From positions 961,001 through 1,025,000 of the forward strand of contig NZ_JIAL01000001.1 in the NCBI RefSeq assembly GCF_000688455.1: a stretch of DNA of 64,000 nt. Direction: 5' to 3'. The stretch is from Pseudacidobacterium ailaaui. GTDB taxonomy: Bacteria > Acidobacteriota > Terriglobia > Terriglobales > Acidobacteriaceae. A program made the position numbers and the translations under genes. This document shows, piece by piece, positions 1-64,000 of the stretch (within the stretch, counting starts at the first letter, position 1; each line of letters opens with the position of its first letter). The notes under the pieces were generated by a model. It did not search any database and was not told the DNA's origin. It saw only the letters and a list, made by a program, of their open reading frames with translations.

Positions 1-597
1 GAGAGCGCGGCCGGCAAATATCCGGTCGAGGCCGTGAAAATGATGGCCAAGATCGTGGCTGAAACCGAATCTCAGACGCTGGTGCCGGCCACCCCGGCGC
101 TGCGCCCCAGCCATACCCGGCTTTCCATCGCAGAAACCATCTGCGAGTCGATGGCGCACGCGGCTGAGGACCTGGACATTGCCGGCATCGCCGTATTTAC
201 GGAAACCGGCACCACGGCCCGGCAGCTTTCCAAATACCGCCCCAAGGCCCCGATCTATGCCCTCTCCAGCATCGGACCCGTCATCAACCGGATGAACCTA
301 CTGTGGGGCGTGCAGCCGGTCCAGTGCTCTAAAGCACACACCACCGAGCAGATGGTCGACATGGCCGAGGAGCTTCTCGAAAAAAACGGCTACGCCCATC
401 CCCAGGACATTGTGGGTATCGTCGCCGGCACACGGACCAAGTCCGGCTCAACCAACTTCCTCCGGTTGCACGTGCTGGGAGACAGAATTACAGAATCCGT
501 CAAAAAGAGTATGCCTGCGGTCAAAAAGACAACCGCAAAAAAGACAACCGCAAAAACACCTGCCAAGGCAAAGAGCAAGGCCAAAAAAGGCCGGTAG
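1..597 (+). CDS. pyk: Pyruvate kinase, C-terminal part (5' end outside window)
   Basis: The open frame enters from base 1 with the pyruvate kinase signature GKYPVEAVKMM, followed by the alpha/beta C-terminal domain (FTETGTTARQLSKYRPKAPI, then GTRTKSGSTNFLRLHVLG). Pyruvate kinase converts phosphoenolpyruvate and ADP to pyruvate and ATP in the cytosol. The catalytic barrel lies upstream of the window. The odd part is the tail: after the normal domain end there are about 30 extra residues, almost all Lys, Ala, Thr and Pro, containing two copies of KKTTA encoded by a 15-base tandem repeat at 523-551. Such histone-H1-like tails are not part of the usual family fold. A strong terminator follows. 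Confidence 0.93.
   Translation, partial: ESAAGKYPVEAVKMMAKIVAETESQTLVPATPALRPSHTRLSIAETICESMAHAAEDLDIAGIAVFTETGTTARQLSKYRPKAPIYALSSIGPVINRMNLLWGVQPVQCSKAHTTEQMVDMAEELLEKNGYAHPQDIVGIVAGTRTKSGSTNFLRLHVLGDRITESVKKSMPAVKKTTAKKTTAKTPAKAKSKAKKGR
523..551 (+). repeat. 15-base-period tandem repeat in the pyruvate kinase tail
   Basis: The block AAAAAGACAACCGC occurs at 523-536 and again at 538-551, a period of 15 bases that keeps frame and encodes KKTTA twice. It sits in the Lys/Ala-rich C-terminal extension. Confidence 0.85.
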
Positions 598-636
598 CAG
601 GACCCCTCCGCTCCTGCCCGGCCGTATGGGCGGGCC

Positions 637-668
637 ACAGGCGGCCGCTTGGCCGCCTGTGTTCTTTT
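637..668 (+). terminator. Rho-independent terminator after pyk
   Basis: A perfect 10-bp stem (ACAGGCGGCC at 637-646 with GGCCGCCTGT at 651-660) with a GCTT loop is followed by GTTCTTTT. It lies between the pyk stop and mutL and should separate the two transcripts. Confidence 0.88.
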
Positions 669-720
669 GCACACAAGCACCGGACTTTTCTTCACTGCTG
701 ACCTGCTAAGGTGGAAGGAA

Positions 721-2643
721 ATGGGCCGAATCCGCATTCTCACTGACCAGGTGGCCAATCAAATCGCCGCGGGCGAAGTCGTGGACCGTCCTGCGTCGGT
801 CGTAAAAGAGCTGCTGGAAAACGCGCTGGATGCGGGGGCCACGCGCATCCGCGTAGAGGTGGAGGCCGGCGGACGCAGGCTCATCCGCATCTCTGACAAT
901 GGCCACGGAATGGGCCGCGACGATGCTCTGCTGGCCTTTGAGCGCCATGCGACTTCCAAAATCCGCTCCAGCGATGACCTGCTCTCGATAGCCACATTAG
1001 GGTTTCGCGGCGAAGCGCTGCCCTCAATTGCTTCCATCAGCCGTGTTGTTATGGAAACGCGGGCAGAAGGCGAGGACGCAGGCACCCGGGTGGAGATCGC
1101 CGGGGGCAAGGTCCTCCGGGTGGAGGAGGCAAGTGTTCCACGTGGAACACTTTTCATCATCCGCGACCTGTTCTTCAATACTCCGGCGCGGCGTAAATTT
1201 CTCAAGTCTGAAACGACAGAACTCTCTCATATCACGGCACTTGTCACGCATTATGCGCTGGCGCACCCGGACAAGCACTTTGAGCTTCATGCAGCCACCC
1301 ATGCCTTGCTCCTGGCACCGCCCGTCCACCAGCCGGCAGAACGCATCTTCCAGATTTTCGGCAAAGATACCCTGGACCAGCTTCTTCCTTTGGCTGCGGA
1401 AAGGCCCTTTGACCGCGCCGGCGTGCCGGAACCGCCTCCCTGGAAGCGGGACGAGGAGTACCAGCCCCCGGATCCGGGCTTTCTGCGCATCCGCGGCTTT
1501 GTCTCCAAGCCGGAGCTGCAAAAGCTGAACCGCAATTCCATCTATGTGTTTGTGAACCGCAGGCTTATCCGCGACCGGCTGATTCTGCACGCCGTCAGTG
1601 AGGCCTACCGCAACGTCATTCCTCCGGCCTCTTTCCCGGTGGTGCTGCTTTTTCTTGAGATGCCGCCCCACGAAGTGGACGTGAATGTACATCCGGCCAA
1701 AACAGAGGTCCGCTTTCGCCAGCAGACCCTGGTGCATGATTTTGTTCGCGATGCCATCCGCAACACTCTGGTCCACTCACGGCCTGCAGCCGGCTTTCTG
1801 GCGGCCCTCAACAGCCATCCCCATGCGACGCCTTCGCTGATGCCCAGCGTTTCCCCGCTGCCTGCGCAGTCTGATCCGCCTCCGCAGGCCGAAGATACGA
1901 CGGCCTTCACGCTGACACCTCCCCAACCGCCGCCGCAGGAGGTGCACCTGCCCTTTGCCGAGCAGGGTCTTCCCTCAGCGGTACCGGATCGCTGCAGCCA
2001 GCCGGCAATCGAAATTGCGCAACAGGAGGGCCAAACCGAGGAGGACGCCCCCAGCCTGAACTCTCTGGCCTCGCTAAAGCCGCTGGGCCAACTGCGCGAG
2101 TCCTTCATCCTGGCAGTGAACGATGAGGGGCTCTGGATCGTGGACCAGCATGTAGCGCATGAGCGCATCCTGTTTGAGAAGGTCCTACGCGAGCGGGAGG
2201 TGGAGCGGGTACAGCGTCAGCAATTGCTCATGCCCCTGCTGGTGGAGATGCAGCCGCATCAGATGGTCCTGTTTGCGCAGATTGCGGATGAGCTGGCGCG
2301 CAATGGCTTTGAGGCCGAGCCTTTCGGGCCGCGTACCATCGCCATTAAGGCCGCACCAGTCGGGCTGAGCGGTCAGGAACTGGAGCGCACGCTGATGGAA
2401 ATTCTGGAGCAGACCGGCCAGGGACCGCAGGCCCAGAACCTGGAGACGCTGCGCACCCGCATCGCTGCTTCGATTGCCTGCCACTCAGCCATCAAAGTGA
2501 ACATGCCGCTCGATCCGCAGCGGATGGAGTGGCTGCTTGCGGAGCTGGCAAAGACCGCCCACCCCACCAATTGTCCTCATGGCAGGCCCATCGTCCTGCG
2601 TTACTCCTGGAAAGACATCCAGAAGGCCTTTCAGCGCATTTGA
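721..2643 (+). CDS. mutL: DNA mismatch repair protein MutL (endonuclease-type)
   Basis: 640 residues. The N-terminal GHKL ATPase shows NALDAG (about residue 34), DNGHGM and GFRGEAL, then a proline-rich linker (about 370-440) and the C-terminal dimerisation domain. The C-terminal domain carries DQHVAHERILFE (from residue 475), matching the DQHAxxExxxxE metal-binding nuclease motif, plus ACHSAIK and CPHGRP (from residue 618). This points to a MutL that nicks DNA itself, as in bacteria without MutH. ATG at 721 is preceded by a purine-rich AAGGTGGAAGGAA. mutS is not adjacent. The coding sequence contains a parS-like palindrome. The gene converges on the VOC gene with one base between stops. Confidence 0.97.
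   Translation: MGRIRILTDQVANQIAAGEVVDRPASVVKELLENALDAGATRIRVEVEAGGRRLIRISDNGHGMGRDDALLAFERHATSKIRSSDDLLSIATLGFRGEALPSIASISRVVMETRAEGEDAGTRVEIAGGKVLRVEEASVPRGTLFIIRDLFFNTPARRKFLKSETTELSHITALVTHYALAHPDKHFELHAATHALLLAPPVHQPAERIFQIFGKDTLDQLLPLAAERPFDRAGVPEPPPWKRDEEYQPPDPGFLRIRGFVSKPELQKLNRNSIYVFVNRRLIRDRLILHAVSEAYRNVIPPASFPVVLLFLEMPPHEVDVNVHPAKTEVRFRQQTLVHDFVRDAIRNTLVHSRPAAGFLAALNSHPHATPSLMPSVSPLPAQSDPPPQAEDTTAFTLTPPQPPPQEVHLPFAEQGLPSAVPDRCSQPAIEIAQQEGQTEEDAPSLNSLASLKPLGQLRESFILAVNDEGLWIVDQHVAHERILFEKVLREREVERVQRQQLLMPLLVEMQPHQMVLFAQIADELARNGFEAEPFGPRTIAIKAAPVGLSGQELERTLMEILEQTGQGPQAQNLETLRTRIAASIACHSAIKVNMPLDPQRMEWLLAELAKTAHPTNCPHGRPIVLRYSWKDIQKAFQRI
1131..1152. other. parS: parS-like ParB-binding palindrome inside mutL
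   Basis: A perfect 22-bp palindrome whose core at 1134-1149 is TGTTCCACGTGGAACA. Known chromosomal parS sites follow TGTTNCACGTGAAACA, and the GTTCCACGTGGAAC variant occurs in other phyla such as Pseudomonas. It encodes SVPRGTLF of MutL, so the DNA signal is written into codons. By eye I find no second copy in the window. Confidence 0.72.
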
Positions 2644-2644
2644 A

Positions 2645-3568
2645 TCACGGCTGCGGCGATGGATTGGGTGCGGTAAACGGTGAGCAGCAGGGCGGCTGCA
2701 CATTGGAAAACTCCATGTATTCCAGACGTGTTCCGTCAGGATCGTACACATTGAGCTGCCATTTGCCATCACGCCCAATCTGGGTCCTGGTGTCCGGAGG
2801 CACAAGCCGGTTTTCTGCCTTCAGCATGGCATAGGTTTTCGCCATGCTGATGACGCCGATGGAAAAATGGTTCAGCACTCCGAGCTGGCGCTGGGAAACG
2901 TCCTGGATCCCTCCGCCCGAGGGCCCGCTGGTGAGCATATATTCCAGCCAGTCATGGCCCTCCGGCGTCTGCTGCGAGACCCAGTCCGTCTTTCCTGGCT
3001 GCATGCCGCCATACCAGTAGGGGCGGAAGTCGAGGATGGCGCGATAGAAGGTGTCTTCCTTTTCCCGACTGTGCACCAGCATCCCTACGTGGATGATGTG
3101 ATGTCCGGCAAGGGCCGGCGCCATCACAGCGCGCGGATGAGTGGGCGGCTGCACAAACTGCACCGTGTTCCCTTCCGGGTCCTTTGTATTGAACCAGCGG
3201 CTGCCGTCGCTGGCCCGTTCGACTTTGGCGGGTACCTGGACCCCCTTGGCTTTCAGGTAAAGCCGGAGTTTTTCCGCGTCTGCTGTCTGATACGCCAGAT
3301 GGTCCAGCCGGTTAGGCGAGCTTTTGTCCCGCAGCGGCAGTACCTCGACAAACTGTGTGCTGTTGACGTAATACCGTACGCCCTGCGGATCTTCCGGGTC
3401 GGCCCCCTTCTGGCCGCCTACGAGATCTCCATAGTAGTGTTCGGCTGCAGAGAGGTCGCTGGCATACACCGCGATATGGGAGATCCCGGTAAGCGGCGGG
3501 CGCGACGGCGCGGTCTGGGCTGAAACGATTGAGCAGGCAAGAAAGAAGAGTCCGGCTGTGTGTCTCAT
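2645..3568 (-). CDS. Secreted VOC-fold (glyoxalase/bleomycin-resistance-like) protein
   Basis: 307 residues. It begins with a hydrophobic segment ending LACSIVSAQTA, a plausible signal peptide, so the protein is probably periplasmic. Two VOC modules follow: the first starts at SHIAVYASDLSAAEHYYGDL and ends at DPEGNTVQFVQPP, the second starts at HIIHVGMLVHS and ends at DPDGTRLEYMEF. VOC proteins bind a metal between paired beta-alpha-beta-beta-beta units and include dioxygenases, lyases and isomerases; the substrate cannot be read from sequence. The gene is divergent from the phosphatidyltransferase gene and convergent with mutL. Most VOC enzymes are cytosolic, so export is a little unusual. 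Confidence 0.85.
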   Translation of the reverse strand: MRHTAGLFFLACSIVSAQTAPSRPPLTGISHIAVYASDLSAAEHYYGDLVGGQKGADPEDPQGVRYYVNSTQFVEVLPLRDKSSPNRLDHLAYQTADAEKLRLYLKAKGVQVPAKVERASDGSRWFNTKDPEGNTVQFVQPPTHPRAVMAPALAGHHIIHVGMLVHSREKEDTFYRAILDFRPYWYGGMQPGKTDWVSQQTPEGHDWLEYMLTSGPSGGGIQDVSQRQLGVLNHFSIGVISMAKTYAMLKAENRLVPPDTRTQIGRDGKWQLNVYDPDGTRLEYMEFSNVQPPCCSPFTAPNPSPQP

Positions 3569-3685
3569 GACACCGACAGAGTACAGCGCAGCAGGGACAG
3601 TTGTCAGTCTCTACTGCTGGGCAGCAACAGGAGTTCGATTTCCTGTAACATCAAAGCTTCAGATTCACTATTTTTTAAAGCAAGA

Positions 3686-4261
3686 ATGAATGCATTCCGT
3701 GCCACCCCGAACCAGTTGACCTTTCTGCGCCTTTGCATCATTCCTTTTCTGGTCCTGGCCATTCTGGATGGTTATTACCGCACGGCCTTTGCTCTGTTTC
3801 TGGTAGCCGGGATCACCGACGGCCTGGACGGCCTGCTGGCGCGCGTGCTGCACCAGCGCACGGTACTCGGGCAATATCTGGACCCGGTGGCCGACAAGCT
3901 GTTGCTGAGCACGCTGTTTCTGGTGCTGCACCATGAAGGGGCCATCTCGCGCAAAGTAACGGTGCTGGTCTTTGCGCGCGACCTGGGAATCCTGGTGATC
4001 GCGGCCATCCTCTATGCCGGTATGGGGATGCGGAATTTTCGTCCCAGCCTGTTTGGCAAGGCCAACACACTGGCGCAGATTGTGGCCCTGGTCTCAGTGT
4101 TGCTGAGCTGCTTCTATGCCCCGGAGTGGGTGATGCTTGTCAAGCACTGGTCGTTGCAGGCCACCATCGTGCTGACCGTCGTTTCCGGCTTCCACTACGC
4201 CTGGCGGGTAGGCCGAAGACTGGGTGCTTCTGCCCCTATGGAGGCAGAACGACGGGCTTAA
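3686..4261 (+). CDS. pgsA: CDP-alcohol phosphatidyltransferase (PgsA-like)
   Basis: 191 residues from the ATG at 3686; the frame is open further upstream, but the conserved protein begins at MNAFRATPNQLTFLR. It has several membrane segments and the full family motif: DGLDGLLAR, eight residues, G, three residues, D, three residues, D (GQYLDPVAD). The Asp residues bind two metal ions and the CDP-diacylglycerol. The likely reaction is transfer of a phosphatidyl group to glycerol 3-phosphate in the inner membrane (phosphatidylglycerol synthesis). Other CDP-alcohol transferases such as cardiolipin synthase share the motif, so the acceptor is inferred. Confidence 0.88.
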   Translation: MNAFRATPNQLTFLRLCIIPFLVLAILDGYYRTAFALFLVAGITDGLDGLLARVLHQRTVLGQYLDPVADKLLLSTLFLVLHHEGAISRKVTVLVFARDLGILVIAAILYAGMGMRNFRPSLFGKANTLAQIVALVSVLLSCFYAPEWVMLVKHWSLQATIVLTVVSGFHYAWRVGRRLGASAPMEAERRA

Positions 4262-4289
4262 GGTTTCCGCACGCAGTGCCTTTGCTGTT

Positions 4290-4442
4290 TTACTCTTCTT
4301 CGTCTTCGGCCACCTGTTCCTCGATGGCCATGTCCTGAAATTCCGCTGAGTCGAAGACCTCGCCGCAGTCCTGGCACTCAACGTATTCCACATCCTCTTC
4401 GCGCGCAACGACGCGTACTTTGGGGTGTTTGCAGATCGTCAT
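4290..4442 (-). CDS. Small zinc-ribbon-like acidic protein
   Basis: 50 residues from the ATG at 4442; a TTG at 4475 would add 11 residues. Near the N-terminus is CKH (residues 4-6) and near the middle CQDCGEVFD, giving a CxH...CxxC set that could hold one zinc. The C-terminus is very acidic (MAIEEQVAEDEEE). No function can be assigned. It sits on the minus strand between the phosphatidyltransferase and the isc promoter region. Confidence 0.6.
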   Translation of the reverse strand: MTICKHPKVRVVAREEDVEYVECQDCGEVFDSAEFQDMAIEEQVAEDEEE

Positions 4443-4650
4443 GGGGTATTGGGCGTAAACAGGTGATATCGGCAAAATTTTATCCGGATACGCTCTGTTG
4501 TCAAACAGGAATCCCTTCCTCCCTGGATGCGGAAATCTTCTTCACCCCGGGCCTCAGAGGACTTGCGGCAGCGGGAGTGACGCGCCACCCGGAGGAAGGA
4601 TGGAAGAGTCAATTTCTATTAGAAGATAATTATTATTATTTGCGAACCGC

Positions 4651-4679
4651 TTGAATCCGGACTCTGGCGGTCGTATACT
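4651..4679 (+). promoter_or_regulatory. Promoter of the isc operon
   Basis: TTGAAT at 4651-4656 and TATACT at 4674-4679 are separated by exactly 17 bases, a good sigma-70-type promoter. An A/T-only stretch just upstream (about 4616-4640) could act as an UP element. Transcription would start near 4686, giving a leader of about 38 bases before iscR. IscR-type regulators usually repress their own operon, so an operator is expected here; the imperfect GACT...GGTC pair at 4660-4673 is only a weak candidate. Confidence 0.62.
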
Positions 4680-4723
4680 TGCATCAGAAGAAACGGTCAA
4701 AACCCGTATTTTTCTAGCTTTTC

Positions 4724-5200
4724 ATGCTGAGGCTTACCAAAAAGGCGGACTATGCATTGATGGCGCTCAAGTATCTGGCCGAGCACCAGGATGCCAATGC
4801 GCTGAGCGCAAAAGACATTGCCGAGGCATATCACATTCCGCACCAGTTGCTGGCGAAGATTCTGCAGAAGCTGGCAAAGGTAGGTCTGGTAAAGTCCCAT
4901 GCCGGCATGAATGGCGGCTATGCGCTGGCCAAGGACCCGAGGCGGATTTCGGCCTTTGAGGTCATTTTCGCCATCGACGGGCCGCTGTTTATCACCTCGT
5001 GCTTTACGCATGAGGGAAACTGCGACCTGACCAACAGCTGCACCATCAAAGAACCACTGGCGCGCGTGAACGAGACCATTTCCAGCGTGCTGAAGAACAT
5101 CCATATTTCCGATCTGGTGGAAGAAGGCCGCACGCCGATGGCGCGCAGACTGGTGACCATCCGCTCTGCCACCGGAGAAAAGATCTTGCAGGCATTTTGA
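4724..5200 (+). CDS. iscR: Rrf2-family Fe-S regulator IscR
   Basis: 158 residues. An N-terminal winged helix-turn-helix (LTKKADYALMALKYLA; HIPHQLLAKILQKL; GMNGGYALAK) is followed by three cysteines, C93, C100 and C106, spaced Cx6Cx5C, the cluster-binding pattern of IscR/Rrf2 sensors (E. coli IscR has Cx5Cx5C). The holo-protein normally represses the isc genes and the apo-protein controls other genes. It is the first gene of the operon, 15 bases ahead of iscS, which fits feedback control by Fe-S status. Confidence 0.93.
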   Translation: MLRLTKKADYALMALKYLAEHQDANALSAKDIAEAYHIPHQLLAKILQKLAKVGLVKSHAGMNGGYALAKDPRRISAFEVIFAIDGPLFITSCFTHEGNCDLTNSCTIKEPLARVNETISSVLKNIHISDLVEEGRTPMARRLVTIRSATGEKILQAF

Positions 5201-5215
5201 GGAGAACGAGAGCCA

Positions 5216-6472
5216 ATGAGCACCGCAGTAGAGAACAATCTTTCTGTCCCGGCAGGAGTCAAGCTGCCGATTTACATGGACAACCATGCAACGACACCGC
5301 TGGACCCGCGCGTGCTGGATGCCATGATGCCTTATTTCACGGGCAAATTCGGCAATGCGGCCAGCCGCAACCATTCCTTTGGATGGGAGGCCGAAGCAGC
5401 GGTGGAAGAGGCCCGGACGCAGATCGCAAAGCTCATTGGTGCAACGGCAAAGGAGATCATCTTTACCTCAGGGGCAACGGAGTCCAACAACCTGGCCATC
5501 AAGGGCATCGGCGAGATGTACCGCGAGCGCGGCAACCACATCATTACGCAAGTGACCGAGCACAAGGCCGTTCTGGACACCTGCAAGCGCATGGAAAAGG
5601 CCGGCTTCCGCGTGACCTATCTGCCGGTCAAGGCCGATGGGCTGATTGATCTTGAAGACCTGAAGCGGGCAATCGACGACAAGACCATCCTGGTAACCAT
5701 CATGTTTGCGAACAACGAAATTGGGGTCATCCAGCCGGTAGCTGAAATCGGCAAAATCTGCCGCGAGAAAGGCGTCCTCTTCCACACCGACGCGGTACAG
5801 GCGGTGGGCAAGGTCCCGGTGGATGTGAATGCGATGAACATTGATGTGCTCTCGCTTTCCGGACATAAGATTTACGGGCCAAAGGGCGTCGGCGCACTGT
5901 ATGTGCGGCGGCGCAACCCGCGTGTACAGATTTCTGAACAGATCAACGGCGGCGGGCATGAGCGCGGAATGCGCTCCGGAACACTGAATGTGCCCGGCAT
6001 TGTGGGTCTGGGCAAGGCCTGCGAGATTGCACAAGCAGAGATGGAAAGCGAAGCGCAGCGCCTGCGTGCCCTGCGTGACAAGCTGAAGGCGAAGCTCGAA
6101 TCAAAGCTCGACTACATTCACGTCAACGGCTCGATGGAGCACCGTCTTCCCGGCAATCTAAACATGAGCTTTGTTTACGTAGAAGGCGAGTCGCTGCTGA
6201 TGGGGATCAATGACGTCGCTGTCTCCAGCGGTTCGGCCTGTACCTCGGCCACACTGGAACCATCGTATGTGCTGAAGGCGCTCGGGCTGGGGGACGACGT
6301 GGCGCACAGCTCCATCCGTTTCGGCCTGGGCCGGTTTAATACCGAGGCTGAAGTGGACTACGTGGCTGATAAGGTGATTGATGTCGTCCAGAAGCTGCGC
6401 GAGCTTTCCCCGCTGTACGAGATGGTGAAGGAAGGCATTGACCTGACCAAGATTGAGTGGCAGGCGCATTGA
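5216..6472 (+). CDS. iscS: Cysteine desulfurase IscS
   Basis: 418 residues. This PLP enzyme removes sulfur from cysteine and passes it as a persulfide to IscU. Seen: [14 protein letters not shown] at the start, TSGATESNN, the PLP-lysine motif [12 protein letters not shown], and the mobile catalytic loop SSGSACTSA with its active cysteine, the hallmark of the IscS/NifS group rather than SufS. GGAG sits 15 bases upstream of the ATG at 5216. Second gene of the operon. Confidence 0.96.
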
Positions 6473-6580
6473 GAATTGGTGGGCTGCGGTGAGAAGGGGG
6501 TTGAAACCTTTCCACTTCAGCGCTGCTCGCCTTCATTGGGCACGACAACAGTTTCACGGTTCATAGGAGGACCATCCAAG

Positions 6581-7000
6581 ATGGCATATAGCGACAAGGT
6601 GATTGACCATTACAACAATCCCCGCAACGTCGGGCAGCTTGATAAATCCAGCCCGGATGTGGGCACGGGACTGGTGGGTGCGCCGGAGTGCGGCGATGTG
6701 ATGCGCCTACAGATTAAAGTCAATCCTGAGACGCAGGTGATTGAAGAGGCCAAGTTCAAGACCTTTGGCTGCGGATCGGCCATCGCCTCTTCTTCCCTGG
6801 CAACAGAATGGGTGAAGGGCAAGACCGTTTCCGAGGCCCTGGAAATCAAGAACACTGACATTGTGAAGGAGCTGGCGCTGCCTCCGGTGAAGATCCACTG
6901 TTCCGTGCTGGCTGAGGACGCCATCCGCGCAGCCATCAGCGACTGGAAAAAGAAGAACGGCGTGGCGGAAGCGGACAAGCCGGCCACTGCGACCGTGTGA
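6581..7000 (+). CDS. iscU: Fe-S cluster scaffold IscU
   Basis: 139 residues from the ATG at 6581, chosen because TAGGAGG lies at 6564-6570 and the family start MAYSDKVIDHYNNPRNVG begins there. The three ligand cysteines are C37 (PECGD, with the conserved Asp39), C64 (FGCGSAIASSS) and C107. LPPVK, the recognition peptide for the HscA chaperone, directly precedes C107. IscU assembles clusters with sulfur from IscS and hands them on with help from HscA/HscB, both encoded downstream. The tail after residue 125 is extended and Ala/Lys-rich. Confidence 0.96.
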   Translation: MAYSDKVIDHYNNPRNVGQLDKSSPDVGTGLVGAPECGDVMRLQIKVNPETQVIEEAKFKTFGCGSAIASSSLATEWVKGKTVSEALEIKNTDIVKELALPPVKIHCSVLAEDAIRAAISDWKKKNGVAEADKPATATV

Positions 7001-7014
7001 CTGGAAGACAGAAA

Positions 7015-7386
7015 ATGAGTACCCAACTTCATGTGCTCGATACGCCCGCGCAAAAGGGCATCCAGGTGACCGAACGCGCGCTGAAGCGTATCCGTATGGC
7101 GATGGCCAAGGAAGGCATCTCACCGGCGGAAGGCGGAGTGCGCCTGGGCATCCAGGGTGGCGGGTGCTCCGGGTTGTCCTACAGCTTGCGTTTCGACACC
7201 CAGCCACGCGAGCGGGACCGCATCTTTCAATTTGAGGATGTGCGCGTTTTTGTGGACCCGAAGTCTTTCCTCTATCTGAGCGGCATGACTCTTGACTACG
7301 AAGAAACGCTGCTGCGGCAGGGCTTTCAGTTCATGAATCCGAATTCAAGCCGGTCCTGCGGATGCGGCTCTTCATTTTCAGCGTAA
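7015..7386 (+). CDS. iscA: A-type Fe-S carrier IscA
   Basis: 123 residues from the ATG at 7015, 14 bases after the iscU stop. It belongs to the HesB/IscA family, with the three conserved cysteines C51 (GGGCSGLSY), C115 and C117 (SCGCGSSF). A-type proteins carry clusters or iron to apo-proteins, mainly for [4Fe-4S] maturation. The N-terminus is about 12 residues longer than in E. coli IscA. ErpA is an alternative label, but the position within the isc operon favours IscA. Confidence 0.93.
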   Translation: MSTQLHVLDTPAQKGIQVTERALKRIRMAMAKEGISPAEGGVRLGIQGGGCSGLSYSLRFDTQPRERDRIFQFEDVRVFVDPKSFLYLSGMTLDYEETLLRQGFQFMNPNSSRSCGCGSSFSA

Positions 7387-7391
7387 GATCG

Positions 7392-7409
7392 GCCGTCCAG
7401 GCGGACGGC
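7392..7409 (+). other. Hairpin in the iscA-hscB gap
   Basis: GCCGTCC (7392-7398) and GGACGGC (7403-7409) form a perfect 7-bp stem with a 4-base loop in the 34-base gap. No U tract follows, so it is more likely an mRNA stability or processing element than a terminator. Confidence 0.45.
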
Positions 7410-7420
7410 ATACACTTTCC

Positions 7421-8131
7421 ATGCAAACTGCCGAGCAACAATCCGTGAAGACGGCGTGCTGGTCGTGCGGCTCAGAGCGGGCCGCCGGCCTGCCCTTCTG
7501 CGATGCCTGTGGTAAGGTGCAGCCCCCGGACCCGGGTCTGACGTATTTTGATGTTTTTGGATTACCGTGGAAGCTGGGCCTGGACCCATCGGCGCTGGAG
7601 CGCGCATTTTATAAGCTTAGTCGGAAACTGCATCCTGACGTCTATGCACAGGCCAGCGCACAGGAGCAGCAATGGAGCCTGGAGCAAACATCGCTGCTCA
7701 ATGACGCCTATCGCACACTCAAAGACCCTGTCACGCGCACCGAGTATCTGCTGCGTCTGGAGGGCGTGGAGATGCAACAGGAGCGGGCCCGGGAAAGCGA
7801 AGCAAAGAAGGAGCCGCGCATACCGCCTGATCTGCTGGAAGAGGTCTTTGAACTGAATCTGCAGCTGGAAGAAATGCGCATGAACCAGAAGATGGGCGAA
7901 GACGATCCCCAGCTCAGGGGAGATCTGGAAAGGGCCAGAACCCTGTTTGAGGGGCAGCTTGCGGACGCGGACAGGCAGTTGCGCACGTTATGGTCAGAAT
8001 GGGACGCCGCGCTGGATGCGCAGGACAGGCCCGCACAGACGGAGGCAAAAAACAGAATGGCGTCGCTCCTGGACCGTCGCCGCTATGTGCGCAATCTGGT
8101 GCGCGATGTGAATGAAACACTGGGGACCTGA
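7421..8131 (+). CDS. hscB: Co-chaperone HscB with N-terminal zinc finger
   Basis: 236 residues. The J-domain has the diagnostic HPD (residues 71-73) that stimulates HscA ATPase, and the C-terminal helical domain (about 130-225) is the part that binds IscU. Ahead of the J-domain is a tetracysteine module, C13/C16 and C27/C30 (CWSC...CDAC). E. coli HscB lacks this; human HSC20/HSCB has one. The total length is longer than the roughly 170 residues of proteobacterial HscB for this reason. It acts with HscA to release clusters from IscU. Confidence 0.93.
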   Translation: MQTAEQQSVKTACWSCGSERAAGLPFCDACGKVQPPDPGLTYFDVFGLPWKLGLDPSALERAFYKLSRKLHPDVYAQASAQEQQWSLEQTSLLNDAYRTLKDPVTRTEYLLRLEGVEMQQERARESEAKKEPRIPPDLLEEVFELNLQLEEMRMNQKMGEDDPQLRGDLERARTLFEGQLADADRQLRTLWSEWDAALDAQDRPAQTEAKNRMASLLDRRRYVRNLVRDVNETLGT

Positions 8132-8145
8132 GGCTGGTTCCATCT

Positions 8146-8167
8146 CCATCGGGACCAGTACCGATGG
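8146..8167 (+). other. Hairpin between hscB and the tautomerase gene
   Basis: CCATCGG (8146-8152) and CCGATGG (8161-8167) form a 7-bp stem with an 8-base loop in the 132-base gap that is the largest inside the isc operon. No U tract follows. It could be an attenuator or an mRNA-end stabiliser. Confidence 0.4.
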
Positions 8168-8263
8168 GGCCCGCGGGAAGGAGAGTTCTTTCACGCTCCC
8201 GCTGCGTTCGCTGCCGCCAGTGATGACAGCACAGATTTTTCACAGTCCAGCTAAAGGATTTTC

Positions 8264-8671
8264 ATGCCATTTGTACGTATTTCTGTTACAGACAAGATGC
8301 CGATCGAGAAGCGCCAGGAGCTGCCGAAGGTTGTTTATGATGCGATGCGCGCCTCCATCAACATTCCAGAGAGTGATCTGTTTGTTGCGCTGCACGCGCA
8401 CGGTAAAGGTGAACTGGTGGCCGACCCAAAATTCATGGGAATGCAGCGCACTGCGAACTTCACACTTGTGCACATCACTCTGCGGCGTGGCCGGACAGTG
8501 GAGATGAAGCAGAAGCTGTATCGCGAGATTGCGCGACTGGCCGAGGAACGTGCAGGCATCGCTCCGGATGATGTGATGATTGTGCTTTCAGAAAATGGAC
8601 CAGAGGACTGGTCCTTCGGCAAGGGAGTAGCGCAGTTTGTCGAGGCGCAGAAGCCTGAGGTGTCGGCATGA
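8264..8671 (+). CDS. Tautomerase-superfamily protein inserted in the isc operon
   Basis: 135 residues. The start MPFVRISV leaves Pro as residue 1 after Met removal, the catalytic base of the 4-oxalocrotonate tautomerase superfamily. The repeat structure (N-terminal beta-alpha-beta [20 protein letters not shown], second half [23 protein letters not shown]) fits a fused double unit of the cis-CaaD/MSAD size class rather than the 60-residue 4-OT type. It is translationally coupled to hscA (ATGA overlap). Standard isc operons do not have this gene; a role in Fe-S assembly is only suggested by position. The substrate is unknown. Confidence 0.85.
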
Positions 8672-10611
8672 GCGAAAACAAAGAGCGCATTGTCGGCATT
8701 GATCTTGGCACGACCAACTCCCTGGTTGCCTTTATGCAAGGGGAGCAGCCCGTGGTCATCCCCGGTGAGGACGGGTCAAACCTGGTGCCATCGGTGGTTG
8801 CTCTGGACACGACTGGCGGCCAGCGCAGGTTTGTTGTGGGCAATGCCGCTCGGGAGCATCTTCTGCGTACCCCGGAGCGCGTCATCTATTCCGCCAAGCG
8901 GCTGATGGGGCGCGGCATCGAGGACGTACAGGACGAAGTGAAGCTCTTCCCTTTTCGGCTGTCGGCCGACTTACAGCCCGGAGAGGTCCTGCGCATCCGC
9001 TTGGGCGATGAGGAATTTACCCCGCCGGAGATCTCCGCTTACGTGCTGCGTCAGCTAAAGCGAAATGCGGAGCGATACTTTGGCGCTCCGGTCACCAAGG
9101 CCGTCATCACCGTTCCAGCCTATTTTAACGACGCGCAGCGGCAGGCGACAAAAGATGCAGGCCGCATGGCTGGACTCGAAGTACTGCGACTGGTGAATGA
9201 ACCAACGGCCGCGGCGCTTGCCTATGGACTGGACCGCAACAAGGAAGGCTTGGTCGCCGTTTACGATCTGGGCGGTGGGACCTTCGACATCTCTGTCCTC
9301 AAGCTGCATGAGGGCATTTTTGAGGTCATCGCGACGAACGGTGATACGCACCTGGGCGGCGATGATATTGACAATCTGCTGATTGCCATTGCCCTTGAGG
9401 ACATCAAGGGCGAGCTTGGTCTTGACCTCAGCACCCATGCTGAGGCAGTCCAGGCCATTCGCAAGGCCATGATTGAGGCCAAAATTGCGCTTTCATCTTC
9501 TGAAGCGGCACGCATCAGCATTGATCTGCCCGGCGGCGAGAAATATCAGCGTGAACTGCCCCGCCCGGCCTTTGAGGAGATCATCCGTCCGGTCATTGAA
9601 AAGACCATCGCTCCCTGCAAACAGGCGTTAAGAGACGCAGGCGTCACGCCTGAACAGATTGATGAGGTGGTGCTGGTCGGCGGCTCGACGCGCATTCCCG
9701 CCGTGCGTCGGCTGACGGACGAGGTCTTCCATCTCAGTGCGCGCGGGAAAAGGCCCCATACGGACCTGAATCCCGATGAGGTGGTGGCCCTGGGCGCAGC
9801 GGTACAAGCCAATATTCTGGCCGGAGGGTCCCAGGCAACTGAGGACATGTTGCTGCTGGATGTGACTCCCCTTTCCCTGGGCATTGAAGCGCTTGGCGGG
9901 GTCGTGGCGAAGATCATCCAGCGCAACTCGACCATTCCCGCATCAGCCACCGAGCACTTTACCACAGGGGTCGACGGCCAGACGAATGTGGCCATCCACG
10001 TTGTGCAGGGCGAACGCGAACTGGCAAAAGACTGCCGCTCGCTGGCCCGGTTTGACCTGAAGGGCATTCCTCCCATGTCTGCCGGACTTCCGCGCATTGA
10101 GGTGAAGTTCCTGATTGACGCCAATGGCATCCTGCACGTCTCAGCACGCGAGCAGCGTTCAGGCAAAGAGGCCGAGATTGAGGTAAAGCCCACCTATGGC
10201 CTTACGGATGAGCAGGTCGAAACCATGATCCTCGATTCGTTCGACCATGCGGAGGAGGACTTCTACCAGCGACAGTTGATTGAAGCACGCAATGAGGCCG
10301 ACACGATTCTGCGGGCGGTAGAGAAGGCCCCGGAAAATCCGGCATGGCAGCAGTTGACCGAGGAAGAGCGCGCACAGATTGCGCTGCTCAAAGAAGAACT
10401 CTCTGTCCTGAAGCAAGGCGATGACCTGAAGGCGCTTCGCGCCGGGACCGACGCGCTTGACAAGGCAACACGGCGCTTTGCCGAGCTGATGATGGATGCT
10501 GCGGTGTCCAGCGCCATCAAAGGCGAAACGATGGATTCGGCCGGGGAGAAGCTGGGCGAAGGCCCTACGGCGCCGCATCCATTTGCGCCTGCGGAGATAA
10601 CGAAAGAATAA
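8668..10611 (+). CDS. hscA: Fe-S assembly Hsp70 chaperone HscA
   Basis: 647 residues. The ATPase domain shows [24 protein letters not shown] and [13 protein letters not shown]; the substrate domain has [21 protein letters not shown], typical of HscA rather than DnaK, which has a different lid and C-terminus. It binds the LPPVK peptide of IscU with HscB as J-protein. The ATG at 8668 overlaps the tautomerase stop by four bases, and fdx starts two bases after its stop. Confidence 0.95.
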
Positions 10612-10612
10612 T

Positions 10613-11050
10613 ATGAGCGAAGTAAAGACAAATCACGAAATAGACCTGAGCAAGCCCCCTGCGCCGAACATGGTGCGCGTCACCTTTCTGCCGGAAGGCA
10701 GGACCGTCGAATTTGCCTTCGGCACCATGCCCTATGATCACCATGGCAAGCCGATGTCGTTTCTCGATGTCGCAGAAAACTATGGCATCTTTCTTGACCA
10801 CGCCTGCGGCGGAGCCTGCGCATGTACGACATGCCATGTATGGATCAAGGAAGGTGCTGATGGCCTGAGCGAAGCCGAGGACGATGAACTCGACCGTCTG
10901 GACATGGCCGCTGACCTCCAGCTCAACTCACGTCTCGGCTGCCAGTGCGTCATCACCAAACCTGGCAATTATGTCGTCGAGATTCCCAAATGGAACCGCA
11001 ACTACGTTTCTGAAGGCAAGCCGCTGGCCCTCGCCGAGGAGAAAAAATAA
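10613..11050 (+). CDS. fdx: ISC-type [2Fe-2S] ferredoxin
   Basis: 145 residues. Cluster ligands are C65, C71 and C74 (DHACGGACACTTCHVW, Cx5Cx2C) and C110 (RLGCQ), the adrenodoxin-like ISC ferredoxin arrangement. It donates electrons during cluster formation on IscU. An N-terminal extension of about 20 residues and a Lys/Glu-rich C-terminal tail make it longer than E. coli Fdx (111 residues). The stop overlaps the iscX start (TAATG). Confidence 0.94.
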   Translation: MSEVKTNHEIDLSKPPAPNMVRVTFLPEGRTVEFAFGTMPYDHHGKPMSFLDVAENYGIFLDHACGGACACTTCHVWIKEGADGLSEAEDDELDRLDMAADLQLNSRLGCQCVITKPGNYVVEIPKWNRNYVSEGKPLALAEEKK

Positions 11051-11268
11051 TGGCGCGCGAAATTTACTGGACCGATGCTGAAGAGATCGGCATTCAGTTG
11101 CAGGAGAAGTACCCTGATCTGGACCCGCTGACCGTCCGTTTTACCGACCTGCATCAATACGTGACCAAGCTTGAAGGCTTCGTCGATGATCCGGCAAAGT
11201 CGAACGAAGCGAAGCTCGAAGCCATCCAGATGGCCTGGTACGAAGAGTACAAAGACGCTTCGCAATAA
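11050..11268 (+). CDS. iscX: Fe-S assembly protein IscX
   Basis: 72 residues, close to the usual 66. It shows the family features: a Trp/Thr-Asp start (YWTDAEEIGIQLQEKYPDLDP), LTVRFTDLH in the middle and EAIQMAWYEEYKD at the end. IscX is an acidic winged-helix-like protein that binds IscS and iron and modulates cluster assembly. It is the last gene of the operon; no clear terminator is visible before the convergent pump gene at 11278. Confidence 0.93.
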   Translation: MAREIYWTDAEEIGIQLQEKYPDLDPLTVRFTDLHQYVTKLEGFVDDPAKSNEAKLEAIQMAWYEEYKDASQ

Positions 11269-11277
11269 GAGACAGAT

Positions 11278-14200
11278 TCAATCTCCGGGGGCTGCTTCGG
11301 GGCGCGTCCGCGTAATCTCTCCCTTTTCAAAGCGCTTGCCAAACCGCTGGACGCGCAGTTGCAGCTTATCGAAGAAGAGGTACACCACCGGCGTGGTGAA
11401 GAGCGTCATCATCTGAGAGACGATCAGGCCACCGACAATGGTGATGCCCAGGGGCTGACGGAGTTCCGCTCCTGTTCCCCGCCCCAGCGCCAGCGGAAGC
11501 CCGCCGAGAAGGGCTGCCATGGTCGTCATCATGATGGGGCGGAAGCGAAGCAAACAAGCTTCGTAGATGGCCTCATCACTGCTTTTGCCTTCCTGCCGCT
11601 CCTGCGCCAGCGCGAAATCAATCATCATAATGGCATTTTTCTTCACAATGCCAATCAGCAGGATGATGCCAATAATGGCAATCACGCTGAGGTCCGTATG
11701 TGTAATCAGCAGCGCGAGGATGGCCCCGACACCGGCAGAGGGCAGCGTGGAAAGAATCGTGATGGGGTGGATATAGCTCTCATAAAGTATGCCCAGCACG
11801 ATGTAAACCGTTGCCAGCGCTGTAAGAATGAGAAACGGCTCACTGGACAGAGACGACTGAAAGGCCTGTGCGGTGCCCTGGAAGCTGCCATGCACACTGC
11901 TGGGCATTCCGATGTCGGCCTCGGCATTCTGCAGGGCGGTAACCGCCTGCCCCAGGGAGACGCCGGGCGCGAGATTAAAGCTGAGAGTGACCGCCGGGAA
12001 CTGTCCCTGGTGGTTGACGGCCAGCGACGTGCGTCCTGGCTCGAACCTTGTGACCGCCGTGAGCGGTACACTCGTTCCATTGCTGGATTTGATGTAGATA
12101 TTGCTGAGTGCCGCAGGATCACGCTGGTACTGCGGCGCCACTTCCATGACCACGTGGTACTGGTTCAGCGAGGTGTACATGGTGGAGACCTGCCGCTGTC
12201 CAAAGGCGTCGTAGAGCACGTTATCAATCAATTCTGGCGAGATTCCCAGGCGCGCGGCCGTATCCCGATCGATGACCAGGTTGGCGGCAAGCCCCTGGTC
12301 CTGCTGGTCCGTTGAAGCATCGCGGAGCTCGGGCATGGTGCGCATCTTTTCAAGCAGCCTGGGCGCCCATTCATTCAGCTCCTTGATGTCCTGGTCTTCC
12401 AGCGTGTACTGGTATTGCGCATCGCTCATGCGCGCACCCACACTCAGGTCCTGCGCCGCCTGAAGGACCAGCGTGACACCCGGAATGTGCGCCAGCTTTG
12501 GGCGCAGGCGGTTGATGATCTGGTCTACGCTCGCGTGGTTGCGTTGTGCAAGCGGCTTCAGAGTCACGAACATGCGGCCGACGTTGGTGGTTGCTCCGCC
12601 GCCGCTGCCTCCGGCAAAGGCTACAACCGACTGTACGCCAGGGTCCTGCTGCACGATGGCTGCAAGCTGCGACTGCTTGCGGTTCATGTCCTCAAAGGAG
12701 ATGTCCTGAGAGGCGCGCGTAATGCCCATCATGCGGCCGGTGTCCTGCTGCGGAAAGAAGCCCTTGGGCACCAGGATGAAGAGATAGATATTCAGAAAGA
12801 AAGTAGCAATCGTGATGAGCAGCACCGGCAGCTTGTGTGCGATGACCCAGCGCAGGCCATGATCATACATCTTCAGCATCCCGCTGAAGAACCGCTCGCT
12901 CAGAAGGTACATCCGGCCATGCTTCTGCTGATTGTGCGGCTTAAGAAACTTGGCGCACATCATCGGTGTGGTGGTGAGCGAAACAATGAGCGACATGCCG
13001 ATCGCCACACTGAGCGTCACGGCGAACTCACGGAAGAGTCTGCCCACAATTCCGCCCATGAGCAGAATCGGGATGAAGACGGCGACCAGCGATGTGCTCA
13101 TGGAGAGCACGGTAAAGCCGATCTCCTTTGAGCCTTTCATCGCCGCTTCATAGGGAGAAAAGCCCATTTCCAGATAGCGCGTGATGTTCTCGATGACGAC
13201 AATCGCATCGTCCACCACAAAGCCGGTGGAGATGGTCAGCGCCATCAGGGAGAGATTGTCCAGCGAGTATCCCAGCAGATACATCACACCGAAGGTGCCA
13301 ACCAACGAAAGCGGCACGGCAACACTGGGAATGACGGTGGCCCAGACATTTCTGAGAAAGAGGAAGACCACCATGACCACCAGCGTCACGCTAATCAGCA
13401 GCGATATTTCGACATCCAAAACAGAGGCGCGGATCGTGATGGTGCGGTCCAGAACAACATGAAAATCAATGAGGGGAGAAATGGACGCCTTCAACTGCGG
13501 GATGGCAGCGTAGACGCGGTCCACCGTATCAATCACATTCGCTCCGGGGACCTTAAAAATAATGACCAGAACGGCGGGCTTTCCATTGGCGATGCCAGAG
13601 GTGTGGATATCAGCAACCGAGTCCAGCACCTGGCCGATATCACTCAGCCTGACGGCAGCGCCGGTTGTGGCATTGTAGCCAATGACCAGGGGCGCATACT
13701 CGCTGGCCCGCATCAACTGGTCATTGTCCGCAAGGGTAGACATGCGCCCACCGGCCTTCAGATATCCCTTGGCCAGGTTCATGTTCACCTGCCCCAGCGC
13801 TGTACGCACGCCCTCCAGACCGATGCCATACGAGCTGAGCTGCATCGGGTTCAGTTCGACGCGGACCGCGGGCTGCGCGCTGCCGCCCACAAAGACCTGC
13901 CCCACGCCGGAAATCTGCGAGAGCTTTTGCGCAAGGATCGAGTCGGCCGCATCGTACATCTGTCCCTTGGTAAGCACGTCCGAGGTCAGCGCAATGATCA
14001 TGATGGGCGCATCCGAAGGATTGATCTTGCGGTAGGTAGGGTTCTCGGGCATGTTCGCCGGCAAGTTGCTGCGGGCCGCATTAATGGCCGCCTGCACGTC
14101 GCGCGCCGCGCCGTCAATATTGCGCGAGAGATCAAACTGCAGGTTGACGTTGCTTCCGCCCAAAGAGCTCGAAGAGGTCATCTGCGTCACACCCGCAATG

Positions 14201-14418
14201 CGCCCGAACTGCCGTTCCAGCGGAGTGGCGATGGCAGCAGCGACGGTTTCCGGGCTGGCGCCGGGCAGTCCTCCATAGACTGAGATGGTGGGAAATTCGA
14301 TCTCCGGCAGGGACGCCACCGGCAGCAGATTATAGGCCACCGCGCCTGCCAACAGCAGAGCAAGGCTCAGCAGCGTGGTGGCTACTGGCCGTCGGATAAA
14401 TGGCGCGGACAAATGCAT
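11278..14418 (-). CDS. mdtC: RND multidrug efflux permease, MdtC-like
   Basis: 1046 residues, the usual RND size. It has a membrane helix at the N-terminus (FIRRPVATTLLSLALLLAG), two large periplasmic loops and twelve membrane helices. TM4 holds the proton-relay pair in [16 protein letters not shown]. Sequence features such as [17 protein letters not shown] place it with the MdtB/MdtC/MuxB/MuxC heteromeric group. It is the last gene of a three-gene operon and lies 11 bases after the first permease gene. A TolC-type outer membrane partner is not encoded here. Confidence 0.9.
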   Translation of the reverse strand: MHLSAPFIRRPVATTLLSLALLLAGAVAYNLLPVASLPEIEFPTISVYGGLPGASPETVAAAIATPLERQFGRIAGVTQMTSSSSLGGSNVNLQFDLSRNIDGAARDVQAAINAARSNLPANMPENPTYRKINPSDAPIMIIALTSDVLTKGQMYDAADSILAQKLSQISGVGQVFVGGSAQPAVRVELNPMQLSSYGIGLEGVRTALGQVNMNLAKGYLKAGGRMSTLADNDQLMRASEYAPLVIGYNATTGAAVRLSDIGQVLDSVADIHTSGIANGKPAVLVIIFKVPGANVIDTVDRVYAAIPQLKASISPLIDFHVVLDRTITIRASVLDVEISLLISVTLVVMVVFLFLRNVWATVIPSVAVPLSLVGTFGVMYLLGYSLDNLSLMALTISTGFVVDDAIVVIENITRYLEMGFSPYEAAMKGSKEIGFTVLSMSTSLVAVFIPILLMGGIVGRLFREFAVTLSVAIGMSLIVSLTTTPMMCAKFLKPHNQQKHGRMYLLSERFFSGMLKMYDHGLRWVIAHKLPVLLITIATFFLNIYLFILVPKGFFPQQDTGRMMGITRASQDISFEDMNRKQSQLAAIVQQDPGVQSVVAFAGGSGGGATTNVGRMFVTLKPLAQRNHASVDQIINRLRPKLAHIPGVTLVLQAAQDLSVGARMSDAQYQYTLEDQDIKELNEWAPRLLEKMRTMPELRDASTDQQDQGLAANLVIDRDTAARLGISPELIDNVLYDAFGQRQVSTMYTSLNQYHVVMEVAPQYQRDPAALSNIYIKSSNGTSVPLTAVTRFEPGRTSLAVNHQGQFPAVTLSFNLAPGVSLGQAVTALQNAEADIGMPSSVHGSFQGTAQAFQSSLSSEPFLILTALATVYIVLGILYESYIHPITILSTLPSAGVGAILALLITHTDLSVIAIIGIILLIGIVKKNAIMMIDFALAQERQEGKSSDEAIYEACLLRFRPIMMTTMAALLGGLPLALGRGTGAELRQPLGITIVGGLIVSQMMTLFTTPVVYLFFDKLQLRVQRFGKRFEKGEITRTRPEAAPGD

Positions 14419-14429
14419 GGCGGTTCTTC

Positions 14430-17400
14430 TTAATCGGCGTGCACGGCCTGTTCCTCAAGCATCCTCTGCTCGCGGCGGCGTGTGAACCACTGGCTCATCC
14501 TGTCGAAATACAGGTACACGACCGGGGTGGTATAGAGGGTGAGCACCTGGGAAAAGATCAGGCCGCCGACGATGGTGATTCCCAGCGGCTGGCGCAGCTC
14601 CGCACCCATGCCGCTGCCGAAGGCCAGCGGCAGGCCGCCGAGAAGGGCAGCCATAGTCGTCATCATGATGGGACGAAAACGCAGCAGGCATGCCTGATAG
14701 ATCGAATCCTCTGGCGATTTGCCTTCCTTGCGCTCGGCCTCCAGCGCAAAATCAATCATCATGATGGCATTTTTCTTCACAATACCAATCAGCAGGATGA
14801 TGCCAATGATGCCAATCACATTCAGGTCCAGCTTGAAGAGCAGCAGGGCAAGAATGGCGCCGACGCCGGCCGATGGCAGGGTGGAAAGGATCGTGATGGG
14901 GTGAATATAGCTCTCGTAGAGCACCCCCAGTACGATGTAGACGGTAATCAGCGCGGCCAGAATCAGCAAAGGTTCATTGGAAAGCGAGGACTGGAAGGCA
15001 GCGGCCGTCCCCTGAAAGGCGGCATTGATGCTGGCCGGCATTCCCATGCGCTGTTCCACATTGTGGATGGCCTGCACTGCATCTCCCAGCGAGGCCCCGG
15101 GAGCAAGATTGAACGAGATGGTGGCCACGGGAAACTGTCCCAGATGGTTGATGGCCAGCGGCGTATGGGTCTGCGAAATCTTTACAAACGCGCTGAGCGG
15201 CACCTGCGTTCCCGTGGAAGAGGGCACATAAATTTTGCTCAGATCGTCGGCCGTGCGCTGGAACTCAGGCTGCACTTCCAGCACCACGTGATACTGGTTC
15301 AACTGGGTGAACATGGTTGAGACCTGGCGCTGGCCGAAGGCATCATAAAGCACATTGTCAATGTTCTGAAGAGAGACACCCAGACGAGAAGCGGTATCGC
15401 GGTCAATGTCGAGCGTGGTCTGCAATCCGTTGTCCTGCAAATCGCTGGCCACATCGCGCAGCTGCGGCTGCTTCTGCAGCTCGGCCACGATGCGCGGCAC
15501 CCAGGTACTCAGCTCCCGGCCGTCCACGTCCTCCAGTGTGTACTGATACTGGGTGCGGCTCACGCTGTCAGCCACGGTCAGGTCCTGGAGTGCCTGCAGA
15601 TAGAGCGTGATGCCTTCCACCTGTGCCAGCTTCGGCTGAAGACGGCGGATGATGTCCATGGCACGGCTTTTGCGCTGGTCGAGCGGCTTCAGATTGATCT
15701 GGATCCGTCCGGTATTCATGGTCATGTTCGTGCCGTCCACGCCAATAAAGGAGGAAAGGCTCTCGACGTCAGGGTCCTGAAGAATGACGTGGGCCAATGC
15801 CTGTTGGCGGCGCGCCATCTCACGGAAGGAGACCGTCTGCGGAGCCTCGGAAATGCCCAGCAGGACGCCTGTGTCTTCCACCGGGAAAAACCCCTTTGGC
15901 ACGTAGATATACAAGAGGACAGTGAAGACCAGCGTCGCAATCGTCACCAGCAGCGTTGTGAAGCGGAAACGCAGGACGGTCTGTAGCGTGCTCCCATAAA
16001 AGGCGATGACGCGCTCAAAGAACTCTTCCGTTTTGCGATAGAACCAGCCCTGCTTTTCCGGGGGTTTATGGCGCAGGATCTTCGCACACATCATCGGGGT
16101 GAGCGTAAGCGAAACCACCGCGGAAACCAAAATGGTAACGGCCAGCGTAATGGCGAATTCACGGAAGAGCCTGCCCACGACATCGCCCATAAAAAGCAAG
16201 GGAATGAGCACGGCAATGAGCGAGACGGTCAGAGAGACAATCGTGAATCCGATCTGCTCAGAACCCTTGAGGGCCGCCTCCAGCGGAGAATCTCCCTCTT
16301 CAAGGTAGCGGCTGATGTTCTCAATCATGACGATGGCGTCGTCCACGACAAAGCCGGTGGAAATGGTGAGCGCCATGAGCGTCAGATTGTTCAGGCTGTA
16401 CCCCAGCAGATACATGACGCCGAAGGTGCCAACCAGCGAGAGCGGTACGGCGACACTGGGAATGATTGTGGCCGAGAGGTTGCGCAGAAACAGGAAGATG
16501 ACCATGACCACCAGCGCGATGGTCAGCATCAACTCAAATTGCACATCTTTCACCGATGCACGGATGGTCACAGTGCGATCAGTCAGCGTGACCACATCAA
16601 TGGTGGCGGGCAGACTCGCCTTGAGCTGCGGAAGAATTTTTTCGATGCGGTCCACAACGCCGATGATGTTGGCCCCTGGCTGGCGCTGGATGTTGACGAT
16701 GACGGCCGGGACCTCATTCATCCAGGAAGCACGCAGAGAATTTTCCGCGCCATTGACTACCGTCGCCACGTCCTGCAGCCGCACCGGAGCGCCATTGCGA
16801 TAAGCAATGACAACAGGATCGTAGGCGGCAGAATCGAGGAGCTGGTCATTGGCGTCAATGGTGTAGGTCTGCCGTGTACCGTTCAGGCTTCCCTTGGCCT
16901 GGTTCACATTGTTGGCCGCAACCTGCGTGCGAATGTCCTCCAGGCTCAGCCCGTAGGAGGCAAGCTGGGACGGGTTTGCCTGGATCCGCACCGCCGGCTT
17001 TTGTCCGCCTGCAATCGAGACCAGCCCGACGCCGGAAACTTGTGAGATCTTCTGCGCCAGGTTGGTGTCCGCAAGGTCTTCAACCTGCGGCAAAGGCATG
17101 GTTTTCGATGTGAGCGCCAGGGTCAGGATCGGCTGGTCAGCTGGATTGACCTTGCTGTAGACCGGAGGATTCGGCAGGTCTGCGGGCAGAAAGCTCTGCG
17201 CGGCATTGATTCCTGCCTGGACCTCCTGCTCAGCCACATCAATGTCCTCAGAGAGGGCAAATTGCAGCGTGATGACCGAGCCTCCCTGTGAGCTGGTCGA
17301 GGTCATCTGGTTCAGTCCGGGCATCTGCCCAAACTGACGCTCCAGCGGGGCCGTCACCGAGGAAGCCATCACATCCGGGCTGGCCCCGGGATAAAACGTG

Positions 17401-17543
17401 ACCACCTGAATGGTAGGGTAGTCCACCTCCGGCAGCGCAGAGACAGGAAGCTGGCGGTATGCGACAAAACCGGCCAGCAGAATCGCGGCCATCAGCAGCG
17501 ACGTTGCTACAGGACGGAGAATAAATGGCCGGGAAGGACTCAT
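14430..17543 (-). CDS. mdtB: RND multidrug efflux permease, MdtB-like
   Basis: 1037 residues, clearly paralogous to the downstream permease (both share [20 protein letters not shown] and the DD pair in [18 protein letters not shown]). In MdtABC-type pumps the two permeases form a mixed trimer, one subunit mainly carrying protons and the other drug. It starts six bases after the adaptor gene ends, so the three genes form one transcript in the order mdtA, mdtB, mdtC. Confidence 0.9.
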
Positions 17544-17549
17544 GGCAGC

Positions 17550-18812
17550 CTACTGCCCCATCATTCCATTGTTGCCGTTCTCACTTGGCTGCGCCGGAGG
17601 GTTGTGGGTCATCGGGCGCGGATCCACTTTGGTGCCCTCACGCAGCTTGTCTGCGCCATCGGTCACAATCTGGTCGCCGGGCTTAAGTCCGCTGGCAAAG
17701 ATGACAGTCGTCCCCTCGGTCACATCTACCTTGACCGGCTGTATGGCCACGGTCTTGTCCGCTTTGACCACCCAGACAAAATCGCCGTTGGTGCCGTGCT
17801 GTACGGCCGCAGCAGGAGCGGTAATTGCATCCGGTCGGTTTTCAAGAATGAGATGGATATTCACGAACTGGTTCGGAAACAGCTGCTCTTTTTCATTCTG
17901 GAAGACTGACTTCAGCTTGCCGGTCCCGGTGGTGGTGTCAATCTGGTTGTCGGCCGTAAGCAATTGTCCGCGGGCGATTAAGATCGTGTCAGACCGGTCG
18001 TAGGCTTCGGCCTGGAGCGCTTTGGCCCCTGCCATCTTGGTGAAGACCCGTGGCAGCTCATCTTCCGGCAGCGTAAACAAAACGGCGATTGGCTGGAACT
18101 GGTTGATGATGATCAGATTGGTGGTGTTGGCCGTCACCACGTTTCCCGGGTCCACCAGTCGAAGACCAATTTTCCCGGTGATGGGCGATGTAATGTGGCA
18201 ATACTGGACATTGAGCGCGTCTGCGTCAATCGCCGCCTGGTCGGCCTTGATTGCACCCTCATAATTGCCGAAGTTGGCAGCCTGCGCATCCAGCGTCTCC
18301 TTGGATACGACCCCCTGGTCATACAGGGCCTTGTAGCGGTTGTATTCGGCCTGTGCATTTTTGAGCTGCGCCTCGTCCTTGACCAGTTGGCCCTTGGCCT
18401 GGTCGAGCGTGGCCTGATAAGGGCGCGGATCGATCGTCATCAGTTCTTCGCCCTGATGCACGTCCTGCCCTTCCTTGAAGTTGACACGAACAAGTTCGCC
18501 GGTAACGCGGGGCTTCACGGTGACTGAATAGTACGGCGTGACCGTACCCAGCGCGGTGACATAAATCGGCATGGCCTTCTGCTGTACGGTCGCCACCTGT
18601 ACAGGGATGGCCCGGTTGGCCAGGGCCGCCTGCTGAGCAGCGGCCTGCTGATTGGCCTTGTCATTGGCGGTGATAATACGCCAGATGATGAATCCTACAA
18701 CGCCCACCACCAGCAGAAAAATGATGGCAGTGCGAACACGATGATGCGAATGCGGTGGGGGGGCCGCGGGCACAGTCCCCGTGCTAGGCTGCGTGGTTTG
18801 CGCGGACGGCAT
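17550..18812 (-). CDS. mdtA: RND periplasmic adaptor (membrane fusion protein), MdtA-like
   Basis: 420 residues. A single N-terminal membrane anchor (about residues 29-46, AIIFLLVVGVVGFIIW) is followed by split barrel-sandwich (lipoyl-like) halves around VKPRVTGELVRVNFKEGQ and SPITGKIGLRLVDPG, an alpha-helical hairpin (about 125-185) between them, and beta-barrel and membrane-proximal domains. It links the two RND permeases to an outer membrane channel. First gene of the operon; the Pro/His-rich start before the anchor is cytoplasmic. Confidence 0.92.
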   Translation of the reverse strand: MPSAQTTQPSTGTVPAAPPPHSHHRVRTAIIFLLVVGVVGFIIWRIITANDKANQQAAAQQAALANRAIPVQVATVQQKAMPIYVTALGTVTPYYSVTVKPRVTGELVRVNFKEGQDVHQGEELMTIDPRPYQATLDQAKGQLVKDEAQLKNAQAEYNRYKALYDQGVVSKETLDAQAANFGNYEGAIKADQAAIDADALNVQYCHITSPITGKIGLRLVDPGNVVTANTTNLIIINQFQPIAVLFTLPEDELPRVFTKMAGAKALQAEAYDRSDTILIARGQLLTADNQIDTTTGTGKLKSVFQNEKEQLFPNQFVNIHLILENRPDAITAPAAAVQHGTNGDFVWVVKADKTVAIQPVKVDVTEGTTVIFASGLKPGDQIVTDGADKLREGTKVDPRPMTHNPPAQPSENGNNGMMGQ

Positions 18813-19065
18813 ATGTTCCGGTAACTTTCCTGATAAAACGTTACACGCAATAAAAAAAGCGGTCTTTATAGCGACGAACCAGCAGCCGGAAAGGTTTCCT
18901 GCTGGGACTGCAAATCCATGAAAACAGAACAGCGAACAGGTTTCCTTGGCGGACCGGCGCTGACCAGACCATTGTATGCAAACCCGGCCCTCAGCGTCAC
19001 CCTGCGGCAGCGGGGACTTTGTTTCATCCGGGCGGCGCCCTGTAAGGTAATAAAAGGCTTACGGC

Positions 19066-20424
19066 ATGTTCGCAAAGGCACAACGAGTACACTTTATTGG
19101 TATTGGCGGAATCGGCATGAGCGGCATTGCCGAGATCCTGCTGAATTTGGGTTATGCCGTCTCCGGTTCAGACCTGCGGCGGTCCGCCATCACGGAACGG
19201 CTGGCCACGCTTGGGGCCACCGTCTTTGAGGGCCACGCGGCCGCCAATGTCATCGGATCTGGCGTCGTGGTCACCAGCTCAGCCGTGCAGGAGAACAATC
19301 CTGAGGTGGCCGAGGCGCGCGCGCGAAAGATTCCCGTCATCCAGCGCGCCGAGATGCTGGCCGAGCTGATGCGCCTGAAATACGGCATCGCCGTGGCCGG
19401 GATGCACGGCAAGACCACAACGACCTCGATGATTGCCACGGTGCTGGCCGCTGGCGGCCTGGACCCGACCGTGGTCGTCGGTGGCCGCGTGGATGCTCTC
19501 GGCTCGAATGCGCGGCTGGGAAAGTCCCAATATCTGGTAGCAGAAGCCGACGAAAGCGACCGCTCCTTTCTGAAGCTCTCGCCCATTCTGGCTGTTGTGA
19601 CCAACCTGGACCGCGAGCACATGGACTGCTACCGGGACATGTCCGATGTGGAGGACGCCTTTGTCGCCTTCATGGACCGCGTGCCCTTTTATGGAAGCTG
19701 TGCCGCTTGTCTGGATAATCCGCAACTGGCCGCCATTCTGCCTCGGGTGCGGCGGCGGGTCTTTACCTATGGCACGGACCCCCGGGCCGATTTTGTGACC
19801 CGAAGGCTGGCCGACAGGCGTTTTGAAGTTGCGGCCAACGGTCAGGTCTTTGGCCCATTTGAACTTCGCGTACCCGGTCACCATAATGTTTTAAATGCCA
19901 CTGCGGCCGTCGCCATCGCCGCACAGCTTGAGATCAAACCGGAAGCCATGATCGAAGGGCTCAACGGTTTTCGCGGCGTGGACCGCCGCTTTGAGATCAA
20001 AGGATGCGAGCGCGGCGTGACCGTCATCGACGATTACGGACACCACCCCACAGAGATCCGGGCAACCCTGCGCGCGGCCCGGGAATGCGGCTATCGCAAA
20101 ATACACGTCATCTTCCAGCCCCACCGCTACACCCGCACCCGCGACCTGATGCAGGAGTTTCTCACCGCATTTGAAGATGCTGACTCTGTGGAAGTACTTG
20201 ACATCTATGCCGCCAGCGAAGGGCCGCTGCCCGGCATCACGGCAAAAGCACTGGTCGAGCAGATGAAGCATCCGCAGGCCCACTACGCCGCCGTGCCCGA
20301 GGAAGCCGTCCGATGCGCTGCCGCCAGGGCCGGGGAAGGCGATGCCATTCTGACGCTTGGGGCTGGAAATGTTTCGCAACTGGCCCCGGCGGTCCTGGAA
20401 AGCCTGGCGGCATCCGGGACCTGA
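19066..20424 (+). CDS. murC: UDP-N-acetylmuramate-L-alanine ligase
   Basis: 452 residues. It adds L-alanine to UDP-MurNAc using ATP in peptidoglycan precursor synthesis. The Rossmann-like start [17 protein letters not shown] binds the UDP substrate; [13 protein letters not shown] is the Mur-ligase P-loop; [10 protein letters not shown] and TNLDREHMD are conserved in the central domain; [14 protein letters not shown] and FQPHRYTRT mark the C-terminal domain of MurC. Mpl is a paralogue with similar motifs, but the length and [11 protein letters not shown] start favour MurC. Unusually, no other mur/fts genes are adjacent. Confidence 0.93.
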
Positions 20425-20596
20425 AACAGGTTCAAGCGCAGAACAGGATACTGCTGCGCCTCGGATTCTTCTGGCGGCAGATGAGCAAAGCTATCGGACC
20501 GGACCTCTCCCGCCTGGCTTTGCCCTGAGGTCCGAAGCCTCCCATGGAACTTGTTTTCAAAGACATCGGCTGCCCTGCTGCTGTAGGCTGAATATA

Positions 20597-21808
20597 GTGG
20601 TTTCAAGACACATTTTCGATTTTCTGATGGGGCTGGGAATTCTTGGACTCATCAGTTCAACGGTCTTTCAGGGTATGGTCTTTGTCGGGGCCGCGCGTTT
20701 CCTCCGGACCCGAAAGAAAGCGCCGGGGCCCTCCGGGTTCTGCCCACCGGTAAGCCTGCTGAAGCCACTGCACGGCGACGAGCCCAATCTTGAGGCCCAT
20801 CTCGCTACATTTTTCGAGCAGGACTACCCGCACTACGAGATTCTCTTCTGCGCGCGCCATGCCAATGATCCCGGCCTGGCAGCGGCGCGCCGCGTCGCCG
20901 CGCGTTACCCGCACATTCCGGCAAAATTTCTCTCTACCGGAGACCGGACCTATATCAACGCAAAAGTCTCGTCCCTTGAAAAGATGGCCGCTGCGGCCGG
21001 CACTGACCTTTTCATCATCAGCGACAGCGATGTGCGAGTAGACCGGAACTATGTGCGCGAGGTGGTGGCGCCCTTTGCGTGCGAAGATGTAGGCGTTGTC
21101 ACCTGCTTGTATCGTGGTGAGGCCAGCGAAGGGCTTTGGTCCAAGCTGGAGGCCGCAGGCATGTCCATTGAGATGACGTCCGGCGTTCTGACCGCCAACA
21201 TGATGGAAGGCATGAAGTTTGCTCTCGGCCCGACCATGGCCGTCCGCCGCCGCTGTGTGGACGAAATCGGGGGCTTTGGCCGACTTGGCCCTTACTGTTC
21301 TGACGATTTTCTGCTGGGCAACTGGGTGGCCGCGCACGGCCATAAAGTGGTCTTGTCAGGCCATGTGATTGATCACGTTGTGCTCAACCTGAGCTTTGAG
21401 GCGTCCATCAAGCACCAGATTCGGTGGATGAAGTCCACGCGCTTCTCACGTCCTAAGGGCCATTTTGGCACCGCCCTGACCTTTGCCGTTCCCTTTGGAC
21501 TCTTGTGCTTCCTTTCCGCAACACACCTGGGGATACCGCATCTCGGCTGGCTGATGCTGGCCTGGAGTATTGCTGCCCGCATGGCAATGGCCGCTGCTGT
21601 AGGCTTCTGGGTCGTCAGGGAACGCAACCTTTTGCGGACCACCCTTCTCTACCCTTTGCGCGACCTGATGGGTTTCTTTTTCTGGGCAGCCAGCTACACC
21701 AGCAGCCACGTGGTGTGGCGAGGGCAGGTCTACAAACTGGCCAAAGATGGCCTGATGCTGCCTGCATCCGATGGCGCACCGGAACGGGAACCAGCCGTCA
21801 CGACATGA
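20597..21808 (+). CDS. HpnI-like membrane glycosyltransferase (GT21-type)
   Basis: 403 residues from a GTG at 20597; an ATG at 20627 would give 393. An N-terminal membrane helix is followed by a GT-A domain with PPVSLLKPLHGDEPNL, the DSDVRVD metal-binding region, a further Asp pair in YCSDDFLLG and the QIRWMKSTR sequence matching the (Q/R)xxRW motif of ceramide glucosyltransferase-like enzymes, then C-terminal membrane helices. HpnI in hopanoid producers adds N-acetylglucosamine to bacteriohopanetetrol; the family match suggests that or another lipid acceptor. No other hopanoid genes are nearby, so the acceptor is uncertain. Confidence 0.78.
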   Translation: MVSRHIFDFLMGLGILGLISSTVFQGMVFVGAARFLRTRKKAPGPSGFCPPVSLLKPLHGDEPNLEAHLATFFEQDYPHYEILFCARHANDPGLAAARRVAARYPHIPAKFLSTGDRTYINAKVSSLEKMAAAAGTDLFIISDSDVRVDRNYVREVVAPFACEDVGVVTCLYRGEASEGLWSKLEAAGMSIEMTSGVLTANMMEGMKFALGPTMAVRRRCVDEIGGFGRLGPYCSDDFLLGNWVAAHGHKVVLSGHVIDHVVLNLSFEASIKHQIRWMKSTRFSRPKGHFGTALTFAVPFGLLCFLSATHLGIPHLGWLMLAWSIAARMAMAAAVGFWVVRERNLLRTTLLYPLRDLMGFFFWAASYTSSHVVWRGQVYKLAKDGLMLPASDGAPEREPAVTT

Positions 21809-21834
21809 TGCCGCCGCAATGGATGGCCCAGCCT

Positions 21835-23796
21835 CTACAGCGGCCGGTCTGTGTAGAGCGTCTTGTCTGACAATTCCTGCAGTTTGTAAAGGCGTCCGTG
21901 CAGCAGTTCCTCTACATGGCTGTTGGATTCTCCGGGGACAAAGAGAAACTTGCGCGGCCCTGTGCCCCACATGCCAAGCAGGTCTTTGTCCTCCAGGAAG
22001 ATGTGCGGAACGTCGGGATAGCATGAACCCCAGATCATCGAAGAGCTGCGCCCGTTTACCAGGAATGCCTGCTTCTGCGTATAAAAGATGACTGACGATC
22101 CGTCTGCCTGGTCTCCATAGAGAATGAGCTGGTCCCCGGGTGCAGCCAGACGGTTGATGGTGTCCGCCATGGCGCGCGATGAAAGCATCGGCTCAAAGCG
22201 CACAAAAGCCAGATGGGCGGCGATGAGGAATACGGCCGCAGTAAAAGCGACCGAGACGGTGGCTTCCAGGGCGTGTCCGCGTTTGCGCAGAAACCACGCA
22301 ATCAGCGGGCCGACCAGCAATGCGGCAGCGGCCAGCGCTGCGGGCAGGCGAAGTGCAGCAAAGGAAGGCCCGGTGAGGTCAAACAGGTGCGAGGTGGCAA
22401 GGGAGTAGTCCCCTACGCCGCGATGTGCCAGCAGGGTGCCGATGTCAGGCACATAGGGCAAATTGCGGCTGCTCCAGAGTCCGGCGGCCAGCGCTGCGGC
22501 GGCCGCGGCGCCGACCACAGCAAAGGCCGCGTGCGCGCCGATGAGCCATTTGCTGCGGTTATGGATCCAGCGTCCGGCCTCAGGTGCCTCTTCGATGGAG
22601 GCCAGGGCACCGGCGGTCAACACCAAAAGTGGAAAATAGGCCGGCCAGGTGTAATATTCCTGGTTGGTTGAGATCGAAAAGAACACGAGAATAAAAGCGG
22701 CATAAAGCAGCAGCAGCAGTCCGGTGCGGGCCCGGAAGCGCACCTTTGCGGCCATGCTGGCGGCCTCGTATGCGGTACTCCTTGGATCCAAAAAGTGCAA
22801 GGTATTGGAGGCGTCGTAGCGCACATCGGCCCAGGCGAGGCGGCGATTGCGCCAGGCGCGGCGCAGGACCACAGGAAAGTAGAGGCTCCAGGGGAAAAGC
22901 CAGGCCAGTTGGCCAATCCAGAACACCCAGAAGGGCTGCTTGTTGTAGTCGTGCGGATAGCGCTTGCCCAGGAAGCGCAGAAAATGCTCGTTGATGAAAT
23001 AAAAATAGAAAAAGCCGTGTACGTGTCCGGGCGTGGGGACATTGCCGACAGGATTCCCTTGGTCCGGATTGCGAAGGCCCGCCAGAATGTGCCACGGCGC
23101 GGCAATGGCCAGAAAGAGCAGGAAACCGGACAAAAGACGAAGTTGCCGCCACTTGCGCCATTCACCCGTGATGATGAGGTACGGAAGGACCGCGGCCACA
23201 AAAAAGACCGGCGCAATCAGCCCTTTGGCAAGGACAGCAATCGCCAGGGAAACATACATCAGATAAATACGCGCAGGGCGACGGTCTTCAAGCCCGGTCA
23301 GAAAACAGTAAAGGGCCAGCGCAATAAAAAACGTCAGGATGGATTCAGGAATAAAGAAGCGGGTCCACAGAAAGACCCCCAGGCTGGTCAGCATTCCTAG
23401 CGCAGCGTAAAAAGCGGCGCGGTCTCCATAGGCACGTCGTGCCCAAAGCCACGCGAGAATGGCGCAGGCCAGCACTCCGAGCGTTTCCGGAAGATGCGTG
23501 GCGAATACGTTATAGCCAAAGAGATGGTAGTCCACCGCCACCATCCAGTAGGGCAGCGGTGGCTTTTCAAGATAACGCACTCCGTTCACATACAGCGTGA
23601 CCCAGTCGCCGCTTTTTGCCATGTGCTGCGCAGCATTGGCATGGGTCGCGTCGGCGTCGTCCAGCAGAGAGGGCGAAAATAGCGCGGCAAAATGCACCGC
23701 AATGAAGACCAGAAGAAGCAGCGTCCAGCTTTTGGCCGGAGAAGAAAGAAGCGCAGGTTTGCGAGGATGGTTTCCAGGCAAAATTGATTCAGCCAT
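21835..23796 (-). CDS. ArnT/PMT-like GT39 membrane glycosyltransferase
   Basis: 653 residues with about a dozen predicted membrane helices. The first periplasmic loop has LLDDADATHANAAQHM, the acidic DDAD site typical of ArnT-like polyprenyl-phosphate sugar transferases, followed by YLEKPPLPYW, another family hallmark. Such enzymes move a sugar from undecaprenyl phosphate to lipid A or a protein on the periplasmic face. Neither the donor nor the acceptor can be read from sequence. It converges on the HpnI-like gene with a 26-base gap. Confidence 0.85.
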   Translation of the reverse strand: MAESILPGNHPRKPALLSSPAKSWTLLLLVFIAVHFAALFSPSLLDDADATHANAAQHMAKSGDWVTLYVNGVRYLEKPPLPYWMVAVDYHLFGYNVFATHLPETLGVLACAILAWLWARRAYGDRAAFYAALGMLTSLGVFLWTRFFIPESILTFFIALALYCFLTGLEDRRPARIYLMYVSLAIAVLAKGLIAPVFFVAAVLPYLIITGEWRKWRQLRLLSGFLLFLAIAAPWHILAGLRNPDQGNPVGNVPTPGHVHGFFYFYFINEHFLRFLGKRYPHDYNKQPFWVFWIGQLAWLFPWSLYFPVVLRRAWRNRRLAWADVRYDASNTLHFLDPRSTAYEAASMAAKVRFRARTGLLLLLYAAFILVFFSISTNQEYYTWPAYFPLLVLTAGALASIEEAPEAGRWIHNRSKWLIGAHAAFAVVGAAAAAALAAGLWSSRNLPYVPDIGTLLAHRGVGDYSLATSHLFDLTGPSFAALRLPAALAAAALLVGPLIAWFLRKRGHALEATVSVAFTAAVFLIAAHLAFVRFEPMLSSRAMADTINRLAAPGDQLILYGDQADGSSVIFYTQKQAFLVNGRSSSMIWGSCYPDVPHIFLEDKDLLGMWGTGPRKFLFVPGESNSHVEELLHGRLYKLQELSDKTLYTDRPL

Positions 23797-23870
23797 GATG
23801 GTCCCGAATCTTTAGAATAGCAGCGGTCCTCGTGTAATTTACCGCAGAGGACGCAGAAGAGGCCCCAACC

Positions 23871-24788
23871 GTGTCCGCTCAACCATCTGCGCACACCACA
23901 AGTGCAATGCTGCATCTGCGGCCGCTCATCGCCACGCTGCGCAGCAATCTGCAAAAGTGCGCTGATGATCCGGCCTTGGACCCTGTGCATGATCTACGCA
24001 CCGGGACCCGTCGCGTTCAGGCACTGGTGGAGGCGTTGCTGCGCGAGCAAAGCGACGCTGCACTGCAGCAAGCTGCTGACCGCTGGCTCCGGCTGCTTAA
24101 GAAACTGCGGCGGGCCGCGGCGCCGGTACGCGATCTGGATGTGCACCGCAAGCTGCTGCATTCCCTGCTCCAGCAACCGGCCAGTCCGGCCCTGGATGCT
24201 AGGATTGCGCGGCAGGCCCATACCCTGGACGCCTGGCTGCACCATGCCCGGCAGCACCATGCAGCCAGACTGAAGAAGAAGGCGGCCAGATGGATGAAGA
24301 AATTTGATGAGGAAGCTGCTTCTTTTCTGGCGGCATGCAACCACTCTGCGCAGACACGCCGCCGGCCCCAAAACACCGCAGCACTCGCACTGGAAGCATT
24401 TGCACGATTGACAGAGCAGATGCCCCATCTCCATGCTGAAAATCTGCACGATTTCCGCAAAGGTGCAAAGAAGTGCCGCTATCTCGCCGAATCCGCAGAA
24501 GAGGATGCTCAGGCACAGATGACGGCAAAAGCGCTCAGAAAACTACAAGACGAGATTGGCAAATGGCATGACTGGCTGGTGCTGGCAGAAGAAGCGCAGA
24601 GCGCACTGGATGGGGAGGGCCATGAGCTGCAGCGCTGGCTTGAAGAACAGCGGGACCGCCATTTTCTTCAGGCCATGAAGGCCGTGCAACGACTGCGCGG
24701 AAAGCTGCTGGGAGAATACCTGGCGATGGCGCACCAAAAGAAAAGGGCATCCCGGGGTCCGGGATGCCCTGTCGGGGAGGCAGGTTAA
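23871..24788 (+). CDS. CHAD-domain protein
   Basis: 305 residues from a GTG at 23871; an ATG at 23907 is an alternative. The first conserved helix reads DPVHDLRTGTRRVQALVEALL and the second half repeats the pattern (LHDFRKGAKKCRYLAES), the paired histidine/arginine helices of the CHAD fold. CHAD domains bind inorganic polyphosphate and often sit beside polyphosphate genes; none is seen here. The final codons overlap the stop of the convergent porin gene and hold that gene's terminator. Confidence 0.88.
   Translation: MSAQPSAHTTSAMLHLRPLIATLRSNLQKCADDPALDPVHDLRTGTRRVQALVEALLREQSDAALQQAADRWLRLLKKLRRAAAPVRDLDVHRKLLHSLLQQPASPALDARIARQAHTLDAWLHHARQHHAARLKKKAARWMKKFDEEAASFLAACNHSAQTRRRPQNTAALALEAFARLTEQMPHLHAENLHDFRKGAKKCRYLAESAEEDAQAQMTAKALRKLQDEIGKWHDWLVLAEEAQSALDGEGHELQRWLEEQRDRHFLQAMKAVQRLRGKLLGEYLAMAHQKKRASRGPGCPVGEAG
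24735..24770 (-). terminator. Terminator of the porin gene, inside the CHAD coding sequence
   Basis: A perfect 12-bp stem, AGGGCATCCCGG (24744-24755) with CCGGGATGCCCT (24759-24770), has a 3-base loop. Read on the minus strand it is followed by TTTTCTTTT (24743-24735), an intrinsic terminator beginning 15 bases after the porin stop. On the plus strand no U tract follows. The stem is translated as part of the CHAD protein C-terminus. Confidence 0.85.
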
Positions 24789-26614
24789 GGCATGTAGTAA
24801 CGGAACGAGGTTTCGATCACGTTGTCATTGCCTTTAGGAATGCCGCCTGTGCCGGACCATCCATAGCGCTCAAAGTAGCTGTACTGAATGGCCTGACGGA
24901 AGCGACCTTTGGGCCCTTTGTAAAAGTCATACCAATAGCCGAGAGTGAACTCCTGGATGTCTTTGGTCGGGCTTCCGCAGGCGCTCGAAGTCGGCTGATA
25001 ACCAGGCTGGGGTGAAGTTCCGGGGACCTTTTCGACTCCACAACCGGAATCATTGATAAAGGGCGAGCCGTAACCCACGGTCCCTGCGCCGGAGGCAAAG
25101 TAGCGGCGGTAGGCATAGTCTCCACCATAGTTGAAGTAGACATCAAGTCGGGGAGAAGCATGGAAGACCGCAGTGCTGAGGGCCGAGAAGCCATGCAGCA
25201 GAGCAAGCTGTCCGTCTGGACGCACTGTGGTGTCCGGCAGAGTCGAGGAGCCATAGCGGCCTACGCCGTCGCCCCACAGCCCGCTGATTCCCAGATCAAA
25301 GTATTTGCTGGCAGGAACATAGAAGCTGCCGCCAATGCCGCCGCCGACAGTCGCGTCATTGTACGCCCCTGCTCCGGAGGTGGAACTGGGATAGACGCGG
25401 TTGCGGAAGAAACGCGAGATGCCAAAGAGTTCGTAGTGTCCAAAACCCTTGGGCTCAAATACGACCTTGGCCAGCAGGTCCGGGGCCAGGTTGTAGGAAT
25501 AAGTGGTCAGTGGCCCTGTGGCCCCGCCCGTGGCTGAGGTGCCCCCTGCACCGTTGTACAAACCGCCGCCGTTTCCTGTCTGCCCAACCAGATAATTCGT
25601 CGGGCACGAGACGCCGGTCCCTGTTGCCTGGCAGCTTGGGGTCAGCGTCTGTGCATTTTCAACAGAGATACCGGCCCAGAGCTGCTTGTCCATGAAGCTT
25701 TTGACCACGCGGGCCCCGTACTGGCGTGCCCACACAAAGCCGACGTTATACTGCGGATCGATGGTCTGCGGCAACAGCTCGGTACGATTGATAATCCCCT
25801 GTTTGTTCTGCGTCGCCAGGGACCACTGCTGTCCGGCCGTAAAGATCCATCCGTTGCTGGACTCTGCCTGCGCCCACAACTGACGCTGACGCAATACATA
25901 GCTGTTGCTCTGGTTGTTATTGGAGGTGACGCCGGTCCCCAGCCAGTCCATCTCATAGTAGCCGCGCAGGGCCCAGGTATCGAGCTTGCCCTCGGCCAGC
26001 AGCGCCAGGCGTGACTGACGGCCAGTGCCGAAGAACTCGCTCATGGCGGCATTGTCCGAACCCTCATAGGGGATCGAGTTGAACGGAGTGTTGATGTCCG
26101 CACCCAGCGCACGGTTGCGATAGACCGTCGCGGCTTCAATAAAGCTGCCCTGCGGAGAGATCGTGATCCCCTTGTAATGGAGCGCGTCCGGGTTCTCGAT
26201 CTGCTTTTTCACCTGCGTTTGCTGCTCCTGCACGGTGGTCACAATGGACTGCGTATTGGTCTTCAGGTCAGAAACAGAACTCTGCAGCGTATTGACTGCC
26301 TGCGTGTTTTCGCTCACAGCAGCCTGCTGGGCCTGGGCGGCCTGTTCAGCCTGGGCAGCGGCGGCCTGCGCCTGGGCTGCGGCATCCTGCGCCTGCTTCA
26401 GTTGAGCATCACGGTCGGCAAGTTGCTGCTTCAATTGCTCAATCTGGGAGTTCATCTCCTGCCGCAGCGACTCGATCTGCGATTCCACCGAGGGCCTGGC
26501 CGGAGCAGCCTTCTTCGCCCGGTGGGCCTTGCTGGGAGCGGCAGTCTGGGCATGCCCTGCAATCAGTGCTGAAGCAAGCGCCATGCCTGCCAGCACCTTC
26601 AGATGTGTTCTCAT
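24785..26614 (-). CDS. Outer-membrane porin with N-terminal coiled coil
   Basis: 609 residues from the ATG at 26614, which has AGAGG just upstream. A signal peptide (VLAGMALASALIAGHAQT) is followed by a Lys/Ala/Pro stretch and a long coiled coil rich in Gln/Ala (about residues 45-130), then a beta-rich domain of alternating aromatic strands ending in SFRYYMP. This is the plan of trimeric porins with a periplasmic coiled-coil stalk. The substrate is unknown. The stop overlaps that of the CHAD gene (TTAA). Confidence 0.82.
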   Translation of the reverse strand: MRTHLKVLAGMALASALIAGHAQTAAPSKAHRAKKAAPARPSVESQIESLRQEMNSQIEQLKQQLADRDAQLKQAQDAAAQAQAAAAQAEQAAQAQQAAVSENTQAVNTLQSSVSDLKTNTQSIVTTVQEQQTQVKKQIENPDALHYKGITISPQGSFIEAATVYRNRALGADINTPFNSIPYEGSDNAAMSEFFGTGRQSRLALLAEGKLDTWALRGYYEMDWLGTGVTSNNNQSNSYVLRQRQLWAQAESSNGWIFTAGQQWSLATQNKQGIINRTELLPQTIDPQYNVGFVWARQYGARVVKSFMDKQLWAGISVENAQTLTPSCQATGTGVSCPTNYLVGQTGNGGGLYNGAGGTSATGGATGPLTTYSYNLAPDLLAKVVFEPKGFGHYELFGISRFFRNRVYPSSTSGAGAYNDATVGGGIGGSFYVPASKYFDLGISGLWGDGVGRYGSSTLPDTTVRPDGQLALLHGFSALSTAVFHASPRLDVYFNYGGDYAYRRYFASGAGTVGYGSPFINDSGCGVEKVPGTSPQPGYQPTSSACGSPTKDIQEFTLGYWYDFYKGPKGRFRQAIQYSYFERYGWSGTGGIPKGNDNVIETSFRYYMP

Positions 26615-26844
26615 TTGGCCTCTCTTCACAACGTTCGGTCCTTACACCCCACCTCCCCTGACGCACATGCGCGCACGCCTGATGAGCGATAAGGAAAGGC
26701 CGGAGTTCCTCTTCAGCTTCCCAACACGGTGTTAAAGAAAAGAGAATGGAGTGTGAATAGACTGCGAAAACCAGCCGGTACCAAGGCCTTTGGCCCTTTT
26801 CTGTAAATTTTGTGTTAAACAACGTTCCGACAACGATTTGCATC

Positions 26845-26858
26845 GAAACACATGTTTC
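26845..26858. promoter_or_regulatory. Inverted repeat upstream of the ABC exporter gene
   Basis: GAAACA and TGTTTC arms are separated by two bases, 52 bases before the ATG at 26910. It is in the 295-base region between the divergent porin and ABC genes, which must hold both promoters. An operator role is a guess from position and symmetry; I see nothing else clear in this gap. Confidence 0.3.
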
Positions 26859-26909
26859 CTCTCAGGATGCAATCAAACTACAACGCTGAAGCAGGGACCT
26901 GATTTGCCC

Positions 26910-28733
26910 ATGGAGCAGAAAGAGAAGCAAAGACTGGAACATGCCTGGGGCGACCGGCTCCGCGCGCTCAGGAATGTGCCCCATGTGCTGAAGATCCTTT
27001 GGGAATCAGGGCCCTCTGTTGTCGCATGGGGACTGGTCCTGCGCGTCTTTGTCGCGCTGATGCCCTGGGCCATTGCCCGCGTGGCCGCCTGGATCATGAA
27101 TGGCGTCGAGCGCTCCCTTCGCCACCAGGGGCTGCCCGAACGCTTCTGGTGGGTGGTCGGACTCGAAGTCACCCTCGCCGTCCTCACCGGAATTCTGACC
27201 CGGACCATTGATTTCTTTGACTCGCTGCTGGCCGACCGTTATACCCATCACGTCAGCATTGAAGTCATGCGGCAGGCCGCCCAGCTTGACCTGACCACAT
27301 ACGAAGACCCGCTCTACTACGACCGGCTGGAACGCGCCCGTGTGCAGGCCACTGACCGGCTGGTGCTCATCCAGCAACTGGGCCGTCTCTTTCAGCAGGC
27401 CATCACCACCCTCATCTTTACCGCCACGCTTCTGTATTATTCGCCGTGGCTGCTTCTGCTGCTCGCCCTGGGCGTGCTGCCCTCGTTCCTGGGCGAGACG
27501 CATTATGCCTTTCTTGGATACGCCAAGAACTACCGCCAGACGCCTCTCAAACGGCTGATGGACTACCTCCGGCAGGTTGGCGGCAGCAAGGAAGCGGCAA
27601 AAGAGCTGAAGCTCTTTAATCTGAACGAGTATCTGACCAACCGCTTCGCCGGACTTGCTGAGCAGATTTACAAGGAAAACATCGCCCTCTCGCGCAAAAA
27701 ACTCATTGGCGGCGGACTGCTCGGCATCCTCAGCACCCTGGGCTACTATGGCTCCTATGCCTATGTCATCTGGCGCGCCGTGCACGGATATTACAGCATC
27801 GGAATCTTCTACTTCATCACCAACGCCATTGTGCAGGCCAGCTCCAACCTGCAACAGGTCTTCTCGACGGCTTCAGGAATTGCCGACCAGGCCCTCTTCC
27901 TTACCGACCTGATTGGCTTCTTTGAGATGAAACCCACGGTGAGGTCCAAGCCGGGCGCCCTGCCGGCCCCGCGCCCTATCCGGACCGGGTTTGAGTTCCG
28001 CAACGTCTCCTTTGCTTACCCGGGCACCGAGCGCAAGGTCCTCAAGAACTTTAATTTCACGCTGCGCCCGGGCGAACGCATTGCTCTGATTGGCGAAAAC
28101 GGCCAGGGCAAGACCACGGTGGTCAAGCTGATCACACGCCTTTACGACCCCACCGAAGGCCAAATCCTGCTGGATGGCGTTGACCTGCGGGAATATTCGC
28201 TGGAAGACCTGCACAAAGAAATCGGCGTCATCTTCCAGGACTTCATGCGCTACGAAATGACGGCGCGGGAAAATATCTCGATTGGACGAGTGGAAGTTCC
28301 GCACACACAGGCAGAAATCGAGAGCGCCGCGCAGAAGAGCCTGGCCGCCGGCGTCATTGCCCGGTTGCAACATGGATACGACCAGGTGCTTGGACGCCGC
28401 TTTGAGGGAGGGGTGGACCTTTCCGGAGGCGAATGGCAGAAGATCGCGCTCGCCCGCGCCTATCTGCGCGATGCGCAGCTTCTGATTCTCGACGAACCGA
28501 CCGCCGCCCTGGACGCCCGCAGTGAGCTGGAGGTCTTTGAGCGCTTTGCAGAGCTGACCGAGGGCAAAATGGCGCTGCTGATTTCACACCGCTTCTCCAC
28601 CGTCCGCATGGCCGACCGCATCGTGGTGCTGGAGGGTGGCAGACTGGTTGAGGAAGGGAACCATCAGCAGCTGATGGCGCTGGGCGGACGCTACGCAGAA
28701 ATGTTTGAAATGCAGGCAGCAAGCTACCGGTAA
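26910..28733 (+). CDS. ABC exporter, fused membrane and ATPase domains
   Basis: 607 residues from the ATG at 26910; the frame is open upstream without a better start. Six membrane helices in the first 330 residues are followed by an ATPase with Walker A GENGQGKTT, Q-loop FQDFM, signature LSGGEWQKIALARAYL, Walker B LLILDEPTAALD and the switch His in LISHRFSTVR. It would work as a homodimer exporting lipid, peptide or drug. A precursor-peptide gene or modification enzyme is not seen next to it, so the cargo is unknown. Confidence 0.9.
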   Translation: MEQKEKQRLEHAWGDRLRALRNVPHVLKILWESGPSVVAWGLVLRVFVALMPWAIARVAAWIMNGVERSLRHQGLPERFWWVVGLEVTLAVLTGILTRTIDFFDSLLADRYTHHVSIEVMRQAAQLDLTTYEDPLYYDRLERARVQATDRLVLIQQLGRLFQQAITTLIFTATLLYYSPWLLLLLALGVLPSFLGETHYAFLGYAKNYRQTPLKRLMDYLRQVGGSKEAAKELKLFNLNEYLTNRFAGLAEQIYKENIALSRKKLIGGGLLGILSTLGYYGSYAYVIWRAVHGYYSIGIFYFITNAIVQASSNLQQVFSTASGIADQALFLTDLIGFFEMKPTVRSKPGALPAPRPIRTGFEFRNVSFAYPGTERKVLKNFNFTLRPGERIALIGENGQGKTTVVKLITRLYDPTEGQILLDGVDLREYSLEDLHKEIGVIFQDFMRYEMTARENISIGRVEVPHTQAEIESAAQKSLAAGVIARLQHGYDQVLGRRFEGGVDLSGGEWQKIALARAYLRDAQLLILDEPTAALDARSELEVFERFAELTEGKMALLISHRFSTVRMADRIVVLEGGRLVEEGNHQQLMALGGRYAEMFEMQAASYR

Positions 28734-28828
28734 TTCTGAAAGAAGTTCGATTCCGGCCACAAAGTCGTCCCGCATGATGACCCCGGGGCCGGAGAAAGCC
28801 ACATCGTAGAAAGCAGTTACAGGAACGA

Positions 28829-31800
28829 ATGGCAGAAGACATTACATCCGACCTTCACACAACGCAAACTTTCCCCGGACTACGCGAGGCCGCGCATAAC
28901 GCCGTGCAGAGCTGGCAGGTGACCCATCGGCCCCAGGGCAAAGGTGGTTTTACACGGCGCATGGAGGCCGCGCGCGATTCCCTTGAGCTTTTATTTGCCA
29001 ACCTGGAAGCCTACAAACCAGGGCCAGACGCAGGACCGGACCCGCTGCTTGAAATCCGCGAAAATCCTCGTCTCTTCCGGGCCGTGATCCTGGAGGCCTT
29101 TTCCCTTCGCCGCAAAGTGGAGCATCTGCCGCGCATCGTCACACCTACCGGTGAAGAGCCCCGCGCTGCCGCCGTGGCGGCGGCATTTCTGGATGCTGCG
29201 CATTTTTCCTGGTCGGCCGAGGCACTGCTTGTTTTCCTCGATGAAATCCAGAAGGGCGACGCGCTCGGTCTGGAAGAACTTTGGACGCTTCCCACCATGT
29301 TCAAGCTGCTGCTGCTTGAGTGGGTCCTCTCGCAGGCAAGCGCCCGCCTCCAGGCCCCCGGCCCAGGCGTGACAGGCCCCGCCGACATGCTGCGCGCCCG
29401 CATCCAGACACTCCGGGACATTGGTTTTGCCGACTGGGCGTCCCTGATTGAGCAGTCCGTTGTTTTTGAACCGGTCCTGCAGCAAGACCCCGCACAGGCC
29501 TATGCCTGTATGGATTTCGACAGCCGCGAGCAATACCGCAAGCGTGTGGCCGAAATCGCCCGTTTTGCAGAGGCCACTGAGCTGGAGGTCGCCCGCTGCG
29601 CGCTGGAGATGGCCCGGGAAGCGCAACAGCAGCAGATCCCAGACCCGCGCCTGCACCTGCGCCGCTCACACATCGGTTATTACCTTATCGACAAGGGATT
29701 CCGTGACCTGGCCCGGCGCGTCCATTACAGCCCGCCTTTCCTGGAGCAGTTACGGATCCGCTTGCAGCGCAATGCGGACGATTTTTATATCGGCTCCATC
29801 GAAGTGCTGACGGTCCTGCTGATTGCGGCCATTCTGCTTCCTCTGGTGCCCACTTATCCCATCTTCGGCGGACTTGCGGTCGCTTTCGTTCTCATGCTGC
29901 TGCCGGTCACCCAGGGCGCGGTGGATTTAGTCAACAACACAGTGACCCTGCTCTTTAAGGCGCGTGCCCTGCCCAAGCTGGACTTCAGCGCAGGCATTCC
30001 CGCCGAGTATGCCACGCTGGTGGCCGTTCCAACCCTGCTCCTCAACGAAAAGCAGACCCGCGAACTGGTGCAGGACCTTGAGGTGCGTTTCCTCGCCAAC
30101 CAGGACCCTCATCTGCATTTCGCCCTGCTGACGGACCTGCCTGACTCGATTACACGTCCGCGCGAAAATGACACCGACCCGCTGGTAGACCTTGCCGTTT
30201 CACTGATTCGCGACCTGAACGAACGCTACAAATCGCCCAAGCATGGATCTTTTTTCCTGCTCCACCGCCATCGCCTCTTTAATGCCAAACAGGGCGTCTG
30301 GATGGGATGGGAGCGCAAGCGGGGCAAGCTGCTGGACCTGAATAAATTTCTCCTGGGCACCTTTGACGCCTTTCCGGTCAAGGCAGGCAATCTGGAAGTA
30401 CTGAAGCAGGTGCGGTATATCATCACGCTCGATTCCGACACACAGCTTCCGCGCGGATCGGCCCATGCCATGGTGGGGGCCATGGCGCATCCGCTGAACC
30501 GCGCCATCATTGATCCCGAGCGACGCATCGTGACAGATGGTTATGGCATTTTACAGCCGCGTGTGGGGGTCAGCGTGCATTCCGCATCGCGGTCCCGCCT
30601 GGCCTCAATTTATTCCGGCCAGACTGGTTTTGATATCTATACCCGCGCCATTTCTGACGTGTATCAGGACCTCTACGGCGAAGGCATCTTCACCGGGAAA
30701 GGCATCTATGAAGCCGCCACACTGCACGCGGTCCTGGACCGCCGTTTTCCTCGCAATGCGCTGCTCAGCCATGACCTGATTGAAGGCGCATACGCACGCG
30801 CGGGCCTGGCCACCGACATCGAAGTCATTGACGATTATCCTTCGCACTACTCGGCTTATACGCGGCGGAAGCACCGCTGGGTGCGGGGCGACTGGCAAAT
30901 TGTGCAGTGGCTCTTTTCCCGCGTTCCGGACGAGTCCGGACGCTATGTGCGCAATCCCATTTCGACCATTTCGCGCTGGAAGATCTTCGACAATCTGCGC
31001 CGTTCCTTAGTCGAGCCGATGACGATGGTGCTGCTGGTCGCCGGGTGGATGGGGCTTCCGGGCGGTCCTCTTTACTGGACCCTGGTGACTCTGCTTCTAC
31101 TCTTCCTGCCCCCCTTCGTGCAGCTGCTCTTTAGCGCGGCGCGCGCGCTCGCCAGCGAACAGCAGGGGGCCCTGCGCGAGGCCTTCCTCGGCTTCCTGCA
31201 AAGTGCCTTCATTGCCCTGCTGAACCTCATCTTCCTGCCCCACCAGACCCTGCTTACCGTGGACGCCATCGTCCGCTCCCTGGTGCGGCGCTTTATCACA
31301 GGCCAGCGGCTGCTTGAATGGGAAACAGCGGCCGAGGCAGAAACAGCGGCAAAGCGCACGACACCCGTAGACCGTTATCTTGCTCTGATCCCTCTGTTTA
31401 CGATCCTGCTGGCGGTCATCATTCTGGCCGTCTCTCCTCTCGCGCTGCTGGTGGCTGCACCCATTCTGCTGTTATGGGGCTTTTCCGGCGGCATCACTTA
31501 CTGGCTCAATCAGCCTCCGCGCGATGAAGCCCGCCGGTTGTCAAAGAGCAATGAGGCCTTTCTGCTCGAACAGGCGCTGCGCATCTGGCGCTACTTTTAT
31601 CAATTTGGCGGGGAAAGCCATCACTTCCTCATCCCCGACAATGTGGAAGAGGATGGGCTTTATGAGGCCGCCCGGGTGTCGCCTACCAACCTTGGGCTGC
31701 TGCTGAATGCACGGCAGGCCGCTGTCGAATTTGGTTTTCTTACAGTACCGGAATTTGCCGCACTCACTCATTCGAGCTTTGCCACCATGGCGAAGCTGGA

Positions 31801-33301
31801 AAAACACCGCGGACATCTGCTGAACTGGTACGACACACGCACCCTCAGGCCCTTTGAGCCTGCTTTTGTCTCGACCGTAGACAATGGCAACCTGGTGGCC
31901 TCCCTGTACACGCTGCGCGGAGGGGCGCTCTCTGTGCTCAAGACGCCTTTGGTCTCCTCCCGGCTGTTCCAGGGCCTGCATACCTTTTCCACCCTGCTGC
32001 AGAAGGAGACCTCTGGCCTGGAGAAGGGCCATGCTGCGCCTCCCGGGCCCTCCGCAGCCGCCGAAGCATGGATTGCCTGGATCATGCAGGCAGACCCCGA
32101 AGCCTGGAGCAAGCTGCCGATCAAGGAAAAAGGCGATCCCTGGTGGGCCGCAGAGATGCAGGTACGGATTCGCGCCGCGCAGACGATCGTGGAAGACTAC
32201 ATGCCTTGGCTGCTGCCCGAATTCGCCCCACTGCGCTCTGTTGCTCAACTGGGCCTGCGCGAGGACACCATCTTTCCTGCGTTGGAAGACGCAGCCGCCT
32301 TTGCCGACCAGCTCATCTCCCGTCTGGGGCGGGCCTGGGCTACCGATGAAGAGGCTGACAGCAACCTCTTTCTTGGGGAAAAGCTGCGCACGCTTCTGCC
32401 TGCCGCCCGCGAACGTCTGCGCGGGCTCGAACAAAGCATTCGGGCCATCGCCGAGGAGTCTTCCCGACTGATTGATGAGATGGACTTCTCCTTTCTGCTG
32501 CAAAAAGGCAGAATGCTGCTTTCCATCGGCTATGATGTGGCCGCGCAGAAAGTCCATACTGCCTGTTATGACCTTCTGGCCTCGGAAGCGCGCATCGCGT
32601 CCTTTGTCGCCATTGCAAAAGGAGATGTGCCGCAGCAGGTCTGGTTCAAAATGGCCCGCATGCATACCATGGCCTATGGCCGCATGGTGTTGCTCTCCTG
32701 GACCGGGACCATGTTTGAATACCTCATGCCAGCGCTCTGGATGCGCAGCTATCCTGACACCCTGGTCTCACGCAGCCTGTGTGCCGCCGTCAAGGTACAA
32801 CAGGCATTCGGACGCGAACATCGTATTCCCTGGGGCATCTCCGAATCCGGCTATGCCGACAAGACAGAGGACGGGCACTATCACTATCAGGCATTCGGCA
32901 TTCCGCAGCTTGCCCTGAAATACGACGCCACGGCCGGACCGGTGGTCTCTCCCTATTCCACCTTCCTTGCTCTGGGAGTGGACCCGGCCGAGTCCATCCG
33001 CAACCTGCACCGCATGGCCAGCCAGGGATGGGTGGGTGCCTTTGGTTTTTATGAAGCCGCCGACTACATCCATTCCAGAAAAAACCCGCAGCTGGCGCGG
33101 GAATGGATGGCGCACCATCAGGGAATGTCTCTGCTCGCACTGCTGAACCTGCTGCACGAGGATGCAGCCAAGCAGTGGTTCCACGCGAACCCGGAGCTCC
33201 AGGCCACCGAGCTGCTACTGCACGAAAAACCCATCAGCGAAGCGGCGTTGAAGCACGAATACCAGCAATTCTCGCCGCGGAAGCTGAAAAAGGCCGGTTG
33301 A
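28829..33301 (+). CDS. NdvB-like glucan synthase, short form without GH94 half
   Basis: 1490 residues. Membrane helices near 330-370 precede a GT84-type glycosyltransferase domain (TLDSDTQLPRGSAHAMVGAM near 533, GIFTGKGIYEAATLH, DLIEGAYARAG, RRKHRWVRGDWQIVQWLF), then more membrane helices (about 730-900) and a C-terminal glycoamylase-like domain (FGIPQLALKYD, then AHHQGMSLLALLNLL near 1430). Classical cyclic beta-1,2-glucan synthase (NdvB/Cgs) is roughly twice as long and ends in a GH94 phosphorylase region that controls chain length. Here the frame stops cleanly after the glycoamylase-like part and an MFS gene follows, so the phosphorylase is absent. Confidence 0.85.
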   Translation: MAEDITSDLHTTQTFPGLREAAHNAVQSWQVTHRPQGKGGFTRRMEAARDSLELLFANLEAYKPGPDAGPDPLLEIRENPRLFRAVILEAFSLRRKVEHLPRIVTPTGEEPRAAAVAAAFLDAAHFSWSAEALLVFLDEIQKGDALGLEELWTLPTMFKLLLLEWVLSQASARLQAPGPGVTGPADMLRARIQTLRDIGFADWASLIEQSVVFEPVLQQDPAQAYACMDFDSREQYRKRVAEIARFAEATELEVARCALEMAREAQQQQIPDPRLHLRRSHIGYYLIDKGFRDLARRVHYSPPFLEQLRIRLQRNADDFYIGSIEVLTVLLIAAILLPLVPTYPIFGGLAVAFVLMLLPVTQGAVDLVNNTVTLLFKARALPKLDFSAGIPAEYATLVAVPTLLLNEKQTRELVQDLEVRFLANQDPHLHFALLTDLPDSITRPRENDTDPLVDLAVSLIRDLNERYKSPKHGSFFLLHRHRLFNAKQGVWMGWERKRGKLLDLNKFLLGTFDAFPVKAGNLEVLKQVRYIITLDSDTQLPRGSAHAMVGAMAHPLNRAIIDPERRIVTDGYGILQPRVGVSVHSASRSRLASIYSGQTGFDIYTRAISDVYQDLYGEGIFTGKGIYEAATLHAVLDRRFPRNALLSHDLIEGAYARAGLATDIEVIDDYPSHYSAYTRRKHRWVRGDWQIVQWLFSRVPDESGRYVRNPISTISRWKIFDNLRRSLVEPMTMVLLVAGWMGLPGGPLYWTLVTLLLLFLPPFVQLLFSAARALASEQQGALREAFLGFLQSAFIALLNLIFLPHQTLLTVDAIVRSLVRRFITGQRLLEWETAAEAETAAKRTTPVDRYLALIPLFTILLAVIILAVSPLALLVAAPILLLWGFSGGITYWLNQPPRDEARRLSKSNEAFLLEQALRIWRYFYQFGGESHHFLIPDNVEEDGLYEAARVSPTNLGLLLNARQAAVEFGFLTVPEFAALTHSSFATMAKLEKHRGHLLNWYDTRTLRPFEPAFVSTVDNGNLVASLYTLRGGALSVLKTPLVSSRLFQGLHTFSTLLQKETSGLEKGHAAPPGPSAAAEAWIAWIMQADPEAWSKLPIKEKGDPWWAAEMQVRIRAAQTIVEDYMPWLLPEFAPLRSVAQLGLREDTIFPALEDAAAFADQLISRLGRAWATDEEADSNLFLGEKLRTLLPAARERLRGLEQSIRAIAEESSRLIDEMDFSFLLQKGRMLLSIGYDVAAQKVHTACYDLLASEARIASFVAIAKGDVPQQVWFKMARMHTMAYGRMVLLSWTGTMFEYLMPALWMRSYPDTLVSRSLCAAVKVQQAFGREHRIPWGISESGYADKTEDGHYHYQAFGIPQLALKYDATAGPVVSPYSTFLALGVDPAESIRNLHRMASQGWVGAFGFYEAADYIHSRKNPQLAREWMAHHQGMSLLALLNLLHEDAAKQWFHANPELQATELLLHEKPISEAALKHEYQQFSPRKLKKAG

Positions 33302-33382
33302 CGAGACGCAGGACCCTGTCGTTCCCGGACGGAGAAGCTACCACGCATTCTTTGCACTTTCTTTCATCGAATACACTGAAGA

Positions 33383-34606
33383 TTGGAAGACACAGAGACC
33401 ATCGTTCCGGAAGCACCGGTTGAGCTGCACCCCCGGCACCGCAGCCTGTTGCCATTTTTGGGCGTTGCCTGCGGTGTGAGCGTTTCCAATATTTACTACA
33501 ACCAGCCGCTGCTGCTGGAGATGTCCCGCAGCCTGCATGTGGAGCACGGCAGCATGGGCTCGGTCGCCGTGGCCACCCAGGTCGGCTACTCCCTCGGCAT
33601 CCTCGCCTTTGTCCCGCTGGGCGACGTGGTGGAAAGGCGCGGCCTGATGGTCCGTCTTTTTGCAGGAATTGCCTGCTCGGCGCTGCTCTGCGCCTTTGCG
33701 CCGACCCTCGCGGTCCTGATTGCGGCCAGTGTCGCCATTGGACTGATGGCAGCGGTCACACACGTGATTGTCCCCATCGCCCCGGAGCTGGCCAGCGATG
33801 AGGAGCGCGGACGTGCCGTGGGCACGGTGATGACTGGCCTCCTGCTTGGGGTGTTGCTCGCCCGGACCGTTTCCGGCTGGATCGCCTCTTTTCTGGGATG
33901 GAGGACGGTCTTCTTCTTTGCCGCCGCGGCCAGCCTGACCTTTGTTCTGCTGATGGTGCGCCGACTGCCGAAGCTGCCTCCCCATACACCACTGCCCTAT
34001 CGCGATGCGCTGCGCTCGCTGTGGACCTTGTGCCGCACACAGCCCCTGCTGCGTGAATCGGCAATGCTGGGAGGCCTGGCCTTCGGCGCTTTCAGCGCCT
34101 TCTGGACGACCCTGGTCTTCCTGCTTGGTTCGCACCACTATCGCCTGGGCGCAGGCGTGGCCGGCAGCTTTGGTGTACTGGGTGCTACGGGAGCACTGAT
34201 TGCTCCGGTGGCTGGACGGGTAGCAGACCGGCATGGCTCGCGCGCCGTCGTCACTCTAGGGCTTAGCCTGCTGGCCGTCGGGTTCTGCATCCTCTGGCTC
34301 TTTGGCTACCACATCGCCGGACTCGTGGTTGGAGTGGTCGTGCTTGATCTGGGGATGCAGGCCAGCCAGATCGCCAACCAGACCCGCATCTTCGGCCTGG
34401 AGCCCGGAGCGCGGGGCCGCATCAACACCATCTATATGACGGTGTACTTCCTGGGAGGATCGCTCGGCTCTTTGTTTTCCACCATTGCCTGGGCACACTG
34501 GGAATGGAGCGGCGTCTGCGCCCTCGGCCTCATCATGCTGGCCCTGGCCGCCCTGCTTCATGCCACCGGTGTGCGCACCCAGCCGCCAGTCCCGCTTCCT
34601 GCCTGA
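33383..34606 (+). CDS. MFS transporter
   Basis: 407 residues from a TTG at 33383; an in-frame stop at 33377-33379 rules out an earlier start, and the first membrane helix begins only 25 residues later. Twelve membrane helices are predicted. The loop after helix 2 reads GDVVERRGLMVRL, a version of the MFS motif A GxxxDRxGRR, and a similar GRVADRHGSR follows helix 8. The YNQPLLLEMSRSL start is typical of YnfM/arabinose-efflux-type proteins. The substrate is unknown. The ROK kinase gene follows 77 bases later. Confidence 0.86.
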   Translation: MEDTETIVPEAPVELHPRHRSLLPFLGVACGVSVSNIYYNQPLLLEMSRSLHVEHGSMGSVAVATQVGYSLGILAFVPLGDVVERRGLMVRLFAGIACSALLCAFAPTLAVLIAASVAIGLMAAVTHVIVPIAPELASDEERGRAVGTVMTGLLLGVLLARTVSGWIASFLGWRTVFFFAAAASLTFVLLMVRRLPKLPPHTPLPYRDALRSLWTLCRTQPLLRESAMLGGLAFGAFSAFWTTLVFLLGSHHYRLGAGVAGSFGVLGATGALIAPVAGRVADRHGSRAVVTLGLSLLAVGFCILWLFGYHIAGLVVGVVVLDLGMQASQIANQTRIFGLEPGARGRINTIYMTVYFLGGSLGSLFSTIAWAHWEWSGVCALGLIMLALAALLHATGVRTQPPVPLPA

Positions 34607-34653
34607 GGTTGTCGTTCCCGGGGAACCATGCCGGGCTTTCCTGCGTATCTCTC

Positions 34654-34665
34654 GATAACGTTATC
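34654..34665. promoter_or_regulatory. LacI-type operator candidate before the ROK kinase gene
   Basis: GATAACGTTATC is a perfect 12-bp palindrome with the central CG step usual in LacI/GalR-family operators. It ends 18 bases before the ATG of the sugar kinase gene, where a bound repressor would block initiation. No LacI-family gene lies in the window. Confidence 0.55.
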
Positions 34666-34683
34666 ATGTACACTATGGCTGGC

Positions 34684-35655
34684 ATGAACACCTTCTCCAT
34701 CGGCGTGGACCTGGGCGGCACCAGTCTGCGGGTTGCAGCTTTTACTCAGGACTGGGAACGTCTCAGCGCCATTTCCATGCCCACCCGGGTGGATGCCGGC
34801 CCAGAAGCCGTGCTGCAGGATATGGTCTCCGCCATCCGACAGCTTGTGGCGGAACATCAATCTGGTCGGGAATGGGTTGGTACCGGAGTTGGATGTCCGG
34901 GGCCCCTTGAGCTTCCCTCAGGACGGCTGCTGACTCCGCCGAACCTGCCCGGCTTTGAGGGGCTGGAACTGAAGACTGAACTGGAGCGGAGGCTGGGATC
35001 TCCAGTCCTTGTGGAGTGTGATGCCAATGCCGCTGCACTGGCTGAGTGCCATGCCGGCGCCGGAAAGGCATTCGGGACCCAGTCGCTCTGCATGTTGACT
35101 CTGGGCACAGGCGTGGGAAGCGGCATCATTCTGGACGGACATGTCTGGCATGGCTTTGCCGGAATGGCTGGCGAGGCGGGACATGTACCTGTATACCTGG
35201 ACGGGTTGCCCTGTGGATGCGGCAGCCGGGGTTGCCTGGAACAGTATGCCTCAGCCACTGCCATTGCCCGGGCCGGAAGAAGCCTGGCCGTGGCTGGCCC
35301 GCACCATGGACAAGACCCGGTAACAGCACGCAGTCTGGCCGAAAGCGCCTGGGCGGGCGATGCGGAATCTGAAGAAATTTATCGAAAGGTAGGACAGGCA
35401 CTGGGCATCGGGCTGGCCAGCCTGGTCAGCACCCTGAATCTTCCTTTGTATGTGGTAGGAGGAGGAGTCGCGGCGGCCTGGGACCTCTTTTCGCCCGCCA
35501 TGTTCGCCGCGATGGAGGCCCATAGCTATATCTATCGTTTGACAAAGCCTGCAGATCCCAGCATTCCTGAGAAAGGACGTACGACAGTGGTCCCGGCCCG
35601 GCTGGGGCCAGATTCGGGCCTTCTGGGGGCCGCCATGCTGCCCTTTTTTGCATAA
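34684..35655 (+). CDS. ROK-family sugar kinase (glucokinase-like)
   Basis: 323 residues from the ATG at 34684 (MNTFSIGVDLGGTSLR); an in-frame ATG at 34666 overlaps the operator region and is less likely. The phosphate loop is DLGGTS, the sugar site GCPGPLE and LTLGTGVGSGIILDG, and the ROK zinc motif GCGSRGCLEQYAS is intact. ROK kinases phosphorylate glucose, N-acetylglucosamine, N-acetylmannosamine or allose; the sugar is not decided by sequence alone. A LacI-type palindrome directly upstream suggests sugar control. Confidence 0.88.
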   Translation: MNTFSIGVDLGGTSLRVAAFTQDWERLSAISMPTRVDAGPEAVLQDMVSAIRQLVAEHQSGREWVGTGVGCPGPLELPSGRLLTPPNLPGFEGLELKTELERRLGSPVLVECDANAAALAECHAGAGKAFGTQSLCMLTLGTGVGSGIILDGHVWHGFAGMAGEAGHVPVYLDGLPCGCGSRGCLEQYASATAIARAGRSLAVAGPHHGQDPVTARSLAESAWAGDAESEEIYRKVGQALGIGLASLVSTLNLPLYVVGGGVAAAWDLFSPAMFAAMEAHSYIYRLTKPADPSIPEKGRTTVVPARLGPDSGLLGAAMLPFFA

Positions 35656-35745
35656 AAAACCTGCCTCGTGGTGGACTTGGCCCGCAACCGCACGTTACTA
35701 TAGTTTTTGATTTTTGTTCGCCCGGGCCGCCCCGCGGAGTTTCAG

Positions 35746-35754
35746 TGCTAGAAT
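35746..35754 (+). promoter_or_regulatory. Possible extended -10 promoter element for recA
   Basis: TGCTAGAAT fits the extended -10 pattern TGnTATAAT at five of six core positions, 85 bases before the recA start. No good -35 is present, which extended -10 promoters tolerate. I see no recognisable SOS box in the 184-base gap. Confidence 0.35.
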
Positions 35755-35839
35755 TGCCTCAACTTCATACAGAATTTGGGCAGAATTGGCGCATTTTCCC
35801 TGCGAAAAGGCGCAAAACACAGGGCATGGGAGAAGGATT

Positions 35840-36919
35840 GTGGCAGCAGATGACCGTACCCGCGCAGTAGAACTGGCGCTTTCACAGATTGAGAAACAGT
35901 TTGGCAAGGGCTCAATTATGCGCCTTGGCAGCAAGGAGGCCGTGGCGCCTGTCTCCACCATCTCTACCGGCTCGATCTCCTTTGACGCAGCACTCGGTGT
36001 GGGTGGAGTGCCCCGGGGACGCGTGATTGAGATTTTTGGTCCGGAATCCTCAGGAAAAACTACGGTCACGCTCCAGATCATTGCTGAAGCACAGAAGCAA
36101 GGCGGGATGGCGGCCTTTGTGGATGCTGAACACGCACTGGATCCGGTCTATGCGAAAAAGCTGGGCGTGGATGTGGACAACCTGCTTGTCTCGCAGCCCG
36201 ATTACGGGGAGCAGGCGCTGGAAATCACCGAGGCGCTGGTCCGCTCCGGTGCCATTGACGTCCTCGTAGTGGACTCGGTCGCAGCTCTGGTCCCCAAGGC
36301 CGAACTGGACGGCGAGATGGGCGACTCGCATGTGGGACTTCAGGCGCGTCTGATGTCGCAGGCGTTGCGCAAACTCACGGGCACGGTCTCCAAATCACGG
36401 ACCTGCCTGATCTTCATCAACCAGATCCGCGAAAAGATCGGGGTGATGTTCGGCAATCCGGAAACGACGACCGGAGGCCGCGCGCTCAAGTTTTACTCCT
36501 CTGTACGCATTGATATCCGGCGTATCTCCGCGGTCAAAGAGGGGGAAAACGTTGTCGGCGCACGGACCAAGGTCAAGATTGTAAAGAACAAGGTGGCCGC
36601 ACCCTTCCGCGAGGCCGAGTTCGACATTCTTTATGGCGAAGGCATCTCGCGTGAAGGCGATGTTCTGGACCTGGCGGTAGCAAACAATATCGTCGAAAAG
36701 TCCGGCGCATGGTATAGCTATGCGGGCGAACGCATCGGTCAGGGCCGGGAAAATGTACGCCAGTACCTGAAAGACAACAAAGAAACCTTTGCCCGCATTG
36801 ACGCTGAACTGCGCCAGAAGCTTAAGATAGCCGCACCCGCTCCGGCAGAAGTCCCACCCGTCCCGGTAAACGGTGCAACCGCCGCGCAGGAAGCGGTACG
36901 GGGCGCGAGACGGCAGTGA
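35840..36919 (+). CDS. recA: Recombinase RecA
   Basis: 359 residues from the GTG at 35840, chosen because AGAAGGA lies just upstream and the family start [20 protein letters not shown] begins there. Walker A is GPESSGKTT, Walker [12 protein letters not shown], and loops L1/L2 follow ([36 protein letters not shown]). RecA forms filaments on single-stranded DNA for strand exchange and triggers LexA cleavage. The C-terminal tail is Pro/Ala-rich and ends basic (RGARRQ), unlike the acidic tail of E. coli RecA. A terminator follows. Confidence 0.97.
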
Positions 36920-36941
36920 TTTTCTGGACAGTCGATTTCAG

Positions 36942-36974
36942 AGGCAGGCGTCTACAGCCTGCCTTTTCTGTTTT
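36942..36974 (+). terminator. Rho-independent terminator after recA
   Basis: An 8-bp stem AGGCAGGC (36942-36949) with GCCTGCCT (36957-36964), a 7-base loop, then TTTCTGTTTT. It starts 22 bases after the recA stop. Confidence 0.85.
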
Positions 36975-37053
36975 CGCAGAAGTTTTCTTGCCGCCCATCC
37001 ACTCATGATCGAAGCTGGACGTTCTTAAAATCTGATATCCTTGGCCGTTTCCT

Positions 37054-38772
37054 ATGTCTGCACCGGATGAAGCCAAGCTGAACAACGTTCTTACGTCAAC
37101 ACTCGACCCTGGCAGTCCACGGGCCAGGAGCCATACTGCGGCCATGACGGCCCTGGTGGCCAGCATTCGCGCGCAGGAAGCGCAGATCCGCGAAGGTGGA
37201 GGCGCAAAGGCCATCGAGGCGCAGCACGCCAAAAAGCGCCTGACAGCGCGGGAACGCATTGCGCTGCTGCTCGATCCTGGAACCGACCTGTTCGAACTGG
37301 GGCTGTTTGCCGCCTTCGGCATGTATGAAGAGTGGGGCGGTGCCCCGGCGGCCGGCGTGATCACGGGACTGGGGCGGGTGGCCGGGCGTCTGTGCATGAT
37401 TATCGCCAATGACGCGACGGTCAAAGCCGGGGCCTTTTTCCCCATGACGGCAAAGAAGGTCATCCGCGCGCAGACCATCGCGATGGAAAACCGCATCCCC
37501 ACTCTGTATCTGGTGGATTCCGCGGGTGTCTTTTTGCCCCTGCAGGAAGATGTCTTTCCGGACCAGGACGACTTTGGACGCATCTTCCGCAACAATGCAG
37601 TGATGTCGGCGATGGGCATTCCGCAGATGACGGCCATCATGGGCATGTGCGTGGCCGGAGGCGCGTATCTTCCGGTGATGACGGACCATGTGCTGATGAC
37701 CGAAGGCAGCGGACTCTTCCTGGCCGGCCCTGCGCTGGTGCAGGCAGCCATCGGACAGAAGTATTCCGCCGAGGAGCTGGGCGGAGCGGCCATGCACGCA
37801 CAGATCTCCGGCACAGTGGACTACAAAGAACCCAATGACCACCTGTGTATTGCGCGGCTGCGCTCGCTTGTCTCCAGAGTCGGCCAAAGGCCGGGCGCTC
37901 CCTTTGCCCGCGCGCCGTTTGACCCGGAAAGGGATGCGCCCCGATATCCGGCCTCGGACCTGTATGCGCTGCTTGATCCTGATCCGGCAAAAGGCTCGGC
38001 CAGCGGCTATGACATGCATGAAGTCATCGCCCGCCTCGTAGACCGCAGTGCATTCGACGAATACCGGCCCGAGTATGGGCGCACGCTTCTGTGCGGCTAT
38101 GCGCACATCGGGGGGACGGCCGTAGGCATTGTCGCCAACCAGAAGACCTCCCAGCCGCAGACCAGCCATACCGGGGAAAAGCGGATGGAATTTGGTGGCG
38201 TCATCTATTCTGAAAGCGCGGACAAGGCGGCGCGCTTCATCATGGACTGCAATCAGAACCTTGTGCCGCTGATTTTTCTCCACGATGTCAATGGCTTTAT
38301 GGTGGGACGCGATGCGGAATGGAGCGGCATTATCCGTTCGGGAGCAAAGATGGTCAGCGCTGTTTCCAACTCGGTGGTCCCCAAGATCAGCGTCATCCTG
38401 GGCGGATCGTATGGAGCAGGCAATTACGCCATGTGCGGAAAGGCCTATGATCCACGCTTTATTTTTGCCTGGCCCACGGCACGCTATGCGGTGATGAGCG
38501 GCAGCTCGGCCGCCCAGACCCTGGTGGAAATCAAACTGCGACAACTGGAGCGCGAGGGCAAAAAACTCAGCGAGAAGGAAAAAGAAGAGCTGCTGGCTTC
38601 CATCAAGGCCACCTATGAGGAGCAGACCGACTGCCGCTACGCCGCTGCCCGCCTCTGGGTGGATGCAATCCTTGATCCGGCAAAGACACGCGAGGCCCTG
38701 ATGCTGGCGCTTGAGGCGGCTTCTTTGAATCCCGATGCTCCCGTATTTCGCGCCGGAGTTTTGCAGACCTGA
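37054..38772 (+). CDS. Acyl-CoA carboxylase carboxyltransferase (beta) subunit
   Basis: 572 residues with two crotonase-fold halves. The N half has KKRLTARERIALLLDPGT and the acyl-CoA site AGGAYLPVMTDH; the C half has MVGRDAEWSGIIRSGAKM and ILGGSYGAGNYAMCGKAYDP, the latter typical of methylcrotonyl-CoA and geranyl-CoA carboxylase beta subunits. It would transfer CO2 from carboxybiotin to an acyl-CoA in leucine or related catabolism. No biotin carboxylase/BCCP gene is adjacent, so the alpha subunit must be elsewhere. Propionyl-CoA carboxylase beta is the main alternative. Confidence 0.88.
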   Translation: MSAPDEAKLNNVLTSTLDPGSPRARSHTAAMTALVASIRAQEAQIREGGGAKAIEAQHAKKRLTARERIALLLDPGTDLFELGLFAAFGMYEEWGGAPAAGVITGLGRVAGRLCMIIANDATVKAGAFFPMTAKKVIRAQTIAMENRIPTLYLVDSAGVFLPLQEDVFPDQDDFGRIFRNNAVMSAMGIPQMTAIMGMCVAGGAYLPVMTDHVLMTEGSGLFLAGPALVQAAIGQKYSAEELGGAAMHAQISGTVDYKEPNDHLCIARLRSLVSRVGQRPGAPFARAPFDPERDAPRYPASDLYALLDPDPAKGSASGYDMHEVIARLVDRSAFDEYRPEYGRTLLCGYAHIGGTAVGIVANQKTSQPQTSHTGEKRMEFGGVIYSESADKAARFIMDCNQNLVPLIFLHDVNGFMVGRDAEWSGIIRSGAKMVSAVSNSVVPKISVILGGSYGAGNYAMCGKAYDPRFIFAWPTARYAVMSGSSAAQTLVEIKLRQLEREGKKLSEKEKEELLASIKATYEEQTDCRYAAARLWVDAILDPAKTREALMLALEAASLNPDAPVFRAGVLQT

Positions 38773-38811
38773 CCCGGACCAACCCAAGACCTGAGGCCCG
38801 CTCCGGAGGAT

Positions 38812-38841
38812 TTGGAATAGAATCCGGAAAGCGGGTACAAT
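38812..38841 (+). promoter_or_regulatory. Promoter candidate for tRNA-Leu
   Basis: TTGGAA (38812-38817) and TACAAT (38836-38841) are 18 bases apart, placing a start near 38848, about 40 bases before the tRNA. Confidence 0.5.
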
Positions 38842-38887
38842 AACTGAGGGAAGCAGGCAGCTTCCTGTCTCTAAAGAGCTTTGCCGT

Positions 38888-38972
38888 GCGGAAGTGGTGA
38901 AATTGGCAGACACACCATCTTGAGGGGGTGGCGCCGAAAGGCATGGGGGTTCAAGTCCCCCCTTCCGCACCA
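38888..38972 (+). tRNA. tRNA-Leu (anticodon GAG)
   Basis: A class II tRNA of 85 bases with encoded CCA. The acceptor stem is GCGGAAG with CTTCCGC at 38962-38968; the D-arm contains AAATTGGCAGAC; the anticodon stem CCATC/GGTGG flanks the loop with GAG at 38922-38924; a long variable arm follows; the T-arm GGGGGTTCAAGTCCCCC is perfect. GAG reads CUC and CUU leucine codons. Confidence 0.96.
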
Positions 38973-39007
38973 AATGTTCCGTCGCCCCTGAGGTCCTGAA
39001 AGCAACT

Positions 39008-39301
39008 ATGTTCTATCTTGTTTTAGCCATCCATGTCCTGGTCTGTATTTTCCTGGTCATCGTCATTCTGCTCCAGCAGGGCAAGAGCGCTGATCTTGCC
39101 GGCGCATTTGGCGGCCAGGGCTCGCAGACGGCCTTCGGTCCGCGGGGGGCGGCCAATGTGCTGACGCGCATTACCACCTGGTGTGCAGTGATTTTTATGC
39201 TGACTTCCATTGGATTGACGATCCTGATGCAGAAGCGCACCGGTGGACATTCGGTCCTGGAAGGAACAGGGACCACGCAGTCTACTCCGGCAAAGAAATA
39301 G
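39008..39301 (+). CDS. secG: Protein translocase subunit SecG
   Basis: 97 residues. Two membrane helices (LVLAIHVLVCIFLVIVILLQ and TTWCAVIFMLTSIGLTILM) flank a cytoplasmic loop with QQGKSADLAGAFGGQGSQTAFG, the SecG signature. It assists SecYE during protein export. It lies 35 bases after the tRNA, the common bacterial tRNA-Leu/secG arrangement, and may share its transcript. A terminator follows. Confidence 0.95.
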   Translation: MFYLVLAIHVLVCIFLVIVILLQQGKSADLAGAFGGQGSQTAFGPRGAANVLTRITTWCAVIFMLTSIGLTILMQKRTGGHSVLEGTGTTQSTPAKK

Positions 39302-39323
39302 TCTTTTTGCGGGCTGCATTTTG

Positions 39324-39351
39324 AAAGGCAGGTCCTCTGGGCCTGCCTTTT
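39324..39351 (+). terminator. Rho-independent terminator after secG
   Basis: AAAGGCAGG (39324-39332) pairs with CCTGCCTTT (39342-39350), followed by more T. The stem shares the GGCAGG/CCTGCC core with the recA terminator. Confidence 0.82.
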
Positions 39352-39440
39352 CCGTTCCATGATGGGCATTAAAAATAAAAATGGGTACCTTCGTTGGCTC
39401 TTGAGCCGCCCCGGTCTTCTCTTCAAACCAGTAAAATAAA

Positions 39441-39458
39441 AGAGATGATGAAATCTCT
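39441..39458. promoter_or_regulatory. Inverted repeat upstream of sucA
   Basis: AGAGAT and ATCTCT arms are separated by six bases, 70 bases before the sucA start and just after a TAAAAT that could be a -10 box. A regulatory role is only possible. The rest of this gap holds three TTTCCGG repeats and nothing else I recognise. Confidence 0.28.
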
Positions 39459-39527
39459 GGCCGCTTTCCGGGCAAATCTTCCCCGACAATCTGAATTTCC
39501 GGGCCGGGATTTCCGGATCCGACATTT

Positions 39528-42035
39528 ATGAGTGCTACTAAGCTGGAACCCGTACCTTCTGAAGTTGACTTGAACCATAAACACCGCGAAGAAGTCTTTG
39601 ATGCCTTCCGGCGCTGGGGACACCTCCAGGCGCAGCTTGACCCTCTCGGACAATACCTCACCCCCGAACCTGTTCCCGATCTTGATTACGAAGGTGAAGA
39701 TGCAGAAGAGGCCCGCCGCTGCTACTGCGGAACGATTGCCGCCGAATTCATGCATATTCCTTACCGCGAGCGCCGGCAGTGGATCGCCGAGCGTATGGAA
39801 TCAGAAGCGGCAAAGCCAGACCAGAAGCGCATTCTGGACCTGCTGCTCAAGGCCGATATTTTTGAGCAGGTGATTCAATCGCGCTACCTGGGGACCAAAC
39901 GCTTCTCTCTGGAAGGCGTGACTGCGCTGATTCCGTTTCTGGATGAACTGCTGAACCGCTCAGCCGAACTTGGTGCAGAAAAGGCCGTCATGGGAATGAG
40001 CCATCGTGGACGCCTCAGTGTGATGGTCAACACTTTCGGCAAGTCCCCGGCAGATATTTTTTCAAAATTTGAAGATGTAGATCCCAGAAGCATCCTTGGC
40101 GGGGGAGACGTGAAGTATCACGTAGGCGCCACGGGCGTCTTTCGCGCACGGGACGGCAAGGCCCTGGCGCTGCACCTGGTCTCAAATCCCAGCCATCTGG
40201 AGGCTGTGGACCCAGTTGTGATGGGCCGTGCCCGCGCCAAACAGGCCCGTTACGGGGCCGAGGGCGTGGACCGGGTGCTTCCGATTGCCATCCACGGCGA
40301 TGCTGCCTTTGCCGGACAGGGCATCTGGGCCGAAACACTGAACCTGTCCAATGTACAAGGCTTCTCTGTGGGCGGCAGCATCCACATCATCGTAAACAAT
40401 CTGCTTGGCTTTACTGCTGAGCCGGAAGAGTCAAATTCTTCGCGCTACTCGTCGGACATCGCCAAGCGTCTGCCCATCCCCATCTTCCACGTCAACGCGG
40501 AAGATCCGGATGCGGTGGTGCGGGTGGCTGCGTTGGCCGCCGAATATCGGTATACCTTCAAGAGCGATGTTGTGATTGACCTGATCGGGTATCGCCGTCA
40601 CGGACACAGCGAAGTGGACGATCCCACGATCACACAACCTCTTCGCTACGCAAAGATCAAAGACCATCCTCCACTCTATGAAATCTATGCCAGAAAGCTG
40701 GGGGCCGATGTCAGTGCCCGCGTGAAGGAGCTACAGACCGAATTTGCTGAAGCGCAGCGCACCGCCACAAAGATGAAGAAAATGCCCGTGCTGGCCGTGC
40801 TGCCGGACTACTGGTCGCAGTTTAAGGGCGGCAAATATCAACCAGAGTACGAGGTCGAAACGGGGCTGAGCGCACAGGAGATCGGAGAAATCACAGAAGC
40901 CCTCACCAAAACACCGGATGGATTTCATGTGCATCCCAAGATCCAGAAGCTTCTGGAACAGCGCCGGAAGATGGGCGAGGGGAAACTGCCGTTCGATTAC
41001 GGGATGGCAGAGGCCGTCGCGATTGGCTCATTGTTGAAGGCCGGGGTCCCCGTCCGCCTCAGCGGTCAGGACAGCCAGCGTGGCACCTTTAACCAGCGTC
41101 ATAGCGTGCTGATTGATGTCGAAAACGAACAGAGCTATCTACCGCTCAACCATCTCACAGAAAACCAGGCGAAGTTTGAGGTCTACAATTCGGTGCTCTC
41201 TGAGGCTGCGGTGCTGGGCTATGAATATGGCTACAGCCGTGACTATCCGGAAGCGCTGGTGATGTGGGAGGCGCAATTTGGCGATTTTGCCAATGGTGCG
41301 CAGATCATCATTGATCAATTCATCTCTTCCGGCGAAGACAAATGGGGGCTGCTGGCCGGCGTGGTTGTGCTGTTGCCGCACGGCTACGAAGGCCAGGGGC
41401 CGGAGCACTCCAGCGCACGCATGGAGCGCTATCTGCAACTGGCCGCGCATGACAATATGCAGATCTGCCAGCCCTCCACGGCTGCGCAATATTTCCATCT
41501 GCTGCGGCGGCAGGCCTTGCGCAAATGGCGCAAGCCTTTGATTGTCTTTACGCCAAAGAGTATGCTGCGCCATCCGGATGCGGTCTCCCCGATCGAGGAC
41601 CTGACCCGGCCGCACTTCCAGAATGTGCTGCCGGAAACCAAGATCACCGATGCAAAGCGCCTGCTCATCTGTACCGGAAAAATCGGTCACGAGCTGCGGG
41701 TCGAGCGCGAAAAGCGCAAAGACAGCACCACGGGCATTATCTTTGTTGAGCAGCTCTATCCCTGGCCCGAGGCAGAACTGGAGACCGCCATCAAGGCCCA
41801 CCCCGACGCCCATGAAGTCATCTGGGTGCAGGAAGAGCCGGAGAACATGGGAGCACTCTCTTTCGTGATGCCCCGCTTGAAGCGTCTGGCGCGCGACCGT
41901 CAGGTGCTGAGCATCAAGCGCTCCGCCGCCGCCAGTCCCGCCACTGGATCGGCCAAGGCCCATGAGATGGAGCAGAAAACGCTGATTGAGCTTGCTTTGG
42001 GACCGGGACTCCGGGAAAAGGCCGGCCAGCGATAG
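39528..42035 (+). CDS. sucA: 2-oxoglutarate dehydrogenase E1 component, N-terminally short
   Basis: 835 residues. This thiamine-diphosphate enzyme decarboxylates 2-oxoglutarate in the TCA cycle. Seen: MGMSHRGRLSVMVNTFGK, HGDAAFAGQG, NNLLGFTAEPEESNSSRYS and GYRRHGHSEVDDPTITQPL, all typical of SucA/OdhA. E. coli SucA is about 930 residues and starts with an E2-binding segment (the short helix resembling LSGANAAYIEELYE); that segment is missing here and the upstream gap leaves little room for it. sucB and lpd are not adjacent. The protein begins directly with the region equivalent to the pre-catalytic helical domain. Confidence 0.93.
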   Translation: MSATKLEPVPSEVDLNHKHREEVFDAFRRWGHLQAQLDPLGQYLTPEPVPDLDYEGEDAEEARRCYCGTIAAEFMHIPYRERRQWIAERMESEAAKPDQKRILDLLLKADIFEQVIQSRYLGTKRFSLEGVTALIPFLDELLNRSAELGAEKAVMGMSHRGRLSVMVNTFGKSPADIFSKFEDVDPRSILGGGDVKYHVGATGVFRARDGKALALHLVSNPSHLEAVDPVVMGRARAKQARYGAEGVDRVLPIAIHGDAAFAGQGIWAETLNLSNVQGFSVGGSIHIIVNNLLGFTAEPEESNSSRYSSDIAKRLPIPIFHVNAEDPDAVVRVAALAAEYRYTFKSDVVIDLIGYRRHGHSEVDDPTITQPLRYAKIKDHPPLYEIYARKLGADVSARVKELQTEFAEAQRTATKMKKMPVLAVLPDYWSQFKGGKYQPEYEVETGLSAQEIGEITEALTKTPDGFHVHPKIQKLLEQRRKMGEGKLPFDYGMAEAVAIGSLLKAGVPVRLSGQDSQRGTFNQRHSVLIDVENEQSYLPLNHLTENQAKFEVYNSVLSEAAVLGYEYGYSRDYPEALVMWEAQFGDFANGAQIIIDQFISSGEDKWGLLAGVVVLLPHGYEGQGPEHSSARMERYLQLAAHDNMQICQPSTAAQYFHLLRRQALRKWRKPLIVFTPKSMLRHPDAVSPIEDLTRPHFQNVLPETKITDAKRLLICTGKIGHELRVEREKRKDSTTGIIFVEQLYPWPEAELETAIKAHPDAHEVIWVQEEPENMGALSFVMPRLKRLARDRQVLSIKRSAAASPATGSAKAHEMEQKTLIELALGPGLREKAGQR

Positions 42036-42042
42036 TGCTTCC

Positions 42043-43191
42043 TCAGGAGAGTGCCTGTGCCGATTGAGACAGGCACTCATCGTATTTTTCTTCGAGGATG
42101 CGCGTCTGCCGCGCGAGATCGAAATGCTCCTCGATGTATCGCCTTCCCTGCACATGTGCACATTGCCAAAGCGCGTCATCGAGAACAAAGCGCACGATGG
42201 TTTCTGCCAGTTCGGCGATCTCGCGCTCGGGCGGCATGAAACCTCTGAGCCTCTTTGGCAGCGCTTCCAGCACTGCATCCGTTGCGAATGTCACGACAGG
42301 AAGGCCCGCCGCCTGCGCCTCACACAAAACCGTTGGCAGGCCCTCCTGGTCGCCATCAGAGGCACAGATGCTGGGGGCCACCAGTACACGGGCCCGGCGC
42401 ATCCATTGCTTCACCTGCTGATGCGGCTGATGGCCATGGAAAATAACATTTCCTCTGAATGCGACGGCCATCTGCTCCAGCACTTTACGCAGTGGACCGT
42501 CCCCCAAAATGACGAGCCTGGCCCCGGGAACCTGCCTGAGGACCAGCGGCATGGCGCGAAGCAGATCGGCGCATCCTTTTTTCTCAACCAGCCTGCCCAC
42601 AAACAGGATTGTGCTCCTCTCTCGTCCTTCTGCCGAGGTCGCCGGCCGATCCACGGCAACCCCCACCGGATGCACAAACAGCTTATCCGGCGGAAATCCG
42701 CGCAGAAGCGCCTGCCGACGCACATTGCTGGAAACGCAGAAGAACAGGCTTGCATACTGCCATAGCTCCATGCGCCTGCGCAGATATGTCCGTCCTGCGG
42801 GCCAGCGGCGCAGCGCAGCGTCATGGCAGCCAATGTCATAGCCATGCAGTGTAACCAGCAAAGGAAGACGCCAGCGCCGGGCCATAGGCAGGATGGCGCA
42901 GGCATCGACGGCAAAGTGCGCATGGACCAAGCTCGGCCGCTGCCATGCGATCTCTTCCTCCAGCCGGCCGGAGCGTCCTGTCTGGAAAAAGAGGCGCCGC
43001 AGCAGCTTTTCGCGCAGCCGCTCAGAAGCAGAAACGGTCGCGACGGCGTATGGCGCCAGATCAAGACCAGAGAAGACCCGTCTTACTCCGGCAAATACGG
43101 GCACATATCGGCTGAGTGCCGCTGCCTGGGCCAGAACAAAGGTCTCTGACCCAGGCAGCAGCTCGTTGCGATAGATGAGGACCTTTCGCAT
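42043..43191 (-). CDS. GT4-family glycosyltransferase
   Basis: 382 residues with a GT-B fold. The C-terminal nucleotide-sugar half shows ILFVGRLVEKKGCADLLRAM and the E-x7-E pattern in DGDQEGLPTVLCEAQAAGLPVV. It probably adds a sugar from a nucleotide donor to the polysaccharide repeat unit at the cytoplasmic face. It is the last gene of the long minus-strand EPS operon; its ATG immediately abuts the acyltransferase stop codon. Confidence 0.9.
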   Translation of the reverse strand: MRKVLIYRNELLPGSETFVLAQAAALSRYVPVFAGVRRVFSGLDLAPYAVATVSASERLREKLLRRLFFQTGRSGRLEEEIAWQRPSLVHAHFAVDACAILPMARRWRLPLLVTLHGYDIGCHDAALRRWPAGRTYLRRRMELWQYASLFFCVSSNVRRQALLRGFPPDKLFVHPVGVAVDRPATSAEGRERSTILFVGRLVEKKGCADLLRAMPLVLRQVPGARLVILGDGPLRKVLEQMAVAFRGNVIFHGHQPHQQVKQWMRRARVLVAPSICASDGDQEGLPTVLCEAQAAGLPVVTFATDAVLEALPKRLRGFMPPEREIAELAETIVRFVLDDALWQCAHVQGRRYIEEHFDLARQTRILEEKYDECLSQSAQALS

Positions 43192-44319
43192 TTATCGATT
43201 CCCCGAGCGCACAAATGCATGACGCCGTTTAAAGCGCAGGAACGGGGCCTCATAAAAGCGATACGACGCTGAGGCCAATCCGATGGTCAGAGCCAGGGCG
43301 GCCGTTTTGTTCACAACCAGCAGCCATGCTGTCTCCCCGTGCGTAAGGCGCTTCTGTGCCTCATCGACCAACAGGAAAGCCGTTTCATGAAACATGTAAA
43401 GTCCGAAAGAGATCCTTCCTAAAAACAACACCCAGCGTGGAAAAAGCCACCGGCCTGCTTCCAGCACTGCGAGAAACAGGCAAAGACATCCGACCTCCAC
43501 CAGCATGTATCCGAAAAGGAACTGTAAAGCAGACGGATGTGCTTGCGGCCTTTTGATGCGGAATGCAAAAGCGGCCGTCCACCAGGCGACCAGACCTGCC
43601 AGCGCCAGCGCCAGCCGCATTTCTGGTCTCCATTCCGGAGTTCTGCCTTGCAGCGCAAGCGCCAGCAACGCGCCGCAGGCAAAGTATTGAAACTGCACCA
43701 GGCTGTTCAGCCAAACTGTGTTGTACGCAAATGGTCCGCCGGAGACAACCAGGACGGTCATCCAGGAGATCGGCAGGAGCACTAAGGAGGCGGCGCCATA
43801 AGCGCTTCTGTTTCCAAGCCTTCCTAGCACAGGCCAGACCAGATAAAACTGCTCTTCCACAGAAATGCTCCACAGGGCGCGCAAAGGCGTGCGGACCCAG
43901 GGATGCAGCGCAATGTACCAGTTTCCCGCCATCAGGAAATAGGCAGCAATCCTCCCTGTTTCCATGCGCAGGGAGTGAAGGAAGAGGCCCCCGACTGCGT
44001 ACCCTGCGGTGATTCCGTAATACAGCGGCCAGATGCGCAGAACACGCCGGAGATAGAATGCGCGCACATGGACCCGCCCAAACTGCGCCTGCTCGCGACA
44101 CAGCAGCTCTGTGATGAGATACGCGCTCAGAAAAAAGAAGAGGCATACGCCAAAGTTGCCGGCATCTTTGATTCCGGCAATCAGCGGCACTCGTGTCCAG
44201 GCCTCCGGCACCGCATGGCAGAAGTAGACACACAGAAAGGCAAATAGACGCAGGGCGTCCAGCTCTGCAAGATAGAAGCCGGTTGCTGGCTTGCTGAGGA
44301 CAGATGTTGCGGTGCTCAT
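43192..44319 (-). CDS. Acyltransferase 3 family membrane protein (OafA-like)
   Basis: 375 residues, about ten membrane helices. The start has LDALRLFAFLCVYFCHA, the acyltransferase-3 motif with its His, and WSISVEEQFYLVWPVLG, the second conserved motif. Members O-acetylate or otherwise acylate polysaccharide sugars. It overlaps the upstream polymerase gene by four bases (ATGA), so it is translated together with it. It probably decorates the EPS made by this locus. Confidence 0.9.
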   Translation of the reverse strand: MSTATSVLSKPATGFYLAELDALRLFAFLCVYFCHAVPEAWTRVPLIAGIKDAGNFGVCLFFFLSAYLITELLCREQAQFGRVHVRAFYLRRVLRIWPLYYGITAGYAVGGLFLHSLRMETGRIAAYFLMAGNWYIALHPWVRTPLRALWSISVEEQFYLVWPVLGRLGNRSAYGAASLVLLPISWMTVLVVSGGPFAYNTVWLNSLVQFQYFACGALLALALQGRTPEWRPEMRLALALAGLVAWWTAAFAFRIKRPQAHPSALQFLFGYMLVEVGCLCLFLAVLEAGRWLFPRWVLFLGRISFGLYMFHETAFLLVDEAQKRLTHGETAWLLVVNKTAALALTIGLASASYRFYEAPFLRFKRRHAFVRSGNR

Positions 44320-45620
44320 CCTGCCGGGGCCATCCGCACATGGAGTCGTGAGAAGAACTTTTGCCTTTGCTTCAGGAGGCGCTCTTCGGACGCAAGGATC
44401 TCAATATTGGCCAGGGCCGCTACATAGAGCACCCAGAACATGCCGTTGAAGGTGAGCAGCGTATTTTCATCCAGGTCATAGAGAAAGACCAGGACCAGCA
44501 CAAAAAGCATCCATGCACACTCCTGCAGACGGCGCCGCAGCAGCAACGGCCACAGCTTTTTCCAGCCGCGGAGGTAACTGAGGAGAAAGAAGAACAGTCC
44601 GGGCAAGCCCAGCTCCAGCCATATCTCAAGAAAACCATTGTGCGCATGAAACAGCACGAACCGCAGGGCAAGAATGACGTAAAAAGATTCCCCTTTCAGG
44701 CCCTGCCAGAAGGCTGAAAAACCATACCCCAACCACGGATGTCTGAGGATGGCCTCCCAGACCTGCTGCCAGATGGCCGTGCGCCCGGTAAGTGTCGCAT
44801 CGCGTCCCATCAGGGCCACGAGCAGAGGGAAATAGACCCAGGCTGCCCATGCAGTTGCGACAGCGAGTACGATCGCCACGCCCAGCAGCATCGTCCGGGC
44901 CGAAGGCGCAGATCGAAACAGCAGCAGCAGGAACACATAGAGCCCCAGCACCACGGCGGCAATCGCCCAGGCACCGCGCGATCCACTCATGATCAGGACG
45001 GCCGTAAACAGAAGCAGGCACCCCAGACGGATGACATTCAGCCGTCCAAAGGAAAAGATGGCTGCAATGGCAAACACCATTGCGCGTCCGCAGGCATTCT
45101 TCTGGGTAAAGATGCCCTGCCAGTTTCCAAAGTGGCCTGTGGATGCCTCCAGTCCGATGGAAGGGACCGTCCATGCAAGTATGGAACTGGCCAGGGCCGC
45201 AACCAGCATCGTCATGCAAAAGAGAAAGAGCTGCTTTCTCACGGGAAATCTGGCCGCAAAGTACAGGCCGAACAGACAGGCCAGCACAAATGCTATCGAG
45301 CGGCGTGCTGTAGTTACAGGGTCCTGCGACCAGAGGGACGAGAGCGCCGCCCATGTTGCAAAAACTGCGCTCCATTGCAGAGCAAATCGCAGGCGGTAAA
45401 GCCTCCGCCATTGATGGACCACCAGCGCAGCAATCCAGCCGTCCACGATAAGCTGTGATCCGATGCCTGCAATCTTCATCCATGAAGTCGCCGCGGCATT
45501 TGTCATCTCCGCCGCCTGGTTGGGAGCAATTCCCGGAATGGCCCCCTGCATGGCAAAGAAGAGCAGAACCAAAACGCAGCCTGCCTCCGCAATGCCGGGC
45601 TTGCCTTTAGCGCGCTGCAT
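44316..45620 (-). CDS. O-antigen ligase/polymerase family membrane protein
   Basis: 434 residues with about twelve membrane helices and a large periplasmic loop containing GRTAIWQQVWEAILRHPWLGYGF and, later, AHNGFLEIWLELGLPGL, the hallmark of the Wzy_C (WaaL/Wzy) family. In this setting, next to Wza and Wzz genes, it is more likely the repeat-unit polymerase (Wzy) than the lipid A ligase. It overlaps the Wza-like gene by 14 bases. Confidence 0.87.
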   Translation of the reverse strand: MQRAKGKPGIAEAGCVLVLLFFAMQGAIPGIAPNQAAEMTNAAATSWMKIAGIGSQLIVDGWIAALVVHQWRRLYRLRFALQWSAVFATWAALSSLWSQDPVTTARRSIAFVLACLFGLYFAARFPVRKQLFLFCMTMLVAALASSILAWTVPSIGLEASTGHFGNWQGIFTQKNACGRAMVFAIAAIFSFGRLNVIRLGCLLLFTAVLIMSGSRGAWAIAAVVLGLYVFLLLLFRSAPSARTMLLGVAIVLAVATAWAAWVYFPLLVALMGRDATLTGRTAIWQQVWEAILRHPWLGYGFSAFWQGLKGESFYVILALRFVLFHAHNGFLEIWLELGLPGLFFFLLSYLRGWKKLWPLLLRRRLQECAWMLFVLVLVFLYDLDENTLLTFNGMFWVLYVAALANIEILASEERLLKQRQKFFSRLHVRMAPAG

Positions 45621-46509
45621 AGATGGCCGCCGAGCTGGTGGAAGAAAGGATCCCCGATGCGCCTACCACAACATTTCTGGCCATGCTGAAGGGAATGTAA
45701 AGCACGTCGCCAGCTTCCAGTTCCATGTCCGGCTGGCTTCCTCGTTCCATGTCTTTCAGCGGAATGGTCTGCTCCTGATATCGGCCCTGGACCTTCCGCA
45801 GCAGGCGTGCGGCATTTTCTTTTGCCGAGCGGTTGGCGCCAGCAGCCAGTGCGATGGCCTGCAGGACAGTAAGCTTTGCATCATCCTGCATCACATAGCC
45901 GCCAGGACGTCCCACATCACCCAGCACATAGACCACGCCTGCCTTCGGCACCAGAACGGTATCTCCGGGATGGACCATCACCGTATTTTTCAGATCGGTC
46001 GAGGCATCGTTTGGAACAAAAACCGTCAGACTCCCGCTTTTATCTCCGCGCTCGATCGTGATGTGCCGGTCGGCGACATCTGTCAGTCCTCCGGCGAGAG
46101 AAAGTACGTCCAGAAGGCTGCGTGAGGTCATTAATGGGACCGCACCTGGGCGGGCCACCTGTCCCAGCACAGACACCTGCTGCGTCGCATACTCTTCAAT
46201 CAGCACTGAGACCTGGGGATGGTTTAGATACTTCCCCTGTTCATACGCCTGCGCAATTTTCAGCGCAGCTTCTCCCGGGACGAGTCCGACCACAGAGACG
46301 GCACCGACCAGGTCGAGATCAATTTCACCCGAATCCCTCACGCGCACATGCTGCTCCAGGTCCGGCTCGCGAAAAACGGAGACATGCAATAAATCACCGC
46401 TGGAAATCCGCAGACTTTCTTTTTTGTCTGCAGCCCGTGCGGAAAGAGCAGAAAAGCAGAACAGGAGTGCGAGCAATATGCCTCTGCGGGCCGCTGTCCT
46501 AAGCCCCAT
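45607..46509 (-). CDS. Polysaccharide export protein (Wza-like)
   Basis: 300 residues from the ATG at 46509, which overlaps the end of the Wzz/kinase gene by 11 bases; a longer open frame upstream lies inside that gene. The signal peptide ends FSALSARA-AD; unlike E. coli Wza there is no lipobox cysteine at the cleavage site. A polysaccharide-export (PES) domain (RISSGDLLHVSVFREPDLEQ) is followed by two SLBB units (VSVLGQVARPGAVPL; VYVLGDVGRPGGYVM). It should form the periplasmic/outer membrane part of the export channel. Confidence 0.9.
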   Translation of the reverse strand: MGLRTAARRGILLALLFCFSALSARAADKKESLRISSGDLLHVSVFREPDLEQHVRVRDSGEIDLDLVGAVSVVGLVPGEAALKIAQAYEQGKYLNHPQVSVLIEEYATQQVSVLGQVARPGAVPLMTSRSLLDVLSLAGGLTDVADRHITIERGDKSGSLTVFVPNDASTDLKNTVMVHPGDTVLVPKAGVVYVLGDVGRPGGYVMQDDAKLTVLQAIALAAGANRSAKENAARLLRKVQGRYQEQTIPLKDMERGSQPDMELEAGDVLYIPFSMARNVVVGASGILSSTSSAAIYAAR

Positions 46510-48763
46510 GACCTTTACTCCGATATCCGTAGTATTCGTAGAAGTCAGACGAACCTTCCGGGACAGCATTCAGCACGGCCCCCATCACCATACCGGCCGG
46601 AGCATGGCGCAGCAGCGTGTCCCAGCCGCGCTTGAGTGCTCGTCTCTCCGTAAGGCCATGTCGGCAAAGAAGCAGCACAGCATCACAGTGCCGGAGCAGG
46701 ACCGCAGCATCAGCCACTGGCAGTAGCGGAGGACCATCCAATACCACGAAGTCGTACTCATTTCTCCAACGCTGCACCAGATTCTGCATTCTGCGCGAAC
46801 CAAGTAATTCTGCCGGGAAGGGAGGTGCCGGCCCGCCGAGCAGAACATCCAGATTCGGCATCTCCGGCAGTGGTTCCGGCGCCGGAGAGATCCCTTCATT
46901 GGACAGGGCCGCACTAAGGGCCGATCGAGACTGGACGCCGGTGCGCCCAGAAAGGACCGGACGGCGCAGATCACACTCTGCCAGCAACACCCGCGCGCCC
47001 TGCTGGGCCAGCACAGAAGCCAGCTCCAAAGAAACGGTGCTCTTGCCCTCACCCGCGCCTGGACTGGTGACCAGCAGGACCTGCGGCGGGTTGCTGCTTC
47101 TTGAAAGCATCAATGTGGTACGAAGCATCCGCAGGGATTCGGCGAAGGGAGCGTCTGTATAGCGGATGGTCATGATCTGGTCTGAGGCCCGGGCCTTCGT
47201 CATGGCTGGTCCGCAGCCCGGTACAGGTACCAGCCCCAGCACCGGCCCGCCCGTCATCTTCTCCACACTTTCCAAGGAACGGATGGTATGGTCCGCGGCG
47301 TGTTCCACAAAGGCGGCCGCAGAGCCAGAGAACAGACCCATGACGAGGGCCGCAGCAAAACAGAGCAGGACATTGGGGCTCTTCGGATGTGCGGGCGACG
47401 GAACTCGTGCAGGATTCACCACGGTAATGTTGGTGGACCGCAGACCTTCAAGCACGCCGGCCTCTTTCAGCTTGGCCAGAAGGTTCTCATAAACCTGACG
47501 ACTCCCTTCTGCCTCCTGCTTTGCCAGGGCAAAGGCCACGGCCTTGTTGTTCAGATCGCCGGCCAGTCTCTTCTGTTTTTCAAAGGCAGTGTGTGCATCA
47601 ACTTCTGCGCGCCGGGCAATCTCATAATCCGTGCGTGCCCGCTCTCCGATGCGGTGGACTTCCTCCTGGATGGCCTTCTGTATGCTGTTCCATTCGGCCT
47701 GTAGTTCAGCAATGCGCGGATAGTTCTGCCCATACCGTACCCGGTCCTGGTCCAGCTCTGCCCTGACTGTGGCCTCCTGACTGCGCAGGCTCTGGAGCAG
47801 ACCAAGAGAATTGGCCATGGAGGGAATGCTGCCTGCGGCGGCGTTTCCGCCAAGACCGGAAATCAGCTCCGGGTCTCCGCTGCTGGCAGCGCGGTAGATG
47901 GATTCTTTCAGGATGCGGTTGGACTCTGCCTCGGCCCATGCCTGGTTCAGAGCTTCCAGTCTCGCCAGAACAATGTTGTGCGATTCGTCCTCGCCATACA
48001 CGCCGGTATCGCGCTCCAGCATCAGCGCTTTGGCCTGGAGACGCTCCGTTTGTCCACGGAGATCGTCCAGCTGCGCTGACAGCCATTGAGAGGCCTGCGA
48101 GGTAGCCGCAAAACGGGACTGATACGAATATTCCATCAAAGCCGCGATGAGGTGGTTGACCACGGCGGCCGCCAGCTTCGGGTCCGGGCTGGAATAACGC
48201 ACCTCAATCAGACGGGTCCCCGTGATGGGCTCAACCTTCAAATGCGAGGCGAATCTCTTGAGGGCCGCATATCTGCGGTCCGGCGCCTGGTCCAGCCCCA
48301 CCGTGAGAGGCTCCAGCGGCTTCTTCCAGAAAAACAGCCAGGAGGGAAGGCCCCACTGATCTTTTTTCGGGGGAAAGAAGTCCTGCGTCGTCTCCAGATG
48401 AAGCTCTCGGATGACCTGCAAGGCCAGCGAGTCAGACTGGAGGATCCTGGCCTCAGTCTGCAGGGTCACATTGTAGTCAAGCGCATCGGAGGTCGGTGCG
48501 TCCGCTCCACCCAGCACGCTTTCGTCCAAACCAAAAGATCCCAGGGTCTCTTTCTGGACCTGGATCTGCCCAATGGCCTGATAGCGGCGCGTGGCCAGCG
48601 CACAGTAGAGGGCCGCGGCAAGCATACAGGCACCAAAGACAACAAAAAATGTCCTGCGCCTCTGCTTCAGAATGGCAAACATCTGCGCAGGAGAAGCCTC
48701 CTCATCCCGTAGGGCGCGCAGGTCCACTCCTGGCAGGGCGCTCATTGGTGTTGTCTCAGGCAT
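46499..48763 (-). CDS. Fused Wzz chain-length protein and BY-type tyrosine kinase
   Basis: 754 residues. The N part has two membrane helices around a Wzz periplasmic domain with long coiled coils (about residues 210-420) and a GNVR-type end (NPARVPSPAHPKSPNVLL). The C part is a bacterial tyrosine kinase: Walker A SPGAGEGKS (near 567), Walker A' AECDLRRP, Walker B FVVLDGPPLL, and a terminal tyrosine cluster DFYEYYGYRSKG. Cycles of autophosphorylation of this cluster normally control EPS chain length. No PHP or low-molecular-weight phosphatase gene is seen in the window. Confidence 0.93.
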   Translation of the reverse strand: MPETTPMSALPGVDLRALRDEEASPAQMFAILKQRRRTFFVVFGACMLAAALYCALATRRYQAIGQIQVQKETLGSFGLDESVLGGADAPTSDALDYNVTLQTEARILQSDSLALQVIRELHLETTQDFFPPKKDQWGLPSWLFFWKKPLEPLTVGLDQAPDRRYAALKRFASHLKVEPITGTRLIEVRYSSPDPKLAAAVVNHLIAALMEYSYQSRFAATSQASQWLSAQLDDLRGQTERLQAKALMLERDTGVYGEDESHNIVLARLEALNQAWAEAESNRILKESIYRAASSGDPELISGLGGNAAAGSIPSMANSLGLLQSLRSQEATVRAELDQDRVRYGQNYPRIAELQAEWNSIQKAIQEEVHRIGERARTDYEIARRAEVDAHTAFEKQKRLAGDLNNKAVAFALAKQEAEGSRQVYENLLAKLKEAGVLEGLRSTNITVVNPARVPSPAHPKSPNVLLCFAAALVMGLFSGSAAAFVEHAADHTIRSLESVEKMTGGPVLGLVPVPGCGPAMTKARASDQIMTIRYTDAPFAESLRMLRTTLMLSRSSNPPQVLLVTSPGAGEGKSTVSLELASVLAQQGARVLLAECDLRRPVLSGRTGVQSRSALSAALSNEGISPAPEPLPEMPNLDVLLGGPAPPFPAELLGSRRMQNLVQRWRNEYDFVVLDGPPLLPVADAAVLLRHCDAVLLLCRHGLTERRALKRGWDTLLRHAPAGMVMGAVLNAVPEGSSDFYEYYGYRSKGHGA

Positions 48764-49742
48764 TCCGCATCATCACAACAGAGCCATCAAAATCAAAGCT
48801 GAATTCCATCTCGTGCGCCCCGGCCTCTGCCAGAACGGTGCGGAGACGGTTTCTGTCCTGCGTGTGAAACAACAGGAACCCGCTGCCTCCTGCACCGACC
48901 AGCTTCCCGCCGGTCGCTCCTCCCTTGCTCAGCGCAACTTCGTACAGGGAGTCAATGCGACTACTGGTCATGCCCGGCGAACGCTTGCGCTTGCGCAGCC
49001 AGTGTTCATGCATCAACCTGCCGAACTGACCCACCTGCCCGGATTCAAGGACACTTCGGATCTCTTCTCCCAGCTGCCGGGCGAAGTGCAGGTCTTTGAG
49101 CATCTCCGGATCTCGCTGCTCAGAGCGCTTTTTCTGGTCGGCCAGCAGGCAGGAGGCGCAGCGCGTCTGCCCTACAAAGAAAAGCATGAGGGAATCGCGC
49201 AACTCCCGCAGCGTGGTCTCACTCAGATGCAGAGGAAAAACATGCACAGAATCGTCTGTGCGATATTCCTGGCACAGCAGTCCTCCATAAGCTGCAATGT
49301 ACTGGTCCTGCTTGCCTACCGGCTCCTGCAGCCGGTTCATCTCAATTTCGATGGCTTCTCGGGCCAGGTCTTCGGCAGTCACGCGCTTACGCTCATAGGC
49401 ATACAGCGCATGAAGAAGTCCGACGGTAAATGTCCCGGAAGAGCCTAGCCCGGTCCCGGCCGGAACATCCGCAATGCTGACGATCTCCAGTGGATAGGGC
49501 GTTTCATGCAGGGTCAGGGCTTCGCGAAAGAGCGGGTGCCGGATCTGCTCACAGCTCTGGACATGTTCCATTTCGGAATATTTGAGGAAGTATCCCGGAA
49601 GAAAACTCTTGTTGATGCTGATATAGACATACTTGTTAATGGCAGCAGAGATCACGAAGCCGCCAAACTCCCGGTAATACGAAGGAAGGTCCGTACCGCC
49701 GCCGCCAATGGAAATCCGCAGGGGTGTGCGTGTGAGAATCAT
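48756..49742 (-). CDS. hddA: D-glycero-alpha-D-manno-heptose 7-phosphate kinase
   Basis: 328 residues of the GHMP kinase family. It starts TRTPLRISIGGGGTDLPSYY, typical of HddA-type sugar kinases, with the phosphate loop VPAGTGLGSSGTFTVGLL and a C-terminal GGATGGKLVGAGGSGFLLF. The enzyme makes D-glycero-alpha-D-manno-heptose 1,7-bisphosphate. It overlaps the hddC gene by four bases and the Wzz gene by eight, which ties heptose production to EPS export. Confidence 0.88.
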   Translation of the reverse strand: MILTRTPLRISIGGGGTDLPSYYREFGGFVISAAINKYVYISINKSFLPGYFLKYSEMEHVQSCEQIRHPLFREALTLHETPYPLEIVSIADVPAGTGLGSSGTFTVGLLHALYAYERKRVTAEDLAREAIEIEMNRLQEPVGKQDQYIAAYGGLLCQEYRTDDSVHVFPLHLSETTLRELRDSLMLFFVGQTRCASCLLADQKKRSEQRDPEMLKDLHFARQLGEEIRSVLESGQVGQFGRLMHEHWLRKRKRSPGMTSSRIDSLYEVALSKGGATGGKLVGAGGSGFLLFHTQDRNRLRTVLAEAGAHEMEFSFDFDGSVVMMRNA

Positions 49743-50470
49743 CCCGCCACTCCTGGAGACAACAGATTCCGGGCCAGATACTCTTCTGTCATGCGCAGCC
49801 CCTCAAAGGAGCCGATTTCATAGAACCGTCCATCTACTTCATGCGCAGCCAGCAGTCCTTGTGCGGCCAGACGGCCCATGACCTCTTCCAGATCAAAACA
49901 GGCGCCCTCCGGCCAGGCCTGCAACACCTCGGCACGCAGAATGTTCAGACCATAATCGATGTACTGCATCCCGTCTGTCCGGCAGCTTTTGCTGTAGCGA
50001 ACGATCCTTCCCTCGCGGACCTCAACATTACTGGCATCCCATCTGCCTTCATTGCGGAAGATGGTCATCAGCGCCGGTTTTCCGGAATACAGAAAGTCGT
50101 TCCAAGCCGCAGCAAAGCCAGCCGTCAGATAGCTGTCCCCGTAAAGAACGAAAAACTCCTCCCCCAGTAAAGGGAGTGCGCGGCGCAAGGCCCCGCCCGT
50201 GCCCAGTGGAGCATCTCCGTCGTGAGAATAGAAAATCCTGCAACCGAAACGGGACCCATCGCCAGCAAAACTCCGGACCTGCTCTCCCTGATGGCCAATA
50301 CAGAGGACGACCTCGCGCACCCCATGCGCAGCCAGTAATCGTAGCTGGTGGGCAAGGAAAGGCTCTCCACAAACCGGAAGCAGTGACTTTGGAATAGATC
50401 GCGTCAGCGCTCCCAGGCGGGTGGCCAGTCCGCCGGCAAGAAGTGCGAGTCTGGGCAGCGCCTCAGGCAT
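49739..50470 (-). CDS. hddC: Sugar-1-phosphate nucleotidyltransferase (HddC-like, heptose)
   Basis: 243 residues. The nucleotidyltransferase signature is LALLAGGLATRLGALTRSIPKSLLPV, and VLYGDSYLT is the metal-binding Asp region. Beside hddA and with gmhA/gmhB nearby it most likely makes GDP-D-glycero-alpha-D-manno-heptose from the 1-phosphate. The sequence alone would equally fit a mannose-1-phosphate or glucose-1-phosphate transferase; the assignment rests on context. It overlaps the epimerase gene by eight bases. Confidence 0.82.
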   Translation of the reverse strand: MPEALPRLALLAGGLATRLGALTRSIPKSLLPVCGEPFLAHQLRLLAAHGVREVVLCIGHQGEQVRSFAGDGSRFGCRIFYSHDGDAPLGTGGALRRALPLLGEEFFVLYGDSYLTAGFAAAWNDFLYSGKPALMTIFRNEGRWDASNVEVREGRIVRYSKSCRTDGMQYIDYGLNILRAEVLQAWPEGACFDLEEVMGRLAAQGLLAAHEVDGRFYEIGSFEGLRMTEEYLARNLLSPGVAG

Positions 50471-51458
50471 AGCACAGCCTTTCTTCCTTCAGGATTTCCA
50501 GGAGCGAACGCTGCATGGCTTCATAGCTGGTAAATCGAGGACTCCATCCGAGCCGCTGGATTTTCTCTGTGTTTAAACGCACAACCGGCACATCGCCCTT
50601 CCAGCCCCGGTCTCCGCCTGAATACTCAAACTCGGGCATGGCATCCAGCTTGAGGCATTGCACAGCAAGATGAGCAATTTCCGTTACGGTGATGGCATCC
50701 TGTGTAGCGACATTGAAGACAGAGAAGGCCTCATGGCAGCGCTCTTCCACACACAGAACGGCGTCCACAACATCAGAAACATGGATGTAATGCTTGCTTT
50801 GCCTTCCATTGCCAAGGATGCGCAGCAGACGCGGATTTTCCCTCAGTTTGCGGACAAAGTCGAACCCCACGCCATGTGTCTGTCGCGCCCCCACAACATT
50901 GGCAAAGCGGAAAGCACGCGCAGTCATTCCAAACATAGAACAGTAAGCAGAGACCATGGCTTCCCCCGCCAGCTTGCTGGCGCCGTAAGTAGAGACAGGA
51001 AACCAGGGACCTTGCTCCTCACTCACGCTCCTGGGTCCCGTATCGCCATAGACACCGCTCCCGGATGCGTAGAGCAGGCGCGGCACTCCGGTGCGACGCA
51101 TCGCTTCCAGCACATTGCTGGTCAGTGCTGTGCCTTGGCGGAAATCGATCTCTGGATCGCTTGCGGCTCGGGCGATCTCAGGGTTGGATGCAAGATGCAG
51201 GACCACATCATGTCCTGCCATTTCGTGTGAAAGCAATGCCAGGTCCGCGGCCTCTCCCTGCACGAAGCGGAAGCGAGGGGACTCCAGATGATGGTGAAAG
51301 TGCCACTCCCGTCCAGAAGAAAGATTGTCGTAGACCGTGACTGCAGCCACGCTCTCATTGCTGAGTAGTGCGTCTGCAAAGTGGCTGCCAAGAAAGCCGG
51401 CCCCGCCCACAAGGAAATATTTTCTTCCGCCGCCGTTGTATGGGGGAGAAACAGACAT
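50463..51458 (-). CDS. NAD-dependent sugar epimerase/dehydratase (extended SDR)
   Basis: 331 residues. The NAD site is FLVGGAGFLGSHFADALL, and the catalytic pair is YGASK with an upstream Ser-rich strand (LLYASGSGVYGDT). It resembles GalE/RfbB-type nucleotide-sugar enzymes; in this operon it could act on a GDP-heptose or another precursor. It is the first gene of the minus-strand operon, so the promoter for eight genes should lie in 51459-51724. Confidence 0.87.
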   Translation of the reverse strand: MSVSPPYNGGGRKYFLVGGAGFLGSHFADALLSNESVAAVTVYDNLSSGREWHFHHHLESPRFRFVQGEAADLALLSHEMAGHDVVLHLASNPEIARAASDPEIDFRQGTALTSNVLEAMRRTGVPRLLYASGSGVYGDTGPRSVSEEQGPWFPVSTYGASKLAGEAMVSAYCSMFGMTARAFRFANVVGARQTHGVGFDFVRKLRENPRLLRILGNGRQSKHYIHVSDVVDAVLCVEERCHEAFSVFNVATQDAITVTEIAHLAVQCLKLDAMPEFEYSGGDRGWKGDVPVVRLNTEKIQRLGWSPRFTSYEAMQRSLLEILKEERLCYA

Positions 51459-51580
51459 AGGCGAAATTCCTCAAGCGCAGACAAGCTGCGCCAAGTTTGT
51501 AGCTTGTTAGTAAAAGCAACTTAGCAGAGATAACTTCGACGAAAAACATTACGTAAGTTTGCCCGCGCAGAGTGATTTGC

Positions 51581-51609
51581 TTGACTAGCAATGGGGCCAC
51601 CGCGATATA
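51581..51609 (+). promoter_or_regulatory. Possible promoter of the GT2-WecG-transaldolase unit
   Basis: TTGACT (51581-51586) is followed after 17 bases by GATATA (51604-51609), or after 19 by TATATA. It lies in the A/T-rich 266-base gap between divergent EPS units. The gap also has an 8-bp palindrome TTACGTAA at 51549-51556. I see no gene in the gap. Confidence 0.4.
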
Positions 51610-51724
51610 TAACAGCTAACTTACGAGTTAAATTTATCTTTTTTACTTTGTTGCCTTTTCTGGCCTTGGCCCCGTCTGTGTTGTTTTTCAACCGACATGC
51701 CTGCGCGCAGAAAGGCATTGAGGA

Positions 51725-52705
51725 GTGGCCGTGCAGGATTGCTCGATTACTGTTGGTCTGCCTGTCTGCAATGCGATGCCTTATCTGCCCGAGGCGGTCG
51801 AAAGCCTGCTCTCGCAGACAGCAACCAACTTCCGGATTCTTGCCATCGTTGACGGCGGCAGGGACGAAAGCCTCGAATATCTTCTCTCAGTCCGCGATCC
51901 CCGTCTTCGGGTCATTCCGCAGGTCCACTGCGGTCTGGCTTATACGCTCAACCGGATGCTGCGCGAGGCGGAAACACCATGGCTGGTGCGGCAGGATGCC
52001 GATGACGTATCTCACCCTACGCGCCTGGCGCGCCTGCTCGATGCCATCGCAGAGCATCCGGACGCGGGCATGTTTTATTCGCTGGCCGAGTATTATCCCC
52101 CGGACCATAGTCTGGGCCACTTTCGCTGCACGCGCGGCACACCGCAGCAGCTCCGCCAGATTGTGCAGTCTGGCTACCTGCTTTCCATCTGCCATCCTTC
52201 TGTGGCCCTGAATGTTCAGAAGACGCTGGCCCTGGGGGGATATCGAAATCTGCTTCACGCTGAAGACGCAGACCTGTGGTGGCGGATGGCCTTGCAATAT
52301 GAGATTTACCTGGTCCCGGAAGTATTGGTCGGGTTCCGGCACAACACGAGCAGCATCAGCTCACAACATTCCTATACACAGGAACTGCACGGTCTCTACA
52401 TTCAATATCTGCTTGTCTCTCACTTAATCGGAAAGACCCCGCAGCCGCTCAGCCAGATTGCGCCACTGTTGCAGGCCCAAATCTCAGACAGACGGTTTGC
52501 TGCCAAGCAGCACCTTCGCCACCTGAACATGCACCTGGCGGCAAATCGCTACCTTCGGGCGGTGGCGAGCCTGGGCCGGTCATTTCTTTCCTCACCCGGA
52601 TATCTTCTCCAGCGCATTCGGGAAGAGTTGCTGCCCTTGGGAAAGATTGCAAACGGCATTTCACCCGATGTTTTCTACCGCAGCATGGAGCTCTTTTGGC
52701 CATGA
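51725..52705 (+). CDS. GT2-family glycosyltransferase
   Basis: 326 residues from a GTG at 51725; a second GTG at 51731 has the better-placed GAGGAG. The GT-A fold starts SITVGLPVCNAMPYLPEAVESLLSQ and holds LVRQDADDVSHPTRLARL, the Asp-rich metal/nucleotide site. It should add a sugar to the lipid-linked repeat unit. It is the first of three coupled plus-strand genes. Confidence 0.88.
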   Translation: MAVQDCSITVGLPVCNAMPYLPEAVESLLSQTATNFRILAIVDGGRDESLEYLLSVRDPRLRVIPQVHCGLAYTLNRMLREAETPWLVRQDADDVSHPTRLARLLDAIAEHPDAGMFYSLAEYYPPDHSLGHFRCTRGTPQQLRQIVQSGYLLSICHPSVALNVQKTLALGGYRNLLHAEDADLWWRMALQYEIYLVPEVLVGFRHNTSSISSQHSYTQELHGLYIQYLLVSHLIGKTPQPLSQIAPLLQAQISDRRFAAKQHLRHLNMHLAANRYLRAVASLGRSFLSSPGYLLQRIREELLPLGKIANGISPDVFYRSMELFWP

Positions 52706-53508
52706 AAAGCAGCCCACGCTTCACCATCGCAGGTGTCCCTGTAGACCATACCACGCTGCGAGAAGCAGCAGCCATGGTCCTGGGCAGGCTCCTTGCGCCA
52801 CGCGGTCCGCAGCCTATGCTCATCATGGGGCCCAATGCTCACCTGATGACTCTGGCCCAAAAACATGCCCGTTTTGCAGAAGCTTTGCGCGCTTCCGACC
52901 TGAATGTCCCCGATGGTATGTCCGTGGTCCTGGCGTCACGCATCCTCGGTCATTCCCTGCCGGAGCGAGTGACAGGAGGCGATCTGATGGAAGAGCTTTG
53001 CAGACAAGCCGCCCTGCATGGCCTCAGTATTTTTTTGCTCGGCGGTCTGCCCATGGCTGCGCGCCTGGCGGCCCGGAAGCTGCAACGCAAATATCCCGGA
53101 CTGAAGGTCGCCGGCACATATTGTCCGCCGATGGGCTTTGAATCCTGCAGGGAAGAAAATTCACGGATCCAGGACCTGATTGCCGCGGCCCGGCCCGATC
53201 TGCTCTTCGTGGCCTTTGGCGCTCCGAAGCAGGAGCTATGGATGCATGAGATCTGCCGGTCGCTGCCCGTAGGTGCAGTCCTGTCAGTGGGTGCGGCGTT
53301 GGACACACAGGCAGGATTACGCCGCCGCGCTCCCAGATGGACGCACCGGACAGGCCTGGAGTGGTTTTACCGCCTCCTGCTTGAACCGCGCCGCCTCTGG
53401 CGCCGCTATCTCCTCGGAAACCCCTATTTTCTCTATCTCGTTCTCAGGCAGAGGTTCTTCCCGAAAGACTTCTGCCAGTTGCTCCCGGAGTTGCACACAA
53501 AATCATGA
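52702..53508 (+). CDS. WecG/TagA/CpsF-family glycosyltransferase
   Basis: 268 residues from the ATG at 52702, which overlaps the GT2 stop (ATGA). Family motifs: LNVPDGMSVVLASRILGH, RVTGGDLMEELC, FLLGGLPMAARLAARKL and LLFVAFGAPKQELWMHE. These GT26 enzymes transfer N-acetylmannosaminuronate, N-acetylmannosamine or similar sugars from UDP donors to undecaprenyl-linked acceptors. The donor in this locus is unknown. Confidence 0.9.
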   Translation: MKSSPRFTIAGVPVDHTTLREAAAMVLGRLLAPRGPQPMLIMGPNAHLMTLAQKHARFAEALRASDLNVPDGMSVVLASRILGHSLPERVTGGDLMEELCRQAALHGLSIFLLGGLPMAARLAARKLQRKYPGLKVAGTYCPPMGFESCREENSRIQDLIAAARPDLLFVAFGAPKQELWMHEICRSLPVGAVLSVGAALDTQAGLRRRAPRWTHRTGLEWFYRLLLEPRRLWRRYLLGNPYFLYLVLRQRFFPKDFCQLLPELHTKS

Positions 53509-54251
53509 CCTCCCTCGAACATCTCAACATCAAATTGTTTTGCGATGCGGCCGATTTCAGCAGCCTGCTGGCATGGTCCGCGGACCCTCGCATCCAGGGC
53601 TTCACCACCAACCCTACACTGATGCGCAAGGCCCGCGTCCTGGACTACGAGGCCTTTGGCCGCGAACTGGTGCGGGTCATCCCTGACCGTCCCATCTCCT
53701 TTGAGGTTCTGGCCGATGATCCGGAGACCATCGAAGAGCAGGCCCTGGCCATCGCAGGCTGGGGACCGAACGTATATGTAAAAGTTCCGGTTACAAATAG
53801 CTGGGGTGCCTTTCTCGGACCGGTCCTGCAAAACCTCTCACGGGCCGGTGTGCAGCTGAACGTGACCGCCCTTCTTACGGTCAACCAGGTAGAACAGGTT
53901 GCGGCCTGCCTGCATCCCTCGACCCCGGCCATCATCTCTGTTTTTGCCGGCAGAATTGCAGACACCGGAGTAGACCCGGTCCCCATCATGCGCCAGGCTG
54001 CGCGCATTACCGCCTCCCTGCCGGATGCAGAGCTACTCTGGGCCAGCCCTCGTGAGCTGCTCAACATTTTTCAGGCCGAAGAGGCAGGCTGTGACATCAT
54101 CACGCTGCTCCCGGACATCCTCAGCAAGCTCGACCTGATTGGAAAAGACCTGGAAGCCTATTCGCTGGAGACGGTAAACATGTTTTACCGGGACGCATGC
54201 GCCGCAGCGTATCACATTGACACGCGCAAACCCGTGGGGCTGACGGCCTGA
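53505..54251 (+). CDS. Transaldolase/fructose-6-phosphate-aldolase-like protein
   Basis: 248 residues, the short transaldolase class. Key sequences: GFTTNPTLMRKA, the Schiff-base lysine in VYVKVPVTN, SVFAGRIADTG, and LLWASPRELLNI. True transaldolases interconvert sedoheptulose 7-phosphate plus glyceraldehyde 3-phosphate with fructose 6-phosphate plus erythrose 4-phosphate. Sedoheptulose 7-phosphate is the substrate of GmhA encoded close by, so a dedicated supply role is plausible. The ATG overlaps the previous stop (ATGA) and its 3' end overlaps the convergent gmhB end by 40 bases. Confidence 0.88.
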   Translation: MTSLEHLNIKLFCDAADFSSLLAWSADPRIQGFTTNPTLMRKARVLDYEAFGRELVRVIPDRPISFEVLADDPETIEEQALAIAGWGPNVYVKVPVTNSWGAFLGPVLQNLSRAGVQLNVTALLTVNQVEQVAACLHPSTPAIISVFAGRIADTGVDPVPIMRQAARITASLPDAELLWASPRELLNIFQAEEAGCDIITLLPDILSKLDLIGKDLEAYSLETVNMFYRDACAAAYHIDTRKPVGLTA

Positions 54252-54793
54252 TCCGCAACAATCCTTTGCACCGCGGCCCATAGGTCCGCAGCGACCAAAT
54301 CGGCCGTGGTCCCTGCGGAAGCGTGGCTGGACACAAAAACTGTCTTCACGCCTGCTGCAAGGCCGCAGTGCACGTCCGTAATGCGGTCGCCAATCATCCA
54401 GGATGCATCAAGCTGCACTCCCAGCCGATCGCGCGCCTGAAAAAGGAAATAAGGCGATGGTTTGCGGCAAAGACAAGGTCCGGTAAATTCCGGATGGTGA
54501 AAGCAATAATAAGCAGCATCCAGAAAGAGGGACTGCTCTCGCAGAAGCGCTTCCAATCTTGCGTGGATCGCATCCAGCGTCTGCATGGTTGCCTTGCCCT
54601 TGGCCGCATTCGGCTGGTTAGAGACCAGCACCAGCAGGTAACCCGCATCGCGCAACAGCTTCAGCGCCGGGACAACTCCAGGCAGCAACTCCATCCGTTC
54701 CGGTGCAAGAGGCGATTCATAGGCTTGCGTCTTCGGGTTCCAGACATTGCGGTTGAGCGTGCCGTCGCGGTCAAGAAAAACGGCGCGCTTCAT
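54212..54793 (-). CDS. gmhB: Heptose 1,7-bisphosphate 7-phosphatase (GmhB)
   Basis: 193 residues from the ATG at 54793, which overlaps the gmhA stop (ATGA). It is an HAD phosphatase: AVFLDRDGTLNRN holds the nucleophile and acid Asp, VSNQP is motif II, zinc-loop cysteine/histidine residues occur in CFHHPEFTGPCLCRKP, and WMIGDRITDVHCG is motif IV. It removes the 7-phosphate from heptose bisphosphate. Its last 40 bases overlap the transaldolase gene on the other strand. Confidence 0.92.
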   Translation of the reverse strand: MKRAVFLDRDGTLNRNVWNPKTQAYESPLAPERMELLPGVVPALKLLRDAGYLLVLVSNQPNAAKGKATMQTLDAIHARLEALLREQSLFLDAAYYCFHHPEFTGPCLCRKPSPYFLFQARDRLGVQLDASWMIGDRITDVHCGLAAGVKTVFVSSHASAGTTADLVAADLWAAVQRIVADQAVSPTGLRVSM

Positions 54794-55398
54794 GCCACCA
54801 CCATTTCTGATTCCCACTTCATTTCATTTGCTTTTAAGCGGGGATGGGAAACGATCAGGTGCCATACCACCGCCTGAAATGCCTCCACCAGCGGCGTCAC
54901 GGTGTCCTCGGAAACTGTGGGAATGACAATGCAGGCATCCGCAGCCTGCGCCGTATGTCCGCCATCGCGCCCAACCACGCCGAGAATACGCGCGCCTACC
55001 CGCTGCGCCAGCTCCAGGCTGCGCACAAGGTTCATGCTGATGTTCCGCTCGCGGCTTCCACCCCCAACTGAAAACACAAACACCGCATCCCGAGCATGGA
55101 TTCTGCTGCCGCGCAGCCAGTTGGCATAGCAGCTCTCCCACCCGTCATCGTTGATGCGTGCGGTCAACTCGGAGACGTTGTCGCTGGGCGCATAGCACTC
55201 TATCCCGGCAATCTTACGGAAGTCGTTCACCGCATGGCTGGCGTGTCCCGCGCCCCCTCCCACTCCGAGGAAGAACACGCGCCCGCCGTTTTCGCGCACC
55301 TCTGCCAAATGGGAAACCATCTCTTCGACCTTCTCTCTGTCCAGAAGCCGCGTGATGGTCTGCACTTCATCCAGAAAACGCTCGGTGTAGTTCGTCAT
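54790..55398 (-). CDS. gmhA: Sedoheptulose 7-phosphate isomerase-like SIS protein (GmhA)
   Basis: 202 residues from the ATG at 55398 (MTNYTERFLDEVQTITRLL); the longer open frame lies inside the upstream gene. The SIS fold shows GRVFFLGVGGGAGHASHAVNDFRK and FVFSVGGGSRERNISMNLV. GmhA converts sedoheptulose 7-phosphate to D-glycero-D-manno-heptose 7-phosphate, the first heptose step. It diverges from E. coli GmhA in the metal-binding region, as HddA-linked homologues do, so the role is partly from context. It overlaps the upstream GT2 gene by 32 bases. Confidence 0.86.
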   Translation of the reverse strand: MTNYTERFLDEVQTITRLLDREKVEEMVSHLAEVRENGGRVFFLGVGGGAGHASHAVNDFRKIAGIECYAPSDNVSELTARINDDGWESCYANWLRGSRIHARDAVFVFSVGGGSRERNISMNLVRSLELAQRVGARILGVVGRDGGHTAQAADACIVIPTVSEDTVTPLVEAFQAVVWHLIVSHPRLKANEMKWESEMVVA

Positions 55399-56335
55399 GC
55401 TGAAACCGCTCCTCTGCCCTTCCGTAGCATGGACCTCGCAGCGTCCTGCGCTTCTCTCCAGGAAAGACACGGAAGAGAAAAAACAAGATCGTTTGGCCAA
55501 GGCCCGGACGCCCCCGCATGAAACACTCCCGAAACAACTCTGCGAAAGCAGCGGCCCCTGCGCCAGCTTTGCGCGCTCGCGTCACACATTCTGTCGCAAT
55601 GAAAAATGAATACGCCTTTGCGGTCATGCGTTCGCGGTTGGCCCGCGCCCACTCCAGAGAAACGCGCCAGTCCCCCGAGCTGCTGACGCTTTGCTGGCCG
55701 CCTTCAATCTGCATGACGGTCAGCGCATCCGGCAGCATCACAATCTCCACGTCTTTACGCTGCGCGATTTTCAGCAACCAGTCCCAGTCCTGGTGCCGCT
55801 TCAGTCCTCTCTGAAACGGAACTTCGAGCAGCAGTTCCCGCTTTGCCAGCAGTGTTGAAGTCTGCAACATGCCATCGCCATAGGCGAGACCTTTCCGGCA
55901 AAAGAGATATTCGCTTACATCCTGACCGCGACGATACAGCCTGCGCGGCAAGACACGTCCACCTGCGATCAGCCGCGAGCCCACAACCGGATACTCCGCA
56001 CCAGATGAAAGAGCGGCCTGCATCTGCTTTTCCAGCTTTTCTGGAAACCATTCGTCGTCATCATCGAGAAAAGCAATCCATTCACCCGAAGCTGCACGCA
56101 CTCCGATGTTGCGCGCCTCCGCGCCACCAACGTTTTCGCGCAAAGAGATGGTCCGCAATCGAGGAGCAGAGATTTCCCTTACTGCACACTCCGTGATTTC
56201 ATCCGGCCCATCGATCACCACGATGACTTCAACCGGAGCATAGCTTTGCGCCAGCGCGCTGCTTACCGCGCGTACGATCCATTGCGGCCTCCCCCGGGTT
56301 GGGATGACCGCGCTTACCAGCGGACGAGCAGGCAA
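55367..56335 (-). CDS. GT2-family glycosyltransferase
   Basis: 322 residues from a TTG at 56335 with AAGGA about ten bases upstream; no in-frame ATG is available before the conserved start LVSAVIPTRGRPQWIVRAV. The GT-A site is WIAFLDDDDEWFPEKLEKQ. It is the first gene of the gmhA-gmhB unit and may transfer the heptose itself; that is inference from context. The C-terminal part (GRPGLGQTILFFLFRVF) looks like a membrane-associated helix. Confidence 0.87.
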   Translation of the reverse strand: MPARPLVSAVIPTRGRPQWIVRAVSSALAQSYAPVEVIVVIDGPDEITECAVREISAPRLRTISLRENVGGAEARNIGVRAASGEWIAFLDDDDEWFPEKLEKQMQAALSSGAEYPVVGSRLIAGGRVLPRRLYRRGQDVSEYLFCRKGLAYGDGMLQTSTLLAKRELLLEVPFQRGLKRHQDWDWLLKIAQRKDVEIVMLPDALTVMQIEGGQQSVSSSGDWRVSLEWARANRERMTAKAYSFFIATECVTRARKAGAGAAAFAELFRECFMRGRPGLGQTILFFLFRVFPGEKRRTLRGPCYGRAEERFQHDELHRAFSG

Positions 56336-56439
56336 TCTGCTTTTTCCTTCATGGGTGGAATTTGCTCAAAGCATACAAAAGCAGCAGACACTCTGAAAGA
56401 TACGAAGGGACAAAAATCTAAACCAAAGTAATGGAAGGT

Positions 56440-56580
56440 TTAGTCGAATTTGCCTGCCAGCATCTTTTTTCTCTGAGCAGGTGAAAAATGCTCGATTGCG
56501 TATCGCAATGTAGTCCGCGGAATGTATGCGTAATGTTTTTTGAGAAAAGCAAGAAGCACATCACGGTCCTGCACCCTACT
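56440..56580 (-). pseudogene. C-terminal remnant of an AlkD-like DNA alkylation repair gene
   Basis: On the minus strand, the last 46 codons before a TAA at 56442-56440 read [13 protein letters not shown] then [19 protein letters not shown]. From memory of the family this matches the C-terminal end of ALKD-type DNA alkylation repair proteins (usually MPRTxLRYAIExF...). Directly upstream in frame there is a TGA (56583-56581), the other frames do not continue the family, and there is no start codon with an RBS. It is therefore most likely a decayed gene whose 5' part is lost. The rest of the 410-base gap 56336-56745 shows nothing I recognise. Confidence 0.5.
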
Positions 56581-56745
56581 TCAGATTCTCCTTTGACGGT
56601 TTTGAAATCCCGCGCCAGAGACGCAGCACGCTCTGGATTGCCGGCGGCTTTCAGGGCGCGTTCCAGGTGTATCCGTGCAGATGGACTTCCTATACATTTC
56701 TTCACTACGCAGCAACCTGCAAAACGACTATGATGTCCTACATTC

Positions 56746-58470
56746 ATGGCAAGCGCAGCCCAGGCGGTCCTTCATCGAATCTTTGGGCCGGAACAACCTT
56801 CTGCGGCCGGGCGAGGTCATCTGTTGCCGCGATGGATTTTCCTTCGTGCCCTGGGCCTGATCTATTTTTCAGCATTTTATTCGCTGCTCTTTCAGATACG
56901 CGGTCTCATCGGCCCGGATGGTGTCCTGCCAGCGCAAAAATATCTGGCCCTGGTCATGCGTTCTTTTCCTGGATGGGAGCGCTTCTGGTTTGCTCCGTCG
57001 CTCTTCTGGCTTTCCAGCGGAGACCACATGCTGATGGCCATCACGATCACCGGACTGATTGCGTCGCTGCTGGTGGTCGCAAACGCCTGGCCACGGCCCA
57101 TGCTGTTCATCTGTTTCGTGTGCTTTCTGTCCTTTGTCAGCGCCGCCGGCGACTTCTCAAATTACCAGTCAGACGGAATGCTGCTCGAAGCCGGCTTCCT
57201 CTCCCTCTTTTTTGCACCGCGGGGCCTTTGGCCTGGATTTGGCGCAGTTGACCCGCCTTCCCGGGCCAGCCTGTTTCTATTGCAATGGGAATGGTTTCGC
57301 ATCTATTTTGAATCCGGTTTGGTGAAGCTGCTCAGCGGTGACCCTCAATGGCGGCACTTTACCGCCATGGACGAGTACTACCAGAACGGCCCTCTGCCTA
57401 CCTGGGTCGGATGGTATATGCAGCACCTTCCGCACTGGTTTCAGGCAACAGCAACGGCGGCAACGCTGCTCATGGAACTGGTCATTGTCTTTTTGCTCTT
57501 CTTTCCGCGCCGCTTCCGACTTCTCTGCTTCTGGATTGTGACCCCGTGGGAGATCATCGTCATCCTTACGGCGAACTATACTTTCCTGAACTATCTGGTG
57601 CTCTCACTAGGCTTCCTGCTGCTGGATGACGGACACCTGCTGCGCTTTGTACCCGCCCGCTTCCGCCCCGCCCAGATCTCTTCTACGGGCCATCTGGAGC
57701 AAAGCCCGGAACCATCCCAGCTTGAGCATCCTGGGCCAAGCGCAGCGGAGCCGAAGGCCCTGCTTGATGCTCCGGGGGCCGCTGTCTCGGAGAAATCCGA
57801 AACCACGCGTGCCTCTTTCGTCGCGCCGACGAAGGGTAGAGTGCGCAATCACCTCACTGCGCTCCGTCGCTCCATCAGCACTGTCTTTCTCCTCTGGATT
57901 TTCTACGCAACGACCGCCGAACTCCTCCACATGCTCTGGCGAGAGGCCCCGGTGCCCTTCTTTCCCGTCGCTGTACTGGAGCCGCTCCGCATCGCCAACC
58001 AGTATGGTCTTTTTGCGGTCATGACCCGCGGCCGTTATGAAATTGAATTTCAGGGCTCGAACGATGGCCAGAACTGGACCGCGTATCCCTTCCGCTACAA
58101 ACCGCAGAGACCCGATGAACCGCCGCGCATCTACGCTCCCTACCAGCCGCGTTTTGACTGGAACCTGTGGTTTGCCTCGCTCGGCGACTGGCGGCAGAAC
58201 TCCCTGGTCCCATTGACAGAAGAGCGTCTGCTCGAAAACAGCCGTGACACGCTCTCGCTCTTTGCCGGCAATCCGTTTCCCCAGTCGCCGCCAAAGTACG
58301 TGCGGGCGGTATTGTGGCAGTACTGGTTCACTTCCATGGCAGAAAAGCGTGCAACCGGGCTATGGTGGAAGCGCCAGCTTCTGGGCCTTTACGCCCCTGT
58401 GCTTACAATCAATCCGGACGGACAATTTGTGGCCATCCAATGGCCGGAGCCGCTTCCTCCCCATGAATGA
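56746..58470 (+). CDS. Lipase maturation factor (LMF1)-family membrane protein
   Basis: 574 residues with about eight membrane helices. The core matches LMF1: SDGMLLEAGFLSLFFAP, then WFRIYFESGLVKLLSGDPQW, TAMDEYYQNGPLPTWVGWY, and the C-terminal YEIEFQGSNDGQNWTAYPFR and APYQPRFDWNLWFASL. In vertebrates LMF1 helps lipoprotein lipase fold in the endoplasmic reticulum; bacterial members have no established role. A low-complexity Pro/Ala/Glu insert (about residues 306-365) interrupts the C-terminal part. The start lacks a clear RBS. Confidence 0.85.
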   Translation: MASAAQAVLHRIFGPEQPSAAGRGHLLPRWIFLRALGLIYFSAFYSLLFQIRGLIGPDGVLPAQKYLALVMRSFPGWERFWFAPSLFWLSSGDHMLMAITITGLIASLLVVANAWPRPMLFICFVCFLSFVSAAGDFSNYQSDGMLLEAGFLSLFFAPRGLWPGFGAVDPPSRASLFLLQWEWFRIYFESGLVKLLSGDPQWRHFTAMDEYYQNGPLPTWVGWYMQHLPHWFQATATAATLLMELVIVFLLFFPRRFRLLCFWIVTPWEIIVILTANYTFLNYLVLSLGFLLLDDGHLLRFVPARFRPAQISSTGHLEQSPEPSQLEHPGPSAAEPKALLDAPGAAVSEKSETTRASFVAPTKGRVRNHLTALRRSISTVFLLWIFYATTAELLHMLWREAPVPFFPVAVLEPLRIANQYGLFAVMTRGRYEIEFQGSNDGQNWTAYPFRYKPQRPDEPPRIYAPYQPRFDWNLWFASLGDWRQNSLVPLTEERLLENSRDTLSLFAGNPFPQSPPKYVRAVLWQYWFTSMAEKRATGLWWKRQLLGLYAPVLTINPDGQFVAIQWPEPLPPHE

Positions 58471-59925
58471 CGACACCAGCCTCCTCATCGGATCAAAGCA
58501 CCAGCACCCACCCCATGCAGTCGTCATTGGCGCAGGCCCGAACGGTCTGTCCGCGGCCATTGTGCTCGCCCAGGCAGGATGGCAGGTCGAGATTTACGAA
58601 GCACAGCCCACCATCGGCGGCGCTTCGCGGACCCTGCCGCTGACGCTTCCCGGCTTTCAGCACGATTTTGGCTCTGCCATTCACGCTCTCGCCGCAGGCT
58701 CACCGTTTTTCTCCACCCTGCCGCTGGAAACATACGGGCTCGAATGGGTGCACGCTCCTGCGCCGCTGGCCCATCCCTTTGATGACGGGACTGCAATCAC
58801 GCTTGAGCGCAATCTCGACGATGCTGCGTTGATGCTGGAAGCAGATGGGAAACGCTGGCGCCATCTCTTTGGCCCATTTGCAGAACACTGGGACCAGATT
58901 GCACGGGGAGTGCTGGGCCCCGTGCTCCGCTTCCCCACGCATCCGTTTCTGATGGCACGGTTCGGCGCGTTTTCCTTCATGTCTGCACAGTTTTTTGCCA
59001 TGCGCTTTTTGCAGACACCGCGGGCGCGCGCACTCTTTGCCGGAATCGCCGCCCACTCGGTCCTTCCTCTCGATGCCCCCTCAGCGCCTCGGCTGGAGTC
59101 TTGCTGGGGGCCGCGGCCCATGCCCTCGGATGGCCGATGCCCCGCGGCGGTGCACAAACCACGGTAAATGCTCTGGCGGGATATTTCGCTTCGCTGGGCG
59201 GAATCGTCTATACCAGTTCGCCGATTACCTCGCTGGAAGGCTTTTCGCCCCACACCGTCCTCGTCTGCGACCTCAGTCCGCGGCAATTGCTGGAGATCGC
59301 CGGCAACCGGCTCGAACCGGAATTCCAGCGGGAGCTGGGCCGCTTCCGCTATGGGCCGGGCGCATTTAAGGTGGATTATGCCCTCTCCGCACCCATTCCA
59401 TGGAAGGCCGCGGACTGTGCACGGGCCGGCACGGTCCATCTGGGCGGAACACTTGAAGAAATTGCTGCGTCGGAAAGCGAAGTCTGGCAGGGAAAACACC
59501 CAGAGCGCCCGTTTGTCCTTCTTACGCAGCCAACCTTGTTTGATCCGTCACGCGCGCCCGCAGGAAAGCACATCGCTTGGGCCTATTGTCATGTGCCCAA
59601 CGGGTCCACCTTTGAAATGACGGAACGGATTGAGGCCCAGATTGAACGCTTCGCGCCGGGCTTCCGCGACTGCATCCTGGCGCGGCACGTCTCATCGCCT
59701 GCGCTTCTCCAGACGATGGATGCCAACCTCGTTGGCGGAGACATCAACGGCGGGGCCATCTCCCTGCGTCAAGTGGCCTTCCGCCCCACATCGCGCCTAT
59801 ACACTACGCCCGATCCGAGCCTTTTTCTTTGCTCGGCCTCAACTCCGCCGCTGGGCGGAGTGCACGGCATGTGCGGTTATCACGCAGCCCGGACTGTGCT
59901 GCAAAAGATACGGTTCAGACCTTAG
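58463..59925 (+). pseudogene. FAD-dependent (phytoene-desaturase-like) oxidoreductase, frameshifted
   Basis: The N part (from the ATG at 58463, eight bases overlapping the LMF1-family gene) has the FAD site AVVIGAGPNGLSAAIVLAQAGW and SRTLPLTLPGFQHDFGSAIH, normal for NAD(P)/FAD oxidoreductases near phytoene desaturase. After HSVLPLDAP the frame becomes nonsense and stops at 59167. The family sequence resumes in the next frame, PLSASAGVLLGAAAHALGW, and runs to 59925 with GGDINGGAISLRQVAF and the C-terminal FAD motif PPLGGVHGMCGYHAA. The break is at GATGCCCCCTC (five C at 59076-59080); one more C restores a continuous protein of about 487 residues. Either a real null allele, a phase-variable tract, or a sequencing error. 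Confidence 0.85.
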
Positions 59926-60266
59926 TAGCGTCGGCGTCCCGAATCCCGCTGCTGCCGGCCCCCGCGAGATCCGCCGCGGTTGCCTGCCTGGGCCTGATAG
60001 CAGCTCTTGCAGAAAACAGGACGGTCGCCCCGGGGTTCGAAGGGGACCGTGGTTTGCTGCCCGCAGCCGGCACAGATGACGCTGGTGCCCTGTGGAGCGG
60101 ACCAGCGCTGGCCGCCTCCAAACGAATCACTCTTCTTCGCCTGACGGCAGGGCTTGCACCGCTTGGGGGTAGAGTAGCCGCGCTCCTGAAAGAACGCCTG
60201 GTCGGCCTCGGTAAAAGTAAACTCCTGTCCGCAGTCGCTGCAGGTCAGTTGCAGGTCCCCAGCCAT
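59922..60266 (-). CDS. Double zinc-ribbon protein with RGG-like tail
   Basis: 114 residues from the ATG at 60266, which has GAGGAA nine bases upstream. The first ribbon is CSDCGQEFTFTEADQ ... RCKPCR, a probable zinc-ribbon module; the second is CAGCGQQTTVPFEPRG ... FCKSCY. The C-terminus is basic and glycine-rich (NRGGSRGGRQQRDSGRRRY), as in RNA-binding proteins. The function is unknown; nucleic-acid binding is inferred. Its stop codon overlaps the stop of the convergent oxidoreductase gene by two bases. Confidence 0.85.
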   Translation of the reverse strand: MAGDLQLTCSDCGQEFTFTEADQAFFQERGYSTPKRCKPCRQAKKSDSFGGGQRWSAPQGTSVICAGCGQQTTVPFEPRGDRPVFCKSCYQAQAGNRGGSRGGRQQRDSGRRRY

Positions 60267-60419
60267 AGATTCAGTTCCTCGCTTTCTTTGCGTTCCGGCT
60301 GGAGAGTTCCTGGAAAACTTGCGTACGGGAAATCCGGTCAGCGGTCCGACGATTGGCTTATTATCGCACTTCCCGGCCAATCTTGATAGCGGCCCGCTGA
60401 TAAACTGAAAGAGACCACC

Positions 60420-61799
60420 ATGTTTGAAAATCTCTCAGAAAAGCTCCAGCGGGCATTTAAAAACCTTCGCGGGCAGGGCACCGTCACAGAAGAAAATATC
60501 GGTGAGGCGCTGCGCGAGATCCGCGTTGCCCTGCTGGAAGCCGACGTTAACCTCAATGTCGTCAAAGACCTGATCGAGCACATCCGAACCAAGGCCCTGG
60601 GCCAGGAGGTGATGACCGCGCTTTCGCCGACCGAGCAGGTCATTAAGATTGTCCGCGACGAGCTGATCACGCTTCTGGGCAAGGACACGGCCCGCTTCAA
60701 TTTTGCTTCGCGGCCCCCCACGGTCATTCTGATGGCCGGCCTTCAGGGTTCAGGAAAAACGACCACTTCGGGCAAGCTCGCCGCTTGGCTGAAAAAAGGC
60801 GGCCACCGCCCGATGCTGGTTTCCGTGGACGTCTACCGTCCAGCTGCCAGAGAGCAGTTGAAAGTCGTCGCCAACTCCATCAAGGCCAACCTCTATGAGG
60901 GCGATACAACGGGCGAACCAGCCGGCACGGCTCTGGTTGAGCGGCTGGCAAAAGAGGCCCGGCGCGAGGCCGTCATTTCCGGCTGTGACACGCTCATCGT
61001 AGACACCGCCGGCCGTCTGCACCTGGATGAGGAGCTGATGGGCGAAATGGAATCGCTCAAGAAACTCCTTGCCCCACAGGAGATCCTTTTTGTCGCCGAC
61101 GCCATGACCGGGCAGGATGCCGTCAACTCCGCCGAACAGTTCCACAAACGACTTGGCCTCACGGGCGTCATCCTTACCAAAATGGACGGCGATGCCCGCG
61201 GCGGCGCGGCGCTTTCTATCCGCCATGTGACCGGACAGCCGGTGAAGTTCATCGGCGTGGGCGAAAAGCCGGACGCATTTGAACCTTTCCATCCGGACCG
61301 TATCGTCAGCCGCATCCTGGGCATGGGCGACATCATGACGCTCATTGAAAAGGCGGAGGAAAAGCTCGACCGCAAAAAGTCAGAAGAATTTGCCCGTAAG
61401 GCACTTTCCGGCGACGGCTTTTCCCTGGAAGACTTCCGCGACCAGCTCCGCCAGATCCGCAAGCTGGGCTCATTGCAGAGCATCATGAAAATGCTGCCCT
61501 CGGTCGGCCCGCTGGCGGGGATGCAGCAGATGGCCGATCAGGTGGACGAGAAGCAGTTCATCCGCGTCGAGGCAATCATCAACTCCATGACGCCGAAAGA
61601 GCGCAATCACCATGAGATCATCTCCGGCAGTCGACGCAAGCGCATCGCAGCCGGGTCAGGGACTACCGTCCAGGAAGTGAACCAACTTCTGCGGCAGTAC
61701 GCGCAGATGCGCAAACTGTTTAAGAATGTTGGCAAAGGTGGGCTGCTCCAGCGCCGCGCCATGAGCATGTTAAGCGGCATGAGGGGCGGCTTCCGCTAA
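60420..61799 (+). CDS. ffh: Signal recognition particle protein Ffh
   Basis: 459 residues. The N domain starts MFENLSEKLQRAFKNLRGQG; the G domain has GLQGSGKTTTSGKLA, DVYRPAAREQL, DTAGRLHLD and TKMDGDARGG; the methionine-rich M domain ends with GSRRKRIAAGSGTTVQEVNQ and a run of Met and Gly residues. Ffh binds 4.5S RNA and signal peptides and delivers ribosomes to FtsY. rpsP/rimM/trmD, its common neighbours, do not follow here. Confidence 0.97.
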   Translation: MFENLSEKLQRAFKNLRGQGTVTEENIGEALREIRVALLEADVNLNVVKDLIEHIRTKALGQEVMTALSPTEQVIKIVRDELITLLGKDTARFNFASRPPTVILMAGLQGSGKTTTSGKLAAWLKKGGHRPMLVSVDVYRPAAREQLKVVANSIKANLYEGDTTGEPAGTALVERLAKEARREAVISGCDTLIVDTAGRLHLDEELMGEMESLKKLLAPQEILFVADAMTGQDAVNSAEQFHKRLGLTGVILTKMDGDARGGAALSIRHVTGQPVKFIGVGEKPDAFEPFHPDRIVSRILGMGDIMTLIEKAEEKLDRKKSEEFARKALSGDGFSLEDFRDQLRQIRKLGSLQSIMKMLPSVGPLAGMQQMADQVDEKQFIRVEAIINSMTPKERNHHEIISGSRRKRIAAGSGTTVQEVNQLLRQYAQMRKLFKNVGKGGLLQRRAMSMLSGMRGGFR

Positions 61800-61860
61800 A
61801 TTTTGCGAAACAGGAGCCGCCCGGAACGCAACCGTATCTCACTTGCAGAAATACAAGCCT

Positions 61861-62523
61861 ATGATTGATCTCGACCATCGCCTGCAGGACCAACTTGACG
61901 AAATTACCGCGAACACGCGCAAGCTGGTACAGCCCGAACGGCTGGCCATCGCCGAGCAGGCCGTGGCCGACCTCTTTGCAAGCGGCATTGAGCAGCAGAT
62001 TCTTTCCGTCGGCGAGAAGGCCCCGGAGTTCGCTTTGCCCGACGCTTCCGGCCGCATGGTCCATTCCTCTGACCTGCTGGCGGTGGCACCCCTTGTGGTG
62101 AATTTTTTTCGGGGCCGCTGGTGTCCTTATTGCGTTACAGAGCTGGAGGCCTGGCGCGATCTTTATACGGTGGTGCGCGAAAGGGGAGCACTGCTGGTAG
62201 GCATCTCGCCCCAGACCGTCCGGCAAAGCGACTTCACCGTCAGCCAGCACGAAATTCCCTTTCCCCTGCTGCATGACTCTCACTGTGACGTGGCCCAGCG
62301 CTTCGGACTGGCCTATAAGGTCCCACCATTTCTCCAGAACTACTACCGGAGCATCCTGGTAAACCTTTCGTTTATCAATGGCGATGAAAGCTGGCTGCTC
62401 CCTCTACCGGCAACCTACGTCCTGGCACAGGACGGCACGGTGCTCTTCGCAGAAGCCCATGCCGATTTTCGGGTGCGCCCGGAACCTGGAGAGGTCCTGA
62501 AATCTCTGCCTGTCCGCAAGTAG
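61861..62523 (+). CDS. Peroxiredoxin-like (AhpC/TSA) redoxin
   Basis: 220 residues from the ATG at 61861; a TTG at 61843 would add six. About 50 helical residues precede the thioredoxin fold, which has GEKAPEFALPDASG and the active site FRGRWCPYCVTELEAW. The CxxC pair could act as a two-cysteine peroxidase or as a thiol oxidoreductase. The DSHCDVAQRFG sequence in the second half is typical of AhpC/TSA redoxins. No signal peptide is visible, so it is cytosolic. The gap 62524-62688 shows no gene. Confidence 0.85.
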   Translation: MIDLDHRLQDQLDEITANTRKLVQPERLAIAEQAVADLFASGIEQQILSVGEKAPEFALPDASGRMVHSSDLLAVAPLVVNFFRGRWCPYCVTELEAWRDLYTVVRERGALLVGISPQTVRQSDFTVSQHEIPFPLLHDSHCDVAQRFGLAYKVPPFLQNYYRSILVNLSFINGDESWLLPLPATYVLAQDGTVLFAEAHADFRVRPEPGEVLKSLPVRK

Positions 62524-62688
62524 GCGCTGCCGATCCTCTGTCCACTTCCGGACACTCGGGTTCCGCAAATGGACACTGGTTCTGGAAGGCCCCTGGGCGC
62601 GGGCCGTTCATCCTGTTCATTCCAAATGGCCTGCTGCCAGTTAGAAAATGGAAGTTCACTTGCCTGGCACTCAGGAGAGGGCCCCGCC

Positions 62689-64000
62689 ATGCAATCATTC
62701 CTGCAGGATTTTCGATACGCCGTGCGGCAATTGAGAAAGTCACCCGGATTCGGGCTGACGGTCATTGCCACACTGGCCTCAAGCATTGCCATCACTGCGG
62801 CAGTCTTCAGTGTGCTGTATGCCATGGTGGTCCGGCCTCTTCCTTATTCGCAGCCGGAAAGGATTACTGTGCTCCAGCCTTACTCCCCCGAGGGATATAC
62901 GCAGCCGGCGTCGTATCCGGAGTATCTGGATTGGCGCAGGATGAACCACAGCTTTTCCGCCCTTGCGGCCTATAATCCGTACTACAACGTGAATTTTGAG
63001 GGCCCGGCGGGACCAGCTGCGCTACAGGCGGTGCGGGCAAGTGACAATTTCTTTGATGTCTTTGGCGTGCGTCCGGTCCTGGGCCGCACCTTTGCCCCCG
63101 GAGAAGACCAGGACGGCAAAAATGACGTTGTTGTCCTGAGTTATGAAATCTGGCAGCAGTTTTTTGGCTCACAGAAAAGCGTGATTGGCCAGAAAGTGAA
63201 GCTGGACGGGCGCCCCTACACCATCATCGGCGTCATGCCAGCCGGCTTCCGTTTTCCGATTGGAAAAATCAACGCGATTTACATCCCGCTGCATCTGTCG
63301 CAGCAGCAGCGCGAAGGACGCGGAAGCCACTGGCTGCCTACCGTGGGCCGTCTGAAGCCTGGGGTCTCTCTGAAGCAGGCCCAAGCCGACCTGGACCAGG
63401 TTTTTGCCGACCTGGGACGCTCCTACCCTGACACAAAGGGCAGAAAGGTCAAGCTATTGGAGGTCGCAAACTTCTTCCTGGGCGACACGCAGGATGCGCT
63501 GCGGCTACTCCTTTGCGCGGTGCTTGCGTTGCTCGCCATTGGTTGCGTGAATGTAGCAGGTCTGCTGCTGGTGCGCGGCGTCAAACGCGAGCGGGAGATG
63601 GCGCTGCGTTCCGCAGTGGGTGCAGACCGCCTGCGGATCGTCCGGCAGATGCTGACCGAGGCCCTGCTCTTTGCCCTCTGCGGAGCGCTCGGCGGTGTTC
63701 TGCTCGCTTATGCCCTGCTGCGCGGAATCCAGATGCTGCTGATTGCGGCTTTGTCTCGTGGCGCAGAGGTTGAGCTGAATCTGCCTGTATTGCTGGCGGC
63801 CTTGTTCGTCTCGATCCTCGTTACCATTCTGGCCTCCCTTGCCCCTGCTCTGCGCCTGTCCCGGACCTCCCCAGGGCTGGCCCTGCGATCTGGGGGAAAT
63901 ACCGGAACTTCCCGTGGGCAGCACCGCCTGCGGGCCGGATTTGTCATCACCCAGGTGGCCCTCGCACTGGCCCTGCTGGTGGTTTCCGGATTACTTCTCC
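62689..64000 (+). CDS. MacB/FtsX-type ABC permease, ADOP-like (3' end outside window)
   Basis: The frame is open from the ATG at 62689 (AGGAGAGG eight bases before) to the window end, 437 codons. It begins SFLQDFRYAVRQLRKSPGFG, a start common in acidobacterial orphan permeases (ADOP family), with one membrane helix, a MacB periplasmic domain (VRASDNFFDVFGVRPVLGRTF, VIGVMPAGFRFP), and FtsX-type helices from about residue 270 (LRLLLCAVLALLAIGCVNVAGLLLVR). No ATPase gene lies before it. Full members have about 800 residues with a second FtsX half, which must lie beyond 64000. Confidence 0.85.
   Translation, partial: MQSFLQDFRYAVRQLRKSPGFGLTVIATLASSIAITAAVFSVLYAMVVRPLPYSQPERITVLQPYSPEGYTQPASYPEYLDWRRMNHSFSALAAYNPYYNVNFEGPAGPAALQAVRASDNFFDVFGVRPVLGRTFAPGEDQDGKNDVVVLSYEIWQQFFGSQKSVIGQKVKLDGRPYTIIGVMPAGFRFPIGKINAIYIPLHLSQQQREGRGSHWLPTVGRLKPGVSLKQAQADLDQVFADLGRSYPDTKGRKVKLLEVANFFLGDTQDALRLLLCAVLALLAIGCVNVAGLLLVRGVKREREMALRSAVGADRLRIVRQMLTEALLFALCGALGGVLLAYALLRGIQMLLIAALSRGAEVELNLPVLLAALFVSILVTILASLAPALRLSRTSPGLALRSGGNTGTSRGQHRLRAGFVITQVALALALLVVSGLLL

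Follow-up and report, generated by a model that had tools for sequence, protein, structure and literature searches.

The lincosamide pathway is, to our knowledge, the sole nucleotide-sugar route with a dedicated transaldolase. Among eight-carbon sugars, acids are common (Kdo, for instance) and LPS is known to contain branched octoses, e.g. yersiniose A; unbranched aldo-octoses are known to us only from antibiotics. In the lincosamide literature, function is marked as shown for four GDP-octose enzymes, the transaldolase LmbR, the octulose 8-phosphate isomerase LmbN, the phosphatase LmbK and the guanylyltransferase LmbO, and as predicted for the kinase LmbP; the epimerase LmbM, predicted in 2015, had its function identified by 2020. 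The GDP-heptose of the C. jejuni capsule is reported to be made by four enzymes starting from sedoheptulose 7-phosphate (S7P), and the word 'transaldolase' is absent from the main text of that paper. A further source describes the K antigens of E. coli as containing 'several octoses' (PMC10072801), which we take to be eight-carbon acids such as Kdo.

In the current study we analysed a 64,000-nt stretch of Pseudacidobacterium ailaaui NZ_JIAL01000001.1 (the window; coordinates are window positions), for which a preliminary description had proposed a full GDP-heptose route with its own transaldolase in an exopolysaccharide locus, an arrangement that its author had not seen described. The enzyme classes are already described for lincosamide GDP-octose; for polysaccharide loci, no description of a transaldolase or an octose was found among the papers listed by a literature search, as judged from titles and abstract openings, with most subscription journals outside its coverage.

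Results

The genes of the locus are as follows.

42043-48763, minus strand: downstream exopolysaccharide genes (Pfam: Wzc-like, Wza-like, Wzy_C, acyltransferase 3, GT4)
48756-49742, minus strand: HddA-like GHMP kinase (HddA, 146 bits), proposed anomeric (C1) kinase
49739-50470, minus strand: HddC/MurU-like nucleotidyltransferase (MurU, 103 bits), proposed to synthesise the NDP-sugar
50463-51458, minus strand: GalE-like SDR (Pfam Epimerase, 151 bits), proposed NDP-sugar epimerase
51725-52705, plus strand: GT2 glycosyltransferase, first gene of the transaldolase operon (Pfam Glycos_transf_2, 76 bits)
52696-53508, plus strand: WecG/TagA/CpsF glycosyltransferase (Pfam, 201 bits), overlapping the transaldolase start by 4 bp
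53505-54251, plus strand: transaldolase of the TIGR02134 'staph' type, 248 aa (TIGR02134, 310 bits), proposed to form the long ketose phosphate by transferring three carbons to a sugar phosphate
54212-54793, minus strand: GmhB-like HAD-IIIA phosphatase (NCBIfam GmhB models), proposed to remove the terminal phosphate
54790-55398, minus strand: GmhA-fold SIS isomerase (gmhA, 39 bits), proposed ketose-phosphate/aldose-phosphate isomerase
55367-56335, minus strand: GT2 glycosyltransferase, head of the GT2-SIS-HAD unit (Pfam Glycos_transf_2, 97 bits)

An ORF check of the locus confirmed gene starts and stops and found no internal stops, so that the genes and coordinates of the preliminary description were correct. 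Genes inside each of the three units overlap their neighbours by 4-32 bp, as expected from the coupling that it had proposed, the transaldolase and WecG/TagA/CpsF genes among them. The SDR gene (50463-51458) is missing from the reasoning given there. Among the downstream genes, the Wzc-like product carries Wzz, GNVR and P-loop domains and the Wza-like product Poly_export and SLBB domains (Pfam), and relatives keep the Wzc-Wza-Wzy order.

The transaldolase scores 310.2 bits against a curated cut-off of 281.95 for TIGR02134 (NCBIfam) and 124 bits with Pfam TAL_FSA. Across 21 aligned transaldolase rows Lys93, Asp14, Asn36, Thr121, Ser181 and Arg183 are unchanged, Lys93 aligning to the Schiff-base lysine, Lys86, of T. 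acidophilum transaldolase, and the active site is intact. Glu67 and Phe147, equally invariant in the 21 rows, align with E60/F132 of transaldolase and not with Q59/Y131 of fructose 6-phosphate (F6P) aldolase, and these transaldolase-type residues disfavour an F6P aldolase identity. The structural model (pLDDT 94) has transaldolase 1VPX as its best match. The enzyme, which the preliminary description regarded as dedicated to the locus, is not the sole copy in the genome: a second transaldolase of 355 aa, presumably the housekeeping enzyme, is encoded at C1:1053718-1054626.

The SIS protein has the GmhA fold by structure comparison; it reaches 39 bits against a gmhA cut-off of 209 (NCBIfam) and 23 bits against a Pfam SIS_2 cut-off of 27, so that its assignment rests on NCBIfam and fold with Pfam below cut-off. 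At the GmhA zinc site, H/E/Q/H in 31 of 31 GmhA rows, the window protein has H55/D59/E172/H180, and H/D/E/H is found in all 87 transaldolase-linked (cassette) SIS rows complete at the four sites, two further rows of the 89-row alignment being gapped there. Two of the four ligands are thus changed, including a Q-to-E replacement, and in the GmhA study that gives the zinc ligands, a Q175E variant is reported as inactive (PMC5705639). Plain GmhA was rejected on these ligands in a comparison of 89 cassette rows with 31 canonical rows and 10 rows from a middle group, and as judged by its defining zinc ligands the protein is not a GmhA. Loss of activity is disfavoured, since H55, D59, E172 and H180 are invariant and metal-capable. 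This middle group of SIS proteins, with no transaldolase within the 16-18 kb examined, also has H/D/E/H (10/10), so the zinc site is not specific to C8 chemistry and was dropped as a marker on its own. The loop at GmhA's SxSGN is the better mark: it measures 8 residues in 31/31 GmhA and 10/10 middle-group rows, and 14 in 87 of the 89 cassette rows (12 in the other two), and this six-residue insert is peculiar to the transaldolase-linked proteins, which form a separate clade on the tree.

The preliminary description had suggested checking whether the transaldolase stays with a gmhA-like gene in relatives, and this was found to be so. An SIS gene accompanies it in 24 of 24 relatives' loci. In a draw of 150 genomes, all 25 with a strong transaldolase also had a strong SIS linked to it, as compared with a strong SIS in 6 of the 125 others (Fisher p 4e-23, uncorrected for shared ancestry), the latter being the 6/150 with a strong SIS and no strong transaldolase. 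A public scan with at least 591 pattern matches gave at least 579 confirmed matches, and in the best 80 of these SIS was linked to the transaldolase in 61 loci from many groups, although the SIS profile, drawn from rows next to transaldolases, is biased towards detecting SIS in that setting. The gene is absent from the available stretch in 19 of these best 80 of at least 579, and 10 of the 19 have more than 3 kb on both sides. An HddA-like kinase occurs in 33, an HldE-like fusion in 23, both together in none and neither in 24 of the best 80 of at least 579. SDR/Gfo-Idh genes vary between transaldolase loci, and at one relative's locus (L064) an F6P-aldolase-like protein replaces the TIGR02134 enzyme. 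The transaldolase tree has no clean split between cassette and stand-alone enzymes, the cassette label needing 10 changes, and a Streptomyces plasmid enzyme is placed inside the cassette enzymes.

Heptose names for the SIS, kinase, nucleotidyltransferase and HAD genes are weakly grounded in their scores. The kinase reaches 146 bits against an HddA cut-off of 600 (NCBIfam), its nearest structures being HddA-named (PDB 3K85, 157 bits). The nucleotidyltransferase scores 103 bits for MurU, 75 for mannose-1-P GTase and 73 for HddC (cut-off 300), and as it is closer to MurU than to HddC, GDP is not assured. The HAD phosphatase matches two NCBIfam GmhB models at 121 and 106 bits, both below cut-off (150 for the latter), and a PDB GmhB at 92 bits; its gene overlaps the SIS gene by 4 bp, and the two are fused in 4 of 24 relatives' loci. 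The SDR carries a YGASK motif at Tyr158 and matches PDB 3EHE (named GalE-1) at 262 bits; its near-equal NCBIfam scores for dTDP-glucose dehydratase (127 bits) and galE (124 bits) leave its reaction uncertain. In 7 of the best 80 of at least 579 loci, the gene directly after SIS encodes a relative of this SDR (499-541 bits).

A canonical gmhA/hddA/hddC-gmhB cluster lies 0.83 Mb from the window locus, and no transaldolase was present in the 19-kb stretch holding it. Its scores (192, 351, 142 and 126 bits) likewise fall below the cut-offs (209, 600, 300 and 150), so that sub-cut-off scores are in themselves a weak argument.

Discussion

Based on these findings, we consider it on balance probable that the locus is dedicated to supplying the exopolysaccharide made by the surrounding genes with a nucleotide-activated aldose of higher carbon number, most likely an octose; the sugar would probably be eight-carbon, as in lincomycin, rather than an ordinary heptose. 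This reading is favoured by the class match to the lincosamide route, the transaldolase-SIS linkage, the zinc and loop changes of the SIS protein and the existence of separate canonical heptose genes. What the sequence provides is the enzyme classes, an intact transaldolase active site, the linkage and the departure of the SIS protein from GmhA; which substrates are used, how many carbons the sugar has, which nucleotide activates it and what the SDR catalyses are what we infer. The transaldolase would move dihydroxyacetone from F6P (or S7P) to ribose 5-phosphate, giving octulose 8-phosphate, which the altered GmhA-fold SIS may turn into the aldose 8-phosphate. The GHMP kinase would then add a C1 phosphate, the HAD enzyme would take off the 8-phosphate and the nucleotidyltransferase would yield an NDP-octose, GDP being suggested by analogy, to be epimerised by the GalE-like SDR and used by the GT2/WecG transferases. 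Other organisms' transaldolases are also reported to make octulose 8-phosphate from ribose 5-phosphate, and the transaldolase alone therefore does not fix the carbon number.

It is rather unlikely that the enzyme instead makes S7P locally, from F6P and erythrose 4-phosphate, for GDP-heptose or for a heptose of another configuration. Transaldolases normally make S7P, all four GDP-heptose enzyme classes are present, as the preliminary description had recognised, and the nearest structures of the kinase (HddA-named) and the phosphatase (GmhB) are heptose enzymes, which by likeness counts against an octose. The label of a full GDP-heptose route is nevertheless probably wrong: two of the four zinc ligands of GmhA are missing from the SIS protein, which also differs in the SxSGN loop, the same genome has its canonical heptose cluster elsewhere, without a transaldolase, as well as another transaldolase, and where a strong-transaldolase genome also has a canonical gmhA of at least 149 bits (13 of 25), the two genes are always apart.

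We regard as distinctly unlikely a pathway of the same type in which another acceptor aldehyde leads to a C7-C10 or branched sugar, neither standard heptose nor lincosamide-type octose. The F6P-aldolase-like stand-in at locus L064 would fit such a pathway, as would the two different activation modules and varied SDR/Gfo-Idh genes beside the transaldolase, from which end products probably differ between groups; nothing positive points to any other acceptor, however, and no precedent is simpler than the lincosamide set. That a housekeeping or salvage transaldolase is present here by chance, unlinked in relatives, which the preliminary description had named as a finding against its own proposal, is very improbable given the SIS linkage (25/25 family genomes; 61 of the best 80 of at least 579 loci) and the other transaldolase, even though TIGR02134-type relatives without cassette genes occur in S. 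aureus, Treponema and Streptomyces plasmid records and two Streptococcus loci.

More broadly, and more tentatively than for the octose assignment itself, it is quite possible that a cassette in which a transaldolase extends the chain of higher-carbon (octose-type) nucleotide sugars occurs widely in bacterial surface-polysaccharide loci across many phyla. Its activation module would be interchangeable, either a GHMP kinase with a nucleotidyltransferase or an HldE-like fusion, and the lincosamide octose would be a specialised offshoot of a pathway general to glycans. If so, unbranched aldo-octoses would be common yet overlooked constituents of bacterial slime and O-chains, including the exopolysaccharide of a probably acidobacterial family and the products of loci carried by Rhizobium and Lawsonia plasmids; the 'GmhA/heptose' labels given to a distinct clade of isomerases would be corrected, and a transaldolase beside a cassette-type SIS would be a ready marker for finding such polymers.

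Comparison with known systems

The window protein exceeds the curated cut-off of the Staphylococcus-type family TIGR02134, whereas in the stretches examined from S. aureus, Streptococcus and Treponema the enzyme has no sugar cassette around it; some residues (W86, R41) differ between the window and stand-alone enzymes, five stand-alone rows being compared. Relative to ADP-heptose synthesis by HldE, an HldE-like fusion takes the place of kinase and nucleotidyltransferase in 23 of the best 80 of at least 579 loci and is not present in the window; its domains are in swapped order, and two such fusions reached 131-148 bits where the cut-off is 521. With the GDP-heptose route the window shares distantly homologous kinase, phosphatase and nucleotidyltransferase genes and the GmhA fold of its SIS protein, but that protein is without the GmhA zinc ligand set and SxSGN loop, and a dedicated transaldolase is added.

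S. lincolnensis was absent among the best 80 of at least 579 transaldolase matches, and a TldD/PmbA search of the P. ailaaui genome gave no match. The lincosamide cluster (LmbR/N/P/K/O/M and the Ccb homologues) makes an antibiotic, whereas the window holds an exopolysaccharide cluster in which no lincosamide condensation genes were noticed. The window set nevertheless matches it class for class, when compared by enzyme class and not by sequence, and the two would share the order transaldolase, ketose-phosphate isomerase, anomeric kinase, phosphatase, nucleotidyltransferase and epimerase, that of the window being proposed; window-type kinase-nucleotidyltransferase neighbours and SIS-SDR pairs (the latter in 7 of the best 80 of at least 579 loci) recall lmbO-P and lmbN-M.

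Organisation of the exopolysaccharide locus

The genome of P. ailaaui forms a single contig of 3.69 Mb (C1), of which the window is part. Within the exopolysaccharide locus the pathway genes, whose enzyme classes were assigned with Pfam and NCBIfam, are spread over three units with overlapping genes, and the gene coordinates of the preliminary description proved sound.

Unit 1, minus strand: GT2-SIS-HAD (SIS isomerase, 54790-55398; HAD phosphatase, 54212-54793)
Unit 2, plus strand: GT2-WecG-transaldolase (transaldolase, 53505-54251)
Unit 3, minus strand: SDR-nucleotidyltransferase-kinase (50463-51458, 49739-50470 and 48756-49742), continuing into Wzc-like, Wza-like, Wzy_C, acyltransferase and GT4 genes

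The transaldolase scored 310 bits to TIGR02134 (cut-off 282), and Lys93 and its other active-site residues were invariant in an alignment of 21 proteins. The residue pair separating transaldolase from F6P aldolase, at positions taken from the titles of solved variants (T. acidophilum E60Q/F132Y and E. coli Q59E/Y131F), aligns with Glu67 and Phe147, which is the transaldolase type, and the AlphaFold model (pLDDT 94) found its best matches among solved transaldolases. A single further TAL_FSA protein is encoded in the genome, namely a transaldolase of 355 aa, so the enzyme of the window is accessory.

Linkage of the transaldolase and the SIS isomerase

It had been proposed to check whether the transaldolase stays beside the gmhA-like gene in relatives, and it does. 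Among 24 loci from relatives (L040-L063, one per genome, TIGR02134 matches of at least 272 bits), an SIS gene lies near the transaldolase in all 24 (in L041 as a contig-edge piece only), an HddA-like kinase is present in 20, and the complete twelve-gene order from GT2 to Wzy is kept in 13. In a draw of 150 family genomes, the host included, a strong transaldolase was found in 25 (24 above the cut-off) spanning 14 genera, and all 25 carry the cassette SIS (G048 as a 100-bit piece); six have a strong SIS (at least 235 bits) without a strong transaldolase and 119 have neither. The resulting association (Fisher p 4e-23) treats genomes without correction for shared ancestry, and the SIS profile (A1) was built on rows from transaldolase loci and is thus tuned to them.

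Two genomes with the SIS and no strong transaldolase encode an F6P-aldolase-like protein (139-145 bits), in the same locus as the SIS in G056 and on a different contig in G041. In G073 and G068, likewise lacking a strong transaldolase, the SIS is broken over frames; in stretches of about 20 kb each, the SIS of G028 stands apart from any other cassette gene and that of G072 belongs to a SIS-HAD-NTase-kinase set lacking a transaldolase. Cassette remnants were seen in two family members (L162 and L163), with the SIS, and in L162 also the kinase, broken over frames. Locus L161 carries SIS-HAD-nucleotidyltransferase-kinase but no transaldolase; the genes lie downstream of one for a large protein that, by eye, resembles an NRPS adenylation protein. 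In L040, L043, L044 and L052 the SIS and HAD domains share one fused frame of 385-407 aa.

The linkage reaches far beyond what could be known when it was first claimed. A scan of public genome contigs with a Streptomyces plasmid transaldolase as query, of which the best 80 of 579 confirmed matches were kept, revealed the cassette SIS in 61 of these 80 loci, within 1.5 kb of the transaldolase in 52; it was absent despite more than 3 kb on each side in ten (two being Streptococcus), and in nine the stretch was too short to judge. By record title, which may mislead as many are MAGs, the SIS-bearing loci belong to Acidobacteria, Actinobacteria, Chloroflexi, Bacteroidetes, Nitrospiraceae, Eremiobacterota and several proteobacterial classes. 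Complete sets occur on plasmids of Rhizobium jaguaris and of the intracellular bacterium Lawsonia intracellularis, whose plasmid 3 (L069) adds a nucleotide-sugar dehydrogenase and a Gfo/Idh/MocA oxidoreductase. On stretches from one S. aureus, one Treponema and one Streptomyces plasmid record (11-29 kb) the cassette profiles matched the transaldolase only; on the plasmid of Streptomyces sp. 3211 (L068) the neighbours of the TIGR02134-like transaldolase gene are a D-arabinono-1,4-lactone oxidase gene and one annotated as hexitol phosphatase HxpB, with no SIS cassette.

The SIS isomerase departs from GmhA

The zinc ligands of GmhA (H64, E68, Q175 and H183) are described as completely conserved among orthologues, and Q175E as inactive (PMC5705639). 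We aligned the 89 cassette SIS rows with 31 canonical GmhA (from the host genome and 30 relatives' loci) and 10 members of a middle SIS group. In this alignment the site reads H/E/Q/H in 31/31 canonical rows and H/D/E/H in 87/87 complete cassette rows, two being gapped there. The middle group (L196-L205) also has H/D/E/H (10/10) with no transaldolase in stretches of 16-18 kb, so the ligand change by itself does not mark out the cassette. What does set the cassette SIS apart among the aligned rows is a lengthened SxSGN loop, which we take to be the phosphate-binding loop of GmhA: it has 8 residues in all 41 non-cassette rows, and 14 in 87 of the 89 cassette rows (12 in two), with SVGGG in the 14-residue loops viewed and G-G-G in 89/89. 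In a quick tree without bootstrap, including 36 of the 89 cassette rows, these form one side of a branch (SH-aLRT 99, length 4.5). The middle-group loci also carry an HddA-like kinase (300-330 bits), and in three viewed by eye (L197, L199 and L202) the HAD is of a different type (FDMDGV/FDLDGV).

Judged by the defining zinc site as aligned, the "GmhA" of the window is not GmhA. As its AlphaFold model (pLDDT 90) retains the GmhA fold (TM about 0.73), a metal-dependent isomerase acting on a different sugar phosphate would be expected.

The host encodes a canonical set elsewhere:

C1:1,839,900-1,842,860, canonical heptose cluster: GmhA (192 bits), HddA (351), HddC-GmhB fusion (142 and 126)

These proteins likewise fall below curated cut-offs, so the case against GmhA rests on residues and not on scores. 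Canonical gmhA (at least 149 bits) occurs in 13 of the 25 strong-transaldolase family genomes, in all 13 on a different contig from the transaldolase or at least 100 kb away. No transaldolase was found in 19 kb around the host's canonical cluster, nor is one mentioned for the C. jejuni heptose cluster in the main text of its description (PMC10680097). The preliminary description had proposed a full GDP-heptose route with a dedicated transaldolase supplying sedoheptulose 7-phosphate (S7P) locally. The heptose label is probably wrong, given the altered zinc site and the true heptose set elsewhere, and local S7P supply is probably mistaken too.

Two activation modules

Among the best 80 of 579 matches, the transaldolase is accompanied by an HldE-like fusion (>200 bits) in 23 loci and by an HddA-like kinase (>100 bits) in 33, never by both; 24 have neither within the available stretch, one of which (L131) has a sub-threshold 170-bit HldE-like match. 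No SIS was seen in 7 of the 23 HldE-like loci. The fusion has a swapped domain order, with the cytidylyltransferase-like nucleotidyltransferase first and the PfkB kinase second, and is 516-519 aa long in the three measured beside a transaldolase:

L124:12762-14312
L091:12739-14295
L101:12821-14380

Both module types act on the anomeric carbon in heptose pathways; a common product of the type of a heptose-like higher sugar phosphate would agree with this.

Comparison with the lincosamide octose route

The pentose-phosphate pathway ordinarily provides S7P, whereas octulose 8-phosphate is, to our knowledge, outside its textbook form; since the two heptose clusters compared also manage without a transaldolase, a dedicated one would be sensible for an octose. 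We read the locus as a putative nucleotide-sugar pathway for an octose, or another higher-carbon aldose, destined for exopolysaccharide, and would put the chances of an octose slightly above even; the case argues by analogy and economy and falls short of a demonstration. The window nucleotidyltransferase may use UTP instead of GTP, because its MurU score exceeds its HddC score.

In the lincosamide literature (PMC5854111, PMC4351081, PMC7014725, PMC12945683), the transaldolase LmbR joins a C3 unit from F6P or S7P to ribose 5-phosphate, LmbN is the octulose 8-phosphate isomerase, LmbP the C8 kinase (marked as predicted), LmbK the C8 phosphatase, LmbO the C8 guanylyltransferase and LmbM the C8 epimerase; octuloses are there noted from many organisms, and a trypanosome transaldolase as producing octulose 8-phosphate. 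No description of a transaldolase/octose pathway in polysaccharide loci was found in the open-access literature searched. The window holds one gene for each enzyme class of the route, a likeness of enzyme class. Gene order offers further parallels: lmbO adjoins lmbP as the window nucleotidyltransferase adjoins the kinase, and lmbM adjoins lmbN just as a close relative of the window SDR comes directly after the SIS in 7 of 80 loci (best 80 of 579 matches). The cassette would appear to be a variant of the lincosamide-type enzyme set, new in its setting: the lincosamide route is an antibiotic pathway, whereas the cassette's enzyme set sits in polysaccharide loci.
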